A stretch of DNA of 64,000 nucleotides from Abyssogena phaseoliformis symbiont OG214 (GTDB lineage: Bacteria > Pseudomonadota > Gammaproteobacteria > PS1 > Pseudothioglobaceae): NCBI RefSeq assembly GCF_016592595.1, contig NZ_AP012977.1:992001-1056000 (forward strand). The letters run 5' to 3'. The number at the start of each line of letters is the position of its first letter. Within the stretch, counting starts at the first letter, position 1. Position numbers and translations under genes: made by a program. Shown here one piece after another: positions 1-64,000 of the stretch. The notes beneath the pieces were generated by a model, which saw nothing but the letters and a program-made list of their open reading frames with translations, was not told the origin of the DNA and made no database searches.

Positions 1-3000
1 ATAGCACAACCTCAGAATCACTCTCCTCAACCATTTTAATTAGCGGCTTTAGTCCTTTTGCTGCTGTTGATCTTTCGGCTTCATCAATCATCTCAAAAAA
101 AGTTAAGCCTGTCAATGGATCGGTATTTTTATCAACGGTCAAACCCTCAACAAAATCTACAAAAATAACGCGACCTGCTTGTTCAGAAATAATAGGATGT
201 GTATGCGGATCCCAGTCAGCAATCTTATCTTTTGCTTTAACCGTACCTCCTTCTTGCACATGTACAATCGCGCCATAAGGAATTTTATAACGTTCAACCT
301 CTTGACCTTTGTTATTACGAATAGTCACCTCAGAAGAACGAGAAATGACCACTAAATCATTATTTTCATTGGTGATTGATTTTAAATTTTCAAAATGTGC
401 AACACCATCCGTATTAACATTGATACTACTGACTGCAGTAGAAGCGGATGCAGCGCCACCAATATGGAAAGTACGCATGGTTAACTGCGTACCTGGCTCA
501 CCAATGGATTGTGCTGCAATAACACCAATTGCCCAACCAACACCAATTTTATGGCCACGTGCCATATCATTACCATAGCATGATGAGCACACGCCATAAC
601 GTGTATCGCAAGTGATGGCTGAGCGCACTTTCATCGACTCAATGCCTAATTCATTAATCTTGTCTGAATCATCCAAGGATACTAAATGACTTTTTTCTAA
701 AAATACATTCGTTGAATCTGGCATTAATACGGCTTCTGCTGTCACTCGACCTAATGTTGCTGCACCTAAGGTTTGTACAATATTACCACCGTCAATCACT
801 GCTTTCATAATTAAGCCATTATCGGTACCACAATCATCTTCAGTAATAACCAAGTCTTGTCCAACATCCACCAAACGCCTGGTTAAATAACCAGAGTTTG
901 CTGTTTTCAGTGCTATATCAGCCAAACCTTTACGTGCGCCATGTGTAGAAATAAAATACTGCATGTTGTTCAAACCTTCACGGAAGTTTGACGTAATTGG
1001 GGTTTCAATAATTGACCCATCTGGCTTTGCCATCAATCCACGCATGCCTGATAACTGACGCATTTGCGCAGGAGAGCCTCTTGCACCTGAATCAGCCATC
1101 ATATAAACCGAGTTAAATGAGGCAAGTTTTTGAGTCTTGCCATCAGCGTCAGTAAAATCTTCAAAACCAATCTCGTCCATCATGGCTTTTGCCACTTTTT
1201 CAGAAGTACGTGACCAAATATCAATCACCTTGTTATAGCGCTCACCATCGGTCACAACACCTTTAGAAAATTGCTCCTGAATATCTTTAACTTGAACCTC
1301 TGCCTGTTCAATCATCATGGCTTTAGAGTCTGGAATAATCATATCATTTGAACAAAATGAAATACCTGATTTGGTTGAATATTGGAAACCCATATACATC
1401 ATTTGATCAGCAAACATAACCGTTTGCTTTAATTCTTGCGTGCGGTAGCAAACATGAATTAAATTAGAAACTACTTTTTTACTAATGGCCTCATTGATTA
1501 AATCAAATGACAAGCCATTCGGCAAAATTCTTGAAAAAATCGAACGACCCACCGTGGTATCAACGATACGTTTAGTGCTAGGCTCAAATTTACCATCAAT
1601 TTTTTGATAATCCTGAATGCGTAATTTAACCTTAGCATGCAAGGTGACATTGCCAGACTCATAAGCGTTAAGCGCTTCGGTTGCATTTGCAAAAATTAGT
1701 CCCTCACCTTTTTGATTAATCATCTCACGAGTCATATAATAAAGACCCAAAATAACATCTTGCGAAGGCACAATAATAGGCTCACCACTAGCAAGGTGCA
1801 ATACATTATTAGACGCCAACATCAAGGTTCTTGCCTCTAATTGTGCCTCTTCAGATAAAGGCACATGTACTGCCATTTGGTCGCCATCAAAGTCAGCATT
1901 GAATGCACCACAGACAAGTGGATGTAACTGAATGGCTTTGCCTTCAATTAGTAGCGGCTCAAACGCTTGGATACCTAAACGGTGCAATGTTGGTGCACGG
2001 TTTAGTAGCACCGGGTGCTGATGCACGACTTTTTCTAAAATATCCCACACTTCTGGTGATTCGTTTTCAACCATTTTCTTAGCGGCTTTAATGGTTGAAG
2101 CCAAGCCTTTGGCTTGCAATCTATTATAAACAAATGGCTTAAATAATTCTAATGCCATTTTCTTAGGCAAACCACACTGGTGCAACTTAAGATATGGTCC
2201 ACAAACAATCACCGAACGACCTGAATAGTCAACTCGCTTACCTAATAAGTTTTGGCGGAAACGCCCTTGCTTGCCTTTAATCATATCTGATATAGATTTC
2301 AAAGGACGACGATTATTACCCATCACAGCACGGCCACGACGACCATTATCAATGAGTGAGTCTACTGCTTCCTGTAACATACGCTTTTCATTGCGAACAA
2401 TGATTTCAGGCGCATCAAGTTCTAGTAAACGTGCTAAACGATTATTGCGGTTAATTACGCGACGATATAAGTCGTTAAGATCTGAAGTCGCAAAACGACC
2501 GCCATCTAATGGCACTAAAGGACGTAAGTCAGGTGGAAGAATTGGCAATACTTTTAACACCATCCATTCAGGCTTATTGCCAGATTGGATTAATGAATTA
2601 ACCAATTTAAGGCGTTTATTGTATTTTTTAAGTTTAGTTTGACTTTTTGTATTCAGACTATCTTCACGTAAATTAGCCGCCTCAACCTCAAGTTTCATGT
2701 CGGATAAAACATCTTGAATAGCCTCTGCACCCATTTTTGCTTCAAACTCGTCATCACCATATTCGTCTAGTGCATCAAAATACATCTCTTCAGTTAATAA
2801 CTGTTTATGCACGAGTGGTGTTGAACCTGGATCAGTCACTAAGAATGCTTCAAAATAAAGCACACGCTCAATATCCTTGAGTGTCATATCCATCAATAAT
2901 CCCAGACGCGAAGGCAAAGATTTTAAATACCAAATATGCGCAACTGGTGCTGCTAATTCGATATGGCCCATACGCTCACGGCGAACCTTTGAATACGTTA

Positions 3001-3274
3001 CCTCAACCCCACATTTTTCACACACAACGTTGCGAAACTTCATGCGTTTATACTTACCGCACAAACACTCAAAATCTTTCATGGGACCAAATATTTTGGC
3101 ACAAAACAAACCTTCTCTTTCAGGCTTAAAGGTACGATAATTAATAGTTTCAGGCTTTTTAACCTCGCCATATGACCATGAACGAATCTTCTCAGGAGAA
3201 GCCAGTCCAACTCTAATTGCGTCAAAATCTTGCTCTTTTTGCTCTAACTTATGAATTTTTAATAAATCTCTCAT
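1..3274 (-). CDS. rpoC: DNA-directed RNA polymerase subunit beta' (3' end outside the window)
   Basis: Largest catalytic subunit of RNA polymerase. The open frame runs from an ATG at 3274 off the left edge of the window, giving about 1091 codons of a protein usually near 1400. The N terminus shows the zinc-binding cysteines (CLCGKY, then CEKCG, about residues 70-88). The metal-binding NADFDGD motif of the active centre lies at about residues 458-464. It follows rpoB by 13 bp and is clearly co-transcribed with it. No frameshift or internal stop is visible in the part present. Confidence 0.98.
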
Positions 3275-3287
3275 TGAATTCTCCTAA

Positions 3288-6200
3288 TTAGTGTTGCTCT
3301 AACTCAACATCAATACCTAACGAACGAATCTCTTTTACCAAAACGTTAAATGATTCTGGCATGACCGACTCTGTTAAATTCTTACCATCAACAATGCTCT
3401 TATAGATTTTTGCTCGTCCTGCAACGTCATCAGATTTTACGGTTAACATTTCGCGCAATGTGTGTGCTGCACCATAAGCTTCTAATGCCCACACCTCCAT
3501 CTCACCAAATCTTTGACCGCCAAACTGAGCCTTGCCACTAAGTGGTTGTTGTGTCACTAGTGAATAAGGGCCAGTAGAACGCGCATGCATCTTGTCATCA
3601 ACCAAATGGTTCAGTTTTAACATGTGCATATAGCCGACGGTCACGTGGCGATCAAATGGCTCGCCTGTACGACCATCGTACAATTGTTCTTGTCCAGACT
3701 CTGGCAAATCAGCCAACCTAAGTAATGATTTAATGTCTTCTTCTTTAATGCCATCAAATACTGGTGTTGCCATTGGCACGCCTTCACGAAGATTATTTGC
3801 CAGTTCAATAATTTCTTCATCATTAAATGATGCTAAATCTTCTTGCTTGCCATGGGAGTTATAAACCTTGTCTAAGAAGTCTCTAATCTGTTTAACCATC
3901 TCAGTGCGTTTTTCATCTAATATGGCAGCAATTTTATGTCCCAAACCTTTGGCAGCATAACCTAAGTGAACTTCTAACACTTGGCCCACATTCATACGTG
4001 ATGGTACGCCTAGTGGATTAAGCACAACATCTATGGTAGAACCGTCTGCAAGATAAGGCATATCTTCAACTGGAGATACACGTGAAATCACACCTTTATT
4101 ACCATGACGTCCGGCCATTTTGTCACCTACTTGGAGTGTTTTACGGGTTGCCACGTAAACCTTAACCATTTTCATAACCCCTGGTGGTAATTCTGCACCT
4201 TCGTTAATTTTAGCTCTTTCTTCTTCAAAAAATTTCTCAAACTCAACTTGCTTGGTTTTAGCTTGTTTGACCAATGCTGCTACTTCTTTATTAACAGTCG
4301 CATCTTCAACTTTAAGCTTAGCAATGTCTTTATTGTCAAGTTTTTTCATCAATTTGGCACTTAGCTTCTCACCTGCTTTAATATCACCAACAGTCTTACT
4401 CAGTACATTGCTAGAAAGTTTTAAACGTACGCGACGGAAGATGTCACCATCAATAATGCCAAATTCATCGTCAATGTCTTTTTTAATTCTCTCTAAACGT
4501 TCTGCATCAATACTTAATGCTCTGGCATCTTTTTCCACACGATCACGTGTAAATACTTGAACATCAATAACAACACCTAATTTAGAGGCGCCAACACGTA
4601 ATGATGAATCTTTAACATTGTTGGCTTTTTCGCCAAAAATAGCTCTGAGTAACTTTTCCTCAGGAGAAAGCACTGTTTCACTCTTAGGGGTTACCTTACC
4701 TACTAAAATATCACCGCCTTTAACACGAGCACCTACATAAACAACACCCACTTCATCTAACTTAGCCAGTGCTGACTCGCTAACATTTGGAATGTCTGCG
4801 GTAATCTCTTCAGGACCTAATTTAGTATCACGTGAATAAGCAGTTAACTCTTCAATATGAATAGTTGTATAACGATCTTCTTGCACAACCTTTTCTGAAA
4901 TTAAAATTGAATCTTCAAAGTTATAGCCGTTCCAAGGCATAAAGGCAATCTTCATATTTTGACCCAATGCTAACTCGCCCATATCAGTTGATGGACCATC
5001 TGCTAAAACATCGCCAGCAGCAATTTTATCACCAGCTTTAACTAATGGCTTTTGGTTAATACAAGTATTCTGATTGGAGCGCGAATACTTGGTCAAATTG
5101 TAAATATCAACACCCAGCTCACTTGCTTTAGTTTGCTTAGAATCTACGCGAATAACAATACGTGATGCATCTACCGCCTCAACCACACCACTATGTTTAG
5201 CAGTCACGCAAACACGAGAGTCCGTTGCTACAACACGCTCAATACCTGTGCCAACCAATGGTTTTTCAGCCTTTAACACAGGAACAGCTTGGCGTTGCAT
5301 ATTTGAGCCCATCAGCGCACGGTTCGCATCGTCATGCTCTAAGAAAGGAATGAGTGCTGCTGCCACCGATGCAATTTGCTTAGAATCAATATCGATTAAC
5401 GTCACTTCTGATGAATTTACCAAAACAAACTCATTCTTATGGCGACAAGAAATAAGATCATCCATTAACTTGCCTTTATCATTCACTATTGCATTTGCTT
5501 GTGCAATTGTATGCGTGATTTCATCAATGGCTGAGACATAAATCACCTCTTTAGTCACTTTACCATTTTTAACTACTTGATAAGGTGTTTCTAAAAATCC
5601 ATAACTGTTTGTTTTGGCATAAACAGCCAATGTATTAATCAAACCAATATTAGGGCCTTCTGGCGTTTCAATTGGGCACAAACGACCATAGTGCGAAGGA
5701 TGTACATCACGCACTTCAAAACCAGCGCGTTCACGAGTTAGTCCGCCAGGACCTAGCGCAGAAATACGACGCTTATGAGTCACTCCTGACAAAGGATTCA
5801 CTTGATCCATAAATTGAGACAGCTGAGAAGAGCCAAAAAACTCTCTAACTGCTGCAGATACAGGCTTAGAATTAATTAAATCTTGTGGCGTTAATTCGTC
5901 TGTTTCAGCTAAATTCAAACCCTCTCTGACTGCTTTTTCAACCCTAACAAGGCCAATTCTGAACTGATTTTCAATCATCTCACCAATTGCTCTTACGCGC
6001 CTGTTGGCTAGTGTATCAACATCATCAACAAAATCATTACCGTCTTTAATATTAATGAGTAACTTAATAACACTAATAATGTCATCATTGGTTAATACAT
6101 GTTCACCTGTTTCAGACCCAATGCCTAAACGACGATTAAGCTTCATACGGCCGACTTTTGATAAATCATAGCGATCGTTTTTAAAAAATAAATTGTTAAA

Positions 6201-7370
6201 TAATAGATTAACCGCATCTTCAGTGGCGGGCTCACCCGGACGCATTACATGATAGATGGACATACGAGCTTCAATCTCGGTTTGTGTTTCATCTAAGCGT
6301 AATGTATCTGAAATATAAGCACCTGTCTCAGAGGCATTAATATAAAGGATTTCTATTTTTTTAACTTTATTGGTGTTTAATAACTCTAATACTTCTTCAG
6401 AAGTAACAGTATTGGCTGATATTAAAATTTCACCCGTGTCTTTATCAATAATATCAGCAGAGATTACCTTATCAAGCAAATACTCTAATGGCGCGTTGAT
6501 TGATTTAATACCTGCTTTTTCCAATAACTTAACATGCTTAGCAGTAATTCTACGACCTTTTTCAACCACCACGTTTTGATTGGCAACAATATCAAATTCT
6601 GCAATTGTGCGTTGCAGGCGAATCGGCGCCATGCTTAAATTGCATGATTTAGCTTTTAATTTAACAGTAATCTTTTCAAAAAAGGTTTCAAGAATACCTT
6701 CACTACTTAGACCCATGGCGCGTAATAATGTGGTGACTGGTAATTTTCTACGCCTGTCAATTCGAACATACAAATGTTCATGATGGTCATATTCAAAATC
6801 CAACCATGAACCACGATAAGGAATAATGCGTGAAGAGAACAAAATCTTACCTGAAGAGTGGGTTTTACCCTTATCATGCTCAAAAATAACGCCGGGAGAC
6901 CTGTGTAGTTGAGACACAACAACACGTTCAGTGCCATTAATAACAAAGGTACCCGTTTCAGTCATTAGTGGCAATTGCCCTAAATAAACATCTTCTTCAA
7001 TAATTTGCTTAACTTTGCGTTTTTTCTTCAAGGTTGAGCCATTCTTATCAAATAGAACCAGATTTAATTTAACACGCAATGTTGATGCAAACGTTACGCC
7101 ACGTAATTTACATTCTTCAACATTAAATTTAGGTTCTTGTAATCCATAATCAACATACTCAATTTGTGCATAGCCATTAACCGCAGTAATCGGGAACACC
7201 GATTGAAAAACAGCATGTAAACCAACATCTTGTTTGGTTTTGCTACCTGCTTGGATAAAACTGTTAAATGAGTCAATTTGGATTGCTAGTAAATCTGGTT
7301 CGGTCAAAATTGATTCCCTAGAACCAAAGTTATTTCTAATTCGCTTTTTTTCGGTGAATGAATAAGCCAT
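3288..7370 (-). CDS. rpoB: DNA-directed RNA polymerase subunit beta
   Basis: Second catalytic subunit of RNA polymerase, 1360 aa (E. coli 1342). The N terminus ([16 protein letters not shown]) and the rifampicin-pocket region ([15 protein letters not shown] then [13 protein letters not shown], about residues 515-545) are typical. The C-terminal part contains the [13 protein letters not shown] segment that contributes to the catalytic site. It lies between rplL and rpoC in the usual beta operon order. The 169 bp upstream leader contains a stem-loop (7491-7532) that probably tunes rpoBC expression relative to rplJL. Confidence 0.99.
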
Positions 7371-7490
7371 GAATACCTCGTATTGAATCGATCGTGTTAT
7401 ATAAAAAATTTCTTCTTAATCAACAAACTTCAATTGATATCTTTAAAAAACATCTCATTGAGTCTGTACTTTAATTTAGTGTACAAATAA

Positions 7491-7532
7491 AACGCCAAAA
7501 TCCCCTTGTCGAGGATTCTAGGTTTTTGCGTT
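7491..7532 (-). terminator. rplL-rpoB intergenic stem-loop, probable attenuator or processing site
   Basis: Read on the minus strand, AACGC-AAAA...ATCC pairs with GGATTTTGGCGTT across a 9 nt loop, with an unpaired bulge on the 5' arm. A U-rich stretch follows (TTTTATTTG). In E. coli the same position holds a partial terminator and an RNase III site. The equivalent role here is inference from position and shape. Confidence 0.6.
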
Positions 7533-7539
7533 TAACTAA

Positions 7540-7917
7540 TTATTTTAGTTCTACGCTAGCACCAGCCTCTTCAAGCTGTTTTTGGATATCCTCAGCTTCT
7601 GCCTTAGATGCACCCTCTTTGATTGCTACTGGCGCAGACTCAACCATGTCTTTAGCTTCCTTAAGACCCAGCCCAGTAATGCTACGAACCGCCTTAATAA
7701 CAGCAACTTTTTTCTCACCAAATGAGGTTAACATAACGTCAAACTCATCTTTCTCAACTGCTGCGTCACCTGCATCTACTGCTGCCACTGGCGCTGCTGT
7801 AACTGCTGCTGCACTTACACCAAACTTTTCTTCCATTGCTGATACTAATTCAACAACATCCATTACCGACATATCAGCAATTGCATTTAAAATATCTTCA
7901 TTGGTTAATTTAGCCAT
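7540..7917 (-). CDS. rplL: 50S ribosomal protein L7/L12
   Basis: Stalk protein of the large ribosomal subunit, which recruits translation GTPases. It is 125 aa, close to the family length. An N-terminal dimerisation helix region ([18 protein letters not shown]) is followed by an Ala/Val-rich hinge (about residues 35-52). The C-terminal globular domain carries [15 protein letters not shown]. It lies 22 bp downstream of rplJ, as expected because L10 and L12 form a complex and are co-regulated. Confidence 0.98.
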
Positions 7918-7939
7918 GATAGTTACTCCTTTTATTTAT

Positions 7940-8464
7940 TTATGATTGTTTTTGATCACGAACTGCTGCCACTACTCGAGTCGCCTTAGTTGGTACCTCA
8001 ATTAAGGTTCTAACTAGCTTCTCAACTGGTGCTAACATTAACGCCATTGTGATACCAATTGCTTGATCTTTAGTTGGTAAGTTTGCAATGCGTTGAAGTT
8101 GATTTGATTCTACAAATTCACCTGAAACGCCCAAACCTTTAACGACTAAATCTTCATTATCTTTGATAAAATTTTTGAATACTCGTGCTACTGCACCTGG
8201 ATCTTGTTGTGAAAAACCCAAAATAACAGGTCCACTAAGAACCGGCAATACACATTCACATTCTGTCTCTACCAATGCTCTTTTTGCTAGTGAGTTCCTT
8301 ACAACACGTAAAGTCACATTAGCATCAGTCGCACTTGAACGTAAATTAGTCATTTGCTCAACTGTCAATCCACGATACTCAGCAACGCCAACAGAAATTG
8401 ACACTTTTGCGAGTGAGTTTACTTGTTCGACAACTGCCTTTTTTGCCATCAGATTTAGAGCCAT
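7940..8464 (-). CDS. rplJ: 50S ribosomal protein L10
   Basis: Stalk base protein that anchors L7/L12 dimers to 23S rRNA, 174 aa. The start [15 protein letters not shown] matches the usual family start, and a strong ribosome-binding site (AGGAGGGG) lies just upstream of 8464. The body contains the [16 protein letters not shown] segment typical of L10. The 231 bp leader between rplA and rplJ contains stem-loops and is the expected site of autogenous repression by L10-L12. Confidence 0.98.
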
Positions 8465-8695
8465 TTACCCCTCCTGAACAATTTAAAAAAGAAAGCCATC
8501 TTTTGATAACTTTCGCCACAGAGTATTTGCATACCCTCTACATAGGCAGATCGAAAAAATCAATCAATTAAACAAACATACCAGAAGATATACTTGCACC
8601 TATGGTCTTTGAGGCCATGCAAGACAAATCTTGCGACCCAAAGAATTCTTTTAAAGTCCTTTACATCATCATACAAAGGCTTCTTTTAATAAAAT
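8465..8695 (-). promoter_or_regulatory. rplJL leader (L10-L12 autoregulatory region)
   Basis: Gene-free 231 bp between rplA and rplJ. On the minus strand it contains a perfect hairpin, GCAAGA-TTTG-TCTTGC, at 8619-8634, and further potential pairing down to the AGGAGGGG ribosome-binding site. In other gammaproteobacteria this region holds a promoter and the L10-L12 binding structure. That function here is inferred from position; no clear promoter hexamers were identified. Confidence 0.45.
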
Positions 8696-9391
8696 TTAAA
8701 TATCCACACTTGCTAAATCAACGCTAAGTCCTGGCCCCATAGTCGAAGAAATACTTAATTTTTTAAAAAAAATACCCTTGGTTGAACTGGGTTTTACTTT
8801 TTTAAGTGCCTCCATTAAAGCATTAATATTTTGTGCTAGTGCACTTACATCAAATGACGCTCTGCCAACACAGCCATGAACAATGCCAGCTTTGTCAGCG
8901 CGATAACGCACTTGACCTGCTTTAGCATTATTAACAGCAGTTGCAACATCTGGCGTTACTGTACCGACTTTAGGGTTAGGCATTAAACCACGAGGACCTA
9001 ACACTTGACCTAGGCGACCCACAACACCCATGGCGTCTGGAGACGCAATTACCACGTCATAGTTTAAATCACCGTCTTGCATAGATTTCATTAAATCTTC
9101 CATACCAACAACATCTGCACCAGCATCTTGTGCTTTAGCCACATTGTCACCTTGAGTAAATACAGCAACACGGACTGTTTTGCCCGTACCATTTGGAAGT
9201 ACAACTGCACCACGAACATTTTGGTCAGATTTCTTAGCATCAATACCTAAATTGATACTCACATCAATAGACTCATCAAATTTTGCTGTTGCACATTCTT
9301 TTAATAGATTCAAAGCATCATTAATTGAATAACGCTTATTAGACTCAACCTTGGCTGAAATGTCTTTTTGTTTTTTTGTTAATTTAGCCAC
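8696..9391 (-). CDS. rplA: 50S ribosomal protein L1
   Basis: L1 stalk protein that binds 23S rRNA and, in enterics, represses its own L11 operon mRNA. The chosen start is GTG at 9391 ([15 protein letters not shown]), giving 231 aa (E. coli 234). GGAGGG lies 8 nt upstream. A longer in-frame ATG start at 9472 would run into rplK with a non-L1 leader and is rejected. The conserved [21 protein letters not shown] segment is present. rplK ends 4 bp upstream, so the pair is translationally close. Confidence 0.96.
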
Positions 9392-9395
9392 TTGC

Positions 9396-9824
9396 TCAAC
9401 CCTCCACTGTAATACCCATTGACCTAGCCGTGCCAGCAATAATATTAACTGCTGCATCCATGTCATTGGCATTCAAATCCTTCATCTTCATACTAGCCAC
9501 TTCTTCTAACTGAGCACGAGTAATATTGCCCACTTTATCTAGATGAGGAACGCCGCTACCTTTTTTAATGCCAGTTATTTTTAGAATTAACAAGGCTGCT
9601 GCTGGTGTTTTAGTTACAAAAGTAAAACTACGATCACTATAAACAGTGATTACAACGGGCACTTTCATGCCTTTGTCAATATCTTGAGTTTTTGCGTTAA
9701 ATGCTTTACAAAATTCCATAATATTAACACCATGCTGGCCCAATGCAGGACCTACAGGTGGTGATGGATTTGCTTCTTGTGCAGCCACTTGAAGTTTAAT
9801 ATAGGATTCAATTTTTTTAGCCAT
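9396..9824 (-). CDS. rplK: 50S ribosomal protein L11
   Basis: L11 binds the GTPase-associated region of 23S rRNA and is needed for RelA activation. It is 142 aa, identical to the usual length. It starts [30 protein letters not shown] with the conserved proline-rich [10 protein letters not shown] loop and ends with the RSMGITVEG tail. The AGGAAG ribosome-binding site is directly preceded by a small hairpin. Confidence 0.98.
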
Positions 9825-9834
9825 TTTTCTTCCT

Positions 9835-9849
9835 TGAGGCTTTGCCTCA
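9835..9849 (-). promoter_or_regulatory. Hairpin just upstream of the rplK ribosome-binding site
   Basis: TGAGGC-AAA-GCCTCA is a perfect 6 bp stem with a 3 nt loop on the transcribed strand, ending next to the AGGAAG ribosome-binding site of rplK. L1 controls L11-operon translation through a structure in this place in E. coli. Whether this hairpin is part of such a site is only a suggestion. Confidence 0.35.
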
Positions 9850-9931
9850 TTTTGGGTATTTATGCCCGTTATGGGTGCAAACGCCGATTAAGCTCCCCTG
9901 TTAAATCACAACTTTTAAAGTTGTTTGTCGT

Positions 9932-10465
9932 TTAAGTCTTATCTACTTGTGAGAATTCCAATTCTACTGAAGTAGAACGACCAAAAATTAGCACCTCTAC
10001 TTTCAATAAATTCTTTTCATAATCAACTGCCTGAACCAAGCCATTAAATTCATTAAATGGTCCATCAATAACTAAAATTTCTTCGCCTGGTTGATAAGCC
10101 ACTTTAGGCTTAGGCTTGTCAGCACCTTCTTGCACACGTGCAAGAATTTTATCAACTTCACGTTGCGTAATTGGAGAGGGTTTACCTGATGAACCACCAA
10201 TAAAACCAATCACATTATTGGTGTTTTTAACTAGCAACCAACTGGGTTCAGTAAGTTTCATATTCACCAGCATATAACCTGGAAAAAACTTACGTTCTGC
10301 TGTTTTTTTCTGCCCATTTTTTAACTCAACAACTTGCTCAGTTGGCACCAAAACCTCACCTACCAAGTCTTCAAGTCCTTCTCTAATAACAGACTCTTCA
10401 ATTGCAATCTTAACTTTCGCTTCAAAACCACTTCTTGCATGAAGCACATACCATCTTTTAGACAT
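9932..10465 (-). CDS. nusG: Transcription termination/antitermination protein NusG
   Basis: Elongation factor that binds the RNA polymerase clamp and couples transcription to Rho or the ribosome, 177 aa. The N-terminal NGN domain starts SKRWYVLHARSGFE and contains FFPGYMLVNM. The C-terminal KOW domain contains the GEEILVIDGPFNEFNGLVQ segment. It lies 10 bp downstream of secE in the usual order. The start ATG at 10465 gives the normal N terminus. Confidence 0.98.
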   Translation of the reverse strand: MSKRWYVLHARSGFEAKVKIAIEESVIREGLEDLVGEVLVPTEQVVELKNGQKKTAERKFFPGYMLVNMKLTEPSWLLVKNTNNVIGFIGGSSGKPSPITQREVDKILARVQEGADKPKPKVAYQPGEEILVIDGPFNEFNGLVQAVDYEKNLLKVEVLIFGRSTSVELEFSQVDKT

Positions 10466-10475
10466 CTTAGCCCTC

Positions 10476-10847
10476 TTAATTTGTTAACAACTGCACCATC
10501 CACGAGAGCAGTGCATCAACTATCCACAAGAAAATAGCCACAATCACAACAGCAACCATAATCATACCTGTGGTTTTAATAGTTTCATCGCGCGTGGGCC
10601 ACACAACTTTGCGTAATTCAATTTTTGTCTCAATTAAAAATAAACTAAAACGCACGCCTTGGGGTGATTTAAAGAACACAAAACCTGCCAACACAAGACC
10701 AACCAATAAAACCAATACTTTGTATAGCGTTGTATTTAACCCTAATGGGTCTAAATAAAACAACACAAGAGATACTATCACAATTAGAACTGATACAATC
10801 ATTCCTAGTGGCGACTCTTTTGCTTGTCTTTCTACTGCTTTAGTCAC
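10476..10847 (-). CDS. secE: Preprotein translocase subunit SecE
   Basis: Essential clamp subunit of the SecYEG channel in the inner membrane. The chosen start is GTG at 10847 (VTKAVERQAKESP), preceded by AAGGA. This gives 123 aa, close to the three-helix enterobacterial form. Hydrophobic segments lie at about residues 15-32, 38-55 and 95-117, with the conserved amphipathic RKVVWPTRDET motif before the last. An earlier in-frame start would lie inside tRNA-Trp and is rejected. Confidence 0.95.
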   Translation of the reverse strand: MTKAVERQAKESPLGMIVSVLIVIVSLVLFYLDPLGLNTTLYKVLVLLVGLVLAGFVFFKSPQGVRFSLFLIETKIELRKVVWPTRDETIKTTGMIMVAVVIVAIFLWIVDALLSWMVQLLTN

Positions 10848-10863
10848 ATTACATCCTTTAACA

Positions 10864-10939
10864 TGGCAGGCAAGGAGGGACTCGAACCCCCAACCAATGG
10901 TTTTGGAGACCATTACTCTACCAATTGAGCCACTTGCCT
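10864..10939 (-). tRNA. tRNA-Trp (anticodon CCA)
   Basis: 76 nt cloverleaf on the minus strand with encoded CCA. The acceptor AGGCAAG pairs with CTTGCCT, the T arm contains GTTCGAGTC, and the anticodon loop is TCTCCAAAA. It sits between tuf and secE, a common gammaproteobacterial arrangement, and its CCA end is 16 bp from the secE start. Confidence 0.97.
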
Positions 10940-10951
10940 ATAAACCTTAAA

Positions 10952-10973
10952 GGCTTGGACTATTGTCCAAGCC
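10952..10973 (-). terminator. Perfect hairpin between tuf and tRNA-Trp
   Basis: GGCTTGGAC-aata-GTCCAAGCC is a perfect 9 bp stem with a 4 nt loop. Only a short, interrupted T run follows on the minus strand (TTTAAGG), so it may be a partial terminator or an RNA-processing structure that separates tuf mRNA from tRNA-Trp. Confidence 0.5.
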
Positions 10974-11014
10974 AACTCTATTTTTTAAATCTGTTTAAGT
11001 TTTAACTTTTTTGA

Positions 11015-12205
11015 TTAATCCGTCACCTTAGAAACCACACCCGCACCCACCGTACGACCACCTTCTCTAATAGCAAACCTTAAACCATCTTCCATAGCGA
11101 TTGGTGACAATAATTCTACTTGCATTTTCACGTTGTCACCAGGCATTACCATCTCTACACCATCAGGTAGCTGACAAGCACCTGTCACGTCTGTTGTTCT
11201 AAAATAGAACTGTGGACGGTAGTTGTTAAAGAATGGGGTATGGCGACCACCTTCATCTTTGCTTAAAATATAAACTTCAGCTTCAAACTTTGAATGTGGC
11301 TTGATTGAACCTGGCTTAGCCAATACTTGACCGCGCTCAACTTCTTCACGCTTAGTACCACGAAGTAGCACACCAACATTGTCGCCTGCTTCGCCTGAAT
11401 CAAGTAACTTTCTAAACATTTCAACACCTGTACAAGTGGTGGTTTGTGTGTCTTTAATACCCACGATTTCTAACTCATCACCGACATTAACAATGCCTGC
11501 TTCAATACGACCTGTTACCACAGTACCACGACCTGAAATTGAGAACACGTCCTCAATTGGCATGATGAAGGATTTATCTGTGTCACGCTTAGGCGTTGGA
11601 ATGTAGGTGTCTAGTGCTTCTACTAATTTGATGATTGAAGGTACGCCAATCTCTGACATATCGCCTTCTAAAGCTTTCAGTGCTGAACCGAAGATAACTG
11701 GGGTGTCGTCACCTGGAAAATCGTATTCGTCTAATAGCTCACGGATTTCCATTTCAACCAATTCAACCAATTCTTCATCATCAACCATATCGGCTTTGTT
11801 CATGTAAACAACGATGTAAGGTACACCTACTTGCTTAGATAATAGAATGTGCTCACGGGTTTGAGCCATTGGACCGTCTGTAGCAGCGATGACAATAATA
11901 GCGCCATCCATTTGAGCAGCGCCTGTGATCATGTTCTTAACGTAGTCAGCGTGTCCTGGGCAGTCAACGTGTGCATAGTGACGAGCTTCACTTTCATATT
12001 CTACGTGGGCTGTTGAAATAGTAATACCACGTTCTCTTTCTTCAGGGGCATTATCAATATCTGCGTAATCTTTGAATTCGCCACCGCGCGCTTCTGCCAT
12101 GACTTTAGTGATGGCGGCTGTGAGTGTGGTTTTGCCGTGGTCAACGTGACCGATTGTGCCGACGTTGACGTGTGGTTTGGTTCTTTCGAATTTTTCTTTT
12201 GACAT
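11015..12205 (-). CDS. tuf: Elongation factor Tu
   Basis: GTPase that delivers aminoacyl-tRNA to the ribosome, 396 aa. It has the G1 motif [10 protein letters not shown] at about residues 19-28, DCPGHADY at about 81-88 and NKAD at about 136-139. Domains 2 and 3 follow in the usual order. It lies downstream of tRNA-Tyr-Gly-Thr, as tufB does in E. coli. Whether a second tuf copy exists cannot be seen here. Confidence 0.99.
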
Positions 12206-12244
12206 TTTATGCTCCTACGTTTAACAATTAAATTTTAAATTTTT

Positions 12245-12320
<76 letters not shown>

Positions 12321-12335
12321 ACAACTCCCCCATCT

Positions 12336-12409
12336 TGGAGCGGGTAACGAGAATCGAACTCGTCTCATTGGTTTGGAAGGCCAAGGTAATACCAATATAC
12401 GATACCCGC
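12336..12409 (-). tRNA. tRNA-Gly (anticodon TCC)
   Basis: 74 nt ending in an encoded CCA. The acceptor GCGGGTA pairs with TACCCGC, the anticodon loop is CTTCCAA, and the T arm has GTTCGATTC. It corresponds to glyT in the E. coli tRNA-tufB operon. Confidence 0.97.
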
Positions 12410-12426
12410 AAACCTATTATGCTTTA

Positions 12427-12511
12427 TGGTGGAGGGGGAAGGATTTGAACCTTCGAAGGCAGAGCCGACAGATTTACAGTCTGTTCCCTTTGACCACTCG
12501 GGAACCCCTCC
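12427..12511 (-). tRNA. tRNA-Tyr (anticodon GTA)
   Basis: 85 nt class II tRNA with a long variable arm and encoded CCA. The acceptor GGAGGGG pairs with CCCCTCC, and the anticodon loop is CTGTAAA. It is first in the tRNA-tuf operon; no tRNA-Thr copy precedes it, unlike E. coli. Confidence 0.97.
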
Positions 12512-12526
12512 AAAAAACAATCAGGT

Positions 12527-12555
12527 ATTATCCCATAGCTATCTTTAGAGCGCAA
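12527..12555 (-). promoter_or_regulatory. Sigma-70 promoter of the tRNA-Tyr/Gly/Thr-tuf operon
   Basis: On the minus strand TTGCGC (-35, 12550-12555) and GATAAT (-10, 12527-12532) are separated by exactly 17 bp. Transcription would begin a few bases before tRNA-Tyr. The placement and near-consensus hexamers make this a strong prediction. Confidence 0.75.
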
Positions 12556-12606
12556 GCGTTAATTTAACGTTTTTTATTGTTTTTTAAAAGTTTGTATTCT
12601 TGCTAA

Positions 12607-13827
12607 TTACAAACGTGAAACACCACTTGAAACAGCAGCATCAAATACCGCTTTTGGCACTATATCTATCAACCTTGGGTCAAAAGGTTTGGGAATGATA
12701 TAATCTTTACCAAACACCATGGACTTTACACTATAAGCTTTTAAGACACTGTCTGGTACTTCAAGTTTTGCTAAGTCCTTAAGCGCATGAACCGCTGCTA
12801 TTTTCATTTTTGAATTGATTTCACTAGCTTTTGCATCTAGCGCACCTCTGAAAATAAAAGGAAAACCCAATACATTGTTAACTTGATTTGGATAATCACT
12901 TCGACCTGTTGCCATGATTAAATCATCACGTACTGAATTAGTATCTTTGGGTGAAATTTCAGGGTCTGGATTTGACAAAGCGAACACAATAGGCTTACCT
13001 GCCATTGATTTAATCATCTGTTTTGACACCAAGTTAGCAGCAGCAACACCAATAAACACATCTGCACCTTGCATGGCATCTGCCAAGGTTTTTTTATCCG
13101 TTTTCACACTATATTGCGCTTTAATTTGACTAACATTTTTCATGTCTTGAGAAATAACACCTTCTCTATCAACCAATAAAATATTATCCTTTGACAGTCC
13201 TAATTCACACAATAAGTTTAAAGTGGCAATACCTGCTGAGCCAGCACCCAAACAAACCAACTTGGCAGTTTCAATATGCTTACCTTGGATTTCAAGCGAA
13301 TTTAACAACCCTGCTGCGATAATAATGGCTGTTCCGTGCTGGTCATCGTGGAAAACAGGAATATCAAGCATTTCAATTAAACGTTTTTCAATTTCAAAAC
13401 AACGAGGCGCTGAAATGTCCTCAAGATTAATACCACCAAACGTTGGTGCAATATTTTTAACCGTTTGTACAAATTCATCAACATCTTGAGTGTCAACCTC
13501 AATATCAAAGACATCAATATCTGCAAAATGTTTAAACAATACTGCCTTGCCCTCCATCACAGGTTTAGATGCTAGTGGCCCCACATTGCCAAGCCCTAAG
13601 ACTGCCGAACCATCAGAAATAACAGCAACCAAATTACGCTTAATGGTAAAGTCATAAACTTTGTTTGCATCTTGTGCAATCTCACAAACAGGTGCGGCAA
13701 CTCCAGGGGTGTATGCTAAACTAAGATCTTCACGTGTTGCTAGTGGCTTGTGTGATGAAACAATGATCTTTCCTGGACGGTCGCCTTGGTGATATTCTAG
13801 TGCTGATTGATGAAGTTTTGAGCTCAT
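12607..13827 (-). CDS. NADP-dependent malic enzyme (malate dehydrogenase, decarboxylating)
   Basis: Converts malate to pyruvate and CO2 with reduction of NAD(P). The 406 aa cover only the malic enzyme catalytic and NAD-binding domains. The C-terminal phosphotransacetylase-like domain of the about 760 aa MaeB proteins is absent, as in many bacteria. Visible motifs are YTPGVAAP (about residues 39-46), [11 protein letters not shown], the metal-binding region FHDDQHGTA, and the Rossmann motif GAGSAGIA. Together with the oxaloacetate decarboxylase at 57-60 kb it links C4 acids to pyruvate. Confidence 0.93.
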
Positions 13828-13862
13828 TAGTGGTTTTTATGTTAAGTTAAAAGTTAATATTA

Positions 13863-14256
13863 TTATCCAAGAATCTTATTCATCCTTGTAATATTTTTTA
13901 ATGATACATCTTTAGGACAAGCACGCATACAATGCCTGTGATTTGAACAACTACCAAAGCCTTCAGATTGCATTTTTAAAATGAGTTTTTTTACCCTGTC
14001 TTTGGATTCAATTTTGCCTTGGGGTAATAATGCCAAATGGGTTATTTTTGCTGCCACAAATAATGTTGCACTCGCATTTGAGCAAACCCGCCACACAAGC
14101 ACCACAGCCAATACAAGCTGCAGAATTAAACGCCTCATCAGAAGCATGTTTTTTGTACCAAGGTATTATTCGCTTCTAGAGCGCTACCTGTATGCATGGA
14201 TATGCAGCCACCTGATTGGATAATTCGATAAACACAAATAATGTACCGGCACCGGC
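13863..14256 (-). pseudogene. Succinate dehydrogenase/fumarate reductase iron-sulfur subunit, degraded
   Basis: Pieces of an SdhB/FrdB-type protein can be read in three frames. RIIQSGG with ISMHTGSALEANN lies near 14190-14245, SAACIGCGACVA near 14085-14125, and a longer piece (SNASATLFVAAK through LLPQGK to CSNHRHCMRACPKDVSLKNI) ends at 13863. The order matches the C-terminal half of the non-enterobacterial SdhB type, including its second cysteine cluster. At least two frameshifts separate the pieces, and the N-terminal half and the flavoprotein subunit are missing. Loss of this complex would break the oxidative TCA cycle at succinate unless another copy exists. Confidence 0.8.
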
Positions 14257-14269
14257 CCAAGCAAAAAAT

Positions 14270-14479
14270 CTAGGAACGTCCTAAGGATAAGATTTTTTGA
14301 TAAGCTTGCCCTTTGCCAATATTATTAATAAGTTGACGAGACAATACCACAACAACGTGAAAACCAAGCAACACAATCAATATCAGCACCATTAAACAGT
14401 AAGCAAACAACTGGTTAAACCAATCATAAAAACCATTAAAAGCACTTTGACCAAAGTGAAAATTTAGCAAGCTCAGCAT
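14270..14479 (-). pseudogene. Membrane-protein fragment of unknown family
   Basis: A 69-codon frame with one clear hydrophobic segment (about residues 25-47, rich in L, V and I) after an aromatic stretch (FNGFYDWFNQLFAY). It lies in the same frame as, and just upstream of, the SdhB remnant, and downstream of another broken gene. It may be what remains of a membrane anchor or other gene whose middle was deleted. The family is not recognised, and a real small protein is not excluded. Confidence 0.35.
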
Positions 14480-14503
14480 GTGAAAAATAACGTAAGAAAA
14501 CCA

Positions 14504-14996
14504 TCAGTTTTTTAAAAGTAACACTAGTAAACTCCACTCTAAACTGCAAGCGCTCCTTCTCAATGGTTCTAGACAACTGTTATAGCGCAAAACAGGGTCT
14601 GAACAATGCGATGGTGCCATTTTTTCAGCCATTTCATACTGACCAATTGCCTCTATTAACCCCTCATAAGCAAAAGATTGTGACATTGGGTTTTTAAGCC
14701 ATGCCCTAGCTTTTCGCTCAAGAAAAATCCCTGTGTAATAATATTGATGAAATTCTGAGTCTAATTTAGCAATGGTTTGGATAATTTTCTTATCTTTTAC
14801 TTTAAGTGCCGCCATGTGAGCACTGGTCTGTTAAAGCCAAAATATAGACCACTAAAGCATCTTGATTGTCCGAATCAACCGCAAACACATCAATACAAAT
14901 ACTAATTGCCAAATCTGGTTCACGTAAAGCTTGATATTGACACGCTTTATCTAGCACAGTACTAATTGAATCTTGATGAATTAAGTGATAGTTCAT
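14504..14996 (-). pseudogene. Conserved hypothetical (TPR-like helical) protein, frameshifted
   Basis: Two overlapping frames, 14802-14996 and 14504-14815, together read like one helical protein. The first part has LDKACQYQALREPDLAIS, the second YYYTGIFLERKARAWL then YEMAEKMAPSH and LRYNSCL. Near 14570 the frame shifts again: the sequence continues sensibly (RTIEKERLQF) in a different frame from the open one. Two lesions therefore break it. The function is unknown; the helix-repeat flavour is only an impression. Confidence 0.6.
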
Positions 14997-15305
14997 AGAC
15001 GAAAATTTTTAGTTATTTTTTTTCAAAATACTCTACACTTACTTACCTCTTACTAAGATAAAAAATCATAATATAAAATTTCTGTGGCTAATCTAAAAAA
15101 TCATCTAACCAACATCAATTTTAGCAAAAGGCAACCTTGCAAAACTAACTACTTGATTAACTTTGGCTTCTTCATCAAGGTTGACAGGCTATTTGATAAA
15201 TTTATAGGATAATTTAAGATAATATTGCTTAATCAAAATAACTAGACGCAACTTTAACCTATTAGAATAACCAAATAAAACACACAAGAAAAATGTAAAA
15301 ACTGT
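14997..15305. other. Intergenic region with a possible gene remnant
   Basis: 309 bp without an intact gene, between the broken hypothetical gene and gcvP. On the minus strand at about 15110-15195 a short frame reads PVNLDEEAKVNQVVSFARL and ends in a stop, which looks like the tail of a lost gene but is too short to identify. No convincing promoter or RNA gene was seen. Confidence 0.4.
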
Positions 15306-18119
15306 TCACTCAAAATCATTAATGTCTGGGCACGAGCAGAATAAATTTCGATCGCCATACATATTATCGATTCGCTTAACGGGTGGAAAATATTTATTTT
15401 GTTTCAGTGAGTCTACTGGATATAACGCCTCCTCTCGTGAGTAAGGATATTGCCATTGTCCAGCCATTTCAATTGCTGTATGTGGGGCGTTTTTAAGGGG
15501 GTTGTTGTCCTTATCCCACTCGCCTTTAATTACTTTTTGAATCTCGACATAAATACTAATCATTGCCTTAATAAAACGATTAATTTCACATAGCGATTCA
15601 CTTTCTGTAGGCTCAATCATGAGTGTGCCTGCCACTGGAAATGACATGGTTGGCGAGTGAAAACCATAGTCCATCAAACGCTTGGCAATGTCTTCTTCAG
15701 AGATGCCACTTTGTTCTTTTAAAGGGCGAATATCAATAATGCACTCATGCGCGACCATATTGTGCTCACCTTGATACAAGATTGGAAAATAATCTTTCAG
15801 TTCGTTGGCAATATAGTTAGCACTCACAATGGCAACTTCGGTAGACCTTTGCATGCCGTATTTACCTAATAGCTTAATATATGACCAAGAAATTGGCAAA
15901 ATTGAAGCGCTGCCATACATGGCAGCGGATACGGCGTTAGAATCTTTAATCAGTGGATTGCCAGGTAAAAACTCTTTCAAGTGTACTTTAACGCCAATCG
16001 GCCCCATACCTGGACCACCACCACCATGTGGAATGGCAAATGTTTTGTGTAAATTAATATGTGACACATCTGCACCAAATTCACCCATACGAGTAATACC
16101 AACCATGGCATTTAGATTAGCACCATCTAAATATACTTGAGCACCATGGGTGTGAATAATCTCACATATTTGTTTAATTTCAACCTCGAATACACCGTGG
16201 GTAGAAGGATAAGTCACCATAATGGCTGATAACTCATCTGCGTATTTCTCAGCCTTTGTTGTTAAATCTTGGATGTCAATATTGCCAGATTCGTCACATT
16301 TGACAATCACCACTTTCATGCCTGCCATAACTGCACTGGCAGGATTAGTACCATGTGCTGATTGAGGGATTAGGCAAATATTACGTCCTTCTTCGCCTTT
16401 GGATTGATGATACGACTTAATTGCTAGAAGACCTGCAAACTCACCTTGGGAGCCTGCATTGGGTTGTAGAGAAACTGCATCGTAGCCTGTAACTTCTACT
16501 AATGCCTGCTCTAAATCTTTAAACAATTGCTGATAACCTTTGGTTTGATTTTCTGGTGCATATGGATGCAAATCAGAAAAACCAGTCAGTGTAATTGGAT
16601 ACATCTGCGTCGCAGCATTAAGCTTCATAGTGCAAGAGCCTAGTGCAATCATTGAATGATTAAGCGCAATGTCTTTATTTTCCAAACGCTTCAAATAGCG
16701 CATCATTTCAGTCTCACAGTGGTAGTTGCTAAACACAGGGTGAGTCAAATAATCTGAAGTACGTAAATTATTTTTAGTAATATTCAAAAGAAAATTTTCT
16801 GACTGATAATAAACAGTTTTATCTGTTGATAGGATTGACACAAGGCGTGATAATTCATCAACTGTTGTAGTTTCATCAAGTGCAATGCTTAATTGGTTGT
16901 CATTAATTAAACGTAAATTAATGTTGTTTGATTGTGCTGTATTAAACAAACTAACAGCATTAGTCGTATTAATAGTGATTGTGTCAAAAAATTGCTCTGC
17001 GGCTAATTCAAAGCCCGCATCAAGCAGGCTTTTGGCAAGATTATTGGCCTTAGCATGCACACTTAACGCAATTTTTTTCAAGCCTTTAGCGCCATGATAA
17101 ATACCATAAGCGGCAGCAAGCACTGCTAATAAAACTTGAGCAGTGCAAATATTACTAGTGGCTTTATCTCGACGAATGTGTTGCTCACGAGTTTGTAATG
17201 ACATGCGCATTGCTGGATTGCCTAAAACATCTTGAGACATACCAATAAGCCGACCTGGTATCATGCGTTTAAACGTATCACGCGCACTTAAAAATGCCGC
17301 ATGTGGCCCACCAAAGCCCATAGGCACGCCAAAGCGTTGCGAGCTGCCCACTGCAATATCAGCCCCCATTTCTGCAGGGGTTTTAAGGAGTGTCAATGCT
17401 AAAAGGTCACAAGCAACAATGGTTAATACATTATTATTTTTTGCTCTAGTAATGTCAGCAGTTAAATCTCGAACATCGCCATTTGTGCCTGGATATTGCA
17501 TCAAACAAGCAAAACAACTACTAAAATCATCGTGTTGAATGTCTTTAATAATCAACTCAATGCCTAACGGCTTGGCACGAGTTTGCAAAATGGTAATGGT
17601 TTGTGGATGGGTGTTAATATTAATCAAAAAACAATTAGATTTGTTTTTCCTATTAGCGCGCTTGGCCATCATCATCGCTTCAGCACAAGCAGTTGGCTCA
17701 TCTAATAATGACGCATTGGAGATATCCATGCCCGTTAAATCGATAATCATTTGCTGAAAATTAAGCAGCATTTCCAAACGACCTTGAGAAATCTCAGCCT
17801 GATAAGGTGTATAAGCTGTGTACCAACCTGGGTTTTCTAAAATATTACGTTGAATGACGCTCGGCATTAGCGTGCCATAATAACCTTGACCGATAAAGTT
17901 AGTTGCTAAGATATTTTTAGCAGCAAGGCTTGAGGCTAATGCCAAAGTATCCCGCTCAGTCATGCCTTCATCAAGTGCCATTCGATTGCCAAATAAAATA
18001 TTTTTAGGCACTGTTTTTGATATCACCTCATCAACAGATAAGCAACCAATACTGCTTAGCATAGTCTCAATATCACTTTTACTTGGGCCAAGATGTCTGG
18101 CTAAAAATTCATTACTCAT
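15306..18119 (-). CDS. gcvP: Glycine dehydrogenase (aminomethyl-transferring), P protein of the glycine cleavage system
   Basis: PLP enzyme that decarboxylates glycine and passes the aminomethyl group to the H protein lipoyl arm. The single 937 aa chain contains both homologous halves. The N-terminal half begins FLARHLGPSKSDIETML. The C-terminal half carries the PLP lysine in NLHKTFAIPHGGGGPG (about residue 685). The reading frame is clean over its full length. The T, H and L proteins are not in this window. Confidence 0.97.
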   Translation of the reverse strand: MSNEFLARHLGPSKSDIETMLSSIGCLSVDEVISKTVPKNILFGNRMALDEGMTERDTLALASSLAAKNILATNFIGQGYYGTLMPSVIQRNILENPGWYTAYTPYQAEISQGRLEMLLNFQQMIIDLTGMDISNASLLDEPTACAEAMMMAKRANRKNKSNCFLININTHPQTITILQTRAKPLGIELIIKDIQHDDFSSCFACLMQYPGTNGDVRDLTADITRAKNNNVLTIVACDLLALTLLKTPAEMGADIAVGSSQRFGVPMGFGGPHAAFLSARDTFKRMIPGRLIGMSQDVLGNPAMRMSLQTREQHIRRDKATSNICTAQVLLAVLAAAYGIYHGAKGLKKIALSVHAKANNLAKSLLDAGFELAAEQFFDTITINTTNAVSLFNTAQSNNINLRLINDNQLSIALDETTTVDELSRLVSILSTDKTVYYQSENFLLNITKNNLRTSDYLTHPVFSNYHCETEMMRYLKRLENKDIALNHSMIALGSCTMKLNAATQMYPITLTGFSDLHPYAPENQTKGYQQLFKDLEQALVEVTGYDAVSLQPNAGSQGEFAGLLAIKSYHQSKGEEGRNICLIPQSAHGTNPASAVMAGMKVVIVKCDESGNIDIQDLTTKAEKYADELSAIMVTYPSTHGVFEVEIKQICEIIHTHGAQVYLDGANLNAMVGITRMGEFGADVSHINLHKTFAIPHGGGGPGMGPIGVKVHLKEFLPGNPLIKDSNAVSAAMYGSASILPISWSYIKLLGKYGMQRSTEVAIVSANYIANELKDYFPILYQGEHNMVAHECIIDIRPLKEQSGISEEDIAKRLMDYGFHSPTMSFPVAGTLMIEPTESESLCEINRFIKAMISIYVEIQKVIKGEWDKDNNPLKNAPHTAIEMAGQWQYPYSREEALYPVDSLKQNKYFPPVKRIDNMYGDRNLFCSCPDINDFE

Positions 18120-18227
18120 AATGGATAAAATATTTCAATAAATTTAAGGGCTAAATTTTATCTGATTAGAGGTTTGTTTTCCTTGTAAAAAATAAGGCTT
18201 ATAAACACCTTTTCAAAAAGACGCTTA

Positions 18228-18566
18228 TTACCCTGGCGGCCAAGTCAGTGCTCGCCCACCTAGACAATGAAGATGAATATGATAAACCGTTTGCCCGCCT
18301 TGTTCATTACAATTCATCACCACACGATAACCCTCATCAGCAAAACCTAACTTTTTAGCAATACAACTTGCTGTTAATGTTAGTTTGCCTAACAACTGCG
18401 CATCATCAGCATTATTTAAAGTTTTAATGTGTGTTTTTGGAATGACTAAAAAATGATGGGGTGCTTGTGGATTCATATCATGAAAAGCAAGAACATCTTC
18501 ATCTTCATAGATTTTATTGACTGGAATGTCACCATTAACCATTTTACAAAATAAACAATCAGTCAT
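18228..18566 (-). CDS. HIT family nucleotide hydrolase/transferase (HinT-like)
   Basis: 112 aa histidine-triad protein, likely a purine nucleoside phosphoramidase. The active-site motif HIHLH is at about residues 96-100 (QTVYHIHLHCLGGRAL). The start MTDCLFCKMVNGDIPVNKIYED is typical. The ATG at 18566 is directly preceded by seven copies of a 7 bp repeat, and no Shine-Dalgarno sequence is visible, so translation efficiency may depend on that tract. Confidence 0.93.
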   Translation of the reverse strand: MTDCLFCKMVNGDIPVNKIYEDEDVLAFHDMNPQAPHHFLVIPKTHIKTLNNADDAQLLGKLTLTASCIAKKLGFADEGYRVVMNCNEQGGQTVYHIHLHCLGGRALTWPPG

Positions 18567-18615
18567 AAAAAGTAAAAAGTAAAAAGTAAAAAGTAAAAAG
18601 TAAAAAGTAAAAAGT
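18567..18615. repeat. Heptanucleotide tandem repeat, (AAAAAGT)7
   Basis: Seven perfect head-to-tail copies of AAAAAGT (49 bp), immediately next to the ATG of the HIT gene. On the gene's strand this is (ACTTTTT)7-ATG. Such tracts are prone to slipped-strand copy-number change. Confidence 0.95.
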
Positions 18616-18756
18616 AAATTTTATTTTATCCTCATTTAACAAATGCACAAACCGCTTTTCTTAGTAATCTATATTAATAAATATTAATATAAATCAGTTG
18701 AATTAAATACTTTAAAATACACATCTTCAAATAATTTTTTTTGATAAGCACAAAAC

Positions 18757-20771
18757 ATATCAAAACAAAATAAGCCGACAAATAAAGAGATTCAAAGCAC
18801 TACTTATTATATGTGCGCTTGTCGTTGCGGCATTAATGTTACGATTGAAAATGGTGAAATTCGCTATATTGAAGGTAACCCAAACCACCCTTTAAACAAA
18901 GGTGTGATTTGTACCAAAGGTTCAGCTGGCATTATGAAACAATACTCGCCTGCGCGCTTAACCAAGCCACTTAAAAGAAAAGAAGGTGCGCAACGTGGCG
19001 AGTCACAATTTGAAGCAATTGAATGGGATGAGGCTTGTGAGATTATGGAAAAACGCCTGTCCCACATTCGCACAACAGACCCTAAAAAGTTTACTTTATT
19101 TACAGGTTGTGACCAAATGCAGGCCTTAACAGGGCTATTTGCCAAACAATATGACACGCCAAATTATGCCACCCACGGTGGATCTTGCTTGGTCAATATG
19201 GCAGCTGGCATGATTTATACCATTAGTGGTTCGTTTGGGAGTTCGGTGGTCCAGATTTGGAAAGGGCAAAACTCTTTATTATGATTAGTACAGCTGAGGA
19301 TCACCACTCCAATCCAATGAAGATTGAGATGAGTAAATTTAAACGCAATGGCGGTAAATTTATTTCAATCAACCCAGTGCGCACTGGCTATTCTGCCATT
19401 TCTGATGAGTGAATACCTATCAAACCAGGCACTAATGTTATGGCAATTAATCATGAATTAATCAAGCAAGGTTTGTTTGATCGTGAATTTTTAATTAAAT
19501 ATACCAAATCGCTGCCGAGTTAGTCAATATAAATGGAGACAGTGATGATTTAATCCTACCTGACACCACCTACTTAGAACGTAGAACGCCACGATGTGAT
19601 GAGCATGCTGAATCGACCCATTTCAGAATTTTACGGCCCGGTAGATTCTCTACGTATGCCAGTATTGCCAGTGACAGGCGATTGCAAACCCTTCCAAGAA
19701 GTGCTGATAGAATTAGCATCAAAGCTTAAATCCCCTGCTTTTGTTGATGAAAATGGCAATCTAAAATACAAATATTACCCCGACTTTATCATCAATTACA
19801 AAACTGCCAAAGACTCAGGCATTGCTTGTCTGGCAGGTTGGTGTGGTAAAAATAGCGAAAAGCAGATGAAAGGCGAGCCTAACAAAAACCAATGAAAAAA
19901 ATACGTTGATAATGATTGTTTCTTCCATTATAAATTGCCAAAATCATACCAATATATGCGTAACTAGAATTTGGGTTATCTTCAATGAGCAAAGCACAAC
20001 GGGCTGACTCGCTACGCCGAACCTGTGCAAATCCATTTGTACTCAGAAGTATTGCAAAAATTAAAATTAGCCGCACAAGGTAAGCGCAAAGGCAAACAAC
20101 CGCCAGAAGAGCTCCGCGCTCGCATACAAGAATTTTTTGACCCCTTGCCTTTATATCACGACCCAATTGAATCTCAACATACAGGCATTAATGAATTTCC
20201 TTTAAATGCAATTACTCAACGCCCTATGGCAATGTATCACTCGTGGGATTCGCAAAATGCTTGGCTTAGACAAATTCACGCATACAATCATTTAATTATG
20301 CACAAAAGTGTTGGTAAAGCAGGTGGTTTTGATGATGGTGATTGGGTGTGGATAGAATCTCCACACGGAAAAGTTCGCTGTATGTGTCGCTTTAGTGAAG
20401 CTGTAGAACCAGGAACTGTATGGACTTGAAATGCAATTGGCAAATCAAAAGGCGCTTGGAATTTATCAAACAAAGCCAATGAATCCAATCAAGGCTTTTT
20501 AATGAACCACCTAATTGCTGAAGATTTACCCTTTAGCAACAAAGAGCAAAATGGCAGACGCATTTCCAACTCTAGCCCAGTAACAGGCCAAACTGGCTGG
20601 TTTGATGTGCGTGTTAAAGTTTATAAATGCACAAAGAATGAAGCAAAAATAACTTTGCCACAATTTAATGCGCAAACACCACTACCTGGTGTGCGTAAAC
20701 GTCAAACTAAATTTATGGCTTATGTGAGCGGCAAGGATTTGTTTTCTAAATTATTAAAAGGGGGTAAATAA
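18757..20771 (+). pseudogene. soeA: Sulfite dehydrogenase (quinone) molybdopterin subunit SoeA, degraded
   Basis: Remnant of a cytoplasmic-facing molybdoprotein of the SoeABC sulfite-oxidising complex. The N-terminal [4Fe-4S] motif YMCACRCGI is followed by IEGNPNHPLNKGVICTKGS, QYSPARLTKPLKRK, AEDHHSNPMK, NPVRTGYSAISDE and C-terminal pieces ending at 20771. The pieces lie in different frames, with breaks near 19260, 19410 (an internal TGA), 19510, 19890 and 20430. The expected start codon position carries ATA at 18757. Identification as SoeA rather than another family member rests on the N-terminal motif and the soeB/soeC order. Confidence 0.85.
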
Positions 20772-21176
20772 TGGCACAACTTGCACTGCAAATTGATTTG
20801 AACGTTTGCGTTGGTTGCTCCGATTGTGTGATCAGTTCAGTTGCAAAGAATGGAATAACTCAGGACAAGCAGGACCGATGGTAGATTTTAATGCCTACGA
20901 TGAAAACCCAACAGGCGCAAAGCTTTTTAGTGATGTGCATGATGACACCTCTGAAGTGTCACAAATCATCCGCGAAGAAGGCAGCTATCAACTGATGCCA
21001 GAATGGGGCGCCAAGCTAGCCAATCATTACTTGCCACGACGCAAATCAAAACTCACCATTCACCATTCACCATTCACCATTCACCAAGATGAGCTTAAAA
21101 GGTCTGATAATCTGCTTAAAAAGAACACTTTAACATGGATAAAAACGCACCATCACTTGATGATGTCACCAGTTAG
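20771..21176 (+). pseudogene. soeB: Sulfite dehydrogenase iron-sulfur subunit SoeB, degraded
   Basis: It begins ATGGCACAAC, overlapping the soeA stop as TAATG. The N terminus has the first cluster half (DLNVCVGCSDC), then shifts frame into CKEWNNSGQAGPMVDFNAYDE. After that a large internal deletion jumps to SDVHDDTSEVSQIIREEGSYQLMPEWG. The tail reads NAPSLDDVTS and a stop in another frame. Most of the ferredoxin-like cysteine motifs are missing, so no functional electron-transfer subunit can be made. A heptamer repeat lies inside it. Confidence 0.85.
21054..21086. repeat. Heptanucleotide tandem repeat, (CACCATT)4 plus CACCA
   Basis: Four perfect copies of CACCATT followed by a partial fifth, inside the soeB pseudogene. 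Its length (28 bp plus 5) is not a multiple of three per unit, so copy changes alter the reading frame. Confidence 0.9.
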
Positions 21177-21188
21177 TAAGGAGATTTT

Positions 21189-22161
21189 ATGCACCCAGCA
21201 TTTTCAGTTATTTTTCTAACAACGCTTATTGGCGCTGGACAAGGGCTATTCATGGCGCTCATGATAGCACAAACCTATTCAGTCGTTGAAATTGTCCCCA
21301 TTAATGATCCAATCCAATTTTATGATCTAGGTGCATTGATTGCACTGGGTTTATTATTATTAGGACTGATAGCGTCAATTTTCCATCTAGGTCATCCTGA
21401 GCGAACTTGGTGTAGTGCTACCATGTGGCGAACTTCTTGGCTTTCTAGAGAAGTTATTGCACTACCAAGTGTAATTAGGGATTATCTTTGTTTATGGACT
21501 CATTCACTATCTAAATATTGACACTGTGCTATTTGACATTAACGACAAAATTTCAATCACACTAAGCCTTGTTGTTGGTAGCGTAGGTGTCTTACTATCG
21601 CTGATTTTATTTGTCTGTACAGGTATGATTTATGCTTGCATTAAATTTATTCAAGAGTGGGCATCACCACTTACTGTGATTAACTATACTTTATTCGGTA
21701 TGGCGTCTGGATTTTCTATTGCTACTGTATTCACCCATTATCAAGCTGAAAATTCGGTTAAATTATTCATAGGCTGGGCAATTATATTTACCCTGCTTAC
21801 TGCTATTATGCGTCTTATCTCATTAATTAGAAGCGCAAAACTCAAACCGAAATCAACCCCACAAAGCGCCATTGGCATACGTCATGATAAAATTAAACAA
21901 GTATCAATGGGTGCCCATGGATGGCTCGTATAATACACAGGAGTATTTTCACGGCAAAAGTGCTATTTTCCTAAAAAGTGTCAAATGGATTTTTATACTG
22001 ATGGTTTTTGTTGTACCATTATCCCTACTAAGCAATGCAATGATTAATATGATGACTATGAATTGCTCTTCATCTGCGCAATCAGCCAATACATCAGTCT
22101 CATCGCTGAACGTTGGTTCTTTTTTTTGCACAAGCAAAACATTTACTACCAAGTTACTTAA
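21189..22161 (+). pseudogene. soeC: Sulfite dehydrogenase membrane anchor SoeC (NrfD/DmsC-like), degraded
   Basis: Remnant of the multi-pass quinone-interacting subunit. It starts with an AAGGAG ribosome-binding site and MHPAFSVIFLTTLIGAGQGLF. HLGHPERTW follows, then a frame change near 21470-21525 and a second block with membrane segments to about 21900. The third block reads YNTQEYFHGKSAIFLKSVKW. The C terminus (SQYISLIAERWFFF then NIYYQVT) is in yet another frame, ending at 22161. At least three frame changes are present. Confidence 0.85.
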
Positions 22162-22233
22162 TTCACTCTGATGAATTCTTTGGTAGTGGAAAATTCTTGA
22201 TAAAGACATTCTCCATCAAGAAAAAGAAACTTG

Positions 22234-23065
22234 TCACAAATTACCAAATTTCCCGTTAGTATTTTTCCACTGGTCTTTCGAAATTATTGACTCAATAATA
22301 TTCCAATGTTCAATAATTTTACCATTTTCAACTCTAAATAAATCGTAAAACGATGTATCTACACCACCAAATTGACCTTCACTAATGCTTAGTACAAAGT
22401 TTCCTTCGCCCAGTATTTTATAGTTTTTTGTGTAGCTCATTTTTATTCCTTGTTTTGCCATCGCCTCTAGAGCTTGACTCAAACCAGATAACCCATCTGC
22501 AACTGCTGTGTTGTGTTGAATATAGTTATCACCATCAAAAAAGCTGGCAATTTTATCCATTTCACCTTTCATCAATATAGTTTCAATGAAACTTTTTACT
22601 AACGTTTTATTTTCTTCGGTTTTATTAATATCAGAAATATTTGTTGTTCCATCAAGCTGAGTGTGTCCACTTGAGTTGGGTTTATCCGTTTTTACATCAA
22701 GATTATCCCAATGCTCAACAATTAAACCATCCTTGAATCGAAACAAATCAAAACCTACCTTAGAAGACCAAAGAAATTATAATTCGTGTGTGTAAACACA
22801 TAATCACCTTCTTCAAAGCTGCGTACAACATTAACTTTAGCATTGCCCCAAAACCTTCCAAGCCATCACTAATAGATAAATTATGCTGAGTATATTCTTT
22901 AGCATTGATATAACTTACAGCTGTTTGATTACCCGTTTCAATACTATTTAGTAAAGCAACGACTTTTTCTTTATTTGATAAATTTATTTGTTCTCCTTTT
23001 TTATTGTTTTGATTGCAAGCTACAAGTAAAAAAAATGTATCCAACAAAATTGTTATATGTTTCAT
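22234..23065 (-). pseudogene. Lipoprotein with two NTF2/SnoaL-like domains, frameshifted
   Basis: It starts MKHITILLDTFFLLVAC, a signal peptide with a lipobox cysteine. The first SnoaL-like domain has EYTQHNLSISDGLEG. After a frameshift near 22850 it continues VNVVRSFEEGDYVFTHTNY, then shifts back near 22760 to VGFDLFRFKDGLIVEHWDN. A second, similar domain ends in YIQHNTAVADGLSGL, FRVENGKIIEHWN and a stop at 22234. SnoaL-like proteins are small ligand-binding or isomerase folds; the substrate is unknown. Two frameshifts make it a pseudogene unless bypassed. Confidence 0.8.
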
Positions 23066-23098
23066 TTTTAATCCATCGCCAAAATCGTAAGCCATTTC

Positions 23099-23864
23099 TT
23101 ATACTTGTTTGTTTTCCAAGATTAAACGCCGTTTAACTTCTATTATTGTATGCGCATCAATTAATTGTTTTACGATTTGATTAATGGCTAGTTTGCATAA
23201 ATTATTTAAGGTTTTATAGGTGACATGTGATTCTGTTGAATAGTAAGAAGTTCCTCTTTCCTTTTTAAATTTTTTCTCTAACAATAAAGTAAAACAATTA
23301 AATTGTTTTACTTAAGATCTACTCAACTTGTTTGTATAAGAATGGGTTTTTTCACGTTCATAACATTATGAATAATGAAGAAAATAAAAACATGATTATC
23401 AGACTATTTTTAGTCTCATGCATCATTTCTTTTTCTATTTCAAAAAATAGTGATATACAACTGTTTGTTTAAAAAACAGACTAGGTGTAAAAATGGGGGT
23501 AATAAGAAATATTCAAATGGTTAAGTGAAAATATCGACACATTCATGTTTATTTGAATCTGCTCAATACATGTTTGAGTGAAAAGAATCACTTTTCCTTG
23601 TATTTTATTATTTAATGAAAATGCCTGAATTTGATTTTTATTGATAAAAATAAAACTACCTTTTGTAAAAGGGTAATGCTTAAAATCAATAAATTGTGCA
23701 CCTTCTCCTTGTTCAATATATAACATCAAGTAAAAATGAACTCGATGTGGTTTGTTTGGATTATGACCCATTGTCGACCTACGACGATAGAGTTCATCAA
23801 GCTCTATAATTTCAATACCTTCCGAATCAAGAGTTAAACATTTAAATTTTATATCTGGATATAT
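23099..23864 (-). pseudogene. AraC-family transcriptional regulator, degraded
   Basis: The N-terminal cupin-like sensing half reads TLDSEGIEIIELDELYRRR then HRVHFYLMLYIEQGEGAQFIDFKHYPF and FIFINKNQIQAF (about 23540-23860). The C-terminal part at 23099-23284 keeps half of the DNA-binding domain (SYYSTESHVTYKTLNNLCK then IIEVKRRLIL). The linker and part of the helix-turn-helix domain between them are scrambled and no start codon remains in frame. It lies directly upstream of the SnoaL-like lipoprotein remnant, which it may once have controlled. Confidence 0.8.
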
Positions 23865-23999
23865 TCATTTTCACATAATTACCAAATCAAAAACATTTCT
23901 AAAAACCTATCGAGTGACTTGTTTTAACTCTATCATTCTTTATTATGGAAAAATGTCTAGTAATTTTACAAAAAACCTCACAAAGTTTTTTTAAATAAT

Positions 24000-25127
24000 T
24001 TAACGATATTGACGCAAATACCACCAACCAAAAACTTGCTTGGCATAATGCATCAAACGACAATTTGGTAACATTAATCCGCCTTTGAGTGTGCGTGATA
24101 TGTACATACCTTTATTATTTGAATCAACAATACACATCAATTCAATCTTAAAAGTATGACTGGCAGGCTTATTATCCAGAACATCTAGCACATTTTTAGC
24201 AGCGGCAGCAGCTTGTAAATCTGCCATATGTGCTTGCTTTGGCATCCACTCTGGCCCTGAGAAAGAACCTGAGTCACCTGCCACAAACACCCTCTCAGCA
24301 CCCTGAACTTGACAAAATTTATCCGCTTTAAGTAAGCCGCCTTCACTACGCTCAAGTTCAGTGTTATCAAACCACTGATTTCCTGTCATGCCTGGCATGA
24401 ACAAAATCAAATCTGTGGCAAACTCACCACCCTCAGTAATGACTTTATCAGCTTCAAAAGCTTTCATCTTATGCCCAAGATGCGTGTTAATATTGCGCTT
24501 TTTCATTTCACTTAATAAACCCTTAACCGCCTTTTCACCTAAGCGAGCACCTGGTTTTTTTGCAGGGGTAAAAAAAGTCAGATTAAATTTATCACGCCGA
24601 CCTTCTTGTCGTAATTGTGTATCCAAGCCAAACAAAAACTCAAACATTGGACCACCACGCATGGCACTTGGCTCCTTGGGATTACTCGCAAAACCAATGG
24701 CAATATTACCACTATCCATAGCCTGAATTCTATCACGTATCTGCTCAACAGCACTCAATCCCTCACACGGGGTAATAGCGTGCTCAATGCCAGGCGGTTT
24801 CTTAAGAAACCGCCCACCTGAGGCAATAATAAGCACATCATTTTCATACTCACCTGCTGAAGTGATTACAGTTCTAGCATGATTTTCCAAGCCTGTAACT
24901 TCACTAGCGATATGGCGAACATTCATACGCTTAAAAAAACGCTCAAGTGGAATAACAATGTCTTTTTTACTGGCTATACCTGATGGCACCCAAATTAAAC
25001 TTGGCATATAAACCAGCTCTGCCTTCGGTGATATTAAAGTGATTTGTGCGTGCTTGTCGCTTTTTATAAGGGTTCTAACAGCTGTTAATCCTGCAAAGCC
25101 CGACCCAATAATGGTAATTTTTTTCAT
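24000..25127 (-). CDS. FAD-dependent oxidoreductase, sulfide:quinone reductase-like
   Basis: 375 aa flavoprotein. The FAD-binding motif GSGFAGLTA starts at residue 8, a second conserved segment is FATDLILFMPGMTG (about 236-249), and the third is VFVAGDSGS (280-288). The fold and spacing match sulfide:quinone oxidoreductases, which pass sulfide electrons to quinone. Cysteines are at 121, 272, 332 and 356. C121 and C332 fall about where SQR has conserved cysteines, but the middle redox cysteine of canonical SQR appears to be absent (RGGPMFEF instead of CFGP). The start at 25127 lies 2 bp after the preceding gene; a longer start at 25208 would overlap that gene. Confidence 0.75.
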   Translation of the reverse strand: MKKITIIGSGFAGLTAVRTLIKSDKHAQITLISPKAELVYMPSLIWVPSGIASKKDIVIPLERFFKRMNVRHIASEVTGLENHARTVITSAGEYENDVLIIASGGRFLKKPPGIEHAITPCEGLSAVEQIRDRIQAMDSGNIAIGFASNPKEPSAMRGGPMFEFLFGLDTQLRQEGRRDKFNLTFFTPAKKPGARLGEKAVKGLLSEMKKRNINTHLGHKMKAFEADKVITEGGEFATDLILFMPGMTGNQWFDNTELERSEGGLLKADKFCQVQGAERVFVAGDSGSFSGPEWMPKQAHMADLQAAAAAKNVLDVLDNKPASHTFKIELMCIVDSNNKGMYISRTLKGGLMLPNCRLMHYAKQVFGWWYLRQYR

Positions 25128-25129
25128 TC

Positions 25130-25432
25130 TTAAAAAATCTCCAATATTTGAGTTGTGCTTGTTTCCATGTTGGCAATATTGCAAAAATACGCCATCATTT
25201 GTGGCCACTGCTCTCTGGCTTCAAGTAGTTTGGTAAAGTTTACGTGATGCACTTTACTTTGCCATTTAACCAAACAATACACGCGTCCATCTTTATCAAT
25301 CCCAGAATCACGTGAAATAAACCCATCAGCTTTAGCAATATCCTCATCAATTTCTTTTGATAAAGTCTTCCAATCATTCATTAAATCTTGATTGGTTAAC
25401 TCAAATGACATAATTACAAAATATTCACTCAT
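25130..25432 (-). CDS. Small hypothetical protein, antibiotic-monooxygenase-like (dimeric alpha/beta barrel)
   Basis: 100 aa, starting MSEYFVIMSFELTNQDLM and containing DGFISRDSGIDKDGRVYCLVKWQS. The alternating strand/helix pattern and the VYCLVKWQS strand recall ABM-type ferredoxin-like domains, but this is a fold impression only. It lies 2 bp upstream of the SQR-like flavoprotein and 9 bp after the gene ending at 25442, so the three form an operon. A role as a partner of the flavoprotein is conjecture. Confidence 0.65.
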   Translation of the reverse strand: MSEYFVIMSFELTNQDLMNDWKTLSKEIDEDIAKADGFISRDSGIDKDGRVYCLVKWQSKVHHVNFTKLLEAREQWPQMMAYFCNIANMETSTTQILEIF

Positions 25433-25441
25433 TTTATTCTC

Positions 25442-25861
25442 CTATTTGTTATGACAAAAATGCCTGCTGTCTGGCTCTTCTACGCTTTTTACAATATTGT
25501 CAACAAACGCTTGTAGTTCGTTAAACTCTAATACAGTTAATATACGCGCTACAATATCTGGTGTAACCCTAAGTGTGCATAATTTACCATCTTTTAGCTT
25601 CACTTCCATGCCTGCTGCACTCATAGTTAAGCCTTCATTACTTTGTTCTAATAATTTTTCTAGCTCGCCCTGTAATTCATCGTATAACTTTTGCAATTCA
25701 TTCAATAAGCCCTCACTGGTTTCATCAGCAATTGAAACAATTTCACCTTGCACAGAGCCAAACGCACTGTCTTGTTCGCATTTAAATTCTATGTCTACCT
25801 TTGTTAAATGGTCTTTAAATTTATTTGATAATTTAGCATCAAAAAATATATAATCTAGCAT
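25442..25861 (-). CDS. Conserved hypothetical protein
   Basis: About 139 aa from the ATG at 25861 (MLDYIFFDAKLSNKF). It contains an acidic, helix-rich middle (LLNELQKLYDELQGELEKLLEQ, likely coiled coil) and a KLKDGKLCTLRVTPDIVARI strand-helix segment. A longer in-frame start at 25936 would run through the divergent nitroreductase start and is rejected. It is first in an operon with the ABM-like and SQR-like genes. Family not recognised with confidence. Confidence 0.7.
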   Translation of the reverse strand: MLDYIFFDAKLSNKFKDHLTKVDIEFKCEQDSAFGSVQGEIVSIADETSEGLLNELQKLYDELQGELEKLLEQSNEGLTMSAAGMEVKLKDGKLCTLRVTPDIVARILTVLEFNELQAFVDNIVKSVEEPDSRHFCHNK

Positions 25862-25893
25862 ATTATTATTTATGAATAGTTGAGGGTATTTTA

Positions 25894-26475
25894 ATGCTTG
25901 GTAAGGACACACTAGATACTTTATTTTGTCATGCAAGAAGTCACAATGGCTGGTTGAAGCAAGACATATCTGAGACGCAAATTCATCAAATTTATGAACT
26001 GATGAAATTTGCCCCTACTGCAGCTAACAATTGCCCTGCACGTATTACTTTTATTAAATCAGATGCTGCTAAACAACGTTTAAAACCACATCTTGATGAA
26101 GGTAATATTGACAAAAGTATGAACGCACCAGTTGTTGCTATTATTAGCTATGACACGGAATTTTACGAAAAATTGCCGCTTTTATTTCCCCATACTGATG
26201 CCAAAAGTTGGTACCAAGGCAAACCTGAAAAAATAAAATCAGCAGGAGAAATGAACGCCACTTTACAAGGTGCTTATTTCATCATGGCGACCCGTGCTGT
26301 CGGGCTAGATTGTGGACCAATGGGTGGATTTAACAACAAAACCTTAGATAATGAATTTTTCCCAGATGGCAAAACCAAATCTATTTTCTTATGTGGCATT
26401 GGCCATGGCGACCATAGTAAAATTTTTCCAAGATCGCCACGTTTAAGTTTTGATGAGGCTTGCAAAATTATTTAG
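25894..26475 (+). CDS. Nitroreductase family protein (RutE-like malonic semialdehyde reductase)
   Basis: 193 aa FMN-dependent oxidoreductase. The FMN-binding segment FAPTAANNCPARITFI is at about residues 39-54. AYFIMATRAVGLDCGPMGGF follows at about 125-145, and the C terminus has the FLCGIGHGD segment typical of the RutE/HadB branch. The usual substrate is malonic semialdehyde (to 3-hydroxypropionate), but substrates in this family vary. It is divergent from the hypothetical gene ending at 25861, with a 32 bp gap. Confidence 0.85.
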   Translation: MLGKDTLDTLFCHARSHNGWLKQDISETQIHQIYELMKFAPTAANNCPARITFIKSDAAKQRLKPHLDEGNIDKSMNAPVVAIISYDTEFYEKLPLLFPHTDAKSWYQGKPEKIKSAGEMNATLQGAYFIMATRAVGLDCGPMGGFNNKTLDNEFFPDGKTKSIFLCGIGHGDHSKIFPRSPRLSFDEACKII

Positions 26476-26512
26476 GCACCTTTGTTTTATGCAAAAACAA
26501 TTTATATTACTT

Positions 26513-27053
26513 TCAAGAGGAAATCGGTAAATTTTTAGAAAAAATGATTATGCCTTCAACCTCAGATGATATCCCAGTTATTTCAGCAGTACTACAATTA
26601 TAGCTTCCAAAAATAACAGGTCCGCCATAAGTCTTTGTTGTGTTATACCTTCCATGTCCATAATCAATGATTGTGTCGCTTTTGTTAACCAAAAGGCATA
26701 AATATCAAATCTTTGCTTTTTCTTTACACCAGTGGAAAATATACTACCTAGCCCTGGAATTGAGCCAAATGAACTACCTCCTAAACTTGATGAACCTTGA
26801 GGAAGTAAATGAATATGGATGTGTTACCACCGGGTAAAGTTTTTTCACTGAGCTGGCTACCAATAATTTTAACCCTCTTAGGAATTAAGTCATTAGTAAA
26901 TCTAGTATTAGTAGCAACTGTATTGTAATCTTTACCTACATAAATTTTTAGCAAAAAACTTGTTACAGAATCTGCAAATCTTTCGCCAATACCTGTACTA
27001 GAACAAGAACTTATCAACAATATCAAAACTAGAGAATATAATTTGTTAAACAT
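26513..27053 (-). pseudogene. Lipoprotein of unknown function, frameshifted
   Basis: It starts MFNKLYSLVLILLISSCSSTG, a signal peptide with lipobox ISSC. The first 80 codons are open. The sense then moves to another frame at about 26810 (LLPQGSSSLGGSSFGSIPG, KKKQRFDIYAFW) and to a third at about 26690 (DYGHGRYNTTKTYGGPVIFGS) before ending ...FSKNLPISS and a stop at 26513. Two frameshifts are evident because all three pieces keep protein-like composition and connect end to end. Family unknown. Confidence 0.75.
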
Positions 27054-27113
27054 TATTTATTAAAAATAGTTGGAAATATGGCTCAACAATTAAATATTGA
27101 AGAAAAACCTTAA

Positions 27114-27425
27114 TTAGTTGATTTTGAAAAAAATATGAATAATAATAACGCCTAATATAATTAGGCACATACCCAATAATAGTAGGAATATTTGGTATTT
27201 GTTTATATAAAAATACACCTGCAATAGTGGCTAAAACAATACCGGCGCCTGACCAAATCGCATAGGTAATACCCACCGATATTGTTCTTAAAGTTAAGAT
27301 CATAAAATAAAATGGCATATCCTACAATAACAATTAAACTTGATAGTAGTTTTGTAAACTCAGTTGAAGCTTTGAGCGCACTGGTTGCAACGACTTTCGC
27401 GATAATTGCTATTGCTAAATACTAA
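27114..27425 (-). pseudogene. Small multidrug resistance (SMR/EmrE-like) transporter, frameshifted
   Basis: The pieces match an EmrE-type four-helix proton-coupled exporter. YLAIAIIAKVVATSALKAS lies at about 27360-27425, TISVGITYAIWSGAGIVLATI is in a second frame, and after PTIIG the ending MCLIILGVIIIHIFF lies in a third frame. The essential glutamate of helix 1 (AE(I/V)VAT in active members) is lysine here (AKVVAT). The start codon is also lost. Function is therefore very unlikely. Confidence 0.8.
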
Positions 27426-27432
27426 TACACCA

Positions 27433-27657
27433 TTATTTAGAACTAGAACTGTTTTTCTTTTCTTGCTGAGATTCTTGCTCAGTAGAGCAACCATTGTGCA
27501 ACTTCCATTTTTGTTCATGACCAATGGCAATTGCCCAGCTTGATGCTTGACATTCCTTGGCTAATCTTGTTGTTGCATTTTCTTTTTTAACAACGTTGTT
27601 GTTATCAGCACCAAAAGCAGAAAATGACAACAAACTAGCACTTAATATTAAAATCAA
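27433..27657 (-). CDS. Small secreted hypothetical protein
   Basis: 74 aa from a TTG start at 27657. It has an N-terminal signal peptide (LILSASLLSFSAFGA) and a mature part containing CQASSWAIAIGHEQKWKLHNGC with two cysteines, followed by a charged, serine-rich tail. It overlaps the end of the preceding membrane ORF by about 23 bp. Family not recognised. The TTG start is weak evidence, so the true N terminus may differ. Confidence 0.5.
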   Translation of the reverse strand: MILILSASLLSFSAFGADNNNVVKKENATTRLAKECQASSWAIAIGHEQKWKLHNGCSTEQESQQEKKNSSSSK

Positions 27658-27817
27658 CGAACTTGATGGTGTTTTTAGGTTTTTCCTTATGATTGATTAA
27701 AAATTTAATAACATTGCCAAATGCTAAATAAAAAAGTACTAGTATTGATAAAGTAAATATAACTTTATGTACTAAATCTAGATTTTGGATGGGACTCGCC
27801 TTTTGTTTAAATCGCAT
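27635..27817 (-). CDS. Small membrane protein, hypothetical
   Basis: 60 aa from the ATG at 27817, preceded by a good GGAG ribosome-binding site; a longer in-frame start at 27856 is less likely. One hydrophobic helix (VIFTLSILVLFYLAFGNVI, about residues 19-37) is followed by a basic tail. It overlaps the end of the DUF4395 pseudogene by 40 bp and the next gene by 23 bp, an operon-like arrangement. Function unknown. Confidence 0.5.
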   Translation of the reverse strand: MRFKQKASPIQNLDLVHKVIFTLSILVLFYLAFGNVIKFLINHKEKPKNTIKFVDFNIKC

Positions 27818-28165
27818 GATTCTCCTGGACAATATTGAACCTCTTGCTTGTGACATAGATTATAAATTTTACAACCCCCACAAATACCAAACACTGCTCC
27901 AAAGAGTAATAACCCCAAACACGAAGCACAAACACGAACACGAATATTAATCGTTCTGCAAACATTATTAAGCACCGCCAGATAAAACATAATGGCTACC
28001 AAAACAAAACCCAAAACCCAAAACCCATCTTTTTTGTAGTGCACCAACATATTCTGGTGTTTGGTTATTAACCATCCAACGACCCATAACTATAGATGGA
28101 ACGTATTTAGGGTTTAAAAAAATTCGAATAAACAAATCAAACAAAAATACAATGCCTGCTGCCAC
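27778..28165 (-). pseudogene. DUF4395-like membrane protein, frameshifted
   Basis: The first frame (GTG at 28165) reads IRIFLNPKYVPSIVMGRWMV then NNQTPEYVGALQKRW. The second, from about 28030, reads GFVLVAIMFYLAVLNN and then FGICGGCKIYNLCHKQE with CPGESC. Joined, they follow the DUF4395 pattern, including its GIC-GCK-Y motif. The switch falls near an A-rich run (ACAAAAAAG) at about 28040. Members are integral membrane proteins of unknown role, often near thiol or sulfur genes. Confidence 0.75.
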
Positions 28166-28186
28166 TCTTACCTCGCACTCATTAAA

Positions 28187-29329
28187 CTAAACCACTTGCC
28201 CAGCCACCCAGCCAGATGACCAAGCCCATTGGAAATTATAACCGCCTAATTGACCTGTCACGTCAACAGTTTCACCAATAAAATATAGACTGGGTTGCTT
28301 TTTAACTTGCATGATTTTGGAGGACAATTCATTGGTATCAACCCCCCCTAAACACACCTCAGCGACACGCAAGCCCTCAGTGGCATTTGGGTAAAGTTGC
28401 CAATTGTTGAGTGCGTGTCCAAAAAGAGAAAGCTCACTTTTATTAATTTGACTCAGTGGTTTATTTTCCAATGAGTTTGGTAATAATACATTTGCCAGTC
28501 GCTGTGCAAATCGTTTAGGAAAGTGTGTTGATAAAACAGTCTTTAAGGTTGTCTTACCTCGCATTTGTTGTTGTGTAATCAGCCAATCAGTTGCATTAAT
28601 ATCTGGCAATAAATTAATGCTTAATTTATTGCCAGGACACCAAAATAAAGAGATTTGTAAAATAGCAGGCCCGCTAATGCCTTTGTGCGTTATTAAAATA
28701 AAATCTCGAAAGGATTGCCCATTGCACTCAACCACTACCTCTAGTGACAAGCCTGATAAGCCCTTTAAGTAGCGATTAATATCGTTAATATGGAAAGTCA
28801 ACGGCACAAGTGCTGGCGTAAAATCAATCGTGTTAATATTAAATTGCTTAGCAACTTGCAAGCCAAAATCAGTCGCACCCATTTTAGGAATAGAGGCGCC
28901 ACCAGTCGCAACGACTAAGGTATTTGTTTGATAACCACCTTGGCTGGTTTGAAGGGTGTATTTAGTATCAAACTCTAGGCTTGTTACTGAAGCGTTAAAA
29001 ACAAAATCAACCCCTACTTGAGCGCACTCATCCAATAGCATTTGTAAAATTGCACCTGATTTTTGCTCGCAAAATAACTGACCTTGTGTTTTTTCATACC
29101 AACTCAAATTGTGCTTATCCATTAATTTTATAAAATCCCACTGCGTATAACGCGCTAATGCAGATTTATGAAAATGTGGATTGTTTGATAAATAAGCCTC
29201 TGGTTCAATCCATAAATTAGTAAAATTACAACGACCACCACCTGAGATAAGAATTTTTTTACCTGCTTTATTGGCTTTATCAATAACTAAAACTTTTTTA
29301 TGCCGTTTGCCCGCCTCAATTGCACACAT
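28187..29329 (-). CDS. HI0933/BaiN-type flavoprotein (NAD(P)/FAD-dependent oxidoreductase) with displaced start
   Basis: 380 aa from the first in-frame ATG. It contains the family signatures KKILISGGGRCNFTN (about residues 23-37) and TLVVATGGASIPKMGATDFG, and ends with GETVDVTGQLGGYNFQWAWSSG. The dinucleotide-binding motif EIVIVGAGAAGLM lies in the same frame just upstream of this ATG, but there is no start codon before it. An ATG at 29367 is one base out of frame (ATGAAATTG; one more A would restore the family start). The gene therefore either has a 1-nt deletion right after its start or uses an unusual initiator. Reaction unknown. Confidence 0.7.
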   Translation of the reverse strand: MCAIEAGKRHKKVLVIDKANKAGKKILISGGGRCNFTNLWIEPEAYLSNNPHFHKSALARYTQWDFIKLMDKHNLSWYEKTQGQLFCEQKSGAILQMLLDECAQVGVDFVFNASVTSLEFDTKYTLQTSQGGYQTNTLVVATGGASIPKMGATDFGLQVAKQFNINTIDFTPALVPLTFHINDINRYLKGLSGLSLEVVVECNGQSFRDFILITHKGISGPAILQISLFWCPGNKLSINLLPDINATDWLITQQQMRGKTTLKTVLSTHFPKRFAQRLANVLLPNSLENKPLSQINKSELSLFGHALNNWQLYPNATEGLRVAEVCLGGVDTNELSSKIMQVKKQPSLYFIGETVDVTGQLGGYNFQWAWSSGWVAGQVV

Positions 29330-29373
29330 AAGCCCTGCTGCACCTGCGCCAACAATAACAATTTCATAAGGCG

Positions 29374-30618
29374 CTAAAATAACGACTGAATGGTTTTAAC
29401 AATTGGTCTAGCATCCCACTCTAGCGCGCCACGGTAAGTGTATCTAATGTTGCCATTTTTATCCAGCAAAAAATTAGACGGATAAGCATAAACACCCCAA
29501 TCTCTTACCGCCTGTCCAGAATGGTCAAGCATGATTGGCAAGTCAAACTTTACTTTTTTCATGAATGCATCTATCTCTTGTTTTGACTCGCCAACATTAA
29601 CTGTAAGAATTTTAAATGGCTTATCTTTCAGTATGGTTTGCAATCTAACCAATGATGGGATTTCTGTCACACAAGGTTTGCACCAACTTGCCCAAAAATT
29701 AATTAATATCACTTGATTATCAAAATCTTTAATATTTAATATTTGCCCATCAATTGATTTCAGCTTAAGGCTTATGTTTGATTTACCTTTATAAGGCTTT
29801 AATATAGGCTCACCAAATGAAAGGCTTTGAGCATTCTTGGTTTGTTTTTTTAGCGCCATCACTTTAGGGATATCAACAGTATTCATCAAATTCATAGCAA
29901 GTACATAAGTATCACTCAAGCCTTTTTTGACTTTTAAATCCATGGGTTTTAAGTCTTTTTCGTTGCGCATATGAAACCCACCATGTGCCCCTTTTAATCG
30001 ATGTGTAAATATGGAGCTACCCCCTATTTTTAATTGCTCAAAAATTTCATCCGCTCTAAAATATTTAGTACCAAACTGCGGTAATAATAAATAAATAGGC
30101 AAGTTACTAACCGTTGAAATATCAACATATTCAGCTTTAGCGCCCAATTCTGGTTTGCCATGAATAAGGTATGGCGAATGAAAGATATGGCCTTTAATTA
30201 AATTAGATTTTGGGTTTTTTAATTGCCACTGATGTGCAGTTTTAAGTGCCAATTGTGCGCCTCTACCTGAGGTTAAAAAAAATATTTTTTCAAATCCTTT
30301 ACGTTTAGCAATTGATACAATTTCCAACACATCTTCAACCTTAAACCGATTGATACTACTGCGATGCTTTGGCACCATATAGCTACTATGAAGATCAAGC
30401 ACCCACACATCAACACCAAAAAACGCCAATTGTTGTACTGTAGGTACATAGCCCTTGCCAAAACCACGCTCAGAAGGCAAATATAAAAATAGCACCTGTG
30501 TGTCTGCTGAATAAACATCAGCACTAATTGTATCGCCTGATGTTAATTCAAACTCAGTGCTTTGCCCGCCATGAACAAGTGGCACTAATAAAATCAACAG
30601 TAAACTAAACCACTTCAT
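29374..30618 (-). CDS. Exported alpha/beta-hydrolase-like domain fused to a TlpA/ResA-type thioredoxin domain
   Basis: 414 aa with an N-terminal signal peptide (residues 1-18). Residues about 20-225 resemble an alpha/beta-hydrolase. The nucleophile elbow reads FLTSGRGAQLAL, where Gly stands at the expected Ser position, and a His is present in KGAHGGFH at about 212. Residues about 270-414 are a TlpA-like thioredoxin domain with NFWASWCKPC, active cysteines at 313 and 316, and a cis-Pro region (YAYPSNFLLD). It probably acts in the periplasm as a thiol reductase. It overlaps the start of the 82 aa gene as TAATG. Whether the hydrolase part is catalytic is doubtful. Confidence 0.8.
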   Translation of the reverse strand: MKWFSLLLILLVPLVHGGQSTEFELTSGDTISADVYSADTQVLFLYLPSERGFGKGYVPTVQQLAFFGVDVWVLDLHSSYMVPKHRSSINRFKVEDVLEIVSIAKRKGFEKIFFLTSGRGAQLALKTAHQWQLKNPKSNLIKGHIFHSPYLIHGKPELGAKAEYVDISTVSNLPIYLLLPQFGTKYFRADEIFEQLKIGGSSIFTHRLKGAHGGFHMRNEKDLKPMDLKVKKGLSDTYVLAMNLMNTVDIPKVMALKKQTKNAQSLSFGEPILKPYKGKSNISLKLKSIDGQILNIKDFDNQVILINFWASWCKPCVTEIPSLVRLQTILKDKPFKILTVNVGESKQEIDAFMKKVKFDLPIMLDHSGQAVRDWGVYAYPSNFLLDKNGNIRYTYRGALEWDARPIVKTIQSLF

Positions 30619-30866
30619 TAAACGTTATACATTTCTAAAATATAATACAGCGTCATGCCTTCAGATGACCTGGATGGACCCAGTACTTTGGCAGCGTATA
30701 AATGATTACTAGGGTCTGATTTTTCCATAGCGATATCTAAATCTTCAACCACTTCTACATTATTAGCCGGTACACGTTCACGCTTAATTCTTGGAATTCT
30801 AACCACAGCAAATGTCTCTTTAACAACGCTAATGCTTGGATGCGGATCTAGCGAATAACTTCTCAT
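30618..30866 (-). CDS. Conserved hypothetical protein, 82 aa
   Basis: It starts MRSYSLDPHPSISVVKETF and contains VVRIPRIKRERVPANNVEVV and AAKVLGPSRSSEGMTLYYIL. No signal peptide, membrane segment or cysteine is present. Its start overlaps the persulfide dioxygenase stop (ATGA), and its stop overlaps the start of the hydrolase-TlpA gene (TAATG), so it is translationally coupled to both. Its role is unknown; context points to sulfur or thiol metabolism. Confidence 0.7.
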   Translation of the reverse strand: MRSYSLDPHPSISVVKETFAVVRIPRIKRERVPANNVEVVEDLDIAMEKSDPSNHLYAAKVLGPSRSSEGMTLYYILEMYNV

Positions 30867-31573
30867 GGCGTTTTAATCATAATTTTTGCACCAAAAACTT
30901 GATTAGCAGGTACTGTAACATGGATTTTTTTAGGCAAATCTAGTTCCATTGCATTGACCTTGATGGATAAACGTTTGTTTGTCTACATTCGCACCAATCA
31001 TTTCGTTAAATTGCTTTTCTTCCCAAATTGAACTCACTCTTCTACCGCCATAATCATGGGCAGGATAGACCAAAGTCTCATCAGGTAAGGTGAATATTTT
31101 TTGAGTAGAATCAAACAATTTTTCCGCCGAACCACCTTGAAAATCACACCTACCACAACTTCTAATCAATAAGGCGTCGCCTGTAAAGATTTGATTATCC
31201 ACCACATAAGACATGCAACCATCTGTATGCCCAGGGGTTGTCATAGCACCCAAAGTATAAGCGCCAAATGATAAAGTATCGCCATCATTAAGCAAAATAT
31301 CTGTACAAGTAACCACATTAGCTACACCCAACACAATTTTAGCCTGACTAAATACTGCTTTAATGGACAAGAACTAGTAATATGGTCGGCATACACGTGT
31401 GTTTCAAGAATATATTTAAAATTCAAATTCAATTCTTCAATCAAGCCAATATCATGCTGCTTAGTTTCATCTACTGCATCAATGATAATAGCATCCAAAA
31501 TTTGCATATCTGCCAAAAGATAGGTATAAGTTGAACTGATTTTTTCAAATAAAGGGCGTAGTAATAAACTCAT
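30863..31573 (-). pseudogene. Persulfide dioxygenase (ETHE1/SdoA-like metallo-beta-lactamase fold), frameshifted
   Basis: The first frame (31322-31573) has LLADMQILDAIIIDAV and LETHVYADHITSS. The second (about 30930-31345) reads AKIVLGVANVVTCTD, TTPGHTDGCMSYVV, FTGDALLIRSCGRCDFQGG and LVYPAHDYGG. The ending (MELDLPKKIHVTVPANQVFG) is in a third frame up to 30863. The family metal motif HxHxDH is altered to HVYADH. The enzyme normally oxidises glutathione persulfide to sulfite. Two frameshifts and a lost ligand indicate a dead gene. It overlaps both neighbours by ATGA junctions. Confidence 0.85.
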
Positions 31574-31869
31574 GGCAATACCTTTTTAAATGGTTTAACA
31601 AAAACGCTAGCATAAGCACCAGACTTAATATAAGGGTCTGCATTTGCCCAAACTTTTGCAACTTCTAAAGAATCAAATTCTGCCACCACTAACGAACCTG
31701 TAAAGCCGGTGCTACCTGGCTCATTAGTATCAATAGCAGGATGAGGCCCTGCCAAAATTAAACGCCCTTGATTTTTTAAAACCTCTAATCGCTTAATATG
31801 TGCTGGACGTGCTAGCATTCTTTTTTCTAGTGAATCGTCAACATCTTGTGAAATAATAGCGTATAGCAT
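31570..31869 (-). CDS. YciI family protein
   Basis: 99 aa from the ATG at 31869 ([19 protein letters not shown]), the usual family start; a longer in-frame start at 31926 adds an unrelated leader. It contains [22 protein letters not shown] and [17 protein letters not shown], typical of the ferredoxin-like YciI fold with the conserved His and Asp. YciI proteins are small and mostly uncharacterised. Its stop overlaps the start of the persulfide dioxygenase remnant. Confidence 0.88.
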
Positions 31870-31876
31870 AATTTTT

Positions 31877-32513
31877 TTAATATCTCTCCCGCCAATTACG
31901 CTGATTAAACAGCGCCAATAACCCAAATATACAAGCGCCTAATATATCAAGCAACATATCTTTTTGAGCATCCCAAATATCACCTTGAGAGCCTAAAAAA
32001 GCTGCTCCCGATTCTCCACCTTCGGTAATCGCATAAACCATTTCAATAATTTCATAACTTGCTGCCAAAAAACCTAAGACAAATACACCCAATAGCCAAC
32101 CATAAAGTTATTGCTCGCCCATTTTTTACGCACACTAGTCTCAACCACAGCATAGGAGAAAACACCAACCAAAAAATGTCCTAAGCGATCAAAATTATTA
32201 CGCCCTTCAGGGATAACAAAATCAAAACCCAATGTTGATAATAGATGATTGGGGGCAATCAAATGGTACTACTTCAAAAGTAAAGTACCCGCCAATGGCA
32301 TTGTAACACAAAAACAAACTCATAAGTATATAAGAAAAATTTAAAAACTTGAAACTAGCATAAGGTAAGCACTAAAATACCAACAACAATCAAAACTAGG
32401 ATATTTTCCGCCCACCAAGTAGCTCTATCATAAGGGCTAATTGCCAACACAGTAAACAAAGTTATATAAGTTACCAATAAAATGAGTGGTGCTTTATGCG
32501 TATGTGGTCGCAT
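31877..32513 (-). pseudogene. DUF2238 (YjdF-type) membrane protein, degraded
   Basis: It starts at an ATG at 32513 (MRPHTHKAPLILLVTY) with AISPYDRATWWAENILVLIVV, then hits a stop. The next piece lies out of frame (FEVVPFDWL region). The frame 32074-32262 has NNFDRLGHFLVGVFSYAVVE, and the last frame (31877-32092) has AASYEIIEMVYAI and [23 protein letters not shown]. This order matches DUF2238 integral membrane proteins. At least three lesions are present. Function of the family is unknown. Confidence 0.8.
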
Positions 32514-32518
32514 TTTTT

Positions 32519-33636
<1,118 letters not shown>

Positions 33637-33665
33637 CACTCACCTTTGATTGTTTTTTGAAATAC

Positions 33666-33863
33666 CTATCCGTCAATTTTCAAGTCTTTGTAAAGGACAA
33701 ATGCCTGTTTGATTTTTTTCTTATTCTCAGGTTTGTGTATAACCAAATCTACCATCAGTAGATTGTGTTTAGCAATGGTAATTGTTTCGCCTTGATAAGC
33801 GTGATTTATTAAATCGGATAATTTTGTTTTTGCTTCTGATACATTTACCAACATGACATTCAC
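33666..33863 (-). CDS. Phd/YefM-type (VapB) antitoxin
   Basis: 65 aa, starting MNVMLVNVSEAKTKLSDLINHAYQGETITIAKHN, the classic Phd/YefM N-terminal DNA-binding domain. The C-terminal tail (FVLYKDLKIDG) would have bound the toxin. The toxin gene follows 29 bp downstream but is broken. The antitoxin frame is intact, so it may persist as a harmless relic or a repressor. Confidence 0.85.
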   Translation of the reverse strand: MNVMLVNVSEAKTKLSDLINHAYQGETITIAKHNLLMVDLVIHKPENKKKIKQAFVLYKDLKIDG

Positions 33864-33902
33864 CTTTTTAATAAAAACTGGTCAAATTATACCAAAACTG
33901 GT

Positions 33903-34728
33903 TTAGTTAGTCAATTTTGGTCTGATTCTTAGAAATACTGGGTATTTATGCTTTTTATTTTTAGTTAGCCCGTAATATTTAAAGGTAATCTCACTGCCAA
34001 TAGCAGGTGGATGTGATCGCTCAATGTCTGTAAACCCTGAGCCGATTTTAACAACCAGTCCTTTTTTAGTTTTGCATTTAACCGAGCCCATTTTGTTTTT
34101 ATATTTGCCTTTTCCACTCAATATCTCAATGACGATACATTCCTCATCGTGATACTTTTTAACCTTTAAAGCACTCGATAAACACATAGTTTGATAATGT
34201 GTTTTAGGGTTACGCACCACAACACCTTCGCCCTTATTATTAACTACTTTACCTAGGAAATTATCTAATTGTTGCTTGGATTTAATGGATGTTTGTTTGA
34301 TAATTCTTAAAATTTTACTAGGGTATTGCCTAAGATGAACTTAAAAAACCTCTAAACATTTTAAATAAGCCGCCTTTTTGATTAGGCACTTCAAAAATAT
34401 TAAAACTCACAGCCTTCCAACGATTATTAGGAATTTTTCATCTCACAATTGAAGAAATGCGTTCAAAATCACCACGCTTTGTCCAAAGTTCGCCATCAAT
34501 TTCAAAATCTGGAAAATTCATCGTCCAAAACTTTGGCGGATTAAGTGTTTTTCCGCCTCGGCTGATTAGTTTTTTCCCGTCCCAAAATCCTCTGATGCCG
34601 TCTAATTTTCACTCATAACCCAATCAATCACATCAAGATGTTTATCATACGTTTTAAGTAAAAATAAATTAGGCTTGTTTGCAAGAATTAAGCAAGGTAG
34701 AATTAATATAAATAATAATTTATTCTTA
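33903..34728 (-). pseudogene. Periplasmic-type ATP-dependent DNA ligase (LigE/LigB-like), degraded
   Basis: The N terminus reads LLFILILPCLILANKPNLFLLKTYD, a signal-like leader followed by DKHLDVIDWVMSE, then stops. In the next frame comes KLDGIRGFWDGKKLISRGG, the nucleotidyltransferase motif I with the catalytic Lys, and then FPDFEIDGELWTKRGDFE. The C-terminal OB domain is the open frame 33903-34220 (ECIVIEILSGKGKYKNKMGS, KIGSGFTDIERSHPP). The first break is a missing A exactly at the catalytic KLDG. More frame changes occur at 34250-34450. No start codon was found in frame. Confidence 0.8.
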
Positions 34729-34733
34729 ATTCT

Positions 34734-36705
34734 CTAATCCATTTGATTAAGCTGCTTAAAAATTGCTAAATGGTGTTGCATTTTTTCAATCGAATCTATT
34801 TGCTCAAGACCTTGTAAAATCCAATGATTAATTGCCTCATCAGTGTGAATTGTGGCAAATAATTGTTGTCTTTTTAAATGTTCAATTTTGCCACTATTTG
34901 CCAGTTTGTTAATATGGCTTAGCACAGGTTAATGCTAAATCGCGTTGGTGACAGATGTTTTCTATGGATGAGTTTTGGTCGATTAATGCCAAAGTAGCTT
35001 GGTAAGTAGTGTGTAGTTTTTTAACAACTACTGGCTGAGTTTCAACAATAGGATCTTGAAAATCATTTGCTCTTAATGTGGCTAATAATGCTAAAAAACG
35101 AGCACCATATTTTTCAAGCTTAACCTGTCCCACACCATTAATTTGTAGCAGCTTTTCTTCATTATTAGGTAAAAAATGCGCCATTTCTGTTAGCGCCTTA
35201 TTGTCAAAGACAATATAAGCTGGCGTGGCTTCTTCTTTGGCAATTTCTCGTCTTAGTGCTTGTAATGCTTCTAAAATTTTCTCATCTACCAAATATTCTT
35301 GATTTGTGTTTGTAAATTACTTTGGCGAATATCAACTGTTTGCTCTGATTTTAAAATTTTCTTGGCAATACTAGTCAATTTCAAAACCTTGAATTCACCC
35401 GCCATTAGGGCGTCTATCTCCAATAAACGGTCGCCAATAATTTTCCACAAAATTCGACTGGTAGCGCTACCAATGCCATATACAGATAAATTTTGATGCC
35501 CACTGTTTAATACTTTTTGATTTTTTGAGCCTAGTAAAACATCAACAATATGCCCTTGCCCAAAACGCTGATCAGTGCGATAAATGGCTGATAAAAACAT
35601 CTTTGCTTGCTCGCTAATATCGCTACGTTCAACATCAGGATTAAGACAATTGTCACATTGGGTTTGGCATTTGGACATTTCGTCATCAAAATAATGACTG
35701 AGTGCTTGATGCCGACAACCTTCAGAAAACGCGTATTTTTTAATTAAGCTGAGTTTTTGATAGGCTAGATTTCGATAAGATTCGTTCTCAATATCAGCAA
35801 TAAAACGCCCCAGTAAAACCAAATCTTGCGTAGAGTAAAGCAACAAAACCTCACTTTTTAATCCCTCCCTACCCGCTCTACCCATTTCTTGATAATAAGC
35901 TTCCATGGTTTTAGGAATGGACATGTGCACCACAAAACAAATGTTGCTTTTATTAATCCCCATGCCAAATGCAATGGTGGCAGCCATAATATCAATCTCA
36001 TCATTCACAAATTCACTAAACGCTTGGCGACGCTCTTGAGTTGACAAGCCAGCATGATAAGCACGCGCCTTTAGACCTTGGGTGTTTAAAAACGCACTTA
36101 ATGACTCGGTATTTTTACGTGATAGTGTATAAATAATGCCTTGTTCATGAGCATTGTTTTGCAAAAAGTCTAGCAATTGTTGATGTCCATTGCCGTAAAG
36201 GCGGCAATGCCCACTTCAGGAAAATGAGACTTTAATAAACCCAATTGACGATAATCTGCTCGAAACTCATGCCCCCATTCACTCACGCAATGCGCCTCAT
36301 CAATGGCAAAATGCCATGTTAAGCGTGGTCAAAAAATGCAAAAATTAATCATTTTGCAAACGCTCAGGTGCAACAAAAAACAAGTTTCACTACGCCATTT
36401 TGCAAATCATTTTGCGCCTGTATGATTTGTTCCATATCCTGCATGGATGACATCATAACGGCATGAATTCCTTTTGCTGCCAAGCCATGTACCTGATCTT
36501 GCATCAATGCTAATAAAGGCGAAACCACAACCCCTTCCATCAACAATGCTAGCAACTGATAGCACAACGATTTACCGCCGCCTGTTGGCAAAATTAGCAA
36601 CACATCTTCATGATTCAAAATTTTATCCACCACTGTTTCTTGCAATGGGCGAAACTCATTAAACCCGAAAGTATTTTGTAAAATTTGATGCTTACTTTTA
36701 GGCAT
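34734..36705 (-). pseudogene. recQ: ATP-dependent DNA helicase RecQ, degraded
   Basis: Fragments in order cover the whole protein. 36364-36705 has FNEFRPLQETVVDKIL and the Walker [34 protein letters not shown] lies at about 36240-36310. 35286-36176 has the second helicase domain (YQEMGRAGREG) and the zinc-binding CQTQCDNC. 34909-35292 has the HRDC domain, and 34734-34925 the tail. At least three frameshifts occur, and about 70 residues are missing between AAFTA and the second helicase domain. Its loss fits the reduced recombination repair of long-term symbionts. Confidence 0.9.
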
Positions 36706-36854
36706 GGATTACTATCTAGGTGTTTAAAACAATATCGTACAATCTTCAAATAATGCCATTTATAAAAAAATTACGAAAAAACGAAGGTTTTTAATATATG
36801 GTTCGTACCATGTAAGTTAGATATTATTTTTTAACTGATTTAAAGGCATACAAA

Positions 36855-37413
36855 ATGACAAAAAACAATAAGCAAAAACTCTCTTTAATTACTATTTCAC
36901 TACATTAGATTATTGCCATTGTTTTTATTGCATTAATTGTAGTGGGTATACACATGGAGGAAAACAAAGTTTTTTTCTATACTCAATGCACAAGTCAATT
37001 GGCATTCTACTCTTTAGCGTTATTTTAATATGGGTAATTTAGCGCATTCAAAATGGCTAGCCTGTACCTGCCTCAGTCAATATAAAAGAATTGAGCAAAT
37101 AGGCGCAAAAATCATTCACTGGATGTTAATTATTGGCACAGTGATGATGCCAATCTCTGGTATGTTAATGTCAGGTTCAGGTGGACATGGCTTATCTGTC
37201 TTTGGCTTGGAGTTGCTAGCAATCAATCCGGATGAATGGAATCCAGGAAAAGCGATACCGCTTAGTAAATCTCTTGCAGGTTTGGGTAATACCTTGCATG
37301 GATTGGGTGGAAAAATAATGATATTTTCTATTACATTGCATATCATCGGTGCGTTAAAACACCATTTTATCGATAAAGACAGTACCTTGCATAGAATGCT
37401 TGGTAAAAAGTAA
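36855..37413 (+). pseudogene. Cytochrome b561, degraded
   Basis: It starts ATG at 36855 and reads KLSLITISLH, then TAG where Trp is expected. IIAIVFIALIVVGIHMEENKVF follows, then a frame change. The next piece is SMHKSIGILLFSVILIWVI followed by stops. From 37030 a clean frame has SQYKRIEQIGAKIIHWMLIIGTVMMPISGMLMSG and ends at 37413 with HHFIDKDSTLHRML. Heme-ligand histidines in HWML and LHIIGALKHH remain. The family passes electrons from quinol to acceptors in the inner membrane. Two internal stops and a frameshift make it non-functional. Confidence 0.8.
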
Positions 37414-37514
37414 ATATTTGAGGCTTTACAACCGAAGACTTTAAGTTAATATCTCGTATCAATTAGTGTCAATAAGATATTTTATTGACCTAACTAAAAT
37501 ATAAGAAAACAACT

Positions 37515-37819
37515 ATGAAAAAACAGCGCCCTAACAACAAGTAGTTATGCTTTTAGCGATAATGGCAAAGCATGTGATTGAGATAACCATAGATATCAAT
37601 CATACAATCAACACCACGCGTCACACTATACTAATAAAAATCATAAGTTTGAAAGGCATAATTGAGTAACGCTGATAAAAAAATTACCTTGGATGAATTT
37701 ATCACACTTAAAAAGCAAAATTCTCTCAAATGGATACGAATGGTGATGGCGTATTAACACAAAATGAAATGAAGAATCATAGACGAAATCAACATCAACC
37801 AACAAGAAGGATGTTTTAA
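37515..37819 (+). pseudogene. EF-hand (calcium-binding) protein, degraded
   Basis: It starts ATGAAAAAACAG, a likely signal-peptide start, but stops within ten codons. Downstream, SNADKKITLDEFITLKKQN and, in another frame, MDTNGDGVLTQNEMKNH form two EF-hand-like loops, the second with the canonical DxNxDGxLxxxE spacing. The tail NQHQPTRRMF ends at 37819. It lies directly upstream of an ECF sigma factor remnant, a pairing seen in other proteobacteria. Confidence 0.65.
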
Positions 37820-37853
37820 TTACGCTTACTAAAAATAACCCTCTAACAACCTA

Positions 37854-38332
37854 ATGAACGTTATTAGTAAGAAAAATGACGAATGCTTGATGATTTTGAT
37901 TCAAAAACACCGTCATCAGGCATTTGATATTTTGGTTCAAAGACATCATCAGCGTTTTTATGCCATGTCTTATCGTATGTTGCTTAATCGAAACGATGCT
38001 CAAAATATTGTCCAAGAAGCCTTTTTAAACCTTTGGGACAATCCTAATAGTTATCAATCTGAAAAAAGTCTTTTTACCACTTGATTTTATAAAGTGATTG
38101 CTAATTTGTGTCTAGATTATAAGAAAAAGATTAAAACACAATTAATTGAACATATTGACCATGTCGCAGATCCATATCCGATTTGGAGGAAAATTTAGAA
38201 CAAGAACAAGCGCAATTAAAACAACAAAAGGATAAATTAATAAAAAACTTTATTAAAGAAACAGCGCTATCATTGGACCAACAACAACACAAAAGATTGT
38301 TTCGTGCCTTAAGAAAAAGCAATAGACATTAG
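37854..38332 (+). pseudogene. ECF-type RNA polymerase sigma factor, degraded
   Basis: The open frame 37854-38084 has region 2: AFDILVQRHHQRFYAMSYRML and NDAQNIVQEAFLNLWDNP. It then reads TTT TAT after a TGA in place of the Trp codon usual in KFTTWFYKV. The rest continues VIANLCLDYKKK in frame, then shifts at about 38180 to LEQEQAQLKQQKDKL and SLDQQQHKRLFRALRKS. Region 4 is truncated at 38332. It would once have directed a stress or metal regulon; the target is unknown. Confidence 0.8.
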
Positions 38333-38354
38333 TTACACAAACAACTAAATGTTT

Positions 38355-39188
38355 TTACAAACTATTTTCTAAAAAACCATTTTTCTTAGTTATATTGTCT
38401 AATTCTTGCAAGGTTTTAAGTAATTCTTCTATTTTATCAATCGGCATAGAATTAGGACCATCGCTCTTGGCATTCTCAGGGTTTGGATGGGTTTCCATAA
38501 AAATACCACTAATACCAACAGCAACGGCTGCTCTTGCCAGAACTGGCACCATTTCTCGCTGACCACCTGAGGTTGTGCCTTGTCCACCAGGCTGTTGTAC
38601 TGAATGCGTAGCATCAAACACCACGGGACAATTTGTGCTGCGCATACTTGCCAAGCCGCGCATATCAGAAACCAAAGTGTTATAGCCAAACGAAGTACCA
38701 CGATCGCACACAATAATTTGTTGATTACCTGTAGCATGGGCTTTTTCAACTACATTGTTCATATCCCAAGGGGCTTGGAATTGGCCTTTTTTAATATTAA
38801 CAGGCAAGCCTTGTTTGCAAACATTTTGAATAAAATTAGTTTGGCGCACCAAAAAAGCAGGCGTTTGCATCATATCAACCACACTCGCCACTTCATCAAG
38901 TAGCGTGTCTTCATGAACATCGGTTAAAACAGGCACACCAACCTCATCTTTAACCTTTTGCAAAATTCTTAGGCCTTGCTCCAACCCCAAGCCTCTAAAA
39001 CTATTAGCACTGGTTCGATTTGCCTTATCATAGGATGACTTATAAATAAAGTTGATGCCCAAATCACTGGTGACTTTTACCAAATAAATCGCTGTTTCCA
39101 TCGCCAAGGCTTCAGATTCAATAACGCAAGGACCTGCTATTAAAAAAAATGGTTGATCAATACCTGCTTCAAAATCTAGTAATTTCAT
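38355..39188 (-). CDS. kdsA: 3-deoxy-8-phosphooctulonate (Kdo-8-P) synthase
   Basis: Condenses arabinose-5-phosphate and phosphoenolpyruvate to Kdo-8-P for the lipopolysaccharide core. It is 277 aa (E. coli 284). Motifs are [12 protein letters not shown] at about residues 14-25, [12 protein letters not shown], and [12 protein letters not shown] with the active-site His. Its partner kdsB lies at 49-50 kb, so the Kdo pathway is retained. It is divergent from trpC. Confidence 0.97.
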
Positions 39189-39256
39189 GGCTTAAGTCTT
39201 GCTTAAAAGTTTAAGCTTTAATTATAAGTTATACAATTCATTTAAAATACTTAATC

Positions 39257-40054
39257 ATGACAAACACTCCTGATATTTTAAAAAAAATTATTGCTAGAAA
39301 GCAACAAGAAATTGCGCAATGTATAAAAACCATGCCTTTAACAGAGCTTATCGAGCAATCAAAAAACGCATCAAAAACACGTGGCTTTTACCAAGCGCTT
39401 AAAACCAAAATAGATGCCAAACAAAATGCTGTGATTGCTGAGATTAAAAAAGCCTCCCCTTCAAAAGGCGTTTTACGCAAAGATTTTAACCCGGTTGAAA
39501 TCGCCAAAAGTTATGAGCTAGGAGACGCTACTTGCTTATCTATTCTAACTGATAAAGATTTTTTCCAAGGTGATAATCAGTACTTAATTGACGCAAGAGC
39601 AGCCGTGTCACTACCCATTTTACGCAAAGAATTTATTATTGATGCTTATCAAGTTTATGAAGCGCGCACAATGGGTTCAGACTGTATTTTACTCATCGCT
39701 GCTTGTTTAACTGATGCGCAAATGAATGAGCTTTCATCATTAGCAATCTCTCTAAATATGGATGTATTAATTGAAGTGCACAACTTAAAAGAACTTAAAC
39801 GCACACTCAAACTTAACTTACCAATGATAGGCATTAACAATCGAAATCTACGTACATTTGATGTGTCTTTACAAACGACAATAGATTTATTAGAAGAAAT
39901 AAAAGAGGATACTTTGGTAATTACCGAAAGTGGCATTTTAAATGCTGAAGATGTAACACTTATGAACACAAACAACATCTATGGCTACTTAGTGGGCGAA
40001 GCCTTTATGCGCCAACCCAACCCAGGCCAAGCATTACAGGAGATTTTTGCATGA
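39257..40054 (+). CDS. trpC: Indole-3-glycerol-phosphate synthase
   Basis: Ring-closing decarboxylation of carboxyphenylaminodeoxyribulose phosphate in tryptophan synthesis. The 265 aa monofunctional TIM barrel has VIAEIKKASPSKGVLR at about residues 57-72, LSILTDKDFFQGD, LRKEFIIDAYQVYEAR, GINNRNLRTF and the phosphate-binding ESGI. Its stop overlaps the osmC-family start by ATGA, so the two are co-translated. Confidence 0.97.
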   Translation: MTNTPDILKKIIARKQQEIAQCIKTMPLTELIEQSKNASKTRGFYQALKTKIDAKQNAVIAEIKKASPSKGVLRKDFNPVEIAKSYELGDATCLSILTDKDFFQGDNQYLIDARAAVSLPILRKEFIIDAYQVYEARTMGSDCILLIAACLTDAQMNELSSLAISLNMDVLIEVHNLKELKRTLKLNLPMIGINNRNLRTFDVSLQTTIDLLEEIKEDTLVITESGILNAEDVTLMNTNNIYGYLVGEAFMRQPNPGQALQEIFA

Positions 40055-40464
40055 AAACAACCGTTAAATGGATTGATAATATGATGATGGTCGGTGAATC
40101 AGCCAGTGGTCATGCTGTGGTTATGGATGGTCCTGAAGAATTGGGCGGCAAAAATTTAGGCATTCGCCCCATGGAAATGCTGCTACTTGGCATGGGTGGT
40201 TGCACGACTATTGATGTTATTTCAACTTTAAAAAAAATGCGTGAAGAAGTGCAAGATTGCCATGCAGAAATTACCGCCAAACGTGCAGACGAACACCCAA
40301 AAGTATTTACTGATATTCATATTCACCTTGTTATTAAGGGAAACAACCTAAATGGAAAAAAAGTAGCCAAAGCAGTCAGTTTATCTGCAGATAAATATTG
40401 CTCTGCCTCCATCATGCTAGGGAAAACTGCCATCGTTACACACGATTTTAAAGTTCATGAATAA
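40051..40464 (+). CDS. OsmC/YhfA-like peroxiredoxin family protein
   Basis: 137 aa OsmC-fold protein. The two conserved cysteines of this family are in GMGGCTTIDV (about residue 51) and DKYCSASIM (about 113); in OsmC/Ohr they reduce organic peroxides. It starts in the trpC stop (ATGA) and its stop overlaps the next small membrane gene. The pairing with trpC looks like convenience rather than function. Confidence 0.9.
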   Translation: MKTTVKWIDNMMMVGESASGHAVVMDGPEELGGKNLGIRPMEMLLLGMGGCTTIDVISTLKKMREEVQDCHAEITAKRADEHPKVFTDIHIHLVIKGNNLNGKKVAKAVSLSADKYCSASIMLGKTAIVTHDFKVHE

Positions 40465-40678
40465 CACTTGGGGGTGGTTTGGCACGGTTACTGGCATTAC
40501 AGGTGGCTTATTGGTAGCGCTTAACTTTGAATGGTCTAAATTTGGCTATCTTTTTTTTATGGCATCGGCCATTAGTTGGATTGTCCAAGGCGCTAAAAAT
40601 AATGACAATTCTCTAGTACTGCTGAATACGGTCTTTGTTTGCGTTAATACATTAGGGATTTACCATTGGTTTTCCTAA
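40457..40678 (+). CDS. Small membrane protein, hypothetical
   Basis: 73 aa with three hydrophobic stretches (GTVTGITGGLLVAL, FGYLFFMASAISWIV, SLVLLNTVFVCVNTLGIY). It is probably an inner-membrane protein; the hydrophobic pattern recalls small PnuC- or YgjV-like proteins but no motif proves it. It overlaps osmC by 8 bp and the next gene by 13 bp, so it belongs to the trpC operon. Confidence 0.75.
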   Translation: MNNTWGWFGTVTGITGGLLVALNFEWSKFGYLFFMASAISWIVQGAKNNDNSLVLLNTVFVCVNTLGIYHWFS

Positions 40679-41070
40679 AATTATTACTCATCTTAACCTT
40701 TAGCTTTAGCGCTCTAGTCAATCACAGTTTGGCGCAAACAACAAACATTACCCAAACAGTCAAAGCATTAGATGTTAAAGTGCTTAACCTTGAAATTAGT
40801 TACGAGTTAGGCGAAAACGTCTTTGATATTAAAAATAAAGCAGACGACATCAAAAGCCAACTGCTTTATCATGAATACCAACTAGGCACACCCATCAGTT
40901 ATGACGAGCAATGGAGCAAGTCAGAACAAGCCATTCTCAATGTCAAGATGAAGCTCAAAGCATTAGAAAAAAAAGTCAAATTCGAAGGCGACTGGGGCAA
41001 AATACGACTCAAACTTGACTCCAAAGAACGCTACCGAAAAATCAACCTAAAATACCAATACGGTTTCTAA
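40666..41070 (+). CDS. Exported hypothetical protein with coiled-coil character
   Basis: 134 aa with a signal peptide (FLKLLLILTFSFSALVNHSLAQ). The mature part is charged and helical, with KNKADDIKSQLLYHEYQLG and KMKLKALEKKVKFEGDWGKI, ending in YQYGF. The final aromatic residue recalls outer-membrane or periplasmic proteins, but it is too short to be a barrel. It is last in the trpC operon. Family not recognised. Confidence 0.7.
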   Translation: MVFLKLLLILTFSFSALVNHSLAQTTNITQTVKALDVKVLNLEISYELGENVFDIKNKADDIKSQLLYHEYQLGTPISYDEQWSKSEQAILNVKMKLKALEKKVKFEGDWGKIRLKLDSKERYRKINLKYQYGF

Positions 41071-41101
41071 AACTCGGCATTTAAATTTTAACAACTTAGC
41101 G

Positions 41102-41107
41102 TATAAT
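41102..41107 (+). promoter_or_regulatory. -10 element (TATAAT) of tRNA-Ser
   Basis: A perfect TATAAT lies 11 bp before the tRNA-Ser 5' end. The -35 region is poor (AT-rich, no clear TTGACA at 17 bp). Confidence 0.5.
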
Positions 41108-41117
41108 ATTTTTTCAC

Positions 41118-41209
41118 GGAGAGTTGGCCGAGTGGCTGAAGGCGCGCCCCTGCTAAGGGTGTATAGGGTTTATTCCCTATCGAGGGTTCAAATCCCTCAC
41201 TCTCCGCCA
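41118..41209 (+). tRNA. tRNA-Ser (anticodon GCT)
   Basis: 92 nt class II tRNA with a long variable arm (GTATAGGGTTTATTCCCTAT) and encoded CCA. The acceptor GGAGAGT pairs with ACTCTCC, the anticodon loop is CTGCTAA, and the T arm contains GGTTCAAATCC. thiG starts 17 bp downstream. Confidence 0.97.
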
Positions 41210-41226
41210 TTACTTAAAAAATCCTT

Positions 41227-42012
41227 ATGATGATGACTGACACACCACTGGTAATTGCAGGAAAAACTTACCACTCTCGCTTGCTGGTTGGCTCAGGAAA
41301 ATACAAAGATTTAACACAAACAAAACTAGCAACTGAAGCTGCTGAAGCTGATATTATTACCATTGCCATTCGTCGAACCAACATCGGACAGGATAAGAAC
41401 GAGCCAAATTTATTAGATGTTATCTCACCAGATAAATACACCATTTTACCCAACACTGCAGGTTGCTATAGCGCCAAAGATGCCGTACGCACATGCCAAT
41501 TAGCACGTGAACTTTTGGGCGGACATAATTTGGTTAAATTAGAAGTATTAGGCGATGAAAAAACACTCTATCCTAATATTGTTGAAACCCTATCTGCTGC
41601 ACAAACCTTGGTTAATGATGGTTTTGATGTCATGGTTTATACCAGTGATGACCCAATCATTGCCAAAGAATTAGAACGCATCGGCTGTTGCGCCATCATG
41701 CCGCTTGCCTCACTCATCGGCTCAGGCCAAGGCATTGCCAACCCAGCAAACATTAAACTCATCAAAGAACACGCCAACATACCCGTACTGGTTGATGCAG
41801 GCATTGGTTGCGCCTCAGATGCCGCCAAGGCCATGGAACTAGGTTGCGATGGTGTACTCATGAACTCAGCCATTGCCAATGCCGCCAACCCAATTCTAAT
41901 GGCAAGTGCTATGAAACACGCCATCATTGCAGGGCGTGAATCTTTCCTTGCAGGCAGGATGATGAAAAAGGCTTACGCCTCAGCCTCATCCCCCATAGAA
42001 AATTTAATTTAA
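41227..42012 (+). CDS. thiG: Thiazole synthase
   Basis: Forms the thiazole phosphate of thiamine from deoxyxylulose phosphate, dehydroglycine and ThiS thiocarboxylate. It is 261 aa. It begins [23 protein letters not shown], with [34 protein letters not shown] and [28 protein letters not shown] in the usual order of the TIM barrel. It stands alone after tRNA-Ser; thiS and other thiamine genes are not in the window. Two ATG codons follow the first, so the exact start is uncertain by two residues. Confidence 0.96.
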
Positions 42013-42165
42013 GTTGCTTAATAACTGAGAGAAAACAACATACAAGCCAACGAAAATAAAATATCTTAATTAAAAAAATTTAATACTTGTGTCATTTTAT
42101 TTTTGAAAAAATACGGTCAAAATAGAAGGTTTTTTATAACTATAAGTTATTACTTTTAAATGAAT

Positions 42166-44051
42166 TTATAAAATATAAGGGTAACGCTCCCTTATCCGAT
42201 TGGATGAATGTTTTTTTATAAAACTAAATAATCTCTTTCTAAATAACAAGTCATTGGCCTTCTTTGCAAAACCATGACCTTCGTCATATTCATAATATTC
42301 TATATCAAACACCATTCTTTTCTAATTTTTAGACTAATTTTCTTGATTGTTCTACATGTACTCTTGGGTCATGTACTCCCTGATGAGCTTGAATGGGTAT
42401 GGAAATTTTATCAACATGATACAAAGGTGATACTTTCTTGTTTTTTCCTATGCTCTTTTCTGGGTCAAAGCCAAGCTCTGTTATGAAATAATTTTTTGCT
42501 ATGGGGCATGCTGTTTATAAAATCTCTCCTTTCTGTAGAGCCAAATATATCAATTACAGCATCAAATTCTTCTGGATATTGCTTCACACAGTGAATAGAA
42601 CGGAAAAGCCTCTGAATGACCCGCCAAGTAATAGCTTGGGTCTTTTTTGTATAAAATCCAATATGGCTGTGTAATCAGCAACAGCTAAAATATCTTTGAT
42701 ATGGGCACCACCCCAGTCTCCATTATCCATAAATTTTTTACCAAAACCACTAGAGCCGCGAGTATTCGGAGTAACCACCACAAAACCTTGATTGGTAATT
42801 TGTTATTTTAATCCAGAATATCTTGCATCATCATGATCTTGTGGGCCAACATGCGCCCAAACAAGCATGAGAAGTGGATGTTCCTTTGTGGCATTTTTTG
42901 GTCTTAAAATATGGGTTGGTATTTTTGTACCATCAAAACTTGTTACAAAAAAAGAGCTGTATCTTGCGAATGCACCATCTGGCAATCCTGTTTTATCTGT
43001 ATTATAAAATATATTCATTTTTCTATTTTTATATAGACTCCACTCGGCTGGCTTGCCATCTTCTCTTGCAACCAAAATCGCCTTATCTGTTCGCTCTGAT
43101 AAAACAATGTGAGTTATGGGTTTTTTAGACTTAATTTTTATATTACTCCATCCATTTTTAGACAATTGATATAATGCCATTTAGGGTCCTAAATCTTCTC
43201 TATATAGTATCGACATCAATCCATCTGAAGTGAGAGATAATTCTGATATATTTTTTGTTATGCCAAGCCCGACATGTTCTAATTTACCATGTGGCGTTGT
43301 TTTCCAGACTTGAAAAATATCACTTTTGTAATTTGATATAAAATACAAAGTATTTCCAAGCCAAATGGCACTGTCTACAATTACATCTTTTTCTTTGAGT
43401 AGCCACTTAAATTTTCTTGTTTCTAGATTAAGCATTCCTAAATATTGTTCATCATTACTAACAATTTTTACAATATCCATCCATTTTTTGTTTTGACTCT
43501 TACCATGAGTTGTAATAATGTCTTTGTCTGTTGTTCTAAAGAATGCTTTTGATTTTCCTGTTTTTAAATCTGTGATAAAAATACTTGCTGGACCCCAAAT
43601 AACCAAGCTTCTTGAACTATATATCGACTTTTCATCTTGAGAAAAGACAATACCGTCATCAAAATACCCTTCAGGAGTTACAACCTGCTCTTTTTGAGTT
43701 TTTGTATCGAAAATATGTAATTTATTGAGCTCGTTGCCAACATTATCAACGTTGTAAGCAATATACCTCCCATTAGGACTTACATCTAACTCTGAAAATT
43801 TACCTTCGATATCTATGAGTTTTGCTTCTTTTTTGTTGTAAGGTTAATTCTCACAACGCTTCGCTTACCATCAAAAGCTTTTTTGCTAAAAAAACTAATT
43901 TTCCGTCTTGACTAAACAACATGGTAATTATGTCTACCTTGTCATATGCCCAAATATCGTATTTTTCATTAGCCTGTAGACTCTGGCCATAAAATATGAC
44001 AATAGATATTGCAATAAAAATTGACATTGTTTTACTGAAATAATATTTCAT
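42166..44051 (-). pseudogene. S9 family (prolyl oligopeptidase-like) peptidase, degraded
   Basis: An N-terminal signal segment (MKYYFSKTMSIFIAISIVIFYG) is followed by beta-propeller pieces at 43181-43850. The catalytic domain comes next: HILRPKNATKEHPLLMLVWAHVGPQDHDD at about 42830-42910, TPNTRGSSGFGKKFMDNGDWGG, and LLGGSFRGFSVL in place of the usual GGS(Y/F)GG. The C terminus (VHDPRVHVEQSRKL, GFCKEG region) is in other frames and ends at 42166. At least five breaks are visible. It was once an exported peptidase. Confidence 0.85.
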
Positions 44052-44125
44052 TCCCCGCTCCTTATTTGATGTATTTTTTAGATACTTGATAATAAATTAA
44101 TCTACCGTGTTGCCACGATTGCTAC

Positions 44126-44296
44126 TTAATAATCTCCTTGAGTACAATACACTTCTAGGAGGTACTTATAACCATTTTGTTTTATGAAATAGTTATCATT
44201 TTTAAAACCAATCATAGATATTCTTGATCTTAACTGAGACAATCCATAACCCAAAGCTTTTTGTTTAATTGGCACTAGCTTTTTTACATGTTGCAT
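44126..44296 (-). other. Possible small ORF or remnant, 56 codons
   Basis: The region 44052-44379 lies between the S9 peptidase remnant and the DUF6172 gene. It holds one sensible frame: MQHVKKLVPIKQKALGYGL, then SQLRSRISMIGFKNDNYF and a C-terminal GYKYLLEVYCTQGDY. No ribosome-binding site or family was recognised. It may be the end of a larger lost gene, because the frame is open further upstream. Confidence 0.3.
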
Positions 44297-44379
44297 GTGC
44301 AAACTGGAGTTAATAATAAAAATGTAACTCTTGTTGTTTTAACAACTGTATTTAATTTGATGTCTGATAAATTCAGAAC

Positions 44380-44700
44380 TTAATCTAGAAAGTTTTCTTC
44401 CTCTTTTTCCTCTTCAAGTTTTTTAGTTCGTACACCAGGCTTGGACAGAACTTCTAAGAAAAAAGAATTCAAACCCTCTACATCAGCCTCTGAAATTACT
44501 TTGTTAATTTCAGAAACATGAATCACGCTACAAGAGGTCTCATCAGCACCATAGCGGCAATCAAAATCCCAAAAATCTACCTCTTCAGGTCGTTTTTTAT
44601 TACGCTCACGCTTAATATATTTTTTAAGCTCGTATTTAATGGCTTCAACCACTCTGGGTCTTTGTTTTTTAGGGTGTGAAAAGCTGAATGTTTTTTTCAT
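44380..44700 (-). CDS. DUF6172-like conserved hypothetical protein
   Basis: 106 aa from the ATG at 44700 (MKKTFSFSHPKKQRPRVVEAIKYELKKY). The basic N terminus, EVDFWDFDCRYG segment and acidic tail are typical of this small conserved family. An extra in-frame start 21 bp upstream would add MLLSRHV and is less likely. Function unknown; the mix of Lys/Arg and acidic residues suggests a nucleic-acid or protein-binding role, which is inference only. Confidence 0.75.
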   Translation of the reverse strand: MKKTFSFSHPKKQRPRVVEAIKYELKKYIKRERNKKRPEEVDFWDFDCRYGADETSCSVIHVSEINKVISEADVEGLNSFFLEVLSKPGVRTKKLEEEKEEENFLD

Positions 44701-44774
44701 GACGTGTCTAGATAATAGCAAGAGGTTGATTATATTGTATTATCAAGTTGTCTTACAAACTATAAAATAGATTC

Positions 44775-45884
44775 ATGGATTTTTCACAAAAATTATCAAA
44801 TCTTAAGCAAAGCCATCTTTATCGCTCAAGAAAAATATCTGAAAATACACAAAATACTCAGATGATTATTAATGGAAAATCGTTAATGAATTTTTGTTCA
44901 AATGATTATCTATCGCTTGCCAGCCATCCACAAGTTAAAGAGGCGTTCAAACAAGGGGTTGATAAATTTGGCGTTGGTGCTGGCGCATCACACTTGATTA
45001 GCGGGCATACATCGGCACATCAGGCGCTAGAAGAGGCATTAGCTGATTATACGGGGCAGAAAAAAGCCCTATTGTTTTCAACAGGCTATATGGCAAATAT
45101 TGGGGTATTTTCTGCACTTAAAGATGAGCTTGATTGGGTCTTGCAAGACAAGCTTAACCATGCCTCACTCATTGATGCTAATCATTTAATTGGCTTGCCA
45201 CTTCAGCGCTATTTGCATAATGATGTTGAATCATTGAAGAAAAAAATAGGCAAACAAACTGGATGTGGATTAATTGCGACTGATAACGTCTTTAGTATGG
45301 ATGGTGATCGGGCTGATATTAAAGGCCTTGAAAGAATTGTGAAAAAATCTAGTGCGCTTTTAATGCAGGATGATGCACATGGATTTGGTGTGTTCAAGCC
45401 AACCATTCCAAAAAATTCGATTTACATGGCAACACTAGGCAAGGCTGCAGGCACGATGGGAGCATTTGTAACTAGTGGCGAGGATTTGATTGATTTTTTA
45501 ATCCAAAAATCACGCCCTTATATTTATACCACAGCAATTGCACCCGCTTTGTGTGTTGCCACGCTAAAAAGCTTAGAACTGATTAAAGAGGGTGAGCAAA
45601 ACGCTAAATTATTAGCCAATATTCGTTATTTTCAGAACCTTTTTAAAACGTTAAATCTACCCATGACAAATTCTAATAGTGCCATTCAGACATTTATTGT
45701 GGGTAGTAGCGAAAAGGCAATTCACCTTTCAAAAGAATTACTAAGTGCAGGCTTTTATGTCAGTGCCATTCGCCCACCGACTGTACCAAAAGACACAGCG
45801 CGTTTAAGAATAACACTAAGTGCCAACCATACACAAAGCCAAATTAAACAACTGCTCACCCAACTTAAACATGCTATACAATAA
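44775..45884 (+). CDS. bioF: 8-amino-7-oxononanoate synthase
   Basis: PLP enzyme joining pimeloyl-ACP (or -CoA) and alanine in biotin synthesis, 369 aa. FCSNDYLSLASHPQV is at about residues 40-54, GAGASHLISGHTSAHQALEEALA at about 75-97, DDAHGFGVF contains the cofactor-binding Asp and His, and the PLP lysine is in ATLGKAAGTMGAF. The stop overlaps the start of bioH. Confidence 0.96.
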   Translation: MDFSQKLSNLKQSHLYRSRKISENTQNTQMIINGKSLMNFCSNDYLSLASHPQVKEAFKQGVDKFGVGAGASHLISGHTSAHQALEEALADYTGQKKALLFSTGYMANIGVFSALKDELDWVLQDKLNHASLIDANHLIGLPLQRYLHNDVESLKKKIGKQTGCGLIATDNVFSMDGDRADIKGLERIVKKSSALLMQDDAHGFGVFKPTIPKNSIYMATLGKAAGTMGAFVTSGEDLIDFLIQKSRPYIYTTAIAPALCVATLKSLELIKEGEQNAKLLANIRYFQNLFKTLNLPMTNSNSAIQTFIVGSSEKAIHLSKELLSAGFYVSAIRPPTVPKDTARLRITLSANHTQSQIKQLLTQLKHAIQ

Positions 45885-46707
45885 CACACAAGGTATTGGG
45901 GTTGACTTGGTGGTACTTCATGGCTGGGGGTTTAATTCAGAGTTGTTTAACGCTTTGATTGATGATTACAAAAATCAATACCGTATTACAAAAATTGATT
46001 TACCTGGACATGGCAGGAGTGCTAATGTTGATGGCGGACTTGATGAATGGTGTGATGAAATTATCAAAATTTTACCAAAAAATCCTATTTTATTGGGCTG
46101 GTCATTGGGTGGATTGCTTGCGATTAAAATTGCCAGTAAAATAACCATATCAAGGCTTATTCTTATTGCGTCAACACCTAGTTTTATCCAAACAAGCAGC
46201 TGGGAATTTGGTATAGATGCGGATAATTTTGAGCAATTTTCAAGTGCTTTACAATTGAATTTATCTAAAGGTTTAAAACGCTTTATTAGCCTACAAACTA
46301 AAGACAAGTCAAAGCTTAAAGCGCTGAATAAAGCCATTGAACAATACCCAGCAACAACACAAGCACTTAATCAGGGCTTGGAAATCTTACTCAATACAGA
46401 TTTAAATAATCAATTTAAAAAACTAGCCATACCAATAGAAGTAATACTGGGTAAATATGACACCTTAGTGCCCGTTAAAATCAGCCATTGGTATCATCAA
46501 AACAACATCAAAACTTATGTGTTAGATGCTGGACATTTGCCTTTTTTACATCAAGATTTTGCCCTGCCCCAATGCTTAAAGTTAAGTATAATCCGAGCAA
46601 TACTTAACTTCGGAGAAACTGATGAGTGCACTAGTGGGTGTTATTATGGGGTCAAAATCAGATTGGCCAACCATGAAAAATGCAGTGGATATTCTCAAAG
46701 AACTTGA
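45871..46707 (+). CDS. bioH: Pimeloyl-ACP methyl ester esterase
   Basis: Alpha/beta-hydrolase that frees pimeloyl-ACP from its methyl ester. The start at 45871 ([26 protein letters not shown]) overlaps the bioF stop by 14 bp; a longer start lies inside bioF. The nucleophile elbow is LLGWSLGG, the acid is in LGKYDTLVP, and the catalytic His in [10 protein letters not shown]. About 40 residues after that His form an unusual tail that overlaps the start of purE by 86 bp, whereas family members end soon after the His helix. The tail is probably a frame extension after loss of the original stop. Confidence 0.88.
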
Positions 46708-47110
46708 CGTACCACATGAGGTTAAGGTGGTTTCTGCACATCGCACTCCTGATTTAATGTTTGAGTATGCATCCAGTGCGCTTGAGCGCGGGCTTAAAGT
46801 CATTATTGCAGGTGCTGGCGGTGCTGCACATTTGCCAGGTATGGTCGCAGCCAAAACCATTGTGCCAGTGTTAGGCGTGCCTGTTCAATCACATGCACTT
46901 AGTGGTCAAGACTCTTTGCTGTCCATTGCTCAAATGCCTGGCGGTATTCCTGTTGGTACATTAGCTATTGGTGAAGCGGGTGCTAAAAATGCAGGTATTT
47001 TAGCGGCGCAAATTATTGGTAATGAAAACCAAACCATCAGAGATGCAGTGGCTGCTTTTAGAGCCGAACAAACTCAGGATGTTTTAGACAATCCCAACCC
47101 ACGGGATTAA
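46622..47110 (+). CDS. purE: 5-(carboxyamino)imidazole ribonucleotide mutase
   Basis: Converts N5-CAIR to CAIR in purine synthesis, 162 aa. It starts [20 protein letters not shown] with the conserved GSxSDW motif, and contains [15 protein letters not shown] and [25 protein letters not shown]. purK follows after 3 bp. The start is shared with the tail of bioH in another frame. Confidence 0.97.
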
Positions 47111-47113
47111 CGG

Positions 47114-48205
47114 ATGAAAGTTGGCATATTAGGTGCAGGTCAGTTGGGTAGAATGCTGGCTATTTCTGGCTATCCGCTAAATCATCAGTTTGGTTTTTCT
47201 GGTAATACACATGATGAGCCGTCCTCTTTACTAGGGCATATGTTCGCGCAGCAAGACAGCACTAATAATATTGACTCTTTAGTGAATTTTGCTGATGTTA
47301 TTACTTTTGAAAGTGAGAACACTAAGGTTGAAATTGTTAAAAACATTAACAAAAAAATACCTGTTTATCCTAATGAAAAATCCTTATTTATTACACAGCA
47401 CCGTGGTCGGGAAAAAGTCTTATTTAACCAATTAAACATTCCTTGTGCACCCTACCAAATAATAAACACTCTTAAAGATTTAAAAACAGCAATTGACACA
47501 ATTGGTCTACCCGCTATTTTAAAAACTTCCATGGAAGGCTATGATGGCAAAGGTCAATTTTTAATACATCATCAAGGCCAAATTAATGACGCTTGGAAAA
47601 GCATGAAGGGTGTTGAATCAATTTTGGAAGGGTTTATAAATTTCAAACGTGAGCTGTCTTTAATTGCTGTTCGTGGTATTGATAATAGCCATAAATACTA
47701 CCCACTGGTTGAAAACACACATCATCAGGGTATTTTAAGGCTAACCATTGCACCTGCTCAAAATATTAATAAACAGGTTCAAGAAACAGCGCAACATTAC
47801 ATGCAAACTTTGCTTGATGGGATGAATTACGTTGGTGTGCTTACTATTGAACTGTTTGAAACTGAAACTGGCTTGGTGGTTAATGAAATGGCACCAAGGG
47901 TACACAATTCTGGACATTGGAGTATTGAAGGGGCTAATACCTCACAATTTGAAAATCACATCCGTGCCATCACTGGTATGCCACTTGGCAACACCATGCC
48001 AAGACATCCATTTTGTGCAATGATTAATATCATTGGTGAACTTGGCGATATTGATACTGTGCTTAAAATGCCAAATGCACACCTGCATTTATACAACAAA
48101 TCTGAACGCAAAAACCGAAAACTCGGTCATATTAATATTATTGCCAATTCTCAAGTTGAGTTAGATGAGAGCATTGCAAAATTAAAAGACTTTTTACCTC
48201 AATAA
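47114..48205 (+). CDS. purK: 5-(carboxyamino)imidazole ribonucleotide synthase
   Basis: ATP-grasp enzyme making N5-CAIR from AIR, bicarbonate and ATP. It is 363 aa, close to E. coli PurK (355). The N-terminal motif GILGAGQLGRMLA is at residues 3-15, KTSMEGYDGKGQF lies in the ATP-grasp domain, and VNEMAPRVHNSGHWSIEGANTSQFENH is the classic C-terminal signature. It forms an operon with purE. Confidence 0.97.
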   Translation: MKVGILGAGQLGRMLAISGYPLNHQFGFSGNTHDEPSSLLGHMFAQQDSTNNIDSLVNFADVITFESENTKVEIVKNINKKIPVYPNEKSLFITQHRGREKVLFNQLNIPCAPYQIINTLKDLKTAIDTIGLPAILKTSMEGYDGKGQFLIHHQGQINDAWKSMKGVESILEGFINFKRELSLIAVRGIDNSHKYYPLVENTHHQGILRLTIAPAQNINKQVQETAQHYMQTLLDGMNYVGVLTIELFETETGLVVNEMAPRVHNSGHWSIEGANTSQFENHIRAITGMPLGNTMPRHPFCAMINIIGELGDIDTVLKMPNAHLHLYNKSERKNRKLGHINIIANSQVELDESIAKLKDFLPQ

Positions 48206-48208
48206 GTA

Positions 48209-48583
48209 TTAGCCAAAATGCTTATTTAAGTAGGCACTAATCTCATCAGATTCAAACATCCACTGAATTTCATTACCATTAGTAATCTTTAAGCAAGGCA
48301 CTTGAACTTTACCTGTTTCTTGTTGCATTTCATCTCGAAACTCACTACCAATGGTTTGTGCATTACGCGTAACAATGTTTAGGTTTAATCGTCTAATCGC
48401 TCGACGGGTTTTGATGCAAAATGGACAACCAAAAAACTGATACAACTCAATACTGGTAGTTTTCTTATCCACTTTTTGCTGCTGTTCACTAGTACGCTTA
48501 ATCTTGCTAACTGGAATTAGCCAACTAATAAAAGCAATAATAGCGCCTAAGCCGTTTCTCAATCCTTTTAATAAAAATTTCAT
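48209..48583 (-). CDS. Membrane-anchored glutaredoxin-like protein
   Basis: 124 aa. One N-terminal hydrophobic segment (about residues 8-25) is followed by a thioredoxin-fold domain with [20 protein letters not shown], the CPFC active site at about residues 53-56, and VPCLKI as the cis-Pro strand. It likely works as a glutathione-linked disulfide reductase at the membrane. Its start overlaps the stop of folD by ATGA, so it is co-translated with folD. Confidence 0.85.
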
Positions 48584-49413
48584 ATTTTTGCCTCATATGC
48601 GGTTAATGTATTCTCTAATAAGGTAGCAATGGTCATTGGCCCGACACCGCCTGGTACTGGTGTAATCCAACCGGCAACTCGCTTAACAAACTCAAAATCA
48701 ACATCGCCAACTAAGTGACCATTATCCAATCGATTAATACCTACGTCAATCACAATGGCGCCTGGTTTAATCCAGTCACCTTGAATCATCTTAGCAATGC
48801 CAACTGCAACAACAACAATATCTGCTTGCTTTAACTTACTAGAAATATTTTTGGTTTTGCTATTGCAAATGGTAACTGTTGCTTGAGCATTTAACAACTC
48901 GCACGCCATCGGACGACCAACAATATTAGATGCACCTACTACCACGCAATTTTTACCCACTAAATCCACCCTAGTAGTCTCAAGCATTGTCATCACACCC
49001 TTAGGCGTACATGGACGTAAAAAAGGCTTATTTTGCATCAGTTTGCCAATATTTTCACTGTGAAAACCGTCTACATCCTTTTTAGGTGAGATGGCTTCAA
49101 TCACTAGATTAGTATCTAAATGTTTAGGTAGTGGTAATTGCACCAAAATGCCATCAATTTTATCACTATTGTTCAAACGCTCAATTTCAGATAATAATTC
49201 TACTTGAGTGGTATTGGCAGGCTTGTTAATTTTTTCTGAATAAAAACCCACCTCTTTACAGGCGTTGTTTTTATTGCGAATATAAACTGCTGAGGCAGGG
49301 TCGTTGCCAACTAAAATAACTGCCAGTCCTGGTTTTCTATCAAGCGTGTCAACTTTTAATTTAATGCTTGCTCGTAAATTCTGTGCAATTTGTTTGCCAT
49401 CAATAATGTTCAT
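48580..49413 (-). CDS. folD: Bifunctional methylenetetrahydrofolate dehydrogenase/cyclohydrolase
   Basis: Interconverts methylene-, methenyl- and formyl-THF. It is 277 aa. [21 protein letters not shown] is at about residues 28-48, [12 protein letters not shown] at about 90-101, and [14 protein letters not shown] is the NADP site. It ends with the [24 protein letters not shown] signature. It is downstream of kdsB by 3 bp. With metF and gcvP it represents C1 metabolism. Confidence 0.97.
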
Positions 49414-49416
49414 AGT

Positions 49417-50151
49417 TCAGCTCAACTCTTTTCTTACTTTATCTAAATCACGTTGCGTATCAACACTATGTCCAATGCTAGCGCAAACCAACGCCACATG
49501 AATATCAAACCCTTCGTTAAGCACGATTAATTGTTCCAATTTTTCAACTTGCTCATATGAAGAACTGTCCATGGTTAAGTATTGTTTGATAAATCTTGCT
49601 CGATAAGCGTATATACCAACGTGTTTAAAACACAATTTTAAATCAAAATCCTTTGCTTCTCTAAAAAAAGGAATGGCGGCGCGTGAAAAATACAAAGCCT
49701 TGCCAACTTTATCAAAAACCACTTTAACGCAATTAGGGTCAAAATATTGCGCCTTATTAGTAATTTGCTCACACAAAGTTGCCATTTGCATAGGACTGGT
49801 TTCTAAGTTATTAGCCACTTGGTCGATCACACTTGGGTTTAGCATTGGCTCATCACCCTGCACATTAACGATAATTTCATCATCATCAATGTCTAATACC
49901 TCCAACACTTGTGCAATTCTTGAAGTGCCAGAAGTATGATATTCGTCAGTCATGCAAGTTAAAGCTCCAAAATCATTAGCAACTGCCTCAATGCGCTTAT
50001 CATCAGTTGCAATAATGACACGATTTGCACCACTATTGATTACATTTTCATAAGTTAATTGAATCAAAGGCTTGCCATGAATATCTTTAAGTAGTTTGGC
50101 TGGCAATCTGCTTGATGCATACCTAGCAGGGATAATAACAGAAAAATCCAT
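49417..50151 (-). CDS. kdsB: 3-deoxy-manno-octulosonate (Kdo) cytidylyltransferase
   Basis: Activates Kdo as CMP-Kdo for transfer to lipid A. It is 244 aa (E. coli 248). The motifs FSVIIPARYASSRLPAKLL (about residues 3-21), VNVQGDEPM and FKHVGIYAYRARFI are all present. Order lpxK - Trm112-like gene - kdsB is the usual gammaproteobacterial envelope cluster, with overlapping start and stop codons. Confidence 0.97.
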   Translation of the reverse strand: MDFSVIIPARYASSRLPAKLLKDIHGKPLIQLTYENVINSGANRVIIATDDKRIEAVANDFGALTCMTDEYHTSGTSRIAQVLEVLDIDDDEIIVNVQGDEPMLNPSVIDQVANNLETSPMQMATLCEQITNKAQYFDPNCVKVVFDKVGKALYFSRAAIPFFREAKDFDLKLCFKHVGIYAYRARFIKQYLTMDSSSYEQVEKLEQLIVLNEGFDIHVALVCASIGHSVDTQRDLDKVRKELS

Positions 50152-50330
50152 TACTTTTTATCAAAGCCTTGCTCTAATTGACGCGCCTCTTCAACTAGCA
50201 AAATTGGAATGCCGTCTTCAATTGGATAGGCTAAGTCACTCACTTCACAAATAAGCTCATTGCCTACTTGCTTAAGTGGGGCCTTGCTTTTAGGGCATAC
50301 TAATAATTTTAATAAGGCGTCGTCAATCAT
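50151..50330 (-). CDS. Trm112/YcaR-like small protein
   Basis: 59 aa protein: [20 protein letters not shown], then [21 protein letters not shown]. The [11 protein letters not shown] and [12 protein letters not shown] motifs define the Trm112/YcaR family; the family's usual second Cys pair is reduced here. Its ATG overlaps the lpxK stop (ATGA) and its TAA overlaps the kdsB start (TAATG). It corresponds to ycaR in E. coli; function there is unclear. Confidence 0.9.
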
Positions 50331-51274
50331 AATTTAGCGTCTAGTTTTTTTAAAAAATCATCGCTCAAATCAACCTCAACTTGCAAGTACCACATTTGAT
50401 TGTTTACGAATTGTCTACATTTTACACAATCCTTAGCAGTCATAAGAATTGGATGATTGTCTTCAAACGCTAAATCATTTTGTTGATAAGCATGATGGTC
50501 AGCAAATATATGGGGCTCTAAATTAATACCCAATCCGATTAATACATCAAAAAAACGTTGAGGATAGCCAATGCCAGCAACACCATGACAGTATTTACCT
50601 TTAAAATAATCCAGTGGTTTTTCCTCACCTGTTTTAACATTAACAAACATTTTTAATGCTAGTTCAGTGCTAAATTCACCTACACATAAGCCGGCATTAT
50701 TTATCACAAAATCAACACTTTTAAGTCTGGCAGTTGATTCTCTTAAAGGGCCTGATGGTAGGAAAAACCCATTGCCAAAACACCGAGTGCCGTCAACTAC
50801 AGCAATTTCTACATCTCTATCCATTTTGTAATGCTGCAAACCATCATCACTGATGATTAAATCAACCTGACATTGATTGATTAAATCCTTAACCGCCTTC
50901 GCTCTGTTCTTATTGACCATCACTGGCAAATCTGTTTGCAAGGCAATCAGTAACGGCTCGTCGCCCGATAAATGGGCGTTGGTGTCCTTATTCACTAATA
51001 AACTGCCCTGATGATGCACACCACCATAACCACGCGATACTATACCTACTTGCCTACCTTGTAGTTTAAAATACTGCGCCAATGCAATCACGATTGGCGT
51101 TTTCCCTGTACCGCCCACTGTAATATTACCCACCACAATCACAGGATATTTAAATTTTTGAACCTGAAAAAAATTAACTCGATAAAGCCATTTTCTAAGC
51201 ACTGATACCAAATAAAAAACACCTGAGATTGGCAACAGCAAATAATTAATAATACCTCGGGTGTTTAAATTCAT
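50327..51274 (-). CDS. lpxK: Tetraacyldisaccharide 4'-kinase
   Basis: Phosphorylates the lipid A precursor at the 4' position at the inner membrane. It is 315 aa. An N-terminal membrane-associated helix ([20 protein letters not shown], about residues 12-31) is followed by the Walker [16 protein letters not shown] (about 47-61) and [20 protein letters not shown]. It ends short of some homologues. No msbA gene adjoins it, unlike E. coli. Confidence 0.95.
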
Positions 51275-51280
51275 TATGGT

Positions 51281-51703
51281 CTAATACTCATTTTGAGTTT
51301 GATATTTTTTCTCGGTGAATTTCAATACTCCTGCAGCAGTAGATAATATCAAAATCGAGACAACCATAATGAGTAAATTAAACTTATCATTCGCCATCAA
51401 AGATTTCATATCAATGACTAAGAAACGAGTAATAGCCATAATGGCAATAAATATCAAAAAAATCACTGGCATTTTATGGGTTTTAAAATAAATACCCGTC
51501 ATCGCGCCTAACTCTAAATAAATAAAAGTAAAATATCTTTAAGTGATGCAAAGCCCGACTCATGCTGCATAATAATCAAATACTCATGAGCAGCTGACCA
51601 AACAATTGTTGCACCCACCACAAATAACCCTACAACATGGAATGTTTCAATAAGAATATCACCCAGTTTGATCAATTTTATCTTTCATTGTTGAATTAGC
51701 CAT
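51281..51703 (-). pseudogene. PsiE-like membrane protein, degraded
   Basis: It starts ATG at 51703 (MANSTMKDKIDQTG, then stop). The sense continues in another frame with LIKLGDILIETFHVVGLFVVGATIVWSAAHEYL, LKDILLLFIYLELGAM and then, in a third frame from about 51520, TGIYFKTHKMPVIFLIFIAIMAITRFLVIDMK. This is the PsiE family pattern (four helices). Two frameshifts are visible. The gene lies divergent from lolC. Confidence 0.8.
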
Positions 51704-51759
51704 ATATCCCCTTTATTTAGCCATTTATAAAGTGCTAATTATGACAAAATATCACCCTA

Positions 51760-52995
51760 ATGAGTATCGAATTTACAATTTCTAATCAATATTTACGCTC
51801 TAGTCGGAAAAAAGGCTTTGTTTCCTTTATTTCTGGGGTTTCTATGATGGGTTTGATTTTATCTGTCGTTACCTTGATTACGGTGCTATCTGTTATGAAT
51901 GGATTTCACAAAGAGCTTAGAGACAGGGTGTTAAATGCTATTTCTCATTCATATATTACTCAATATAATGGTCTGGTTGATAATTGGCAAGATTTACAAA
52001 CCAAAATCAACCAACATCCTAACATTATTAGCACTTCACCCTATATTGAAAAATATGCTTTACTCAGTACAAAAAATGGCGCCCAAGGCATTAGTGTGCG
52101 CGGTATTAAACCTGATTTGGAGAAAAAAACTTCTATTTTGTTAGATAAAATTAAGTCTGGTAGTGTCAACTTACTTAAATCAGACATTTTAATTGGTGCG
52201 GGGCTGGCAGCACAATTAGGTGTGATTATTAATGATAAAATTACATTACTGACACCCAAATTATCTTCTAATATTATAGGCATTCAACCCAGATTTAAAC
52301 GCTTTACCATTAGTGGTATTTTTGATGCCGGTATTGGCGAGTATGACAATAATTTAGCATTTATTAACTTAGAGCAAGCTCAAAAGTTGTACTCTATGAA
52401 AGGCCAAGTCTCTGGCATTCGACTCAAGGTTGATGATTTGTTTAATGCTAAGAAAATCACTCGTGAGGTTGTTGCTAGCTTACAAAGCAATCAATATTAT
52501 GGCGTTGATTGGACTGAGCAAAAAGCCAACTTTATTAAAGCACTTAACCTTGAAAAGCAGATGATTGGTATAATATTATTACTCATTATTGTAGTGGCTG
52601 CTTTTAATATTGTTTCTATGATGGTTATGGTGGTGACTGATAAAAAAGCCGACATTGCTATTTTAAGAACCCTTGGCATGACGCCCAATCGTATTGTAAA
52701 AATATTTTTTTACCAAGGGCTGACAATTGGTCTGGTTGGTATTACCATTGGTAGCATTTTAGGTATCTTGCTCTCGCTTAATATTGAAATGGTTGTTAGT
52801 GGCATTGAGTCCCTTTTAGACTTTCAGTTCTTTCCAAAAGATGTGTTTTATATTACTCGATTTCCTTCTGAAATACATATGACAGATATCGCAAAAGTTG
52901 CCTTGGGCAGTTTTATTTTAGTCACAATCGCCTCTATTTACCCAGCCAAACGCGCAGGAAAAGTTGATATTGCCAAGGCATTAAATCATGAATAA
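51760..52995 (+). CDS. lolC: Lipoprotein-releasing ABC transporter permease (LolC/LolE family)
   Basis: Inner-membrane permease that extracts mature lipoproteins for LolA. It is 411 aa. The first helix (FISGVSMMGLILSVVTLITVLSVMNG, about residues 22-47) is followed by a large periplasmic domain and three C-terminal helices with DKKADIAILRTLGMTPNRIVKIFF, the coupling-helix signature. The C terminus overlaps lolD by 8 bp. Only one permease gene is seen here, so it may act as a homodimer (LolF-like). Confidence 0.93.
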   Translation: MSIEFTISNQYLRSSRKKGFVSFISGVSMMGLILSVVTLITVLSVMNGFHKELRDRVLNAISHSYITQYNGLVDNWQDLQTKINQHPNIISTSPYIEKYALLSTKNGAQGISVRGIKPDLEKKTSILLDKIKSGSVNLLKSDILIGAGLAAQLGVIINDKITLLTPKLSSNIIGIQPRFKRFTISGIFDAGIGEYDNNLAFINLEQAQKLYSMKGQVSGIRLKVDDLFNAKKITREVVASLQSNQYYGVDWTEQKANFIKALNLEKQMIGIILLLIIVVAAFNIVSMMVMVVTDKKADIAILRTLGMTPNRIVKIFFYQGLTIGLVGITIGSILGILLSLNIEMVVSGIESLLDFQFFPKDVFYITRFPSEIHMTDIAKVALGSFILVTIASIYPAKRAGKVDIAKALNHE

Positions 52996-53668
52996 AATTA
53001 TTGAGTGTAATAATCTTAGTTACAGCTACCTTGATGGCAAGCAAAAAACACCGATACTTAACAACCTCAACTTAAACGTTAAGCAAGGTGAATCAATTGC
53101 GATCTTAGGACAATCAGGCTGTGGCAAATCTACTTTACTTAATCTACTAGGTGGTATCGACAAACCCACTCAAGGTGAAGTGCTCATCAATGGCAACAAT
53201 CTAGACTTATTAAATGAAAACGACACCACATTATTGCGTGGTAAATACTTAGGCTTTGTATATCAATTTCACCATCTATTAAATGATTTTAGCGCACTTG
53301 ATAACGTTGCAATGCCTGAGCGAATACAAGGGAAAAATCAACAATCTGCCCAAACCAATGCCAAAAAAATACTCTCAAAAATTGGGCTTGAACACCGCCT
53401 TAACCACTTACCAAGTGAGCTTTCTGGTGGCGAGCGCCAACGCGTTGCTATCGCCAGAGCTGTAATTACAAACCCTAGTTGTATTTTAGCAGATGAGCCC
53501 ACTGGAAATTTGGATGTTGAAAATGCTTATGAAGTGCTCAATCTAATGCTAACACTTAATCGCGCCCAAAACTGTGCGCTAATTGTTGTTACTCATGATG
53601 AAAAAATCGCTGCAAAAATGGATAAAGCGCTTGTCTTAAATCATGGTGTATTAATCCCTCTAATCTAG
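52988..53668 (+). CDS. lolD: Lipoprotein-releasing ABC transporter ATP-binding protein
   Basis: ATPase of the Lol transporter, 226 aa. Walker A GQSGCGKST is at about residues 39-47, the signature LSGGERQRVAIARA at about 143-156, Walker B CILADEPTGNLD at about 164-175, and the switch His in VVTHDEK. It follows lolC with an 8 bp overlap. Confidence 0.97.
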   Translation: MNKIIECNNLSYSYLDGKQKTPILNNLNLNVKQGESIAILGQSGCGKSTLLNLLGGIDKPTQGEVLINGNNLDLLNENDTTLLRGKYLGFVYQFHHLLNDFSALDNVAMPERIQGKNQQSAQTNAKKILSKIGLEHRLNHLPSELSGGERQRVAIARAVITNPSCILADEPTGNLDVENAYEVLNLMLTLNRAQNCALIVVTHDEKIAAKMDKALVLNHGVLIPLI

Positions 53669-53678
53669 ACATAAAACC

Positions 53679-54212
53679 ATGCAAATACACCAATTACAAA
53701 TGAGTTATTCGCCCGAAGAAGATCGTATTATTTTGCGTGTTGGTAGCACCACAGATGAGGAAATTTGCTTATTTCTCACTCGTCGGCTGGTTAATGATTT
53801 TTGGACAATTCTTGTTCCAGCAATGAAACAATCTGAGCCAATGCTCAACGACATGCAAAAAACGTCAGAAATACCAGAAGTTAAAAAAATCAAACAAGAA
53901 ATACAACACCAACAAATTATTGAAAAAAGTGATTACATCACGCCTTTTAATAAGGGAAAAGAGTCTCCAGTTGGGCAAACACCCATGCTAACAACAAAAA
54001 TAAGCATTAACACAAATGATAGCAATATGACTTTGTTTGTCTTTTCAAGTGCTGATGGTAAAAATATTAACCTTAACCTCAATCAAGAATTGGTGCACAA
54101 TTTATATGAGCTCATTGCTAAAGTATTGCCTAGCACAAATTGGGGACTTGTATTGGAAGGTGCGACAAATACTGCTTTTATTGAAAATAAAACCAAATCA
54201 GTATTGCATTAA
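53679..54212 (+). CDS. Conserved hypothetical protein
   Basis: 177 aa with no signal peptide or membrane helix. It starts MQIHQLQMSYSPEEDRIILRVGSTTDEEICLFLTRRL, a conserved-looking strand/helix unit. A poorly conserved linker (residues about 50-100) and a second unit with LNQELVHNLYELIAKVL follow. It lies 10 bp after lolD, probably co-transcribed. Family not recognised; this N-terminal pattern occurs in uncharacterised proteobacterial proteins. Confidence 0.75.
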   Translation: MQIHQLQMSYSPEEDRIILRVGSTTDEEICLFLTRRLVNDFWTILVPAMKQSEPMLNDMQKTSEIPEVKKIKQEIQHQQIIEKSDYITPFNKGKESPVGQTPMLTTKISINTNDSNMTLFVFSSADGKNINLNLNQELVHNLYELIAKVLPSTNWGLVLEGATNTAFIENKTKSVLH

Positions 54213-54256
54213 TAAGCCAAGGCTTTACGCAAAAGTTTTATTTTCTCTGACAATTT

Positions 54257-55078
54257 TTAAAATGATTGTAAACTCGAAAACCACTGCGCTGGATTTTGTA
54301 AAATAGTTTTTTCCATTTTGAGCATTAATGCCTGTGCTAGTTGCTCTATTTTTTTGGCTACTTGTTGGACTCTGATTCAAACAAACCATTCACTAATTCA
54401 ATATTAACCACGTATTCATTGTTATTTTTAACTGGTAATAAATAAATAAAATACAAGGGTTTTTTAGCTAATATAGACAAAGAGGCGGCAGTTTTAGGAA
54501 TGGTGGTCTGAAAGCCTAAAAATGATACTTCTAACCCTTCGTTCTTTAAATCACTATGAATAAAAACGCTTTGTCCTTGATTAAGTACGTGCGCCAATTG
54601 AAAAAAAGTATTTTTAGACTTTTTAACATAAGGAATGTCCAGATATTGCAGAGTTCTCAACCCGAGTTGATGCAAGCTTGGTGCTTGATTTCCTGCACCT
54701 ATCATCGTACAAACCTTAACACCGCTCTGTTTAAGTGCATAAGCCGTACCATCCAGTCTTACCCATATGTATTGATGCAAATACAGCGCCACTATCGGTC
54801 AATTGCCCCACGGGAATTGGGGAGTTGATTCTATAACTGTGTTTTTTAATATCAAGGATATTAATCATATTAGCAACAACATTAGCAATAGAGAGGCGCA
54901 CCAAAGTGTTGATTTTTTGTTCTGAAAAATCATGGAAAATAATTTTCATATCTTCGCAAATACGCACTAATTTAGCACGTAATGAGAGCCAAACAAAAAG
55001 CTTAATAAATGTTAAGTGGATAAAACTAGGCGCATTTAGTAGCCACCATAAAAATGCCAATAAAATTCGTTGCACCAT
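54257..55078 (-). pseudogene. LpxL/HtrB-like lipid acyltransferase, frameshifted
   Basis: It starts MVQRILLAFLWWLLNAPSFI. The first frame continues to GAVFASIHMGKT at about 54750. The second (54358-54790) has LDGTAYALKQSGVKVCTMIGAGNQAPSL and then VFIHSDLKNEGLEVSFLGFQTTIPKTAASLS. The C terminus (VAKKIEQLAQALMLKMEKTI and LQNPAQWFSSLQSF, stop 54257) is in a third frame. The usual HxxxxD/E acyltransferase motif would be near the first break. It follows the adenylation-enzyme remnant directly. Confidence 0.75.
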
Positions 55079-55079
55079 T

Positions 55080-56513
55080 TTAAAAATCCATATATTGCTT
55101 TAATAGCAATTGATTGTCTACTTTTAAATTACGTGTCAGCAGAAAATCAGCATGAAAAACATACTCATTAGGAATCATATATTTAGGCAATCTAGGCTCA
55201 AGATAAGCATTAACCACATCCACATTGCAATCACTTGTTTGTATAAAAGCAACTAGACGAATGATACGTCTATTGTATTCTGATGGTAAAGTTCTTACAT
55301 TAAAAATATCGGTTAATTGCCCAATAACATGGTTTATTTCACCTAAATCAATACGATGTCCATTATATTTAATCATATCGTCTTGAACGGGGGTCCAGAA
55401 AAAAACAATTTGTTGTCTTTTTGATAAACCATGTCTCCAGTAGCATAGCAACGCACATCCTTCTTTATTAGTGGTAAAGCTATCATTATTAGCGTTCAAA
55501 TACCCAATAGAAACACTCTGTCCACTAATCAATAATTCACCTGTGACATTTTTCTCAAAAATACCACTATTTTGAGTGTCAATATGGCAAGTGGTGTTGA
55601 TATTGCCAATAGGGAATTGATTGTAAGTATTTAATATTTTTTGATTAATTTGAATACTACTCACCATAACAGTTACCTCTGTTGGTCCATAAGTATTAAA
55701 TAATTGCAGATTAGTAAAATGGGAAAGTAATAAGCCAGCTAATTTAGTCGGTAACACTCCACCACACAAAATCATCAAAATTAAACAAGGAAAATTTTCA
55801 CTATTAAACGCTTTATCAAAACCAAACGCAAAGGCAAAAGAAGGTGTTGAAACCCAGACATTACAGCGATATGCTAAAAATATAGTTTGAAATAACATGG
55901 TTTTGTTATCCATTAAAACCAAACTAGCGCTCAAACTTAGTGCATTAACCAGTTCAAATATAGATAAATCAAAACTCAACAACGCTTGATTCATAAACAC
56001 TTGATTGGCAGACAAGGAAAAACTCAACTGTGACCACGCAATAAAATTGTTTAAATTTAAAGCACTAATTTGCACGCCTTTTGGTTCACCCGCACTACCA
56101 GAAGTGAAAATAATATAGGTCAAAGGGTCGTCTTGGTTTTTTTGGCTTAGTACATTCACCCTTGCCAAATAGTGTTATTGAACCAGATGCCACATTAACC
56201 AACAAGCCTTTTCCTAATTGTTGTTTTACTTTATCAATACGCTTTTTAGGATAGCTAATATCAATAGGAACAAAAGGGATTTTAAGTATTAAACAGGCAA
56301 GTATTAGTGCTATAAAATCAACCTCTTTATGCCCATATAAGATAATTGGCGCAGTCAGCCCATTAGTTTCTTGGTGTAATTTGTCAACTTGACAATCAAC
56401 TTTTTTCTTTAATACAGACCAGCTAACATCTATATCTGACCCAGCAATAGCCAACTTATTACCGTCACTTTTCAAGTGATAAAAAAGATCGCTTGTCGAA
56501 ACAAAAAAAACAT
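55080..56513 (-). pseudogene. AMP-forming adenylation enzyme (DltA/NRPS A-domain-like), with hidden frameshifts
   Basis: The first piece (56095-56475, with the likely start ATG at 56513 out of frame) has IILYGHKEVDFIALILACLI and PFVPIDISYPKKRI. The main frame (55080-56168) has YIIFTSGSAGEPKGVQIS, FNTYGPTEVTV, GNINTTCHID, GELLISGQSVSIGYLN, QDDMIKYNGHRIDLGEIN and a C-terminal LKVDNQLLL with the catalytic Lys. Between about 55390 and 55455 the frame is wrong: the conserved YATGDMVYQKDNKLFFSG reads only in another frame, so two compensating indels hide a dead TGD motif. It would activate an amino or carboxylic acid for the carrier encoded just upstream. Confidence 0.8.
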
Positions 56514-56518
56514 TTAAA

Positions 56519-56747
56519 TTATGGTTGTGATTTGTGTGATAAATATTGGTGTAATCTGTTAATACTGTCGAAATTTTGTTCAGTTACTTCATCCAAAGCA
56601 ACCAATAAGCCTAATTTTTTGCTCTATTTCAAGTATTAACTCAACAATAATAATAGAATCAATCAGGCCTGACAAAATCAGCGCATCATCCCCATCTAGT
56701 TTTTTAAGAACTAATCCTTAGATGATGTTTGGAATAACCTCTTTCAT
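56519..56747 (-). pseudogene. Acyl/peptidyl carrier protein, degraded
   Basis: The ATG at 56747 overlaps the panD stop (ATGA). The frame reads MKEVIPNII, then a TAA, then GLVLKKLDGDDALILSGLIDSI with the phosphopantetheine Ser in the LIDSI motif, and VELILEIEQK. A frameshift at about 56620 leads to LVALDEVTEQNFDSINRLHQYL with a stop at 56519. The order and length (about 75 residues) match an acyl carrier protein. It directly precedes the adenylation-enzyme remnant. Confidence 0.8.
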
Positions 56748-57115
56748 AAGCTTATATTGGCACTTATCTTAGTTAAAACGTTTTGATCATTAACATAACA
56801 CAGCCTAGGCGCATAACTCTCAAGTTCTTTTTCGGTGTACATGCCATACGCAGCAATAATTAACACATCACCCACATTCACTTTATGGGCAGCAGCGCCA
56901 TTAACCGAAATAACGCCAGAATTGTCTTTGCCACGAATCGTGTAAGTTGTAAAGCGATTACCATTGTTAATATTGTAAATTTGAATTTGTTCAAATGCGC
57001 CAATATCTGCCGCATCTAATAGCACACCATCAATCTCACAAGAGCCCTCATAATCCAACTCAACCGCGGTTGTTGTTACCCTGTGCAATTTAGCACTCAA
57101 AAAAGTTCTTTGCAT
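56744..57115 (-). CDS. panD: Aspartate 1-decarboxylase
   Basis: Makes beta-alanine for pantothenate. It is 123 aa, near the E. coli 126. The self-processing site Gly-Ser is in [10 protein letters not shown] (Ser at about residue 25), which becomes the pyruvoyl cofactor. TTYTIRG and [20 protein letters not shown] follow. It lies between oadB and the carrier-protein remnant, with 9 bp to oadB. Confidence 0.96.
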
Positions 57116-57124
57116 GAAAATGAA

Positions 57125-58255
57125 CTAGCCTAAAAACTGAATCATGATACCTGCTGCAATTGCCGAACCAATCACACCAGCAACATTAGGACCCATTGCA
57201 TGCATTAATAAAAAGTTATGTGGATTAGCCTCTAAACCCACTTTATTAGAAACACGGGCCGCCATAGGTACTGCAGAAACACCAGCAGAACCAATCAAAG
57301 GGTTGATTTTATTTTTACTAAATACATTCATAAATTTTGCCATTAATAACCCACAAGCCGTACCAATAGCAAAAGCTACCATGCCTAAAAGCAAAATACC
57401 CAAGGTGTCTAATTGTAAGAATTTATCCGCCATTAGTTTTGAACCCACTGCCAAGCCTAAGAAAATAGTCACAATATTAATCAAAGAATTTTGCGTTGTA
57501 TCGCTCAAACGGTCAACCACGCCAGACTCTTTCATTAAATTACCAAAGGCAAACATACCCAGCAGTGGTGCTGCATCAGGTAATAATAAAGCCACTAACA
57601 TTAACAACATGATGGGAAAAATAATCTTTTCGGCTTTCGACACTTTGCGTAATTGCACCATTTCAATTTGACGTTCTTTTTCAGTCGTTAGAGCGCGCAT
57701 AATTGGCGGTTGAATAAGTGGCACTAACGCCATATAAGAATAAGAGGCAACTGCAATTGCACCTAACAAATCAGGCGCAAGTTTTGAAGCAACATAAATA
57801 CTGGTTGGCCCATCAGCACCACCAATAATACCAATAGCAGCAGCATCAGTCAGACTAAAATCAAAAACCCCTAGCGCTGTTAAGCCGATAGCGCCTAATA
57901 AAGTCGCAAAAATACCAAATTGCGCTGCTGCACCGAGTAATAATGTCTTAGGGTTAGCTAATAACGGGCCAAAGTCAGTCAAGGCGCCTACACCCATGAA
58001 AATAATCAATGGAAATGCACCAGACTCAATACCTACTACATAGAATACGTGCAAAATACCGCTGCTTTCAGCAATGCCTGCACCTGGAATATTGGCCAAA
58101 ATTGCACCAAAACCAATGGGTAGTAATAACAATGGCTCAAAATTTTTAATAATTGCTAAATATAGAAGTAGCATCCCAACTAATAGCATTAAGCCTTGCC
58201 CCCAAGACATCTGATAAAGGCCTGTGTTAATCCAAAGTGTGTTTAATTGTTCCAT
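57125..58255 (-). CDS. oadB: Oxaloacetate decarboxylase beta subunit (Na+ pump)
   Basis: Multi-pass inner-membrane subunit that decarboxylates carboxybiotin while pumping Na+ out. It is 376 aa. Signature segments are [49 protein letters not shown]-like (here VASYSYMA), and [17 protein letters not shown] near the C terminus. It is downstream of oadA by 15 bp in the order oadG-oadA-oadB. Confidence 0.96.
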
Positions 58256-58270
58256 GTTAAGATTTACAAA

Positions 58271-60100
58271 TTATGCGAGTGTTAATAAGGTTTGACCTAC
58301 ATCAACTGTATCGCCTTCCTTAATCTCGATGTTAGTCACAACACCACTTCTAGCGGCCTTAATTTCAGTTTCCATTTTCATAGCTTCAAGAATAACCAAA
58401 ACATCGCCTTGATTAATTTTTTGATTCACCTCAACCATTACTTTCCAAATAGTCCCCGATAATGGCGCATCAATGGTCTCGGCTTCTGTTGTTGGTGCTG
58501 TGCTAAGTATTTCTTTTTCTGCTGGCGTTGATGCTTTTTCTTGATAAGAAGAGGCCTTCATTGAGGTAATATTACCCCCTGCTGAAACGTCAACAGTATA
58601 GGAATTACCTTTAAATGAAATGGTATAAGTCCCTTCTTCTTTGTCAGGCTTTTGGCAATTATCGCCTGCTTGTGGCACTGGCTCAAAGAAATCAGGATTG
58701 TCTCTATTTTGTAAAAACAAGATACCCACTTGCGGGAATAATGCGTAAGTTAATAAATCATCAACCTTGTCTTTAGACAAAGAAATTCCTTTCTCAGCAA
58801 TGATTTTATCAAACTCTTGCTCAAGAATATGCATCTCTGGTGCAATGTTATCAGCAGGTCTGCAAGTAATCGGCTCACCACCATCCAAAACTTTAACTTG
58901 CAAGGCTTGGTCAACAGGTGCGGGTGTTGCACCATATTCACCTTTGAGCACACCAGCAGATTCTTTAGTAATCGTCTTATAGCGCTCCCCAGTGAGTACA
59001 TTAAGTACAGATTGTGTACCTACAATTTGAGAAGTGGGAGTTACCAATGGGATATAGCCCAAATCCTTACGCACACGTGGAATTTCAGCCAATACTTCAT
59101 CCATCTTATCAAGTGCGCCTTGTTCACGTAGTTGGCTTTCCATATTGGTTAGCATACCGCCTGGCACTTGGGATAATAAAATTCTTGAATCTACCCCTCT
59201 AAGTGAGCCTTCAAACTGTACATATTTACAACGCACTGGCCTAAAGTAAGCATCAATTTCTTCTAATTTTTTCAAATCTAGCCCTGTTTTTCTTGGGCTA
59301 TTTTCTAAAATAGAAACCACAGAATTGGTCGCACTATGGCCATAAGTCATACTCATAGAACCAATGGCAGTATCAACACGATCAATGCCAGCTTCAACAG
59401 CTTTAACAATGGTAGCAGTAGACAATCCAGTTGTCGCATGAGCGTGTAATTGAATAGGAATATCAACAACTGCCTTTAATGCTTTAACCAAATCATAAGC
59501 CACATACGGTTGCAATAAACCCGCCATATCTTTAATACAAAGAGAATGTGCGCCCATGTCTTCAATTTCTCTAGCCATGTCTAGCCAAGTTTGAGTATTG
59601 TGCACTGGACTGACTGTATAAGAAATAGTGCCTTGAGCATGCATGCCTAATTTAACAGTTTGGTCTGTTGCCGTTTTCAGATTTCGGATATCATTCATCG
59701 CATCAAAAATCCGAAATACACTTACGCCATTTTCAACACTTTGGTCTACAAATTTACGCACCACGTCATCACTATAGTGGCGATAGCCTAATAAATTTTG
59801 ACCCCTAAGTAACATTTGCTGAGGCGTATTAGGCATTACTTTTTTAATCTCTCGGATTCTATCCCAAGGATCTTCCCCTAAATAACGAATACACGAATCA
59901 AAAGTCGCCCCACCCCATGATTCCATTGACCAATAGCCAATTTTATCTAATTTGTCGGCAATCGGCAACATATCGTCAATACGCATGCGTGTTGCAAATA
60001 AGGATTGATGTGCATCTCTAAAAACAAGCTCGGTAATTTCTACCTTTTTACCTTGTGCACTATCAGGTTTTTTAGTTAGTTTTTTAAAAAAATTTAGCAT
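58271..60100 (-). CDS. oadA: Oxaloacetate decarboxylase alpha subunit (biotin-carrying)
   Basis: Carboxyltransferase that moves the carboxyl group of oxaloacetate to biotin. It is 609 aa. The HMGL-like TIM barrel carries FRDAHQSLFATRMRIDDML (about residues 28-46) with the metal-binding Asp and HAHATTGLS with metal-binding His. A PYC/OadA linker domain follows, and the C-terminal biotinyl domain has LEAMKMETEI at about residue 575. It makes pyruvate and conserves energy as a Na+ gradient. Confidence 0.97.
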   Translation of the reverse strand: MLNFFKKLTKKPDSAQGKKVEITELVFRDAHQSLFATRMRIDDMLPIADKLDKIGYWSMESWGGATFDSCIRYLGEDPWDRIREIKKVMPNTPQQMLLRGQNLLGYRHYSDDVVRKFVDQSVENGVSVFRIFDAMNDIRNLKTATDQTVKLGMHAQGTISYTVSPVHNTQTWLDMAREIEDMGAHSLCIKDMAGLLQPYVAYDLVKALKAVVDIPIQLHAHATTGLSTATIVKAVEAGIDRVDTAIGSMSMTYGHSATNSVVSILENSPRKTGLDLKKLEEIDAYFRPVRCKYVQFEGSLRGVDSRILLSQVPGGMLTNMESQLREQGALDKMDEVLAEIPRVRKDLGYIPLVTPTSQIVGTQSVLNVLTGERYKTITKESAGVLKGEYGATPAPVDQALQVKVLDGGEPITCRPADNIAPEMHILEQEFDKIIAEKGISLSKDKVDDLLTYALFPQVGILFLQNRDNPDFFEPVPQAGDNCQKPDKEEGTYTISFKGNSYTVDVSAGGNITSMKASSYQEKASTPAEKEILSTAPTTEAETIDAPLSGTIWKVMVEVNQKINQGDVLVILEAMKMETEIKAARSGVVTNIEIKEGDTVDVGQTLLTLA

Positions 60101-60106
60101 GGTCCC

Positions 60107-60349
60107 TTATGCTCCCCTATGCATTTTGATTGCTTGTTCAATGACAAATTTAGTCTCCTCATCCATCTCGTCTTTAAGTTCAGAATTGTTATTAAAATCT
60201 TGCTGATCATGAACTTTACTTTGAAATTTTTGAATCATCATAGACATTAATTTAGTAACGCCAACCAACAAAGTTAAAAACAAGAATACGAACCCCATAC
60301 CAAACAAGGTTAAATTAAGTGCTTGAGCTATAAAATCTGTTTGTTCCAT
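60107..60349 (-). CDS. oadG: Oxaloacetate decarboxylase gamma subunit
   Basis: 80 aa single-pass membrane subunit that holds the alpha and beta subunits together. It has an N-terminal hydrophobic helix (LTLFGMGFVFLFLTLLVGVTKLM, about residues 13-35) and a hydrophilic tail. It is first in the oad operon, 6 bp before oadA. Confidence 0.88.
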   Translation of the reverse strand: MEQTDFIAQALNLTLFGMGFVFLFLTLLVGVTKLMSMMIQKFQSKVHDQQDFNNNSELKDEMDEETKFVIEQAIKMHRGA

Positions 60350-60373
60350 ATTATGATTTTTTTTATATTAATT

Positions 60374-60458
60374 TGGTACCGATGGACGGAATCGAACCGT
60401 CACTCCCGAAGGAACCGGATTTTGAATCCGGCGCGTCTACCAATTCCACCACATCGGC
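60374..60458 (-). tRNA. tRNA-Leu (anticodon CAA)
   Basis: 85 nt class II tRNA with encoded CCA. The acceptor GCCGATG pairs with CATCGGT, the anticodon loop is TTCAAAA within CCGGA...TCCGG, and the T arm contains GGTTCGATTCC. It lies between infA and oadG on the same strand. Confidence 0.96.
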
Positions 60459-60465
60459 AATATTT

Positions 60466-60684
60466 TTATTTGTGTCTAAAAGTAATCCTTCCTTTGGTTA
60501 AATCATAAGGCGTCATCTCAACGGTTACTTTATCACCTGGAAGAATGCGAATATAGTGCTTGCGCATTTTGCCAGAAATATGTGCCAAAATACGATGACT
60601 ATTTTCTAATTCAACCGTAAAAGTCGTATTCGGTAATTTTTCTTTAACAACGCCTTCTAACTCAATGTAATCGCTTTTTGACAT
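60466..60684 (-). CDS. infA: Translation initiation factor IF-1
   Basis: 72 aa S1/OB-fold protein that occupies the ribosomal A site during initiation, the standard length. It contains [22 protein letters not shown] and [25 protein letters not shown] and ends [10 protein letters not shown]. Its stop is 8 bp before tRNA-Leu, so infA and the tRNA may be co-transcribed. Confidence 0.97.
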
Positions 60685-60804
60685 AAATCGCTATAAATTT
60701 CCAATCTAAATAAATTCGCCTATTTTACCCGATTGTTAGAGGATAGTTAAAAAATCATAAATCCAAAATCTAGCTTCTATAGAAATTGGAAACGCGTCAA
60801 TCTT

Positions 60805-60817
60805 AACTGAATCAGTT
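60805..60817. promoter_or_regulatory. Perfect palindrome overlapping a TATAAT box upstream of metF
   Basis: AACTGA-a-TCAGTT is a perfect 13 bp inverted repeat, and the last T begins the sequence TATAAT (60817-60822), about 33 bp before the metF start. Such a position fits an operator that would block the promoter. No regulator is identified, and the short palindrome may be chance. Confidence 0.4.
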
Positions 60818-60854
60818 ATAATAAGGGCACTTTTATTATAGATGTATTGCATTA

Positions 60855-61676
60855 ATGAAAATCAGTTTTGAGTTTTTTCCACCTAGAACAAATCAAGGCA
60901 AAGAAAAACTAACCCGAGTTAGGCAAAGTTTAAGTATGATATCGCCTGAATATTTTTCAACCACTTTTGGCGCAGGTGGTACAACACAAGATGCAACCTT
61001 AGAGGCGGTGTTAGATATTCAAAAAAACGACAACATTCCAGCTGCGCCACATCTATCTTGTATTGGCTCAGAAAAGTCCAACATTATTGAATTATTAGAT
61101 AAATACAAATCTGCAAATATCAATCGTATTATTGCGCTAAGAGGTGATATTCCTTCAGGTGTATGTGATATTGGCGATTTTCATTATGCCAATGAATTGG
61201 TTGAATTTATCCGATCTGAATATAATGACTACTTCCATATTCAGGTGGCAGCCTATCCTGAAATGCACCCGCAAGCCAAGAATATTACAAGTGATTTAGC
61301 ACACTTTGTTAACAAGATTAAAGCAGGCGCTAATGGCGCAATTACACAATACTTCTATAATGCTGATGCCTATTTTAGGTTTAGAGATGATGTGCAAAAA
61401 CTGGGTGTAGATATCCCAATCACACCGGGTATTATGTCAATTACCAACTACACTCAACTACTTAACTTTTCTAAAATGTGTGGCGCGCAAATTCCAAAAT
61501 GGATTTTAGAGCGGCTCAAACTTTATGAAAATGACCTAGAATCACTTGGTAATTTTGGCTTTGATGTTGTCTCCAACTTATGCCAAACACTCAAAAGCCA
61601 AGGTGTGAGTAGTTTTCATTTTTATTCAATGAATCGTACAGAGCCTTCTCTTAAACTAGCAAAAAACATAATATAG
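60855..61676 (+). CDS. metF: 5,10-methylenetetrahydrofolate reductase
   Basis: Flavoenzyme reducing methylene-THF to methyl-THF for methionine. It is 273 aa, slightly shorter than the 290-300 typical. It starts MKISFEFFPPRTNQGKEKL, with FGAGGTTQD, PHLSCIGSE, IIALRGDIPSG and VNKIKAGANGAITQYFYN in order. It ends at a hairpin terminator. With gcvP and folD it supplies one-carbon units. Confidence 0.95.
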   Translation: MKISFEFFPPRTNQGKEKLTRVRQSLSMISPEYFSTTFGAGGTTQDATLEAVLDIQKNDNIPAAPHLSCIGSEKSNIIELLDKYKSANINRIIALRGDIPSGVCDIGDFHYANELVEFIRSEYNDYFHIQVAAYPEMHPQAKNITSDLAHFVNKIKAGANGAITQYFYNADAYFRFRDDVQKLGVDIPITPGIMSITNYTQLLNFSKMCGAQIPKWILERLKLYENDLESLGNFGFDVVSNLCQTLKSQGVSSFHFYSMNRTEPSLKLAKNII

Positions 61677-61699
61677 CCTACACAACGCCAGCATTTTGC

Positions 61700-61728
61700 C
61701 CAATCTAATTTAGATTAGATTGGTTTTT
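61700..61728 (+). terminator. Rho-independent terminator after metF
   Basis: CCAATCTAA-tttaga-TTAGATTGG is a perfect 9 bp stem with a 6 nt loop, followed by TTTTT. It lies 23 bp after the metF stop. The end of the convergent gene at 61705 overlaps it, so it may serve both directions. Confidence 0.8.
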
Positions 61729-62160
61729 AATCCAATACTGAAGTTTATGTAAAGGCTCTTTGTCTTGAGCATGGCAACACTGCTCAAGCACATTTAAACG
61801 ATTGCCCAATTCTTCAAACACCATTTCATAATACTCATTCCGTAACTCTTCTTTATAAAGCTTGGATTTAAGCGAGGTGATGATGCTGATTAATTTTTGC
61901 TCATTTTCTTGTTTAACAGTATCAGCCGCACCAGCTTTAAACATGGCATTAGCTTTGATTTGTTGCATTTTTTGTATGTGTTTATCTTGCTCTGAATGTA
62001 AACTTATTTTAGGATAAGCCAGTCTAATGCTATCCGTTGTTACGTAGCCCTCATGGGTTTGCAGCTTGCCCGAATTGATTTGTGCTTGAATTTGAGTGCG
62101 ACTCACCCCAAGTTTACGTGCTGCTTGTGAAACGCTTAATTTAATCACATCATCCTCCAA
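61705..62160 (-). CDS. DNA-binding (helix-turn-helix) hypothetical protein
   Basis: 151 aa. The N-terminal helix-turn-helix (LSVSQAARKLGVSRTQIQAQINSGKL, about residues 8-33) resembles a MerR- or excisionase-type motif. A charged helical region (KHIQKMQQIKANAMFK, QENEQKLISIITSLKSKLYKEELRNEYYE) is probably coiled coil. No metal or ligand domain is apparent. Its role is unknown. Confidence 0.7.
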   Translation of the reverse strand: MEDDVIKLSVSQAARKLGVSRTQIQAQINSGKLQTHEGYVTTDSIRLAYPKISLHSEQDKHIQKMQQIKANAMFKAGAADTVKQENEQKLISIITSLKSKLYKEELRNEYYEMVFEELGNRLNVLEQCCHAQDKEPLHKLQYWIKNQSNLN

Positions 62161-62184
62161 AAGCCATCAAAGATAGCTGATAAA

Positions 62185-62934
62185 TTAACTAGGTTTTACT
62201 GGTTTGTCAAGTGTATTAAGATTTGTTAAAACTGAAATAATACCATTATCATTAGTATTCGGCGTGACCAATACTTTATCAAACCCGATTGAATTAACAT
62301 AAGTTTTTATTCTGTCACTTAAAACCACTAATAAATATTTTTTAAGCTTACTAATATCAAGAATTTGGCTGGATATTTCTACTAGTGATTTCATGCTGTC
62401 TATGCTGGTAATGCTAATAATACCTTCATTGCTTGATAACAGTTCATCAAGTGATTGACGATGTAGAGCGTTAATATCATGACTCACACGCTCATACACT
62501 TCAACGTATTCAACTTGATTATCTTGCTTAATTAGGCCTTGCTTTAAGGTTTCTCTACCGCCTCTACCTCTAAAAATTAAAATCGTTTTATGATGCAAGT
62601 ACTTCACACTATCAAGCGCTAAAAGCGCTTCACTGGAAGTGTTTTCTCTAGGAAAGTCGTCAATCTTTGTGTCATTCTCGCTTAGTTTTCTGGCGGTAGC
62701 ACTACCCACTGCAAAAATCTGATGATAACTCATTATTTTAAGAATTTTTAAGCCGTGTTCAACAGCATTGGCACTAATAAAAATAACCACATCATAATGA
62801 CTTTTTTCTGCCTTGGCATCAATAGGATTAAGCCTTAACGTTGGAAACAAAAGTGGCTTATTGCCACTTTTAAGCACCATAGATTGTAGTTCTTTTACTT
62901 GTAAAAGTGGTCTAGTTAGTAATACATTCACCAA
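62185..62934 (-). CDS. hemD: Uroporphyrinogen-III synthase
   Basis: Closes and inverts ring D of hydroxymethylbilane in heme and siroheme synthesis. It is 249 aa. The start VNVLLTRPLLQVKELQSMVLKSG is typical, with VVIFISANAVEHGLKI (about residues 48-63) and IISITSIDSMKSLVEIS as the usual second-domain signature. The family is poorly conserved, so identification rests on these patterns. Confidence 0.85.
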   Translation of the reverse strand: MVNVLLTRPLLQVKELQSMVLKSGNKPLLFPTLRLNPIDAKAEKSHYDVVIFISANAVEHGLKILKIMSYHQIFAVGSATARKLSENDTKIDDFPRENTSSEALLALDSVKYLHHKTILIFRGRGGRETLKQGLIKQDNQVEYVEVYERVSHDINALHRQSLDELLSSNEGIISITSIDSMKSLVEISSQILDISKLKKYLLVVLSDRIKTYVNSIGFDKVLVTPNTNDNGIISVLTNLNTLDKPVKPS

Positions 62935-63528
62935 CTAAAATCCTAGTATTTCGGCAATAATTCGTATTTTATTCAACGTTTCACTTTCTGCATGCTTGCA
63001 AATAAGTACAGTTTTTGTGTTAATAAGCGATATGTCTTGTAAAAAATCCCGAATTTGCTTTTCATCCCAAACATTAGAAGTGTAAAGAATGGGCAATTGA
63101 TTAAAATACAAATGCTTGTTTGCTATTAACTTAGTATTTAAATCAAATTTAAATTTTTTGTCAGATTGGAAGCACAATTGATAGCCATTTAATACCGCCA
63201 TTATTTCAGCATTTAGCTGCTCATCAAGTTCACAAAATAAGATAAATTGAGATTGATATTGGTGGATTGGTTTAAGTTTTGATGCAAGTTGAGTTGCATC
63301 TAATAATTGAGTCTGATCAATAGATATAACCAATTCAAACACCTCATCAGAGTCTTCTAATTCTGTAAATATTTGCTCAAGATCTTCTTCAGTGTCAATT
63401 TTTAAAGCCAAGGCTTTGAATAAGGTTGAGTAATAATCAAAACGCCATTCATTAGGCAAATCATCAGGGTAAAAATCGTCAAGTAAATCTAAGCCACTGC
63501 GGCCAATTAAAAATTCTGTTTTGTTCAT
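62935..63528 (-). CDS. Conserved hypothetical protein
   Basis: 197 aa, no signal peptide or membrane helix. It starts MNKTEFLIGRSGLDLLDDFYP, with DDLPNEWRFDYYSTLFKAL and a C-terminal VLICKHAESETLNKIRIIAEILGF. The N terminus faintly resembles DUF72 (YecE) proteins, but the family core is not evident, so no function is assigned. It is directly upstream of hemD (stop and start adjoin) and probably in the same transcript. Confidence 0.7.
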   Translation of the reverse strand: MNKTEFLIGRSGLDLLDDFYPDDLPNEWRFDYYSTLFKALALKIDTEEDLEQIFTELEDSDEVFELVISIDQTQLLDATQLASKLKPIHQYQSQFILFCELDEQLNAEIMAVLNGYQLCFQSDKKFKFDLNTKLIANKHLYFNQLPILYTSNVWDEKQIRDFLQDISLINTKTVLICKHAESETLNKIRIIAEILGF

Positions 63529-63587
63529 TTGGTTTTATATGTCTTTATAATAAGTGAAAGTTTTATACAAAGATCTCTTTATTAATT

Positions 63588-64000
63588 ATGCCGGATATTC
63601 TACTACCAATTATTGCCTTATTATCAGGTTTTGTACTTTTAATTTGGAGTGCGGATGAATTTACTGAAAATGGGGCAAAAATTGCCAATATCTTTAAAGT
63701 ATCGCCACTCATTATTGGATTAATTATCTTTGGATTTGGCACCAGCGTACCTGAAATGTTAGTATCAGCACTTGCTGCCATGGAGGGCAATACAGGACTT
63801 AGTATTGGTAATGCGATTGGTTCTAATATTTTTAATATTGCGCTTGTATTAGGCATTAGTGCAATTATTGCTCCAATTGAAGTGCAAGGGGATATTTTTA
63901 AAAAAGAATGGCTGTTTTTAATGATTGCCACACTTTATGCAGGGCTACTGTTGTGGGATTATCGTCTTGATTTTACAGACGGCATGGTTTTATTATCTTT
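63588..64000 (+). CDS. Calcium/sodium antiporter (YrbG/CaxB family), 3' end outside the window
   Basis: The first 137 codons are present. The first alpha repeat is clear: LIWSADEFTENGAKIANIFKVSPLIIGLIIFGFGTSVPEMLVSALAAMEGN, then IGNAIGSNIFNIALVLGISA. These are the ion-binding (GTSVPE, GSNIFN) motifs of K+-dependent Na+/Ca2+ exchangers. The protein should be about 310-330 aa in full. It could use the Na+ gradient made by the oxaloacetate decarboxylase to export Ca2+. Confidence 0.92.
   Translation, partial: MPDILLPIIALLSGFVLLIWSADEFTENGAKIANIFKVSPLIIGLIIFGFGTSVPEMLVSALAAMEGNTGLSIGNAIGSNIFNIALVLGISAIIAPIEVQGDIFKKEWLFLMIATLYAGLLLWDYRLDFTDGMVLLS

What the first reader, a model, noticed from the sequence alone, without database searches (positions are those of the whole stretch)
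18757..22161. soeABC sulfite dehydrogenase is a three-gene pseudogene cluster
All three subunits can be followed in order, but soeA has about five breaks and an ATA in place of the start. soeB has lost most of its cysteine clusters, and soeC has at least three frame changes. Known: SoeABC is the cytoplasmic sulfite oxidation route of purple sulfur bacteria, and SUP05-type organisms use sulfur for energy. Inference: sulfite must now go through another route (APS reductase/Sat), so this lineage is shedding a redundant branch. The erosion looks recent, since each subunit is still readable.
Basis: partly seen in the sequence, partly recalled or inferred. Interest (0 to 1): 0.7.

Follow-up and report, generated by a model that had tools for sequence, protein, structure and literature searches.

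The report
Decaying sulfite-oxidising genes in clam symbionts
Three neighbouring genes for a membrane enzyme that probably oxidised sulfite are truly broken in this close relative of deep-sea clam symbionts, and its relatives are losing the same genes, largely through different mutations, while nearly all keep another route for the same reaction.

Summary
Frameshift-aware alignment to an intact soeABC shows that soeA carries 3 frameshifts, 5 in-frame stops and a ~299-codon deletion; its start is ATA where three relatives have ATG. soeB lost 12 of 16 cluster cysteines; soeC has 3 frameshifts. Assembly error cannot explain the substitutions and large deletions. The genome (1.54 Mb, one contig) groups with Ca. 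Ruthia/Ruthturnera clam symbionts. It has no second soe, keeps intact aprA, aprB and sat, and its only sulfite-oxidase-fold gene is msrP.

Beyond the finding: 0 of 12 genus genomes has an intact soeA. Ten, this one included, hold relics between a HIT gene and an sqr-like gene (split in one); two hold none there. Ten readable loci of other relatives have HIT next to sqr without soe. This genome and G007 share no lesion over 878 codons, and dN/dS between their relics is 0.17 (0.13-0.22), so inactivation was late and happened more than once: two events are firm, more are probable.

A new example of a known kind: recA and narG decay were already described in these symbionts. Redundancy with AprBA-Sat is the likely permissive cause, inferred.

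The parts
18757..20771 (+). soeA relic (molybdopterin subunit): start ATG->ATA, first Fe-S Cys->Tyr, 3 frameshifts, 5 in-frame stops, ~299-codon deletion at 19546
   Evidence: Pfam PF04879, PF00384, PF01568 on fragments
20771..21173 (+). soeB relic (4Fe-4S subunit): frameshift at 20837, possibly another near 21130, 114-codon deletion, 12 of 16 cluster Cys gone, heptamer array inside
21189..22152 (+). soeC relic (DmsC/NrfD-type membrane anchor): 3 frameshifts
18228..18566 (-). HIT-family gene, open frame; left neighbour of the soe relic in the genus genomes that have one
   Evidence: family name recalled
24000..25208 (-). open frame of a sulfide:quinone-oxidoreductase-like flavoprotein; right neighbour of the soe relic in relatives
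   Evidence: (Pyr_redox_2); 'sqr-like' is my label
22153..23999 (.). ~1.8 kb between soeC and the sqr-like gene with SnoaL-like and AraC-binding fragments; in G007, G002 and G011 soeC nearly abuts sqr
21053..21086 (.). TCACCAT x4.9 heptamer array inside the soeB relic
18566..18618 (.). TAAAAAG x7.6 heptamer array between the HIT gene and soeA

Best explanation
A three-gene cluster for a SoeABC-type sulfite:quinone oxidoreductase sits between a HIT gene and an sqr-like gene in the genus of the vesicomyid clam symbionts. It was still under selection after this genome and G007 parted, and was then inactivated late and separately in at least two lineages, probably more. Shown: the lesions; that G000 and G007 share none; late timing from dN/dS; intact aprBA and sat; no second soe. 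Inferred: that the enzyme oxidised sulfite in the cytoplasm, that AprBA-Sat now carries sulfite oxidation, and that redundancy plus drift in a host-bound bacterium is why loss was tolerated.
For: Lesion map. ATG at the start in 3 of the 4 relatives shown. G000 and G007 share no lesion over 878 comparable codons (lesions, codon count). dN/dS of soe G000-G007 0.17 (bootstrap 0.13-0.22; 866 codons, indel codons dropped and stops skipped), against 0.088 gcvP, 0.068 sqr, 0.036 rpoB. 0 of 12 genus genomes has an intact soeA; relics in 10 of 12 counting this one. aprA, sat and aprB over cut-off in 11 of 12 each. moaA over cut-off in 12 of 12, so cofactor loss did not force it. DNA tree of four genes: ((G010,G007),G000) and (G002,G011), each fork 100/100.
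Against: W862 is TGA in both G000 and G011, so that stop could be shared; G007, G010, G002, G003 lack the stretch. G007 and G010 have a 1-nt insertion at the same codon 84, with different bases, so they may share one event. The gcvP tree instead groups G000 with G002/G011 (84/90). G000 branch estimates disagree (0.14 and 0.45 on 164 and 216 codons). The small HIT gene reaches dN/dS 0.166 for the same pair. Intact SoeA pairs were saturated, so soe has no functional baseline of its own. No named SoeA to compare; no reads or expression data.
Confidence: 0.87

Rival explanations
1. Sequencing or assembly errors create the frame changes; the cluster is intact in life.
For: Single-base indels are typical long-read errors (general knowledge); one clam symbiont genome, that of C. 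fausta, was assembled from Nanopore reads polished with Illumina (PMC7473567, passages). G007 gcvP shows 3 frame events and G011 gcvP 1, so some relatives may hold errors.
Against: Five nonsense substitutions, a start-codon substitution and deletions of ~299 and 114 codons are not indel errors. rpoB and gcvP have 0 events here. Separate genomes carry relics too.
Confidence: 0.03
2. One ancestral inactivation in the genus, followed by erosion in every lineage.
For: Ten of 12 genomes hold relics at the same site; W862 TGA in G000 and G011; same insertion site at codon 84 in G007 and G010. G002-G011 dN/dS 1.31 (0.49-5.6; 103 codons) fits loss before their split.
Against: No lesion shared by G000 and G007 in 878 codons, and their dN/dS of 0.17 is far from the ~1 expected of a long-dead gene. 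Relatives keep TGG at the private stops of G000 wherever comparable, and ATG at the start.
Confidence: 0.08
3. TGA (and TAG) is read as Trp, so the protein is still made.
For: All 5 in-frame stops of soeA lie at Trp codons.
Against: One is TAG. Of 31 window genes that I listed, 6 end in TGA and 6 in TAG, and they hold 58 TGG codons. Frameshifts and deletions remain. Stops in the other relics also fall at Gln, Ser and Leu positions.
Confidence: 0.01
4. The cluster encodes another molybdoenzyme of the same superfamily (thiosulfate, polysulfide or DMSO type), not SoeABC.
For: NCBIfam gave no Soe model; best hit of the intact SoeA is PhsA (235 bits, cut-off 694). No named SoeA could be compared; plasmid hits are annotated only as molybdopterin oxidoreductase or not at all.
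Against: Below the cut-off of each of the 25 (of 26) families shown. Order A-B-C, no Tat-type leader by eye. In the class the protein falls into two groups about 55% identical, like the two SoeA groups of Thioalkalivibrio (PMC6382920, passages).
Confidence: 0.07

Closest known systems
SoeABC sulfite:quinone oxidoreductase (Allochromatium vinosum type)
   Same: Subunit order, domain make-up (PF04879/PF00384/PF01568; Fer4; DmsC) and no Tat leader seen
   Different: Non-functional relic here; direct comparison with the named enzyme was not possible
Independent recA decay in Calyptogena clam symbionts (PMC3202245, passages)
   Same: Same symbiont group; lesions not shared between lineages
   Different: An energy-metabolism complex rather than DNA repair
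narG pseudogene of Ca. Ruthia magnifica (PMC2642828, passages)
   Same: Relic of a respiratory molybdoenzyme left in its ancestral position
   Different: Nitrate reductase; the passages read do not mention soe

Membership tests
Pseudogene of SoeABC | Three adjacent genes in order soeA-soeB-soeC on one strand | tested here: met
Pseudogene of SoeABC | SoeA: molybdopterin oxidoreductase with Fe4S4 domain | tested here: met
   (window fragments and intact L102 reference)
Pseudogene of SoeABC | SoeA cytoplasmic, no Tat leader | tested here: met
   Start regions of relics and reference read by eye; no leader predictor was run
Pseudogene of SoeABC | SoeB with four [4Fe-4S] clusters (16 Cys) | tested here: met
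   16 Cys in the reference; 12 of 12 kept in the surviving part of G007; 4 of 16 kept here because of the deletion
Pseudogene of SoeABC | SoeC membrane anchor of DmsC/NrfD type | tested here: met
   DmsC over cut-off on both soeC fragments; NrfD below its cut-off
Pseudogene of SoeABC | Groups with biochemically named SoeA | not testable with these tools
   No record named SoeA among the hits
Pseudogene of SoeABC | Open frames destroyed by several kinds of lesion | tested here: met
Pseudogene of SoeABC | Sulfite oxidation by the intact ancestor | not testable with these tools
   needs biochemistry

The most novel reading that the evidence does not exclude
soeABC entered the stem of the clam symbionts once, between HIT and sqr, worked for much of their history, and was then discarded in parallel by every sampled lineage that had it. 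Life inside the clam may actively disfavour direct sulfite oxidation, for instance because AprBA-Sat also yields ATP, rather than merely tolerating its loss.
Probability: 0.2. Interest if true: 0.5.

Novelty: new member of a known kind. Interest (0 to 1): 0.35.

Why it matters
It gives a multi-stage decay series of one respiratory complex within a single symbiont genus, from long relics to traces of about 50 bases, and shows which of two sulfite routes survives. In A. vinosum aprBA was reported as not essential for sulfite oxidation (PMC6382920, passages); here 11 of 12 genomes keep AprBA and Sat and none has an intact soeA.

Tried and rejected
Recoding of TGA as Trp, considered because all five soeA stops lie at Trp codons: rejected. 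Cofactor loss as the driver: moaA is over cut-off in 12 of 12. Another sulfite dehydrogenase: the PF00174 protein is MsrP. A donor for soe: the two relics in the tree share a long stem among 32 distinct type-A SoeA rows, with no close relative, so acquisition and differential loss both stay open. Heptamer arrays as a genome-wide feature: 3 in the window but 1 in 180 kb of own-genome samples and 1 in 256 kb of genus loci, so dropped. Unusual conservation of the short soeA fragments in the 1.0 Mb genomes: judged by eye on the alignment of the four HIT-sqr gaps, other stretches are as conserved, so no function is claimed. Dropped rows: G001, G005, G006, G009 were left out of the lesion table and dN/dS because too little remains; relics of G010 and G002 were left out of the SoeA tree; codons touched by indels were dropped and stop codons skipped in dN/dS. 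L178 (a 45-base match to soeB in G008, away from the HIT-sqr site) was fetched but its genes were not examined.

Full report
What the window is. The window is positions 992001-1056000 of a 1,542,177-base single-contig genome. Its GcvP is 91-95% identical to that of 4 named Ca. Ruthia/Ruthturnera genomes and 77-82% to that of 13 other relatives, mostly Thioglobus-type. The genus as held has 12 genomes. G001 (1,022,154 bases) and G003 (1,160,782) have the sizes of Ca. Vesicomyosocius okutanii and Ca. Ruthia magnifica given in the abstract of PMC3202245 (listing). That these are clam symbionts comes from those names and papers; the window's own species and host were not identified.

The lesions. 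An in-house frameshift-aware protein-DNA aligner was run against the intact SoeABC of G037. soeA: 651 codons aligned, 67.1% identical, three frameshifts, five in-frame stops, about 299 codons deleted. soeB: 125 codons aligned, 114 deleted, one clear and one possible frameshift. soeC: 320 codons aligned, 52.8% identical, three frameshifts. The start is ATA where G007, G002 and G003 have ATG; G007 has an extra A just after its ATG, a lesion of its own seen by eye in that output. Four of 16 SoeB cluster cysteines remain and the first Fe-S cysteine of SoeA is tyrosine. gcvP and rpoB of this genome give no frame events. All five soeA stops replace Trp; one is TAG, and 6 of 31 listed window genes end in TGA, so recoding is excluded.

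Relatives. With the same aligner, G007 holds soeA in one place and soeB/soeC in another, about 0.4 Mb apart. G010 holds only the 5' part of soeA; G002, G011 and G003 hold other pieces. G001, G005, G006 and G009 hold in the HIT-sqr gap two fragments of 52-65 bases that match the window, and a weaker third of 43-46 bases that matches G007. In the gaps of G004 and G008 blastn finds no soe; protein scores stay within 60 shuffles except SoeB in G004, 37 against a shuffle maximum of 36, which I take as chance. G004 does share 63 bases with the stretch upstream of HIT, outside the soe genes. G008 has one 45-base match elsewhere, to soeB, not examined. In 10 of the 13 loci L026-L038 both HIT and sqr could be read and no soe was found; in the other 3 the junction was not in the locus or not found. 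In the family search of 83 genomes (49 of them at least 90% complete), 71 are outside the genus; among those the only full-length SoeA is G065 at 54% identity, with fragments in G080 at 60-64%; other matches are to distant molybdoenzymes. In the class, 101 of 369 genomes have SoeA at E of 1e-300 or better.

Timing and number of losses. Lesions were tabulated for six genomes. G000 and G007 share none. G000 and G011 share TGA at W862. G007 and G010 share an insertion site at codon 84 with different bases. Pairwise dN/dS for soe: G000-G007 0.17 (0.13-0.22), G000-G010 0.20, G007-G010 0.41, G000-G002 0.27, G007-G002 0.14, G000-G011 0.28, G000-G003 0.26, G007-G003 0.22, G002-G011 1.31 (0.49-5.6). 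For G000-G007, rpoB gives 0.036, sqr 0.068, gcvP 0.088, HIT 0.166. So soe evolved under constraint for most of the time since G000 and G007 split. Limits: HIT shows that a working small gene can reach a similar value, and intact SoeA pairs were saturated and gave no baseline. Branch counts are noisier: G000 0.14 or 0.45 by reference pair, G007 0.25 or 0.43, G010 0.68, G011 0.51, G002 0.27, G003 1.08; among working genes most branches lie at 0.03-0.14 but sqr in G010 is 0.32. A fatal W862 stop in a common ancestor would not fit the low values; past W862 the relics are not more eroded. Trees differ: the four-gene DNA tree puts G000 with G007/G010 (100/100) and the concatenated protein tree agrees weakly (85), but gcvP alone puts G000 with G002/G011 (84/90). 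Two separate inactivations are therefore firm (G000; G007/G010). G002/G011 and G003 are probably further ones. For the four 1.0 Mb genomes and for G004 and G008 no count can be made.

Why loss is tolerated. aprA, aprB and sat are over cut-off in 11 of 12 genus genomes each; the exception, G008, is a 120-contig draft and the three genes lie close together elsewhere, so one missing contig could hide them. In Ca. V. marissinica aprAB and sat are reported as highly expressed (PMC7826175, passages). moaA is over cut-off in 12 of 12. The PF00174 gene here is msrP beside msrQ. This makes AprBA-Sat the likely remaining route; flux was not measured.

Known or new. recA decay with lesions not shared between lineages is described for these symbionts (PMC3202245, passages), and a narG pseudogene for R. 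magnifica (PMC2642828, passages). I found no report of soe relics in these symbionts in the listings, nor in the passages read; the library holds open-licence PMC papers only. The finding is a new member of a known kind, made more informative by the graded series of relics.

Noticed in passing
window 18566-18618, 21053-21086, 28005-28027: Three perfect heptamer tandem arrays (x7.6, x4.9, x3.3), none of period 5, 6 or 8-12 at the same threshold in the window; not a clear genome-wide pattern.
   Followed up: partly
L025:1990-2151; L217:15404-15562; L215:13956-14068: A 162-bp near-palindromic, MITE-like element (ends GAGACCTTTGCATAAATA) with tens of matches in G004 and G008, two places in the own-genome samples, and a weaker match in L033 of another genus.
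   Followed up: partly
G008 (CSMAG_640): No soeA relative, no aprA or sat and no aprB over the cut-off in a draft rated 100% complete; could be a gap or a different sulfite route.
   Followed up: no
L219:5542-8080 (G000:C1 about 450.5-453.1 kb): napA split into two overlapping frames of 204 and 694 aa; the second matches NapA over the curated cut-off.
   Followed up: partly
G000:C1:849588-851640: Degraded large molybdopterin oxidoreductase with many stops; frames of 1245-1275 aa are open in G004, G008 and the four 1.0 Mb genomes; probably narG (name inferred).
   Followed up: no
window 22153-23999: About 1.8 kb between soeC and the sqr-like gene, with SnoaL-like and AraC-binding fragments; its SnoaL-like gene was found in no other genus locus searched.
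   Followed up: partly
L171-L174, upstream of HIT: In the four 1.0 Mb genomes a soeA relic begins about 10-14 bases upstream of the HIT start, so HIT's upstream region is now former soeA.
   Followed up: partly
L130 and L169, gcvP: gcvP has 3 frame events in G007 and 1 in G011; sequencing error or early decay.
   Followed up: no
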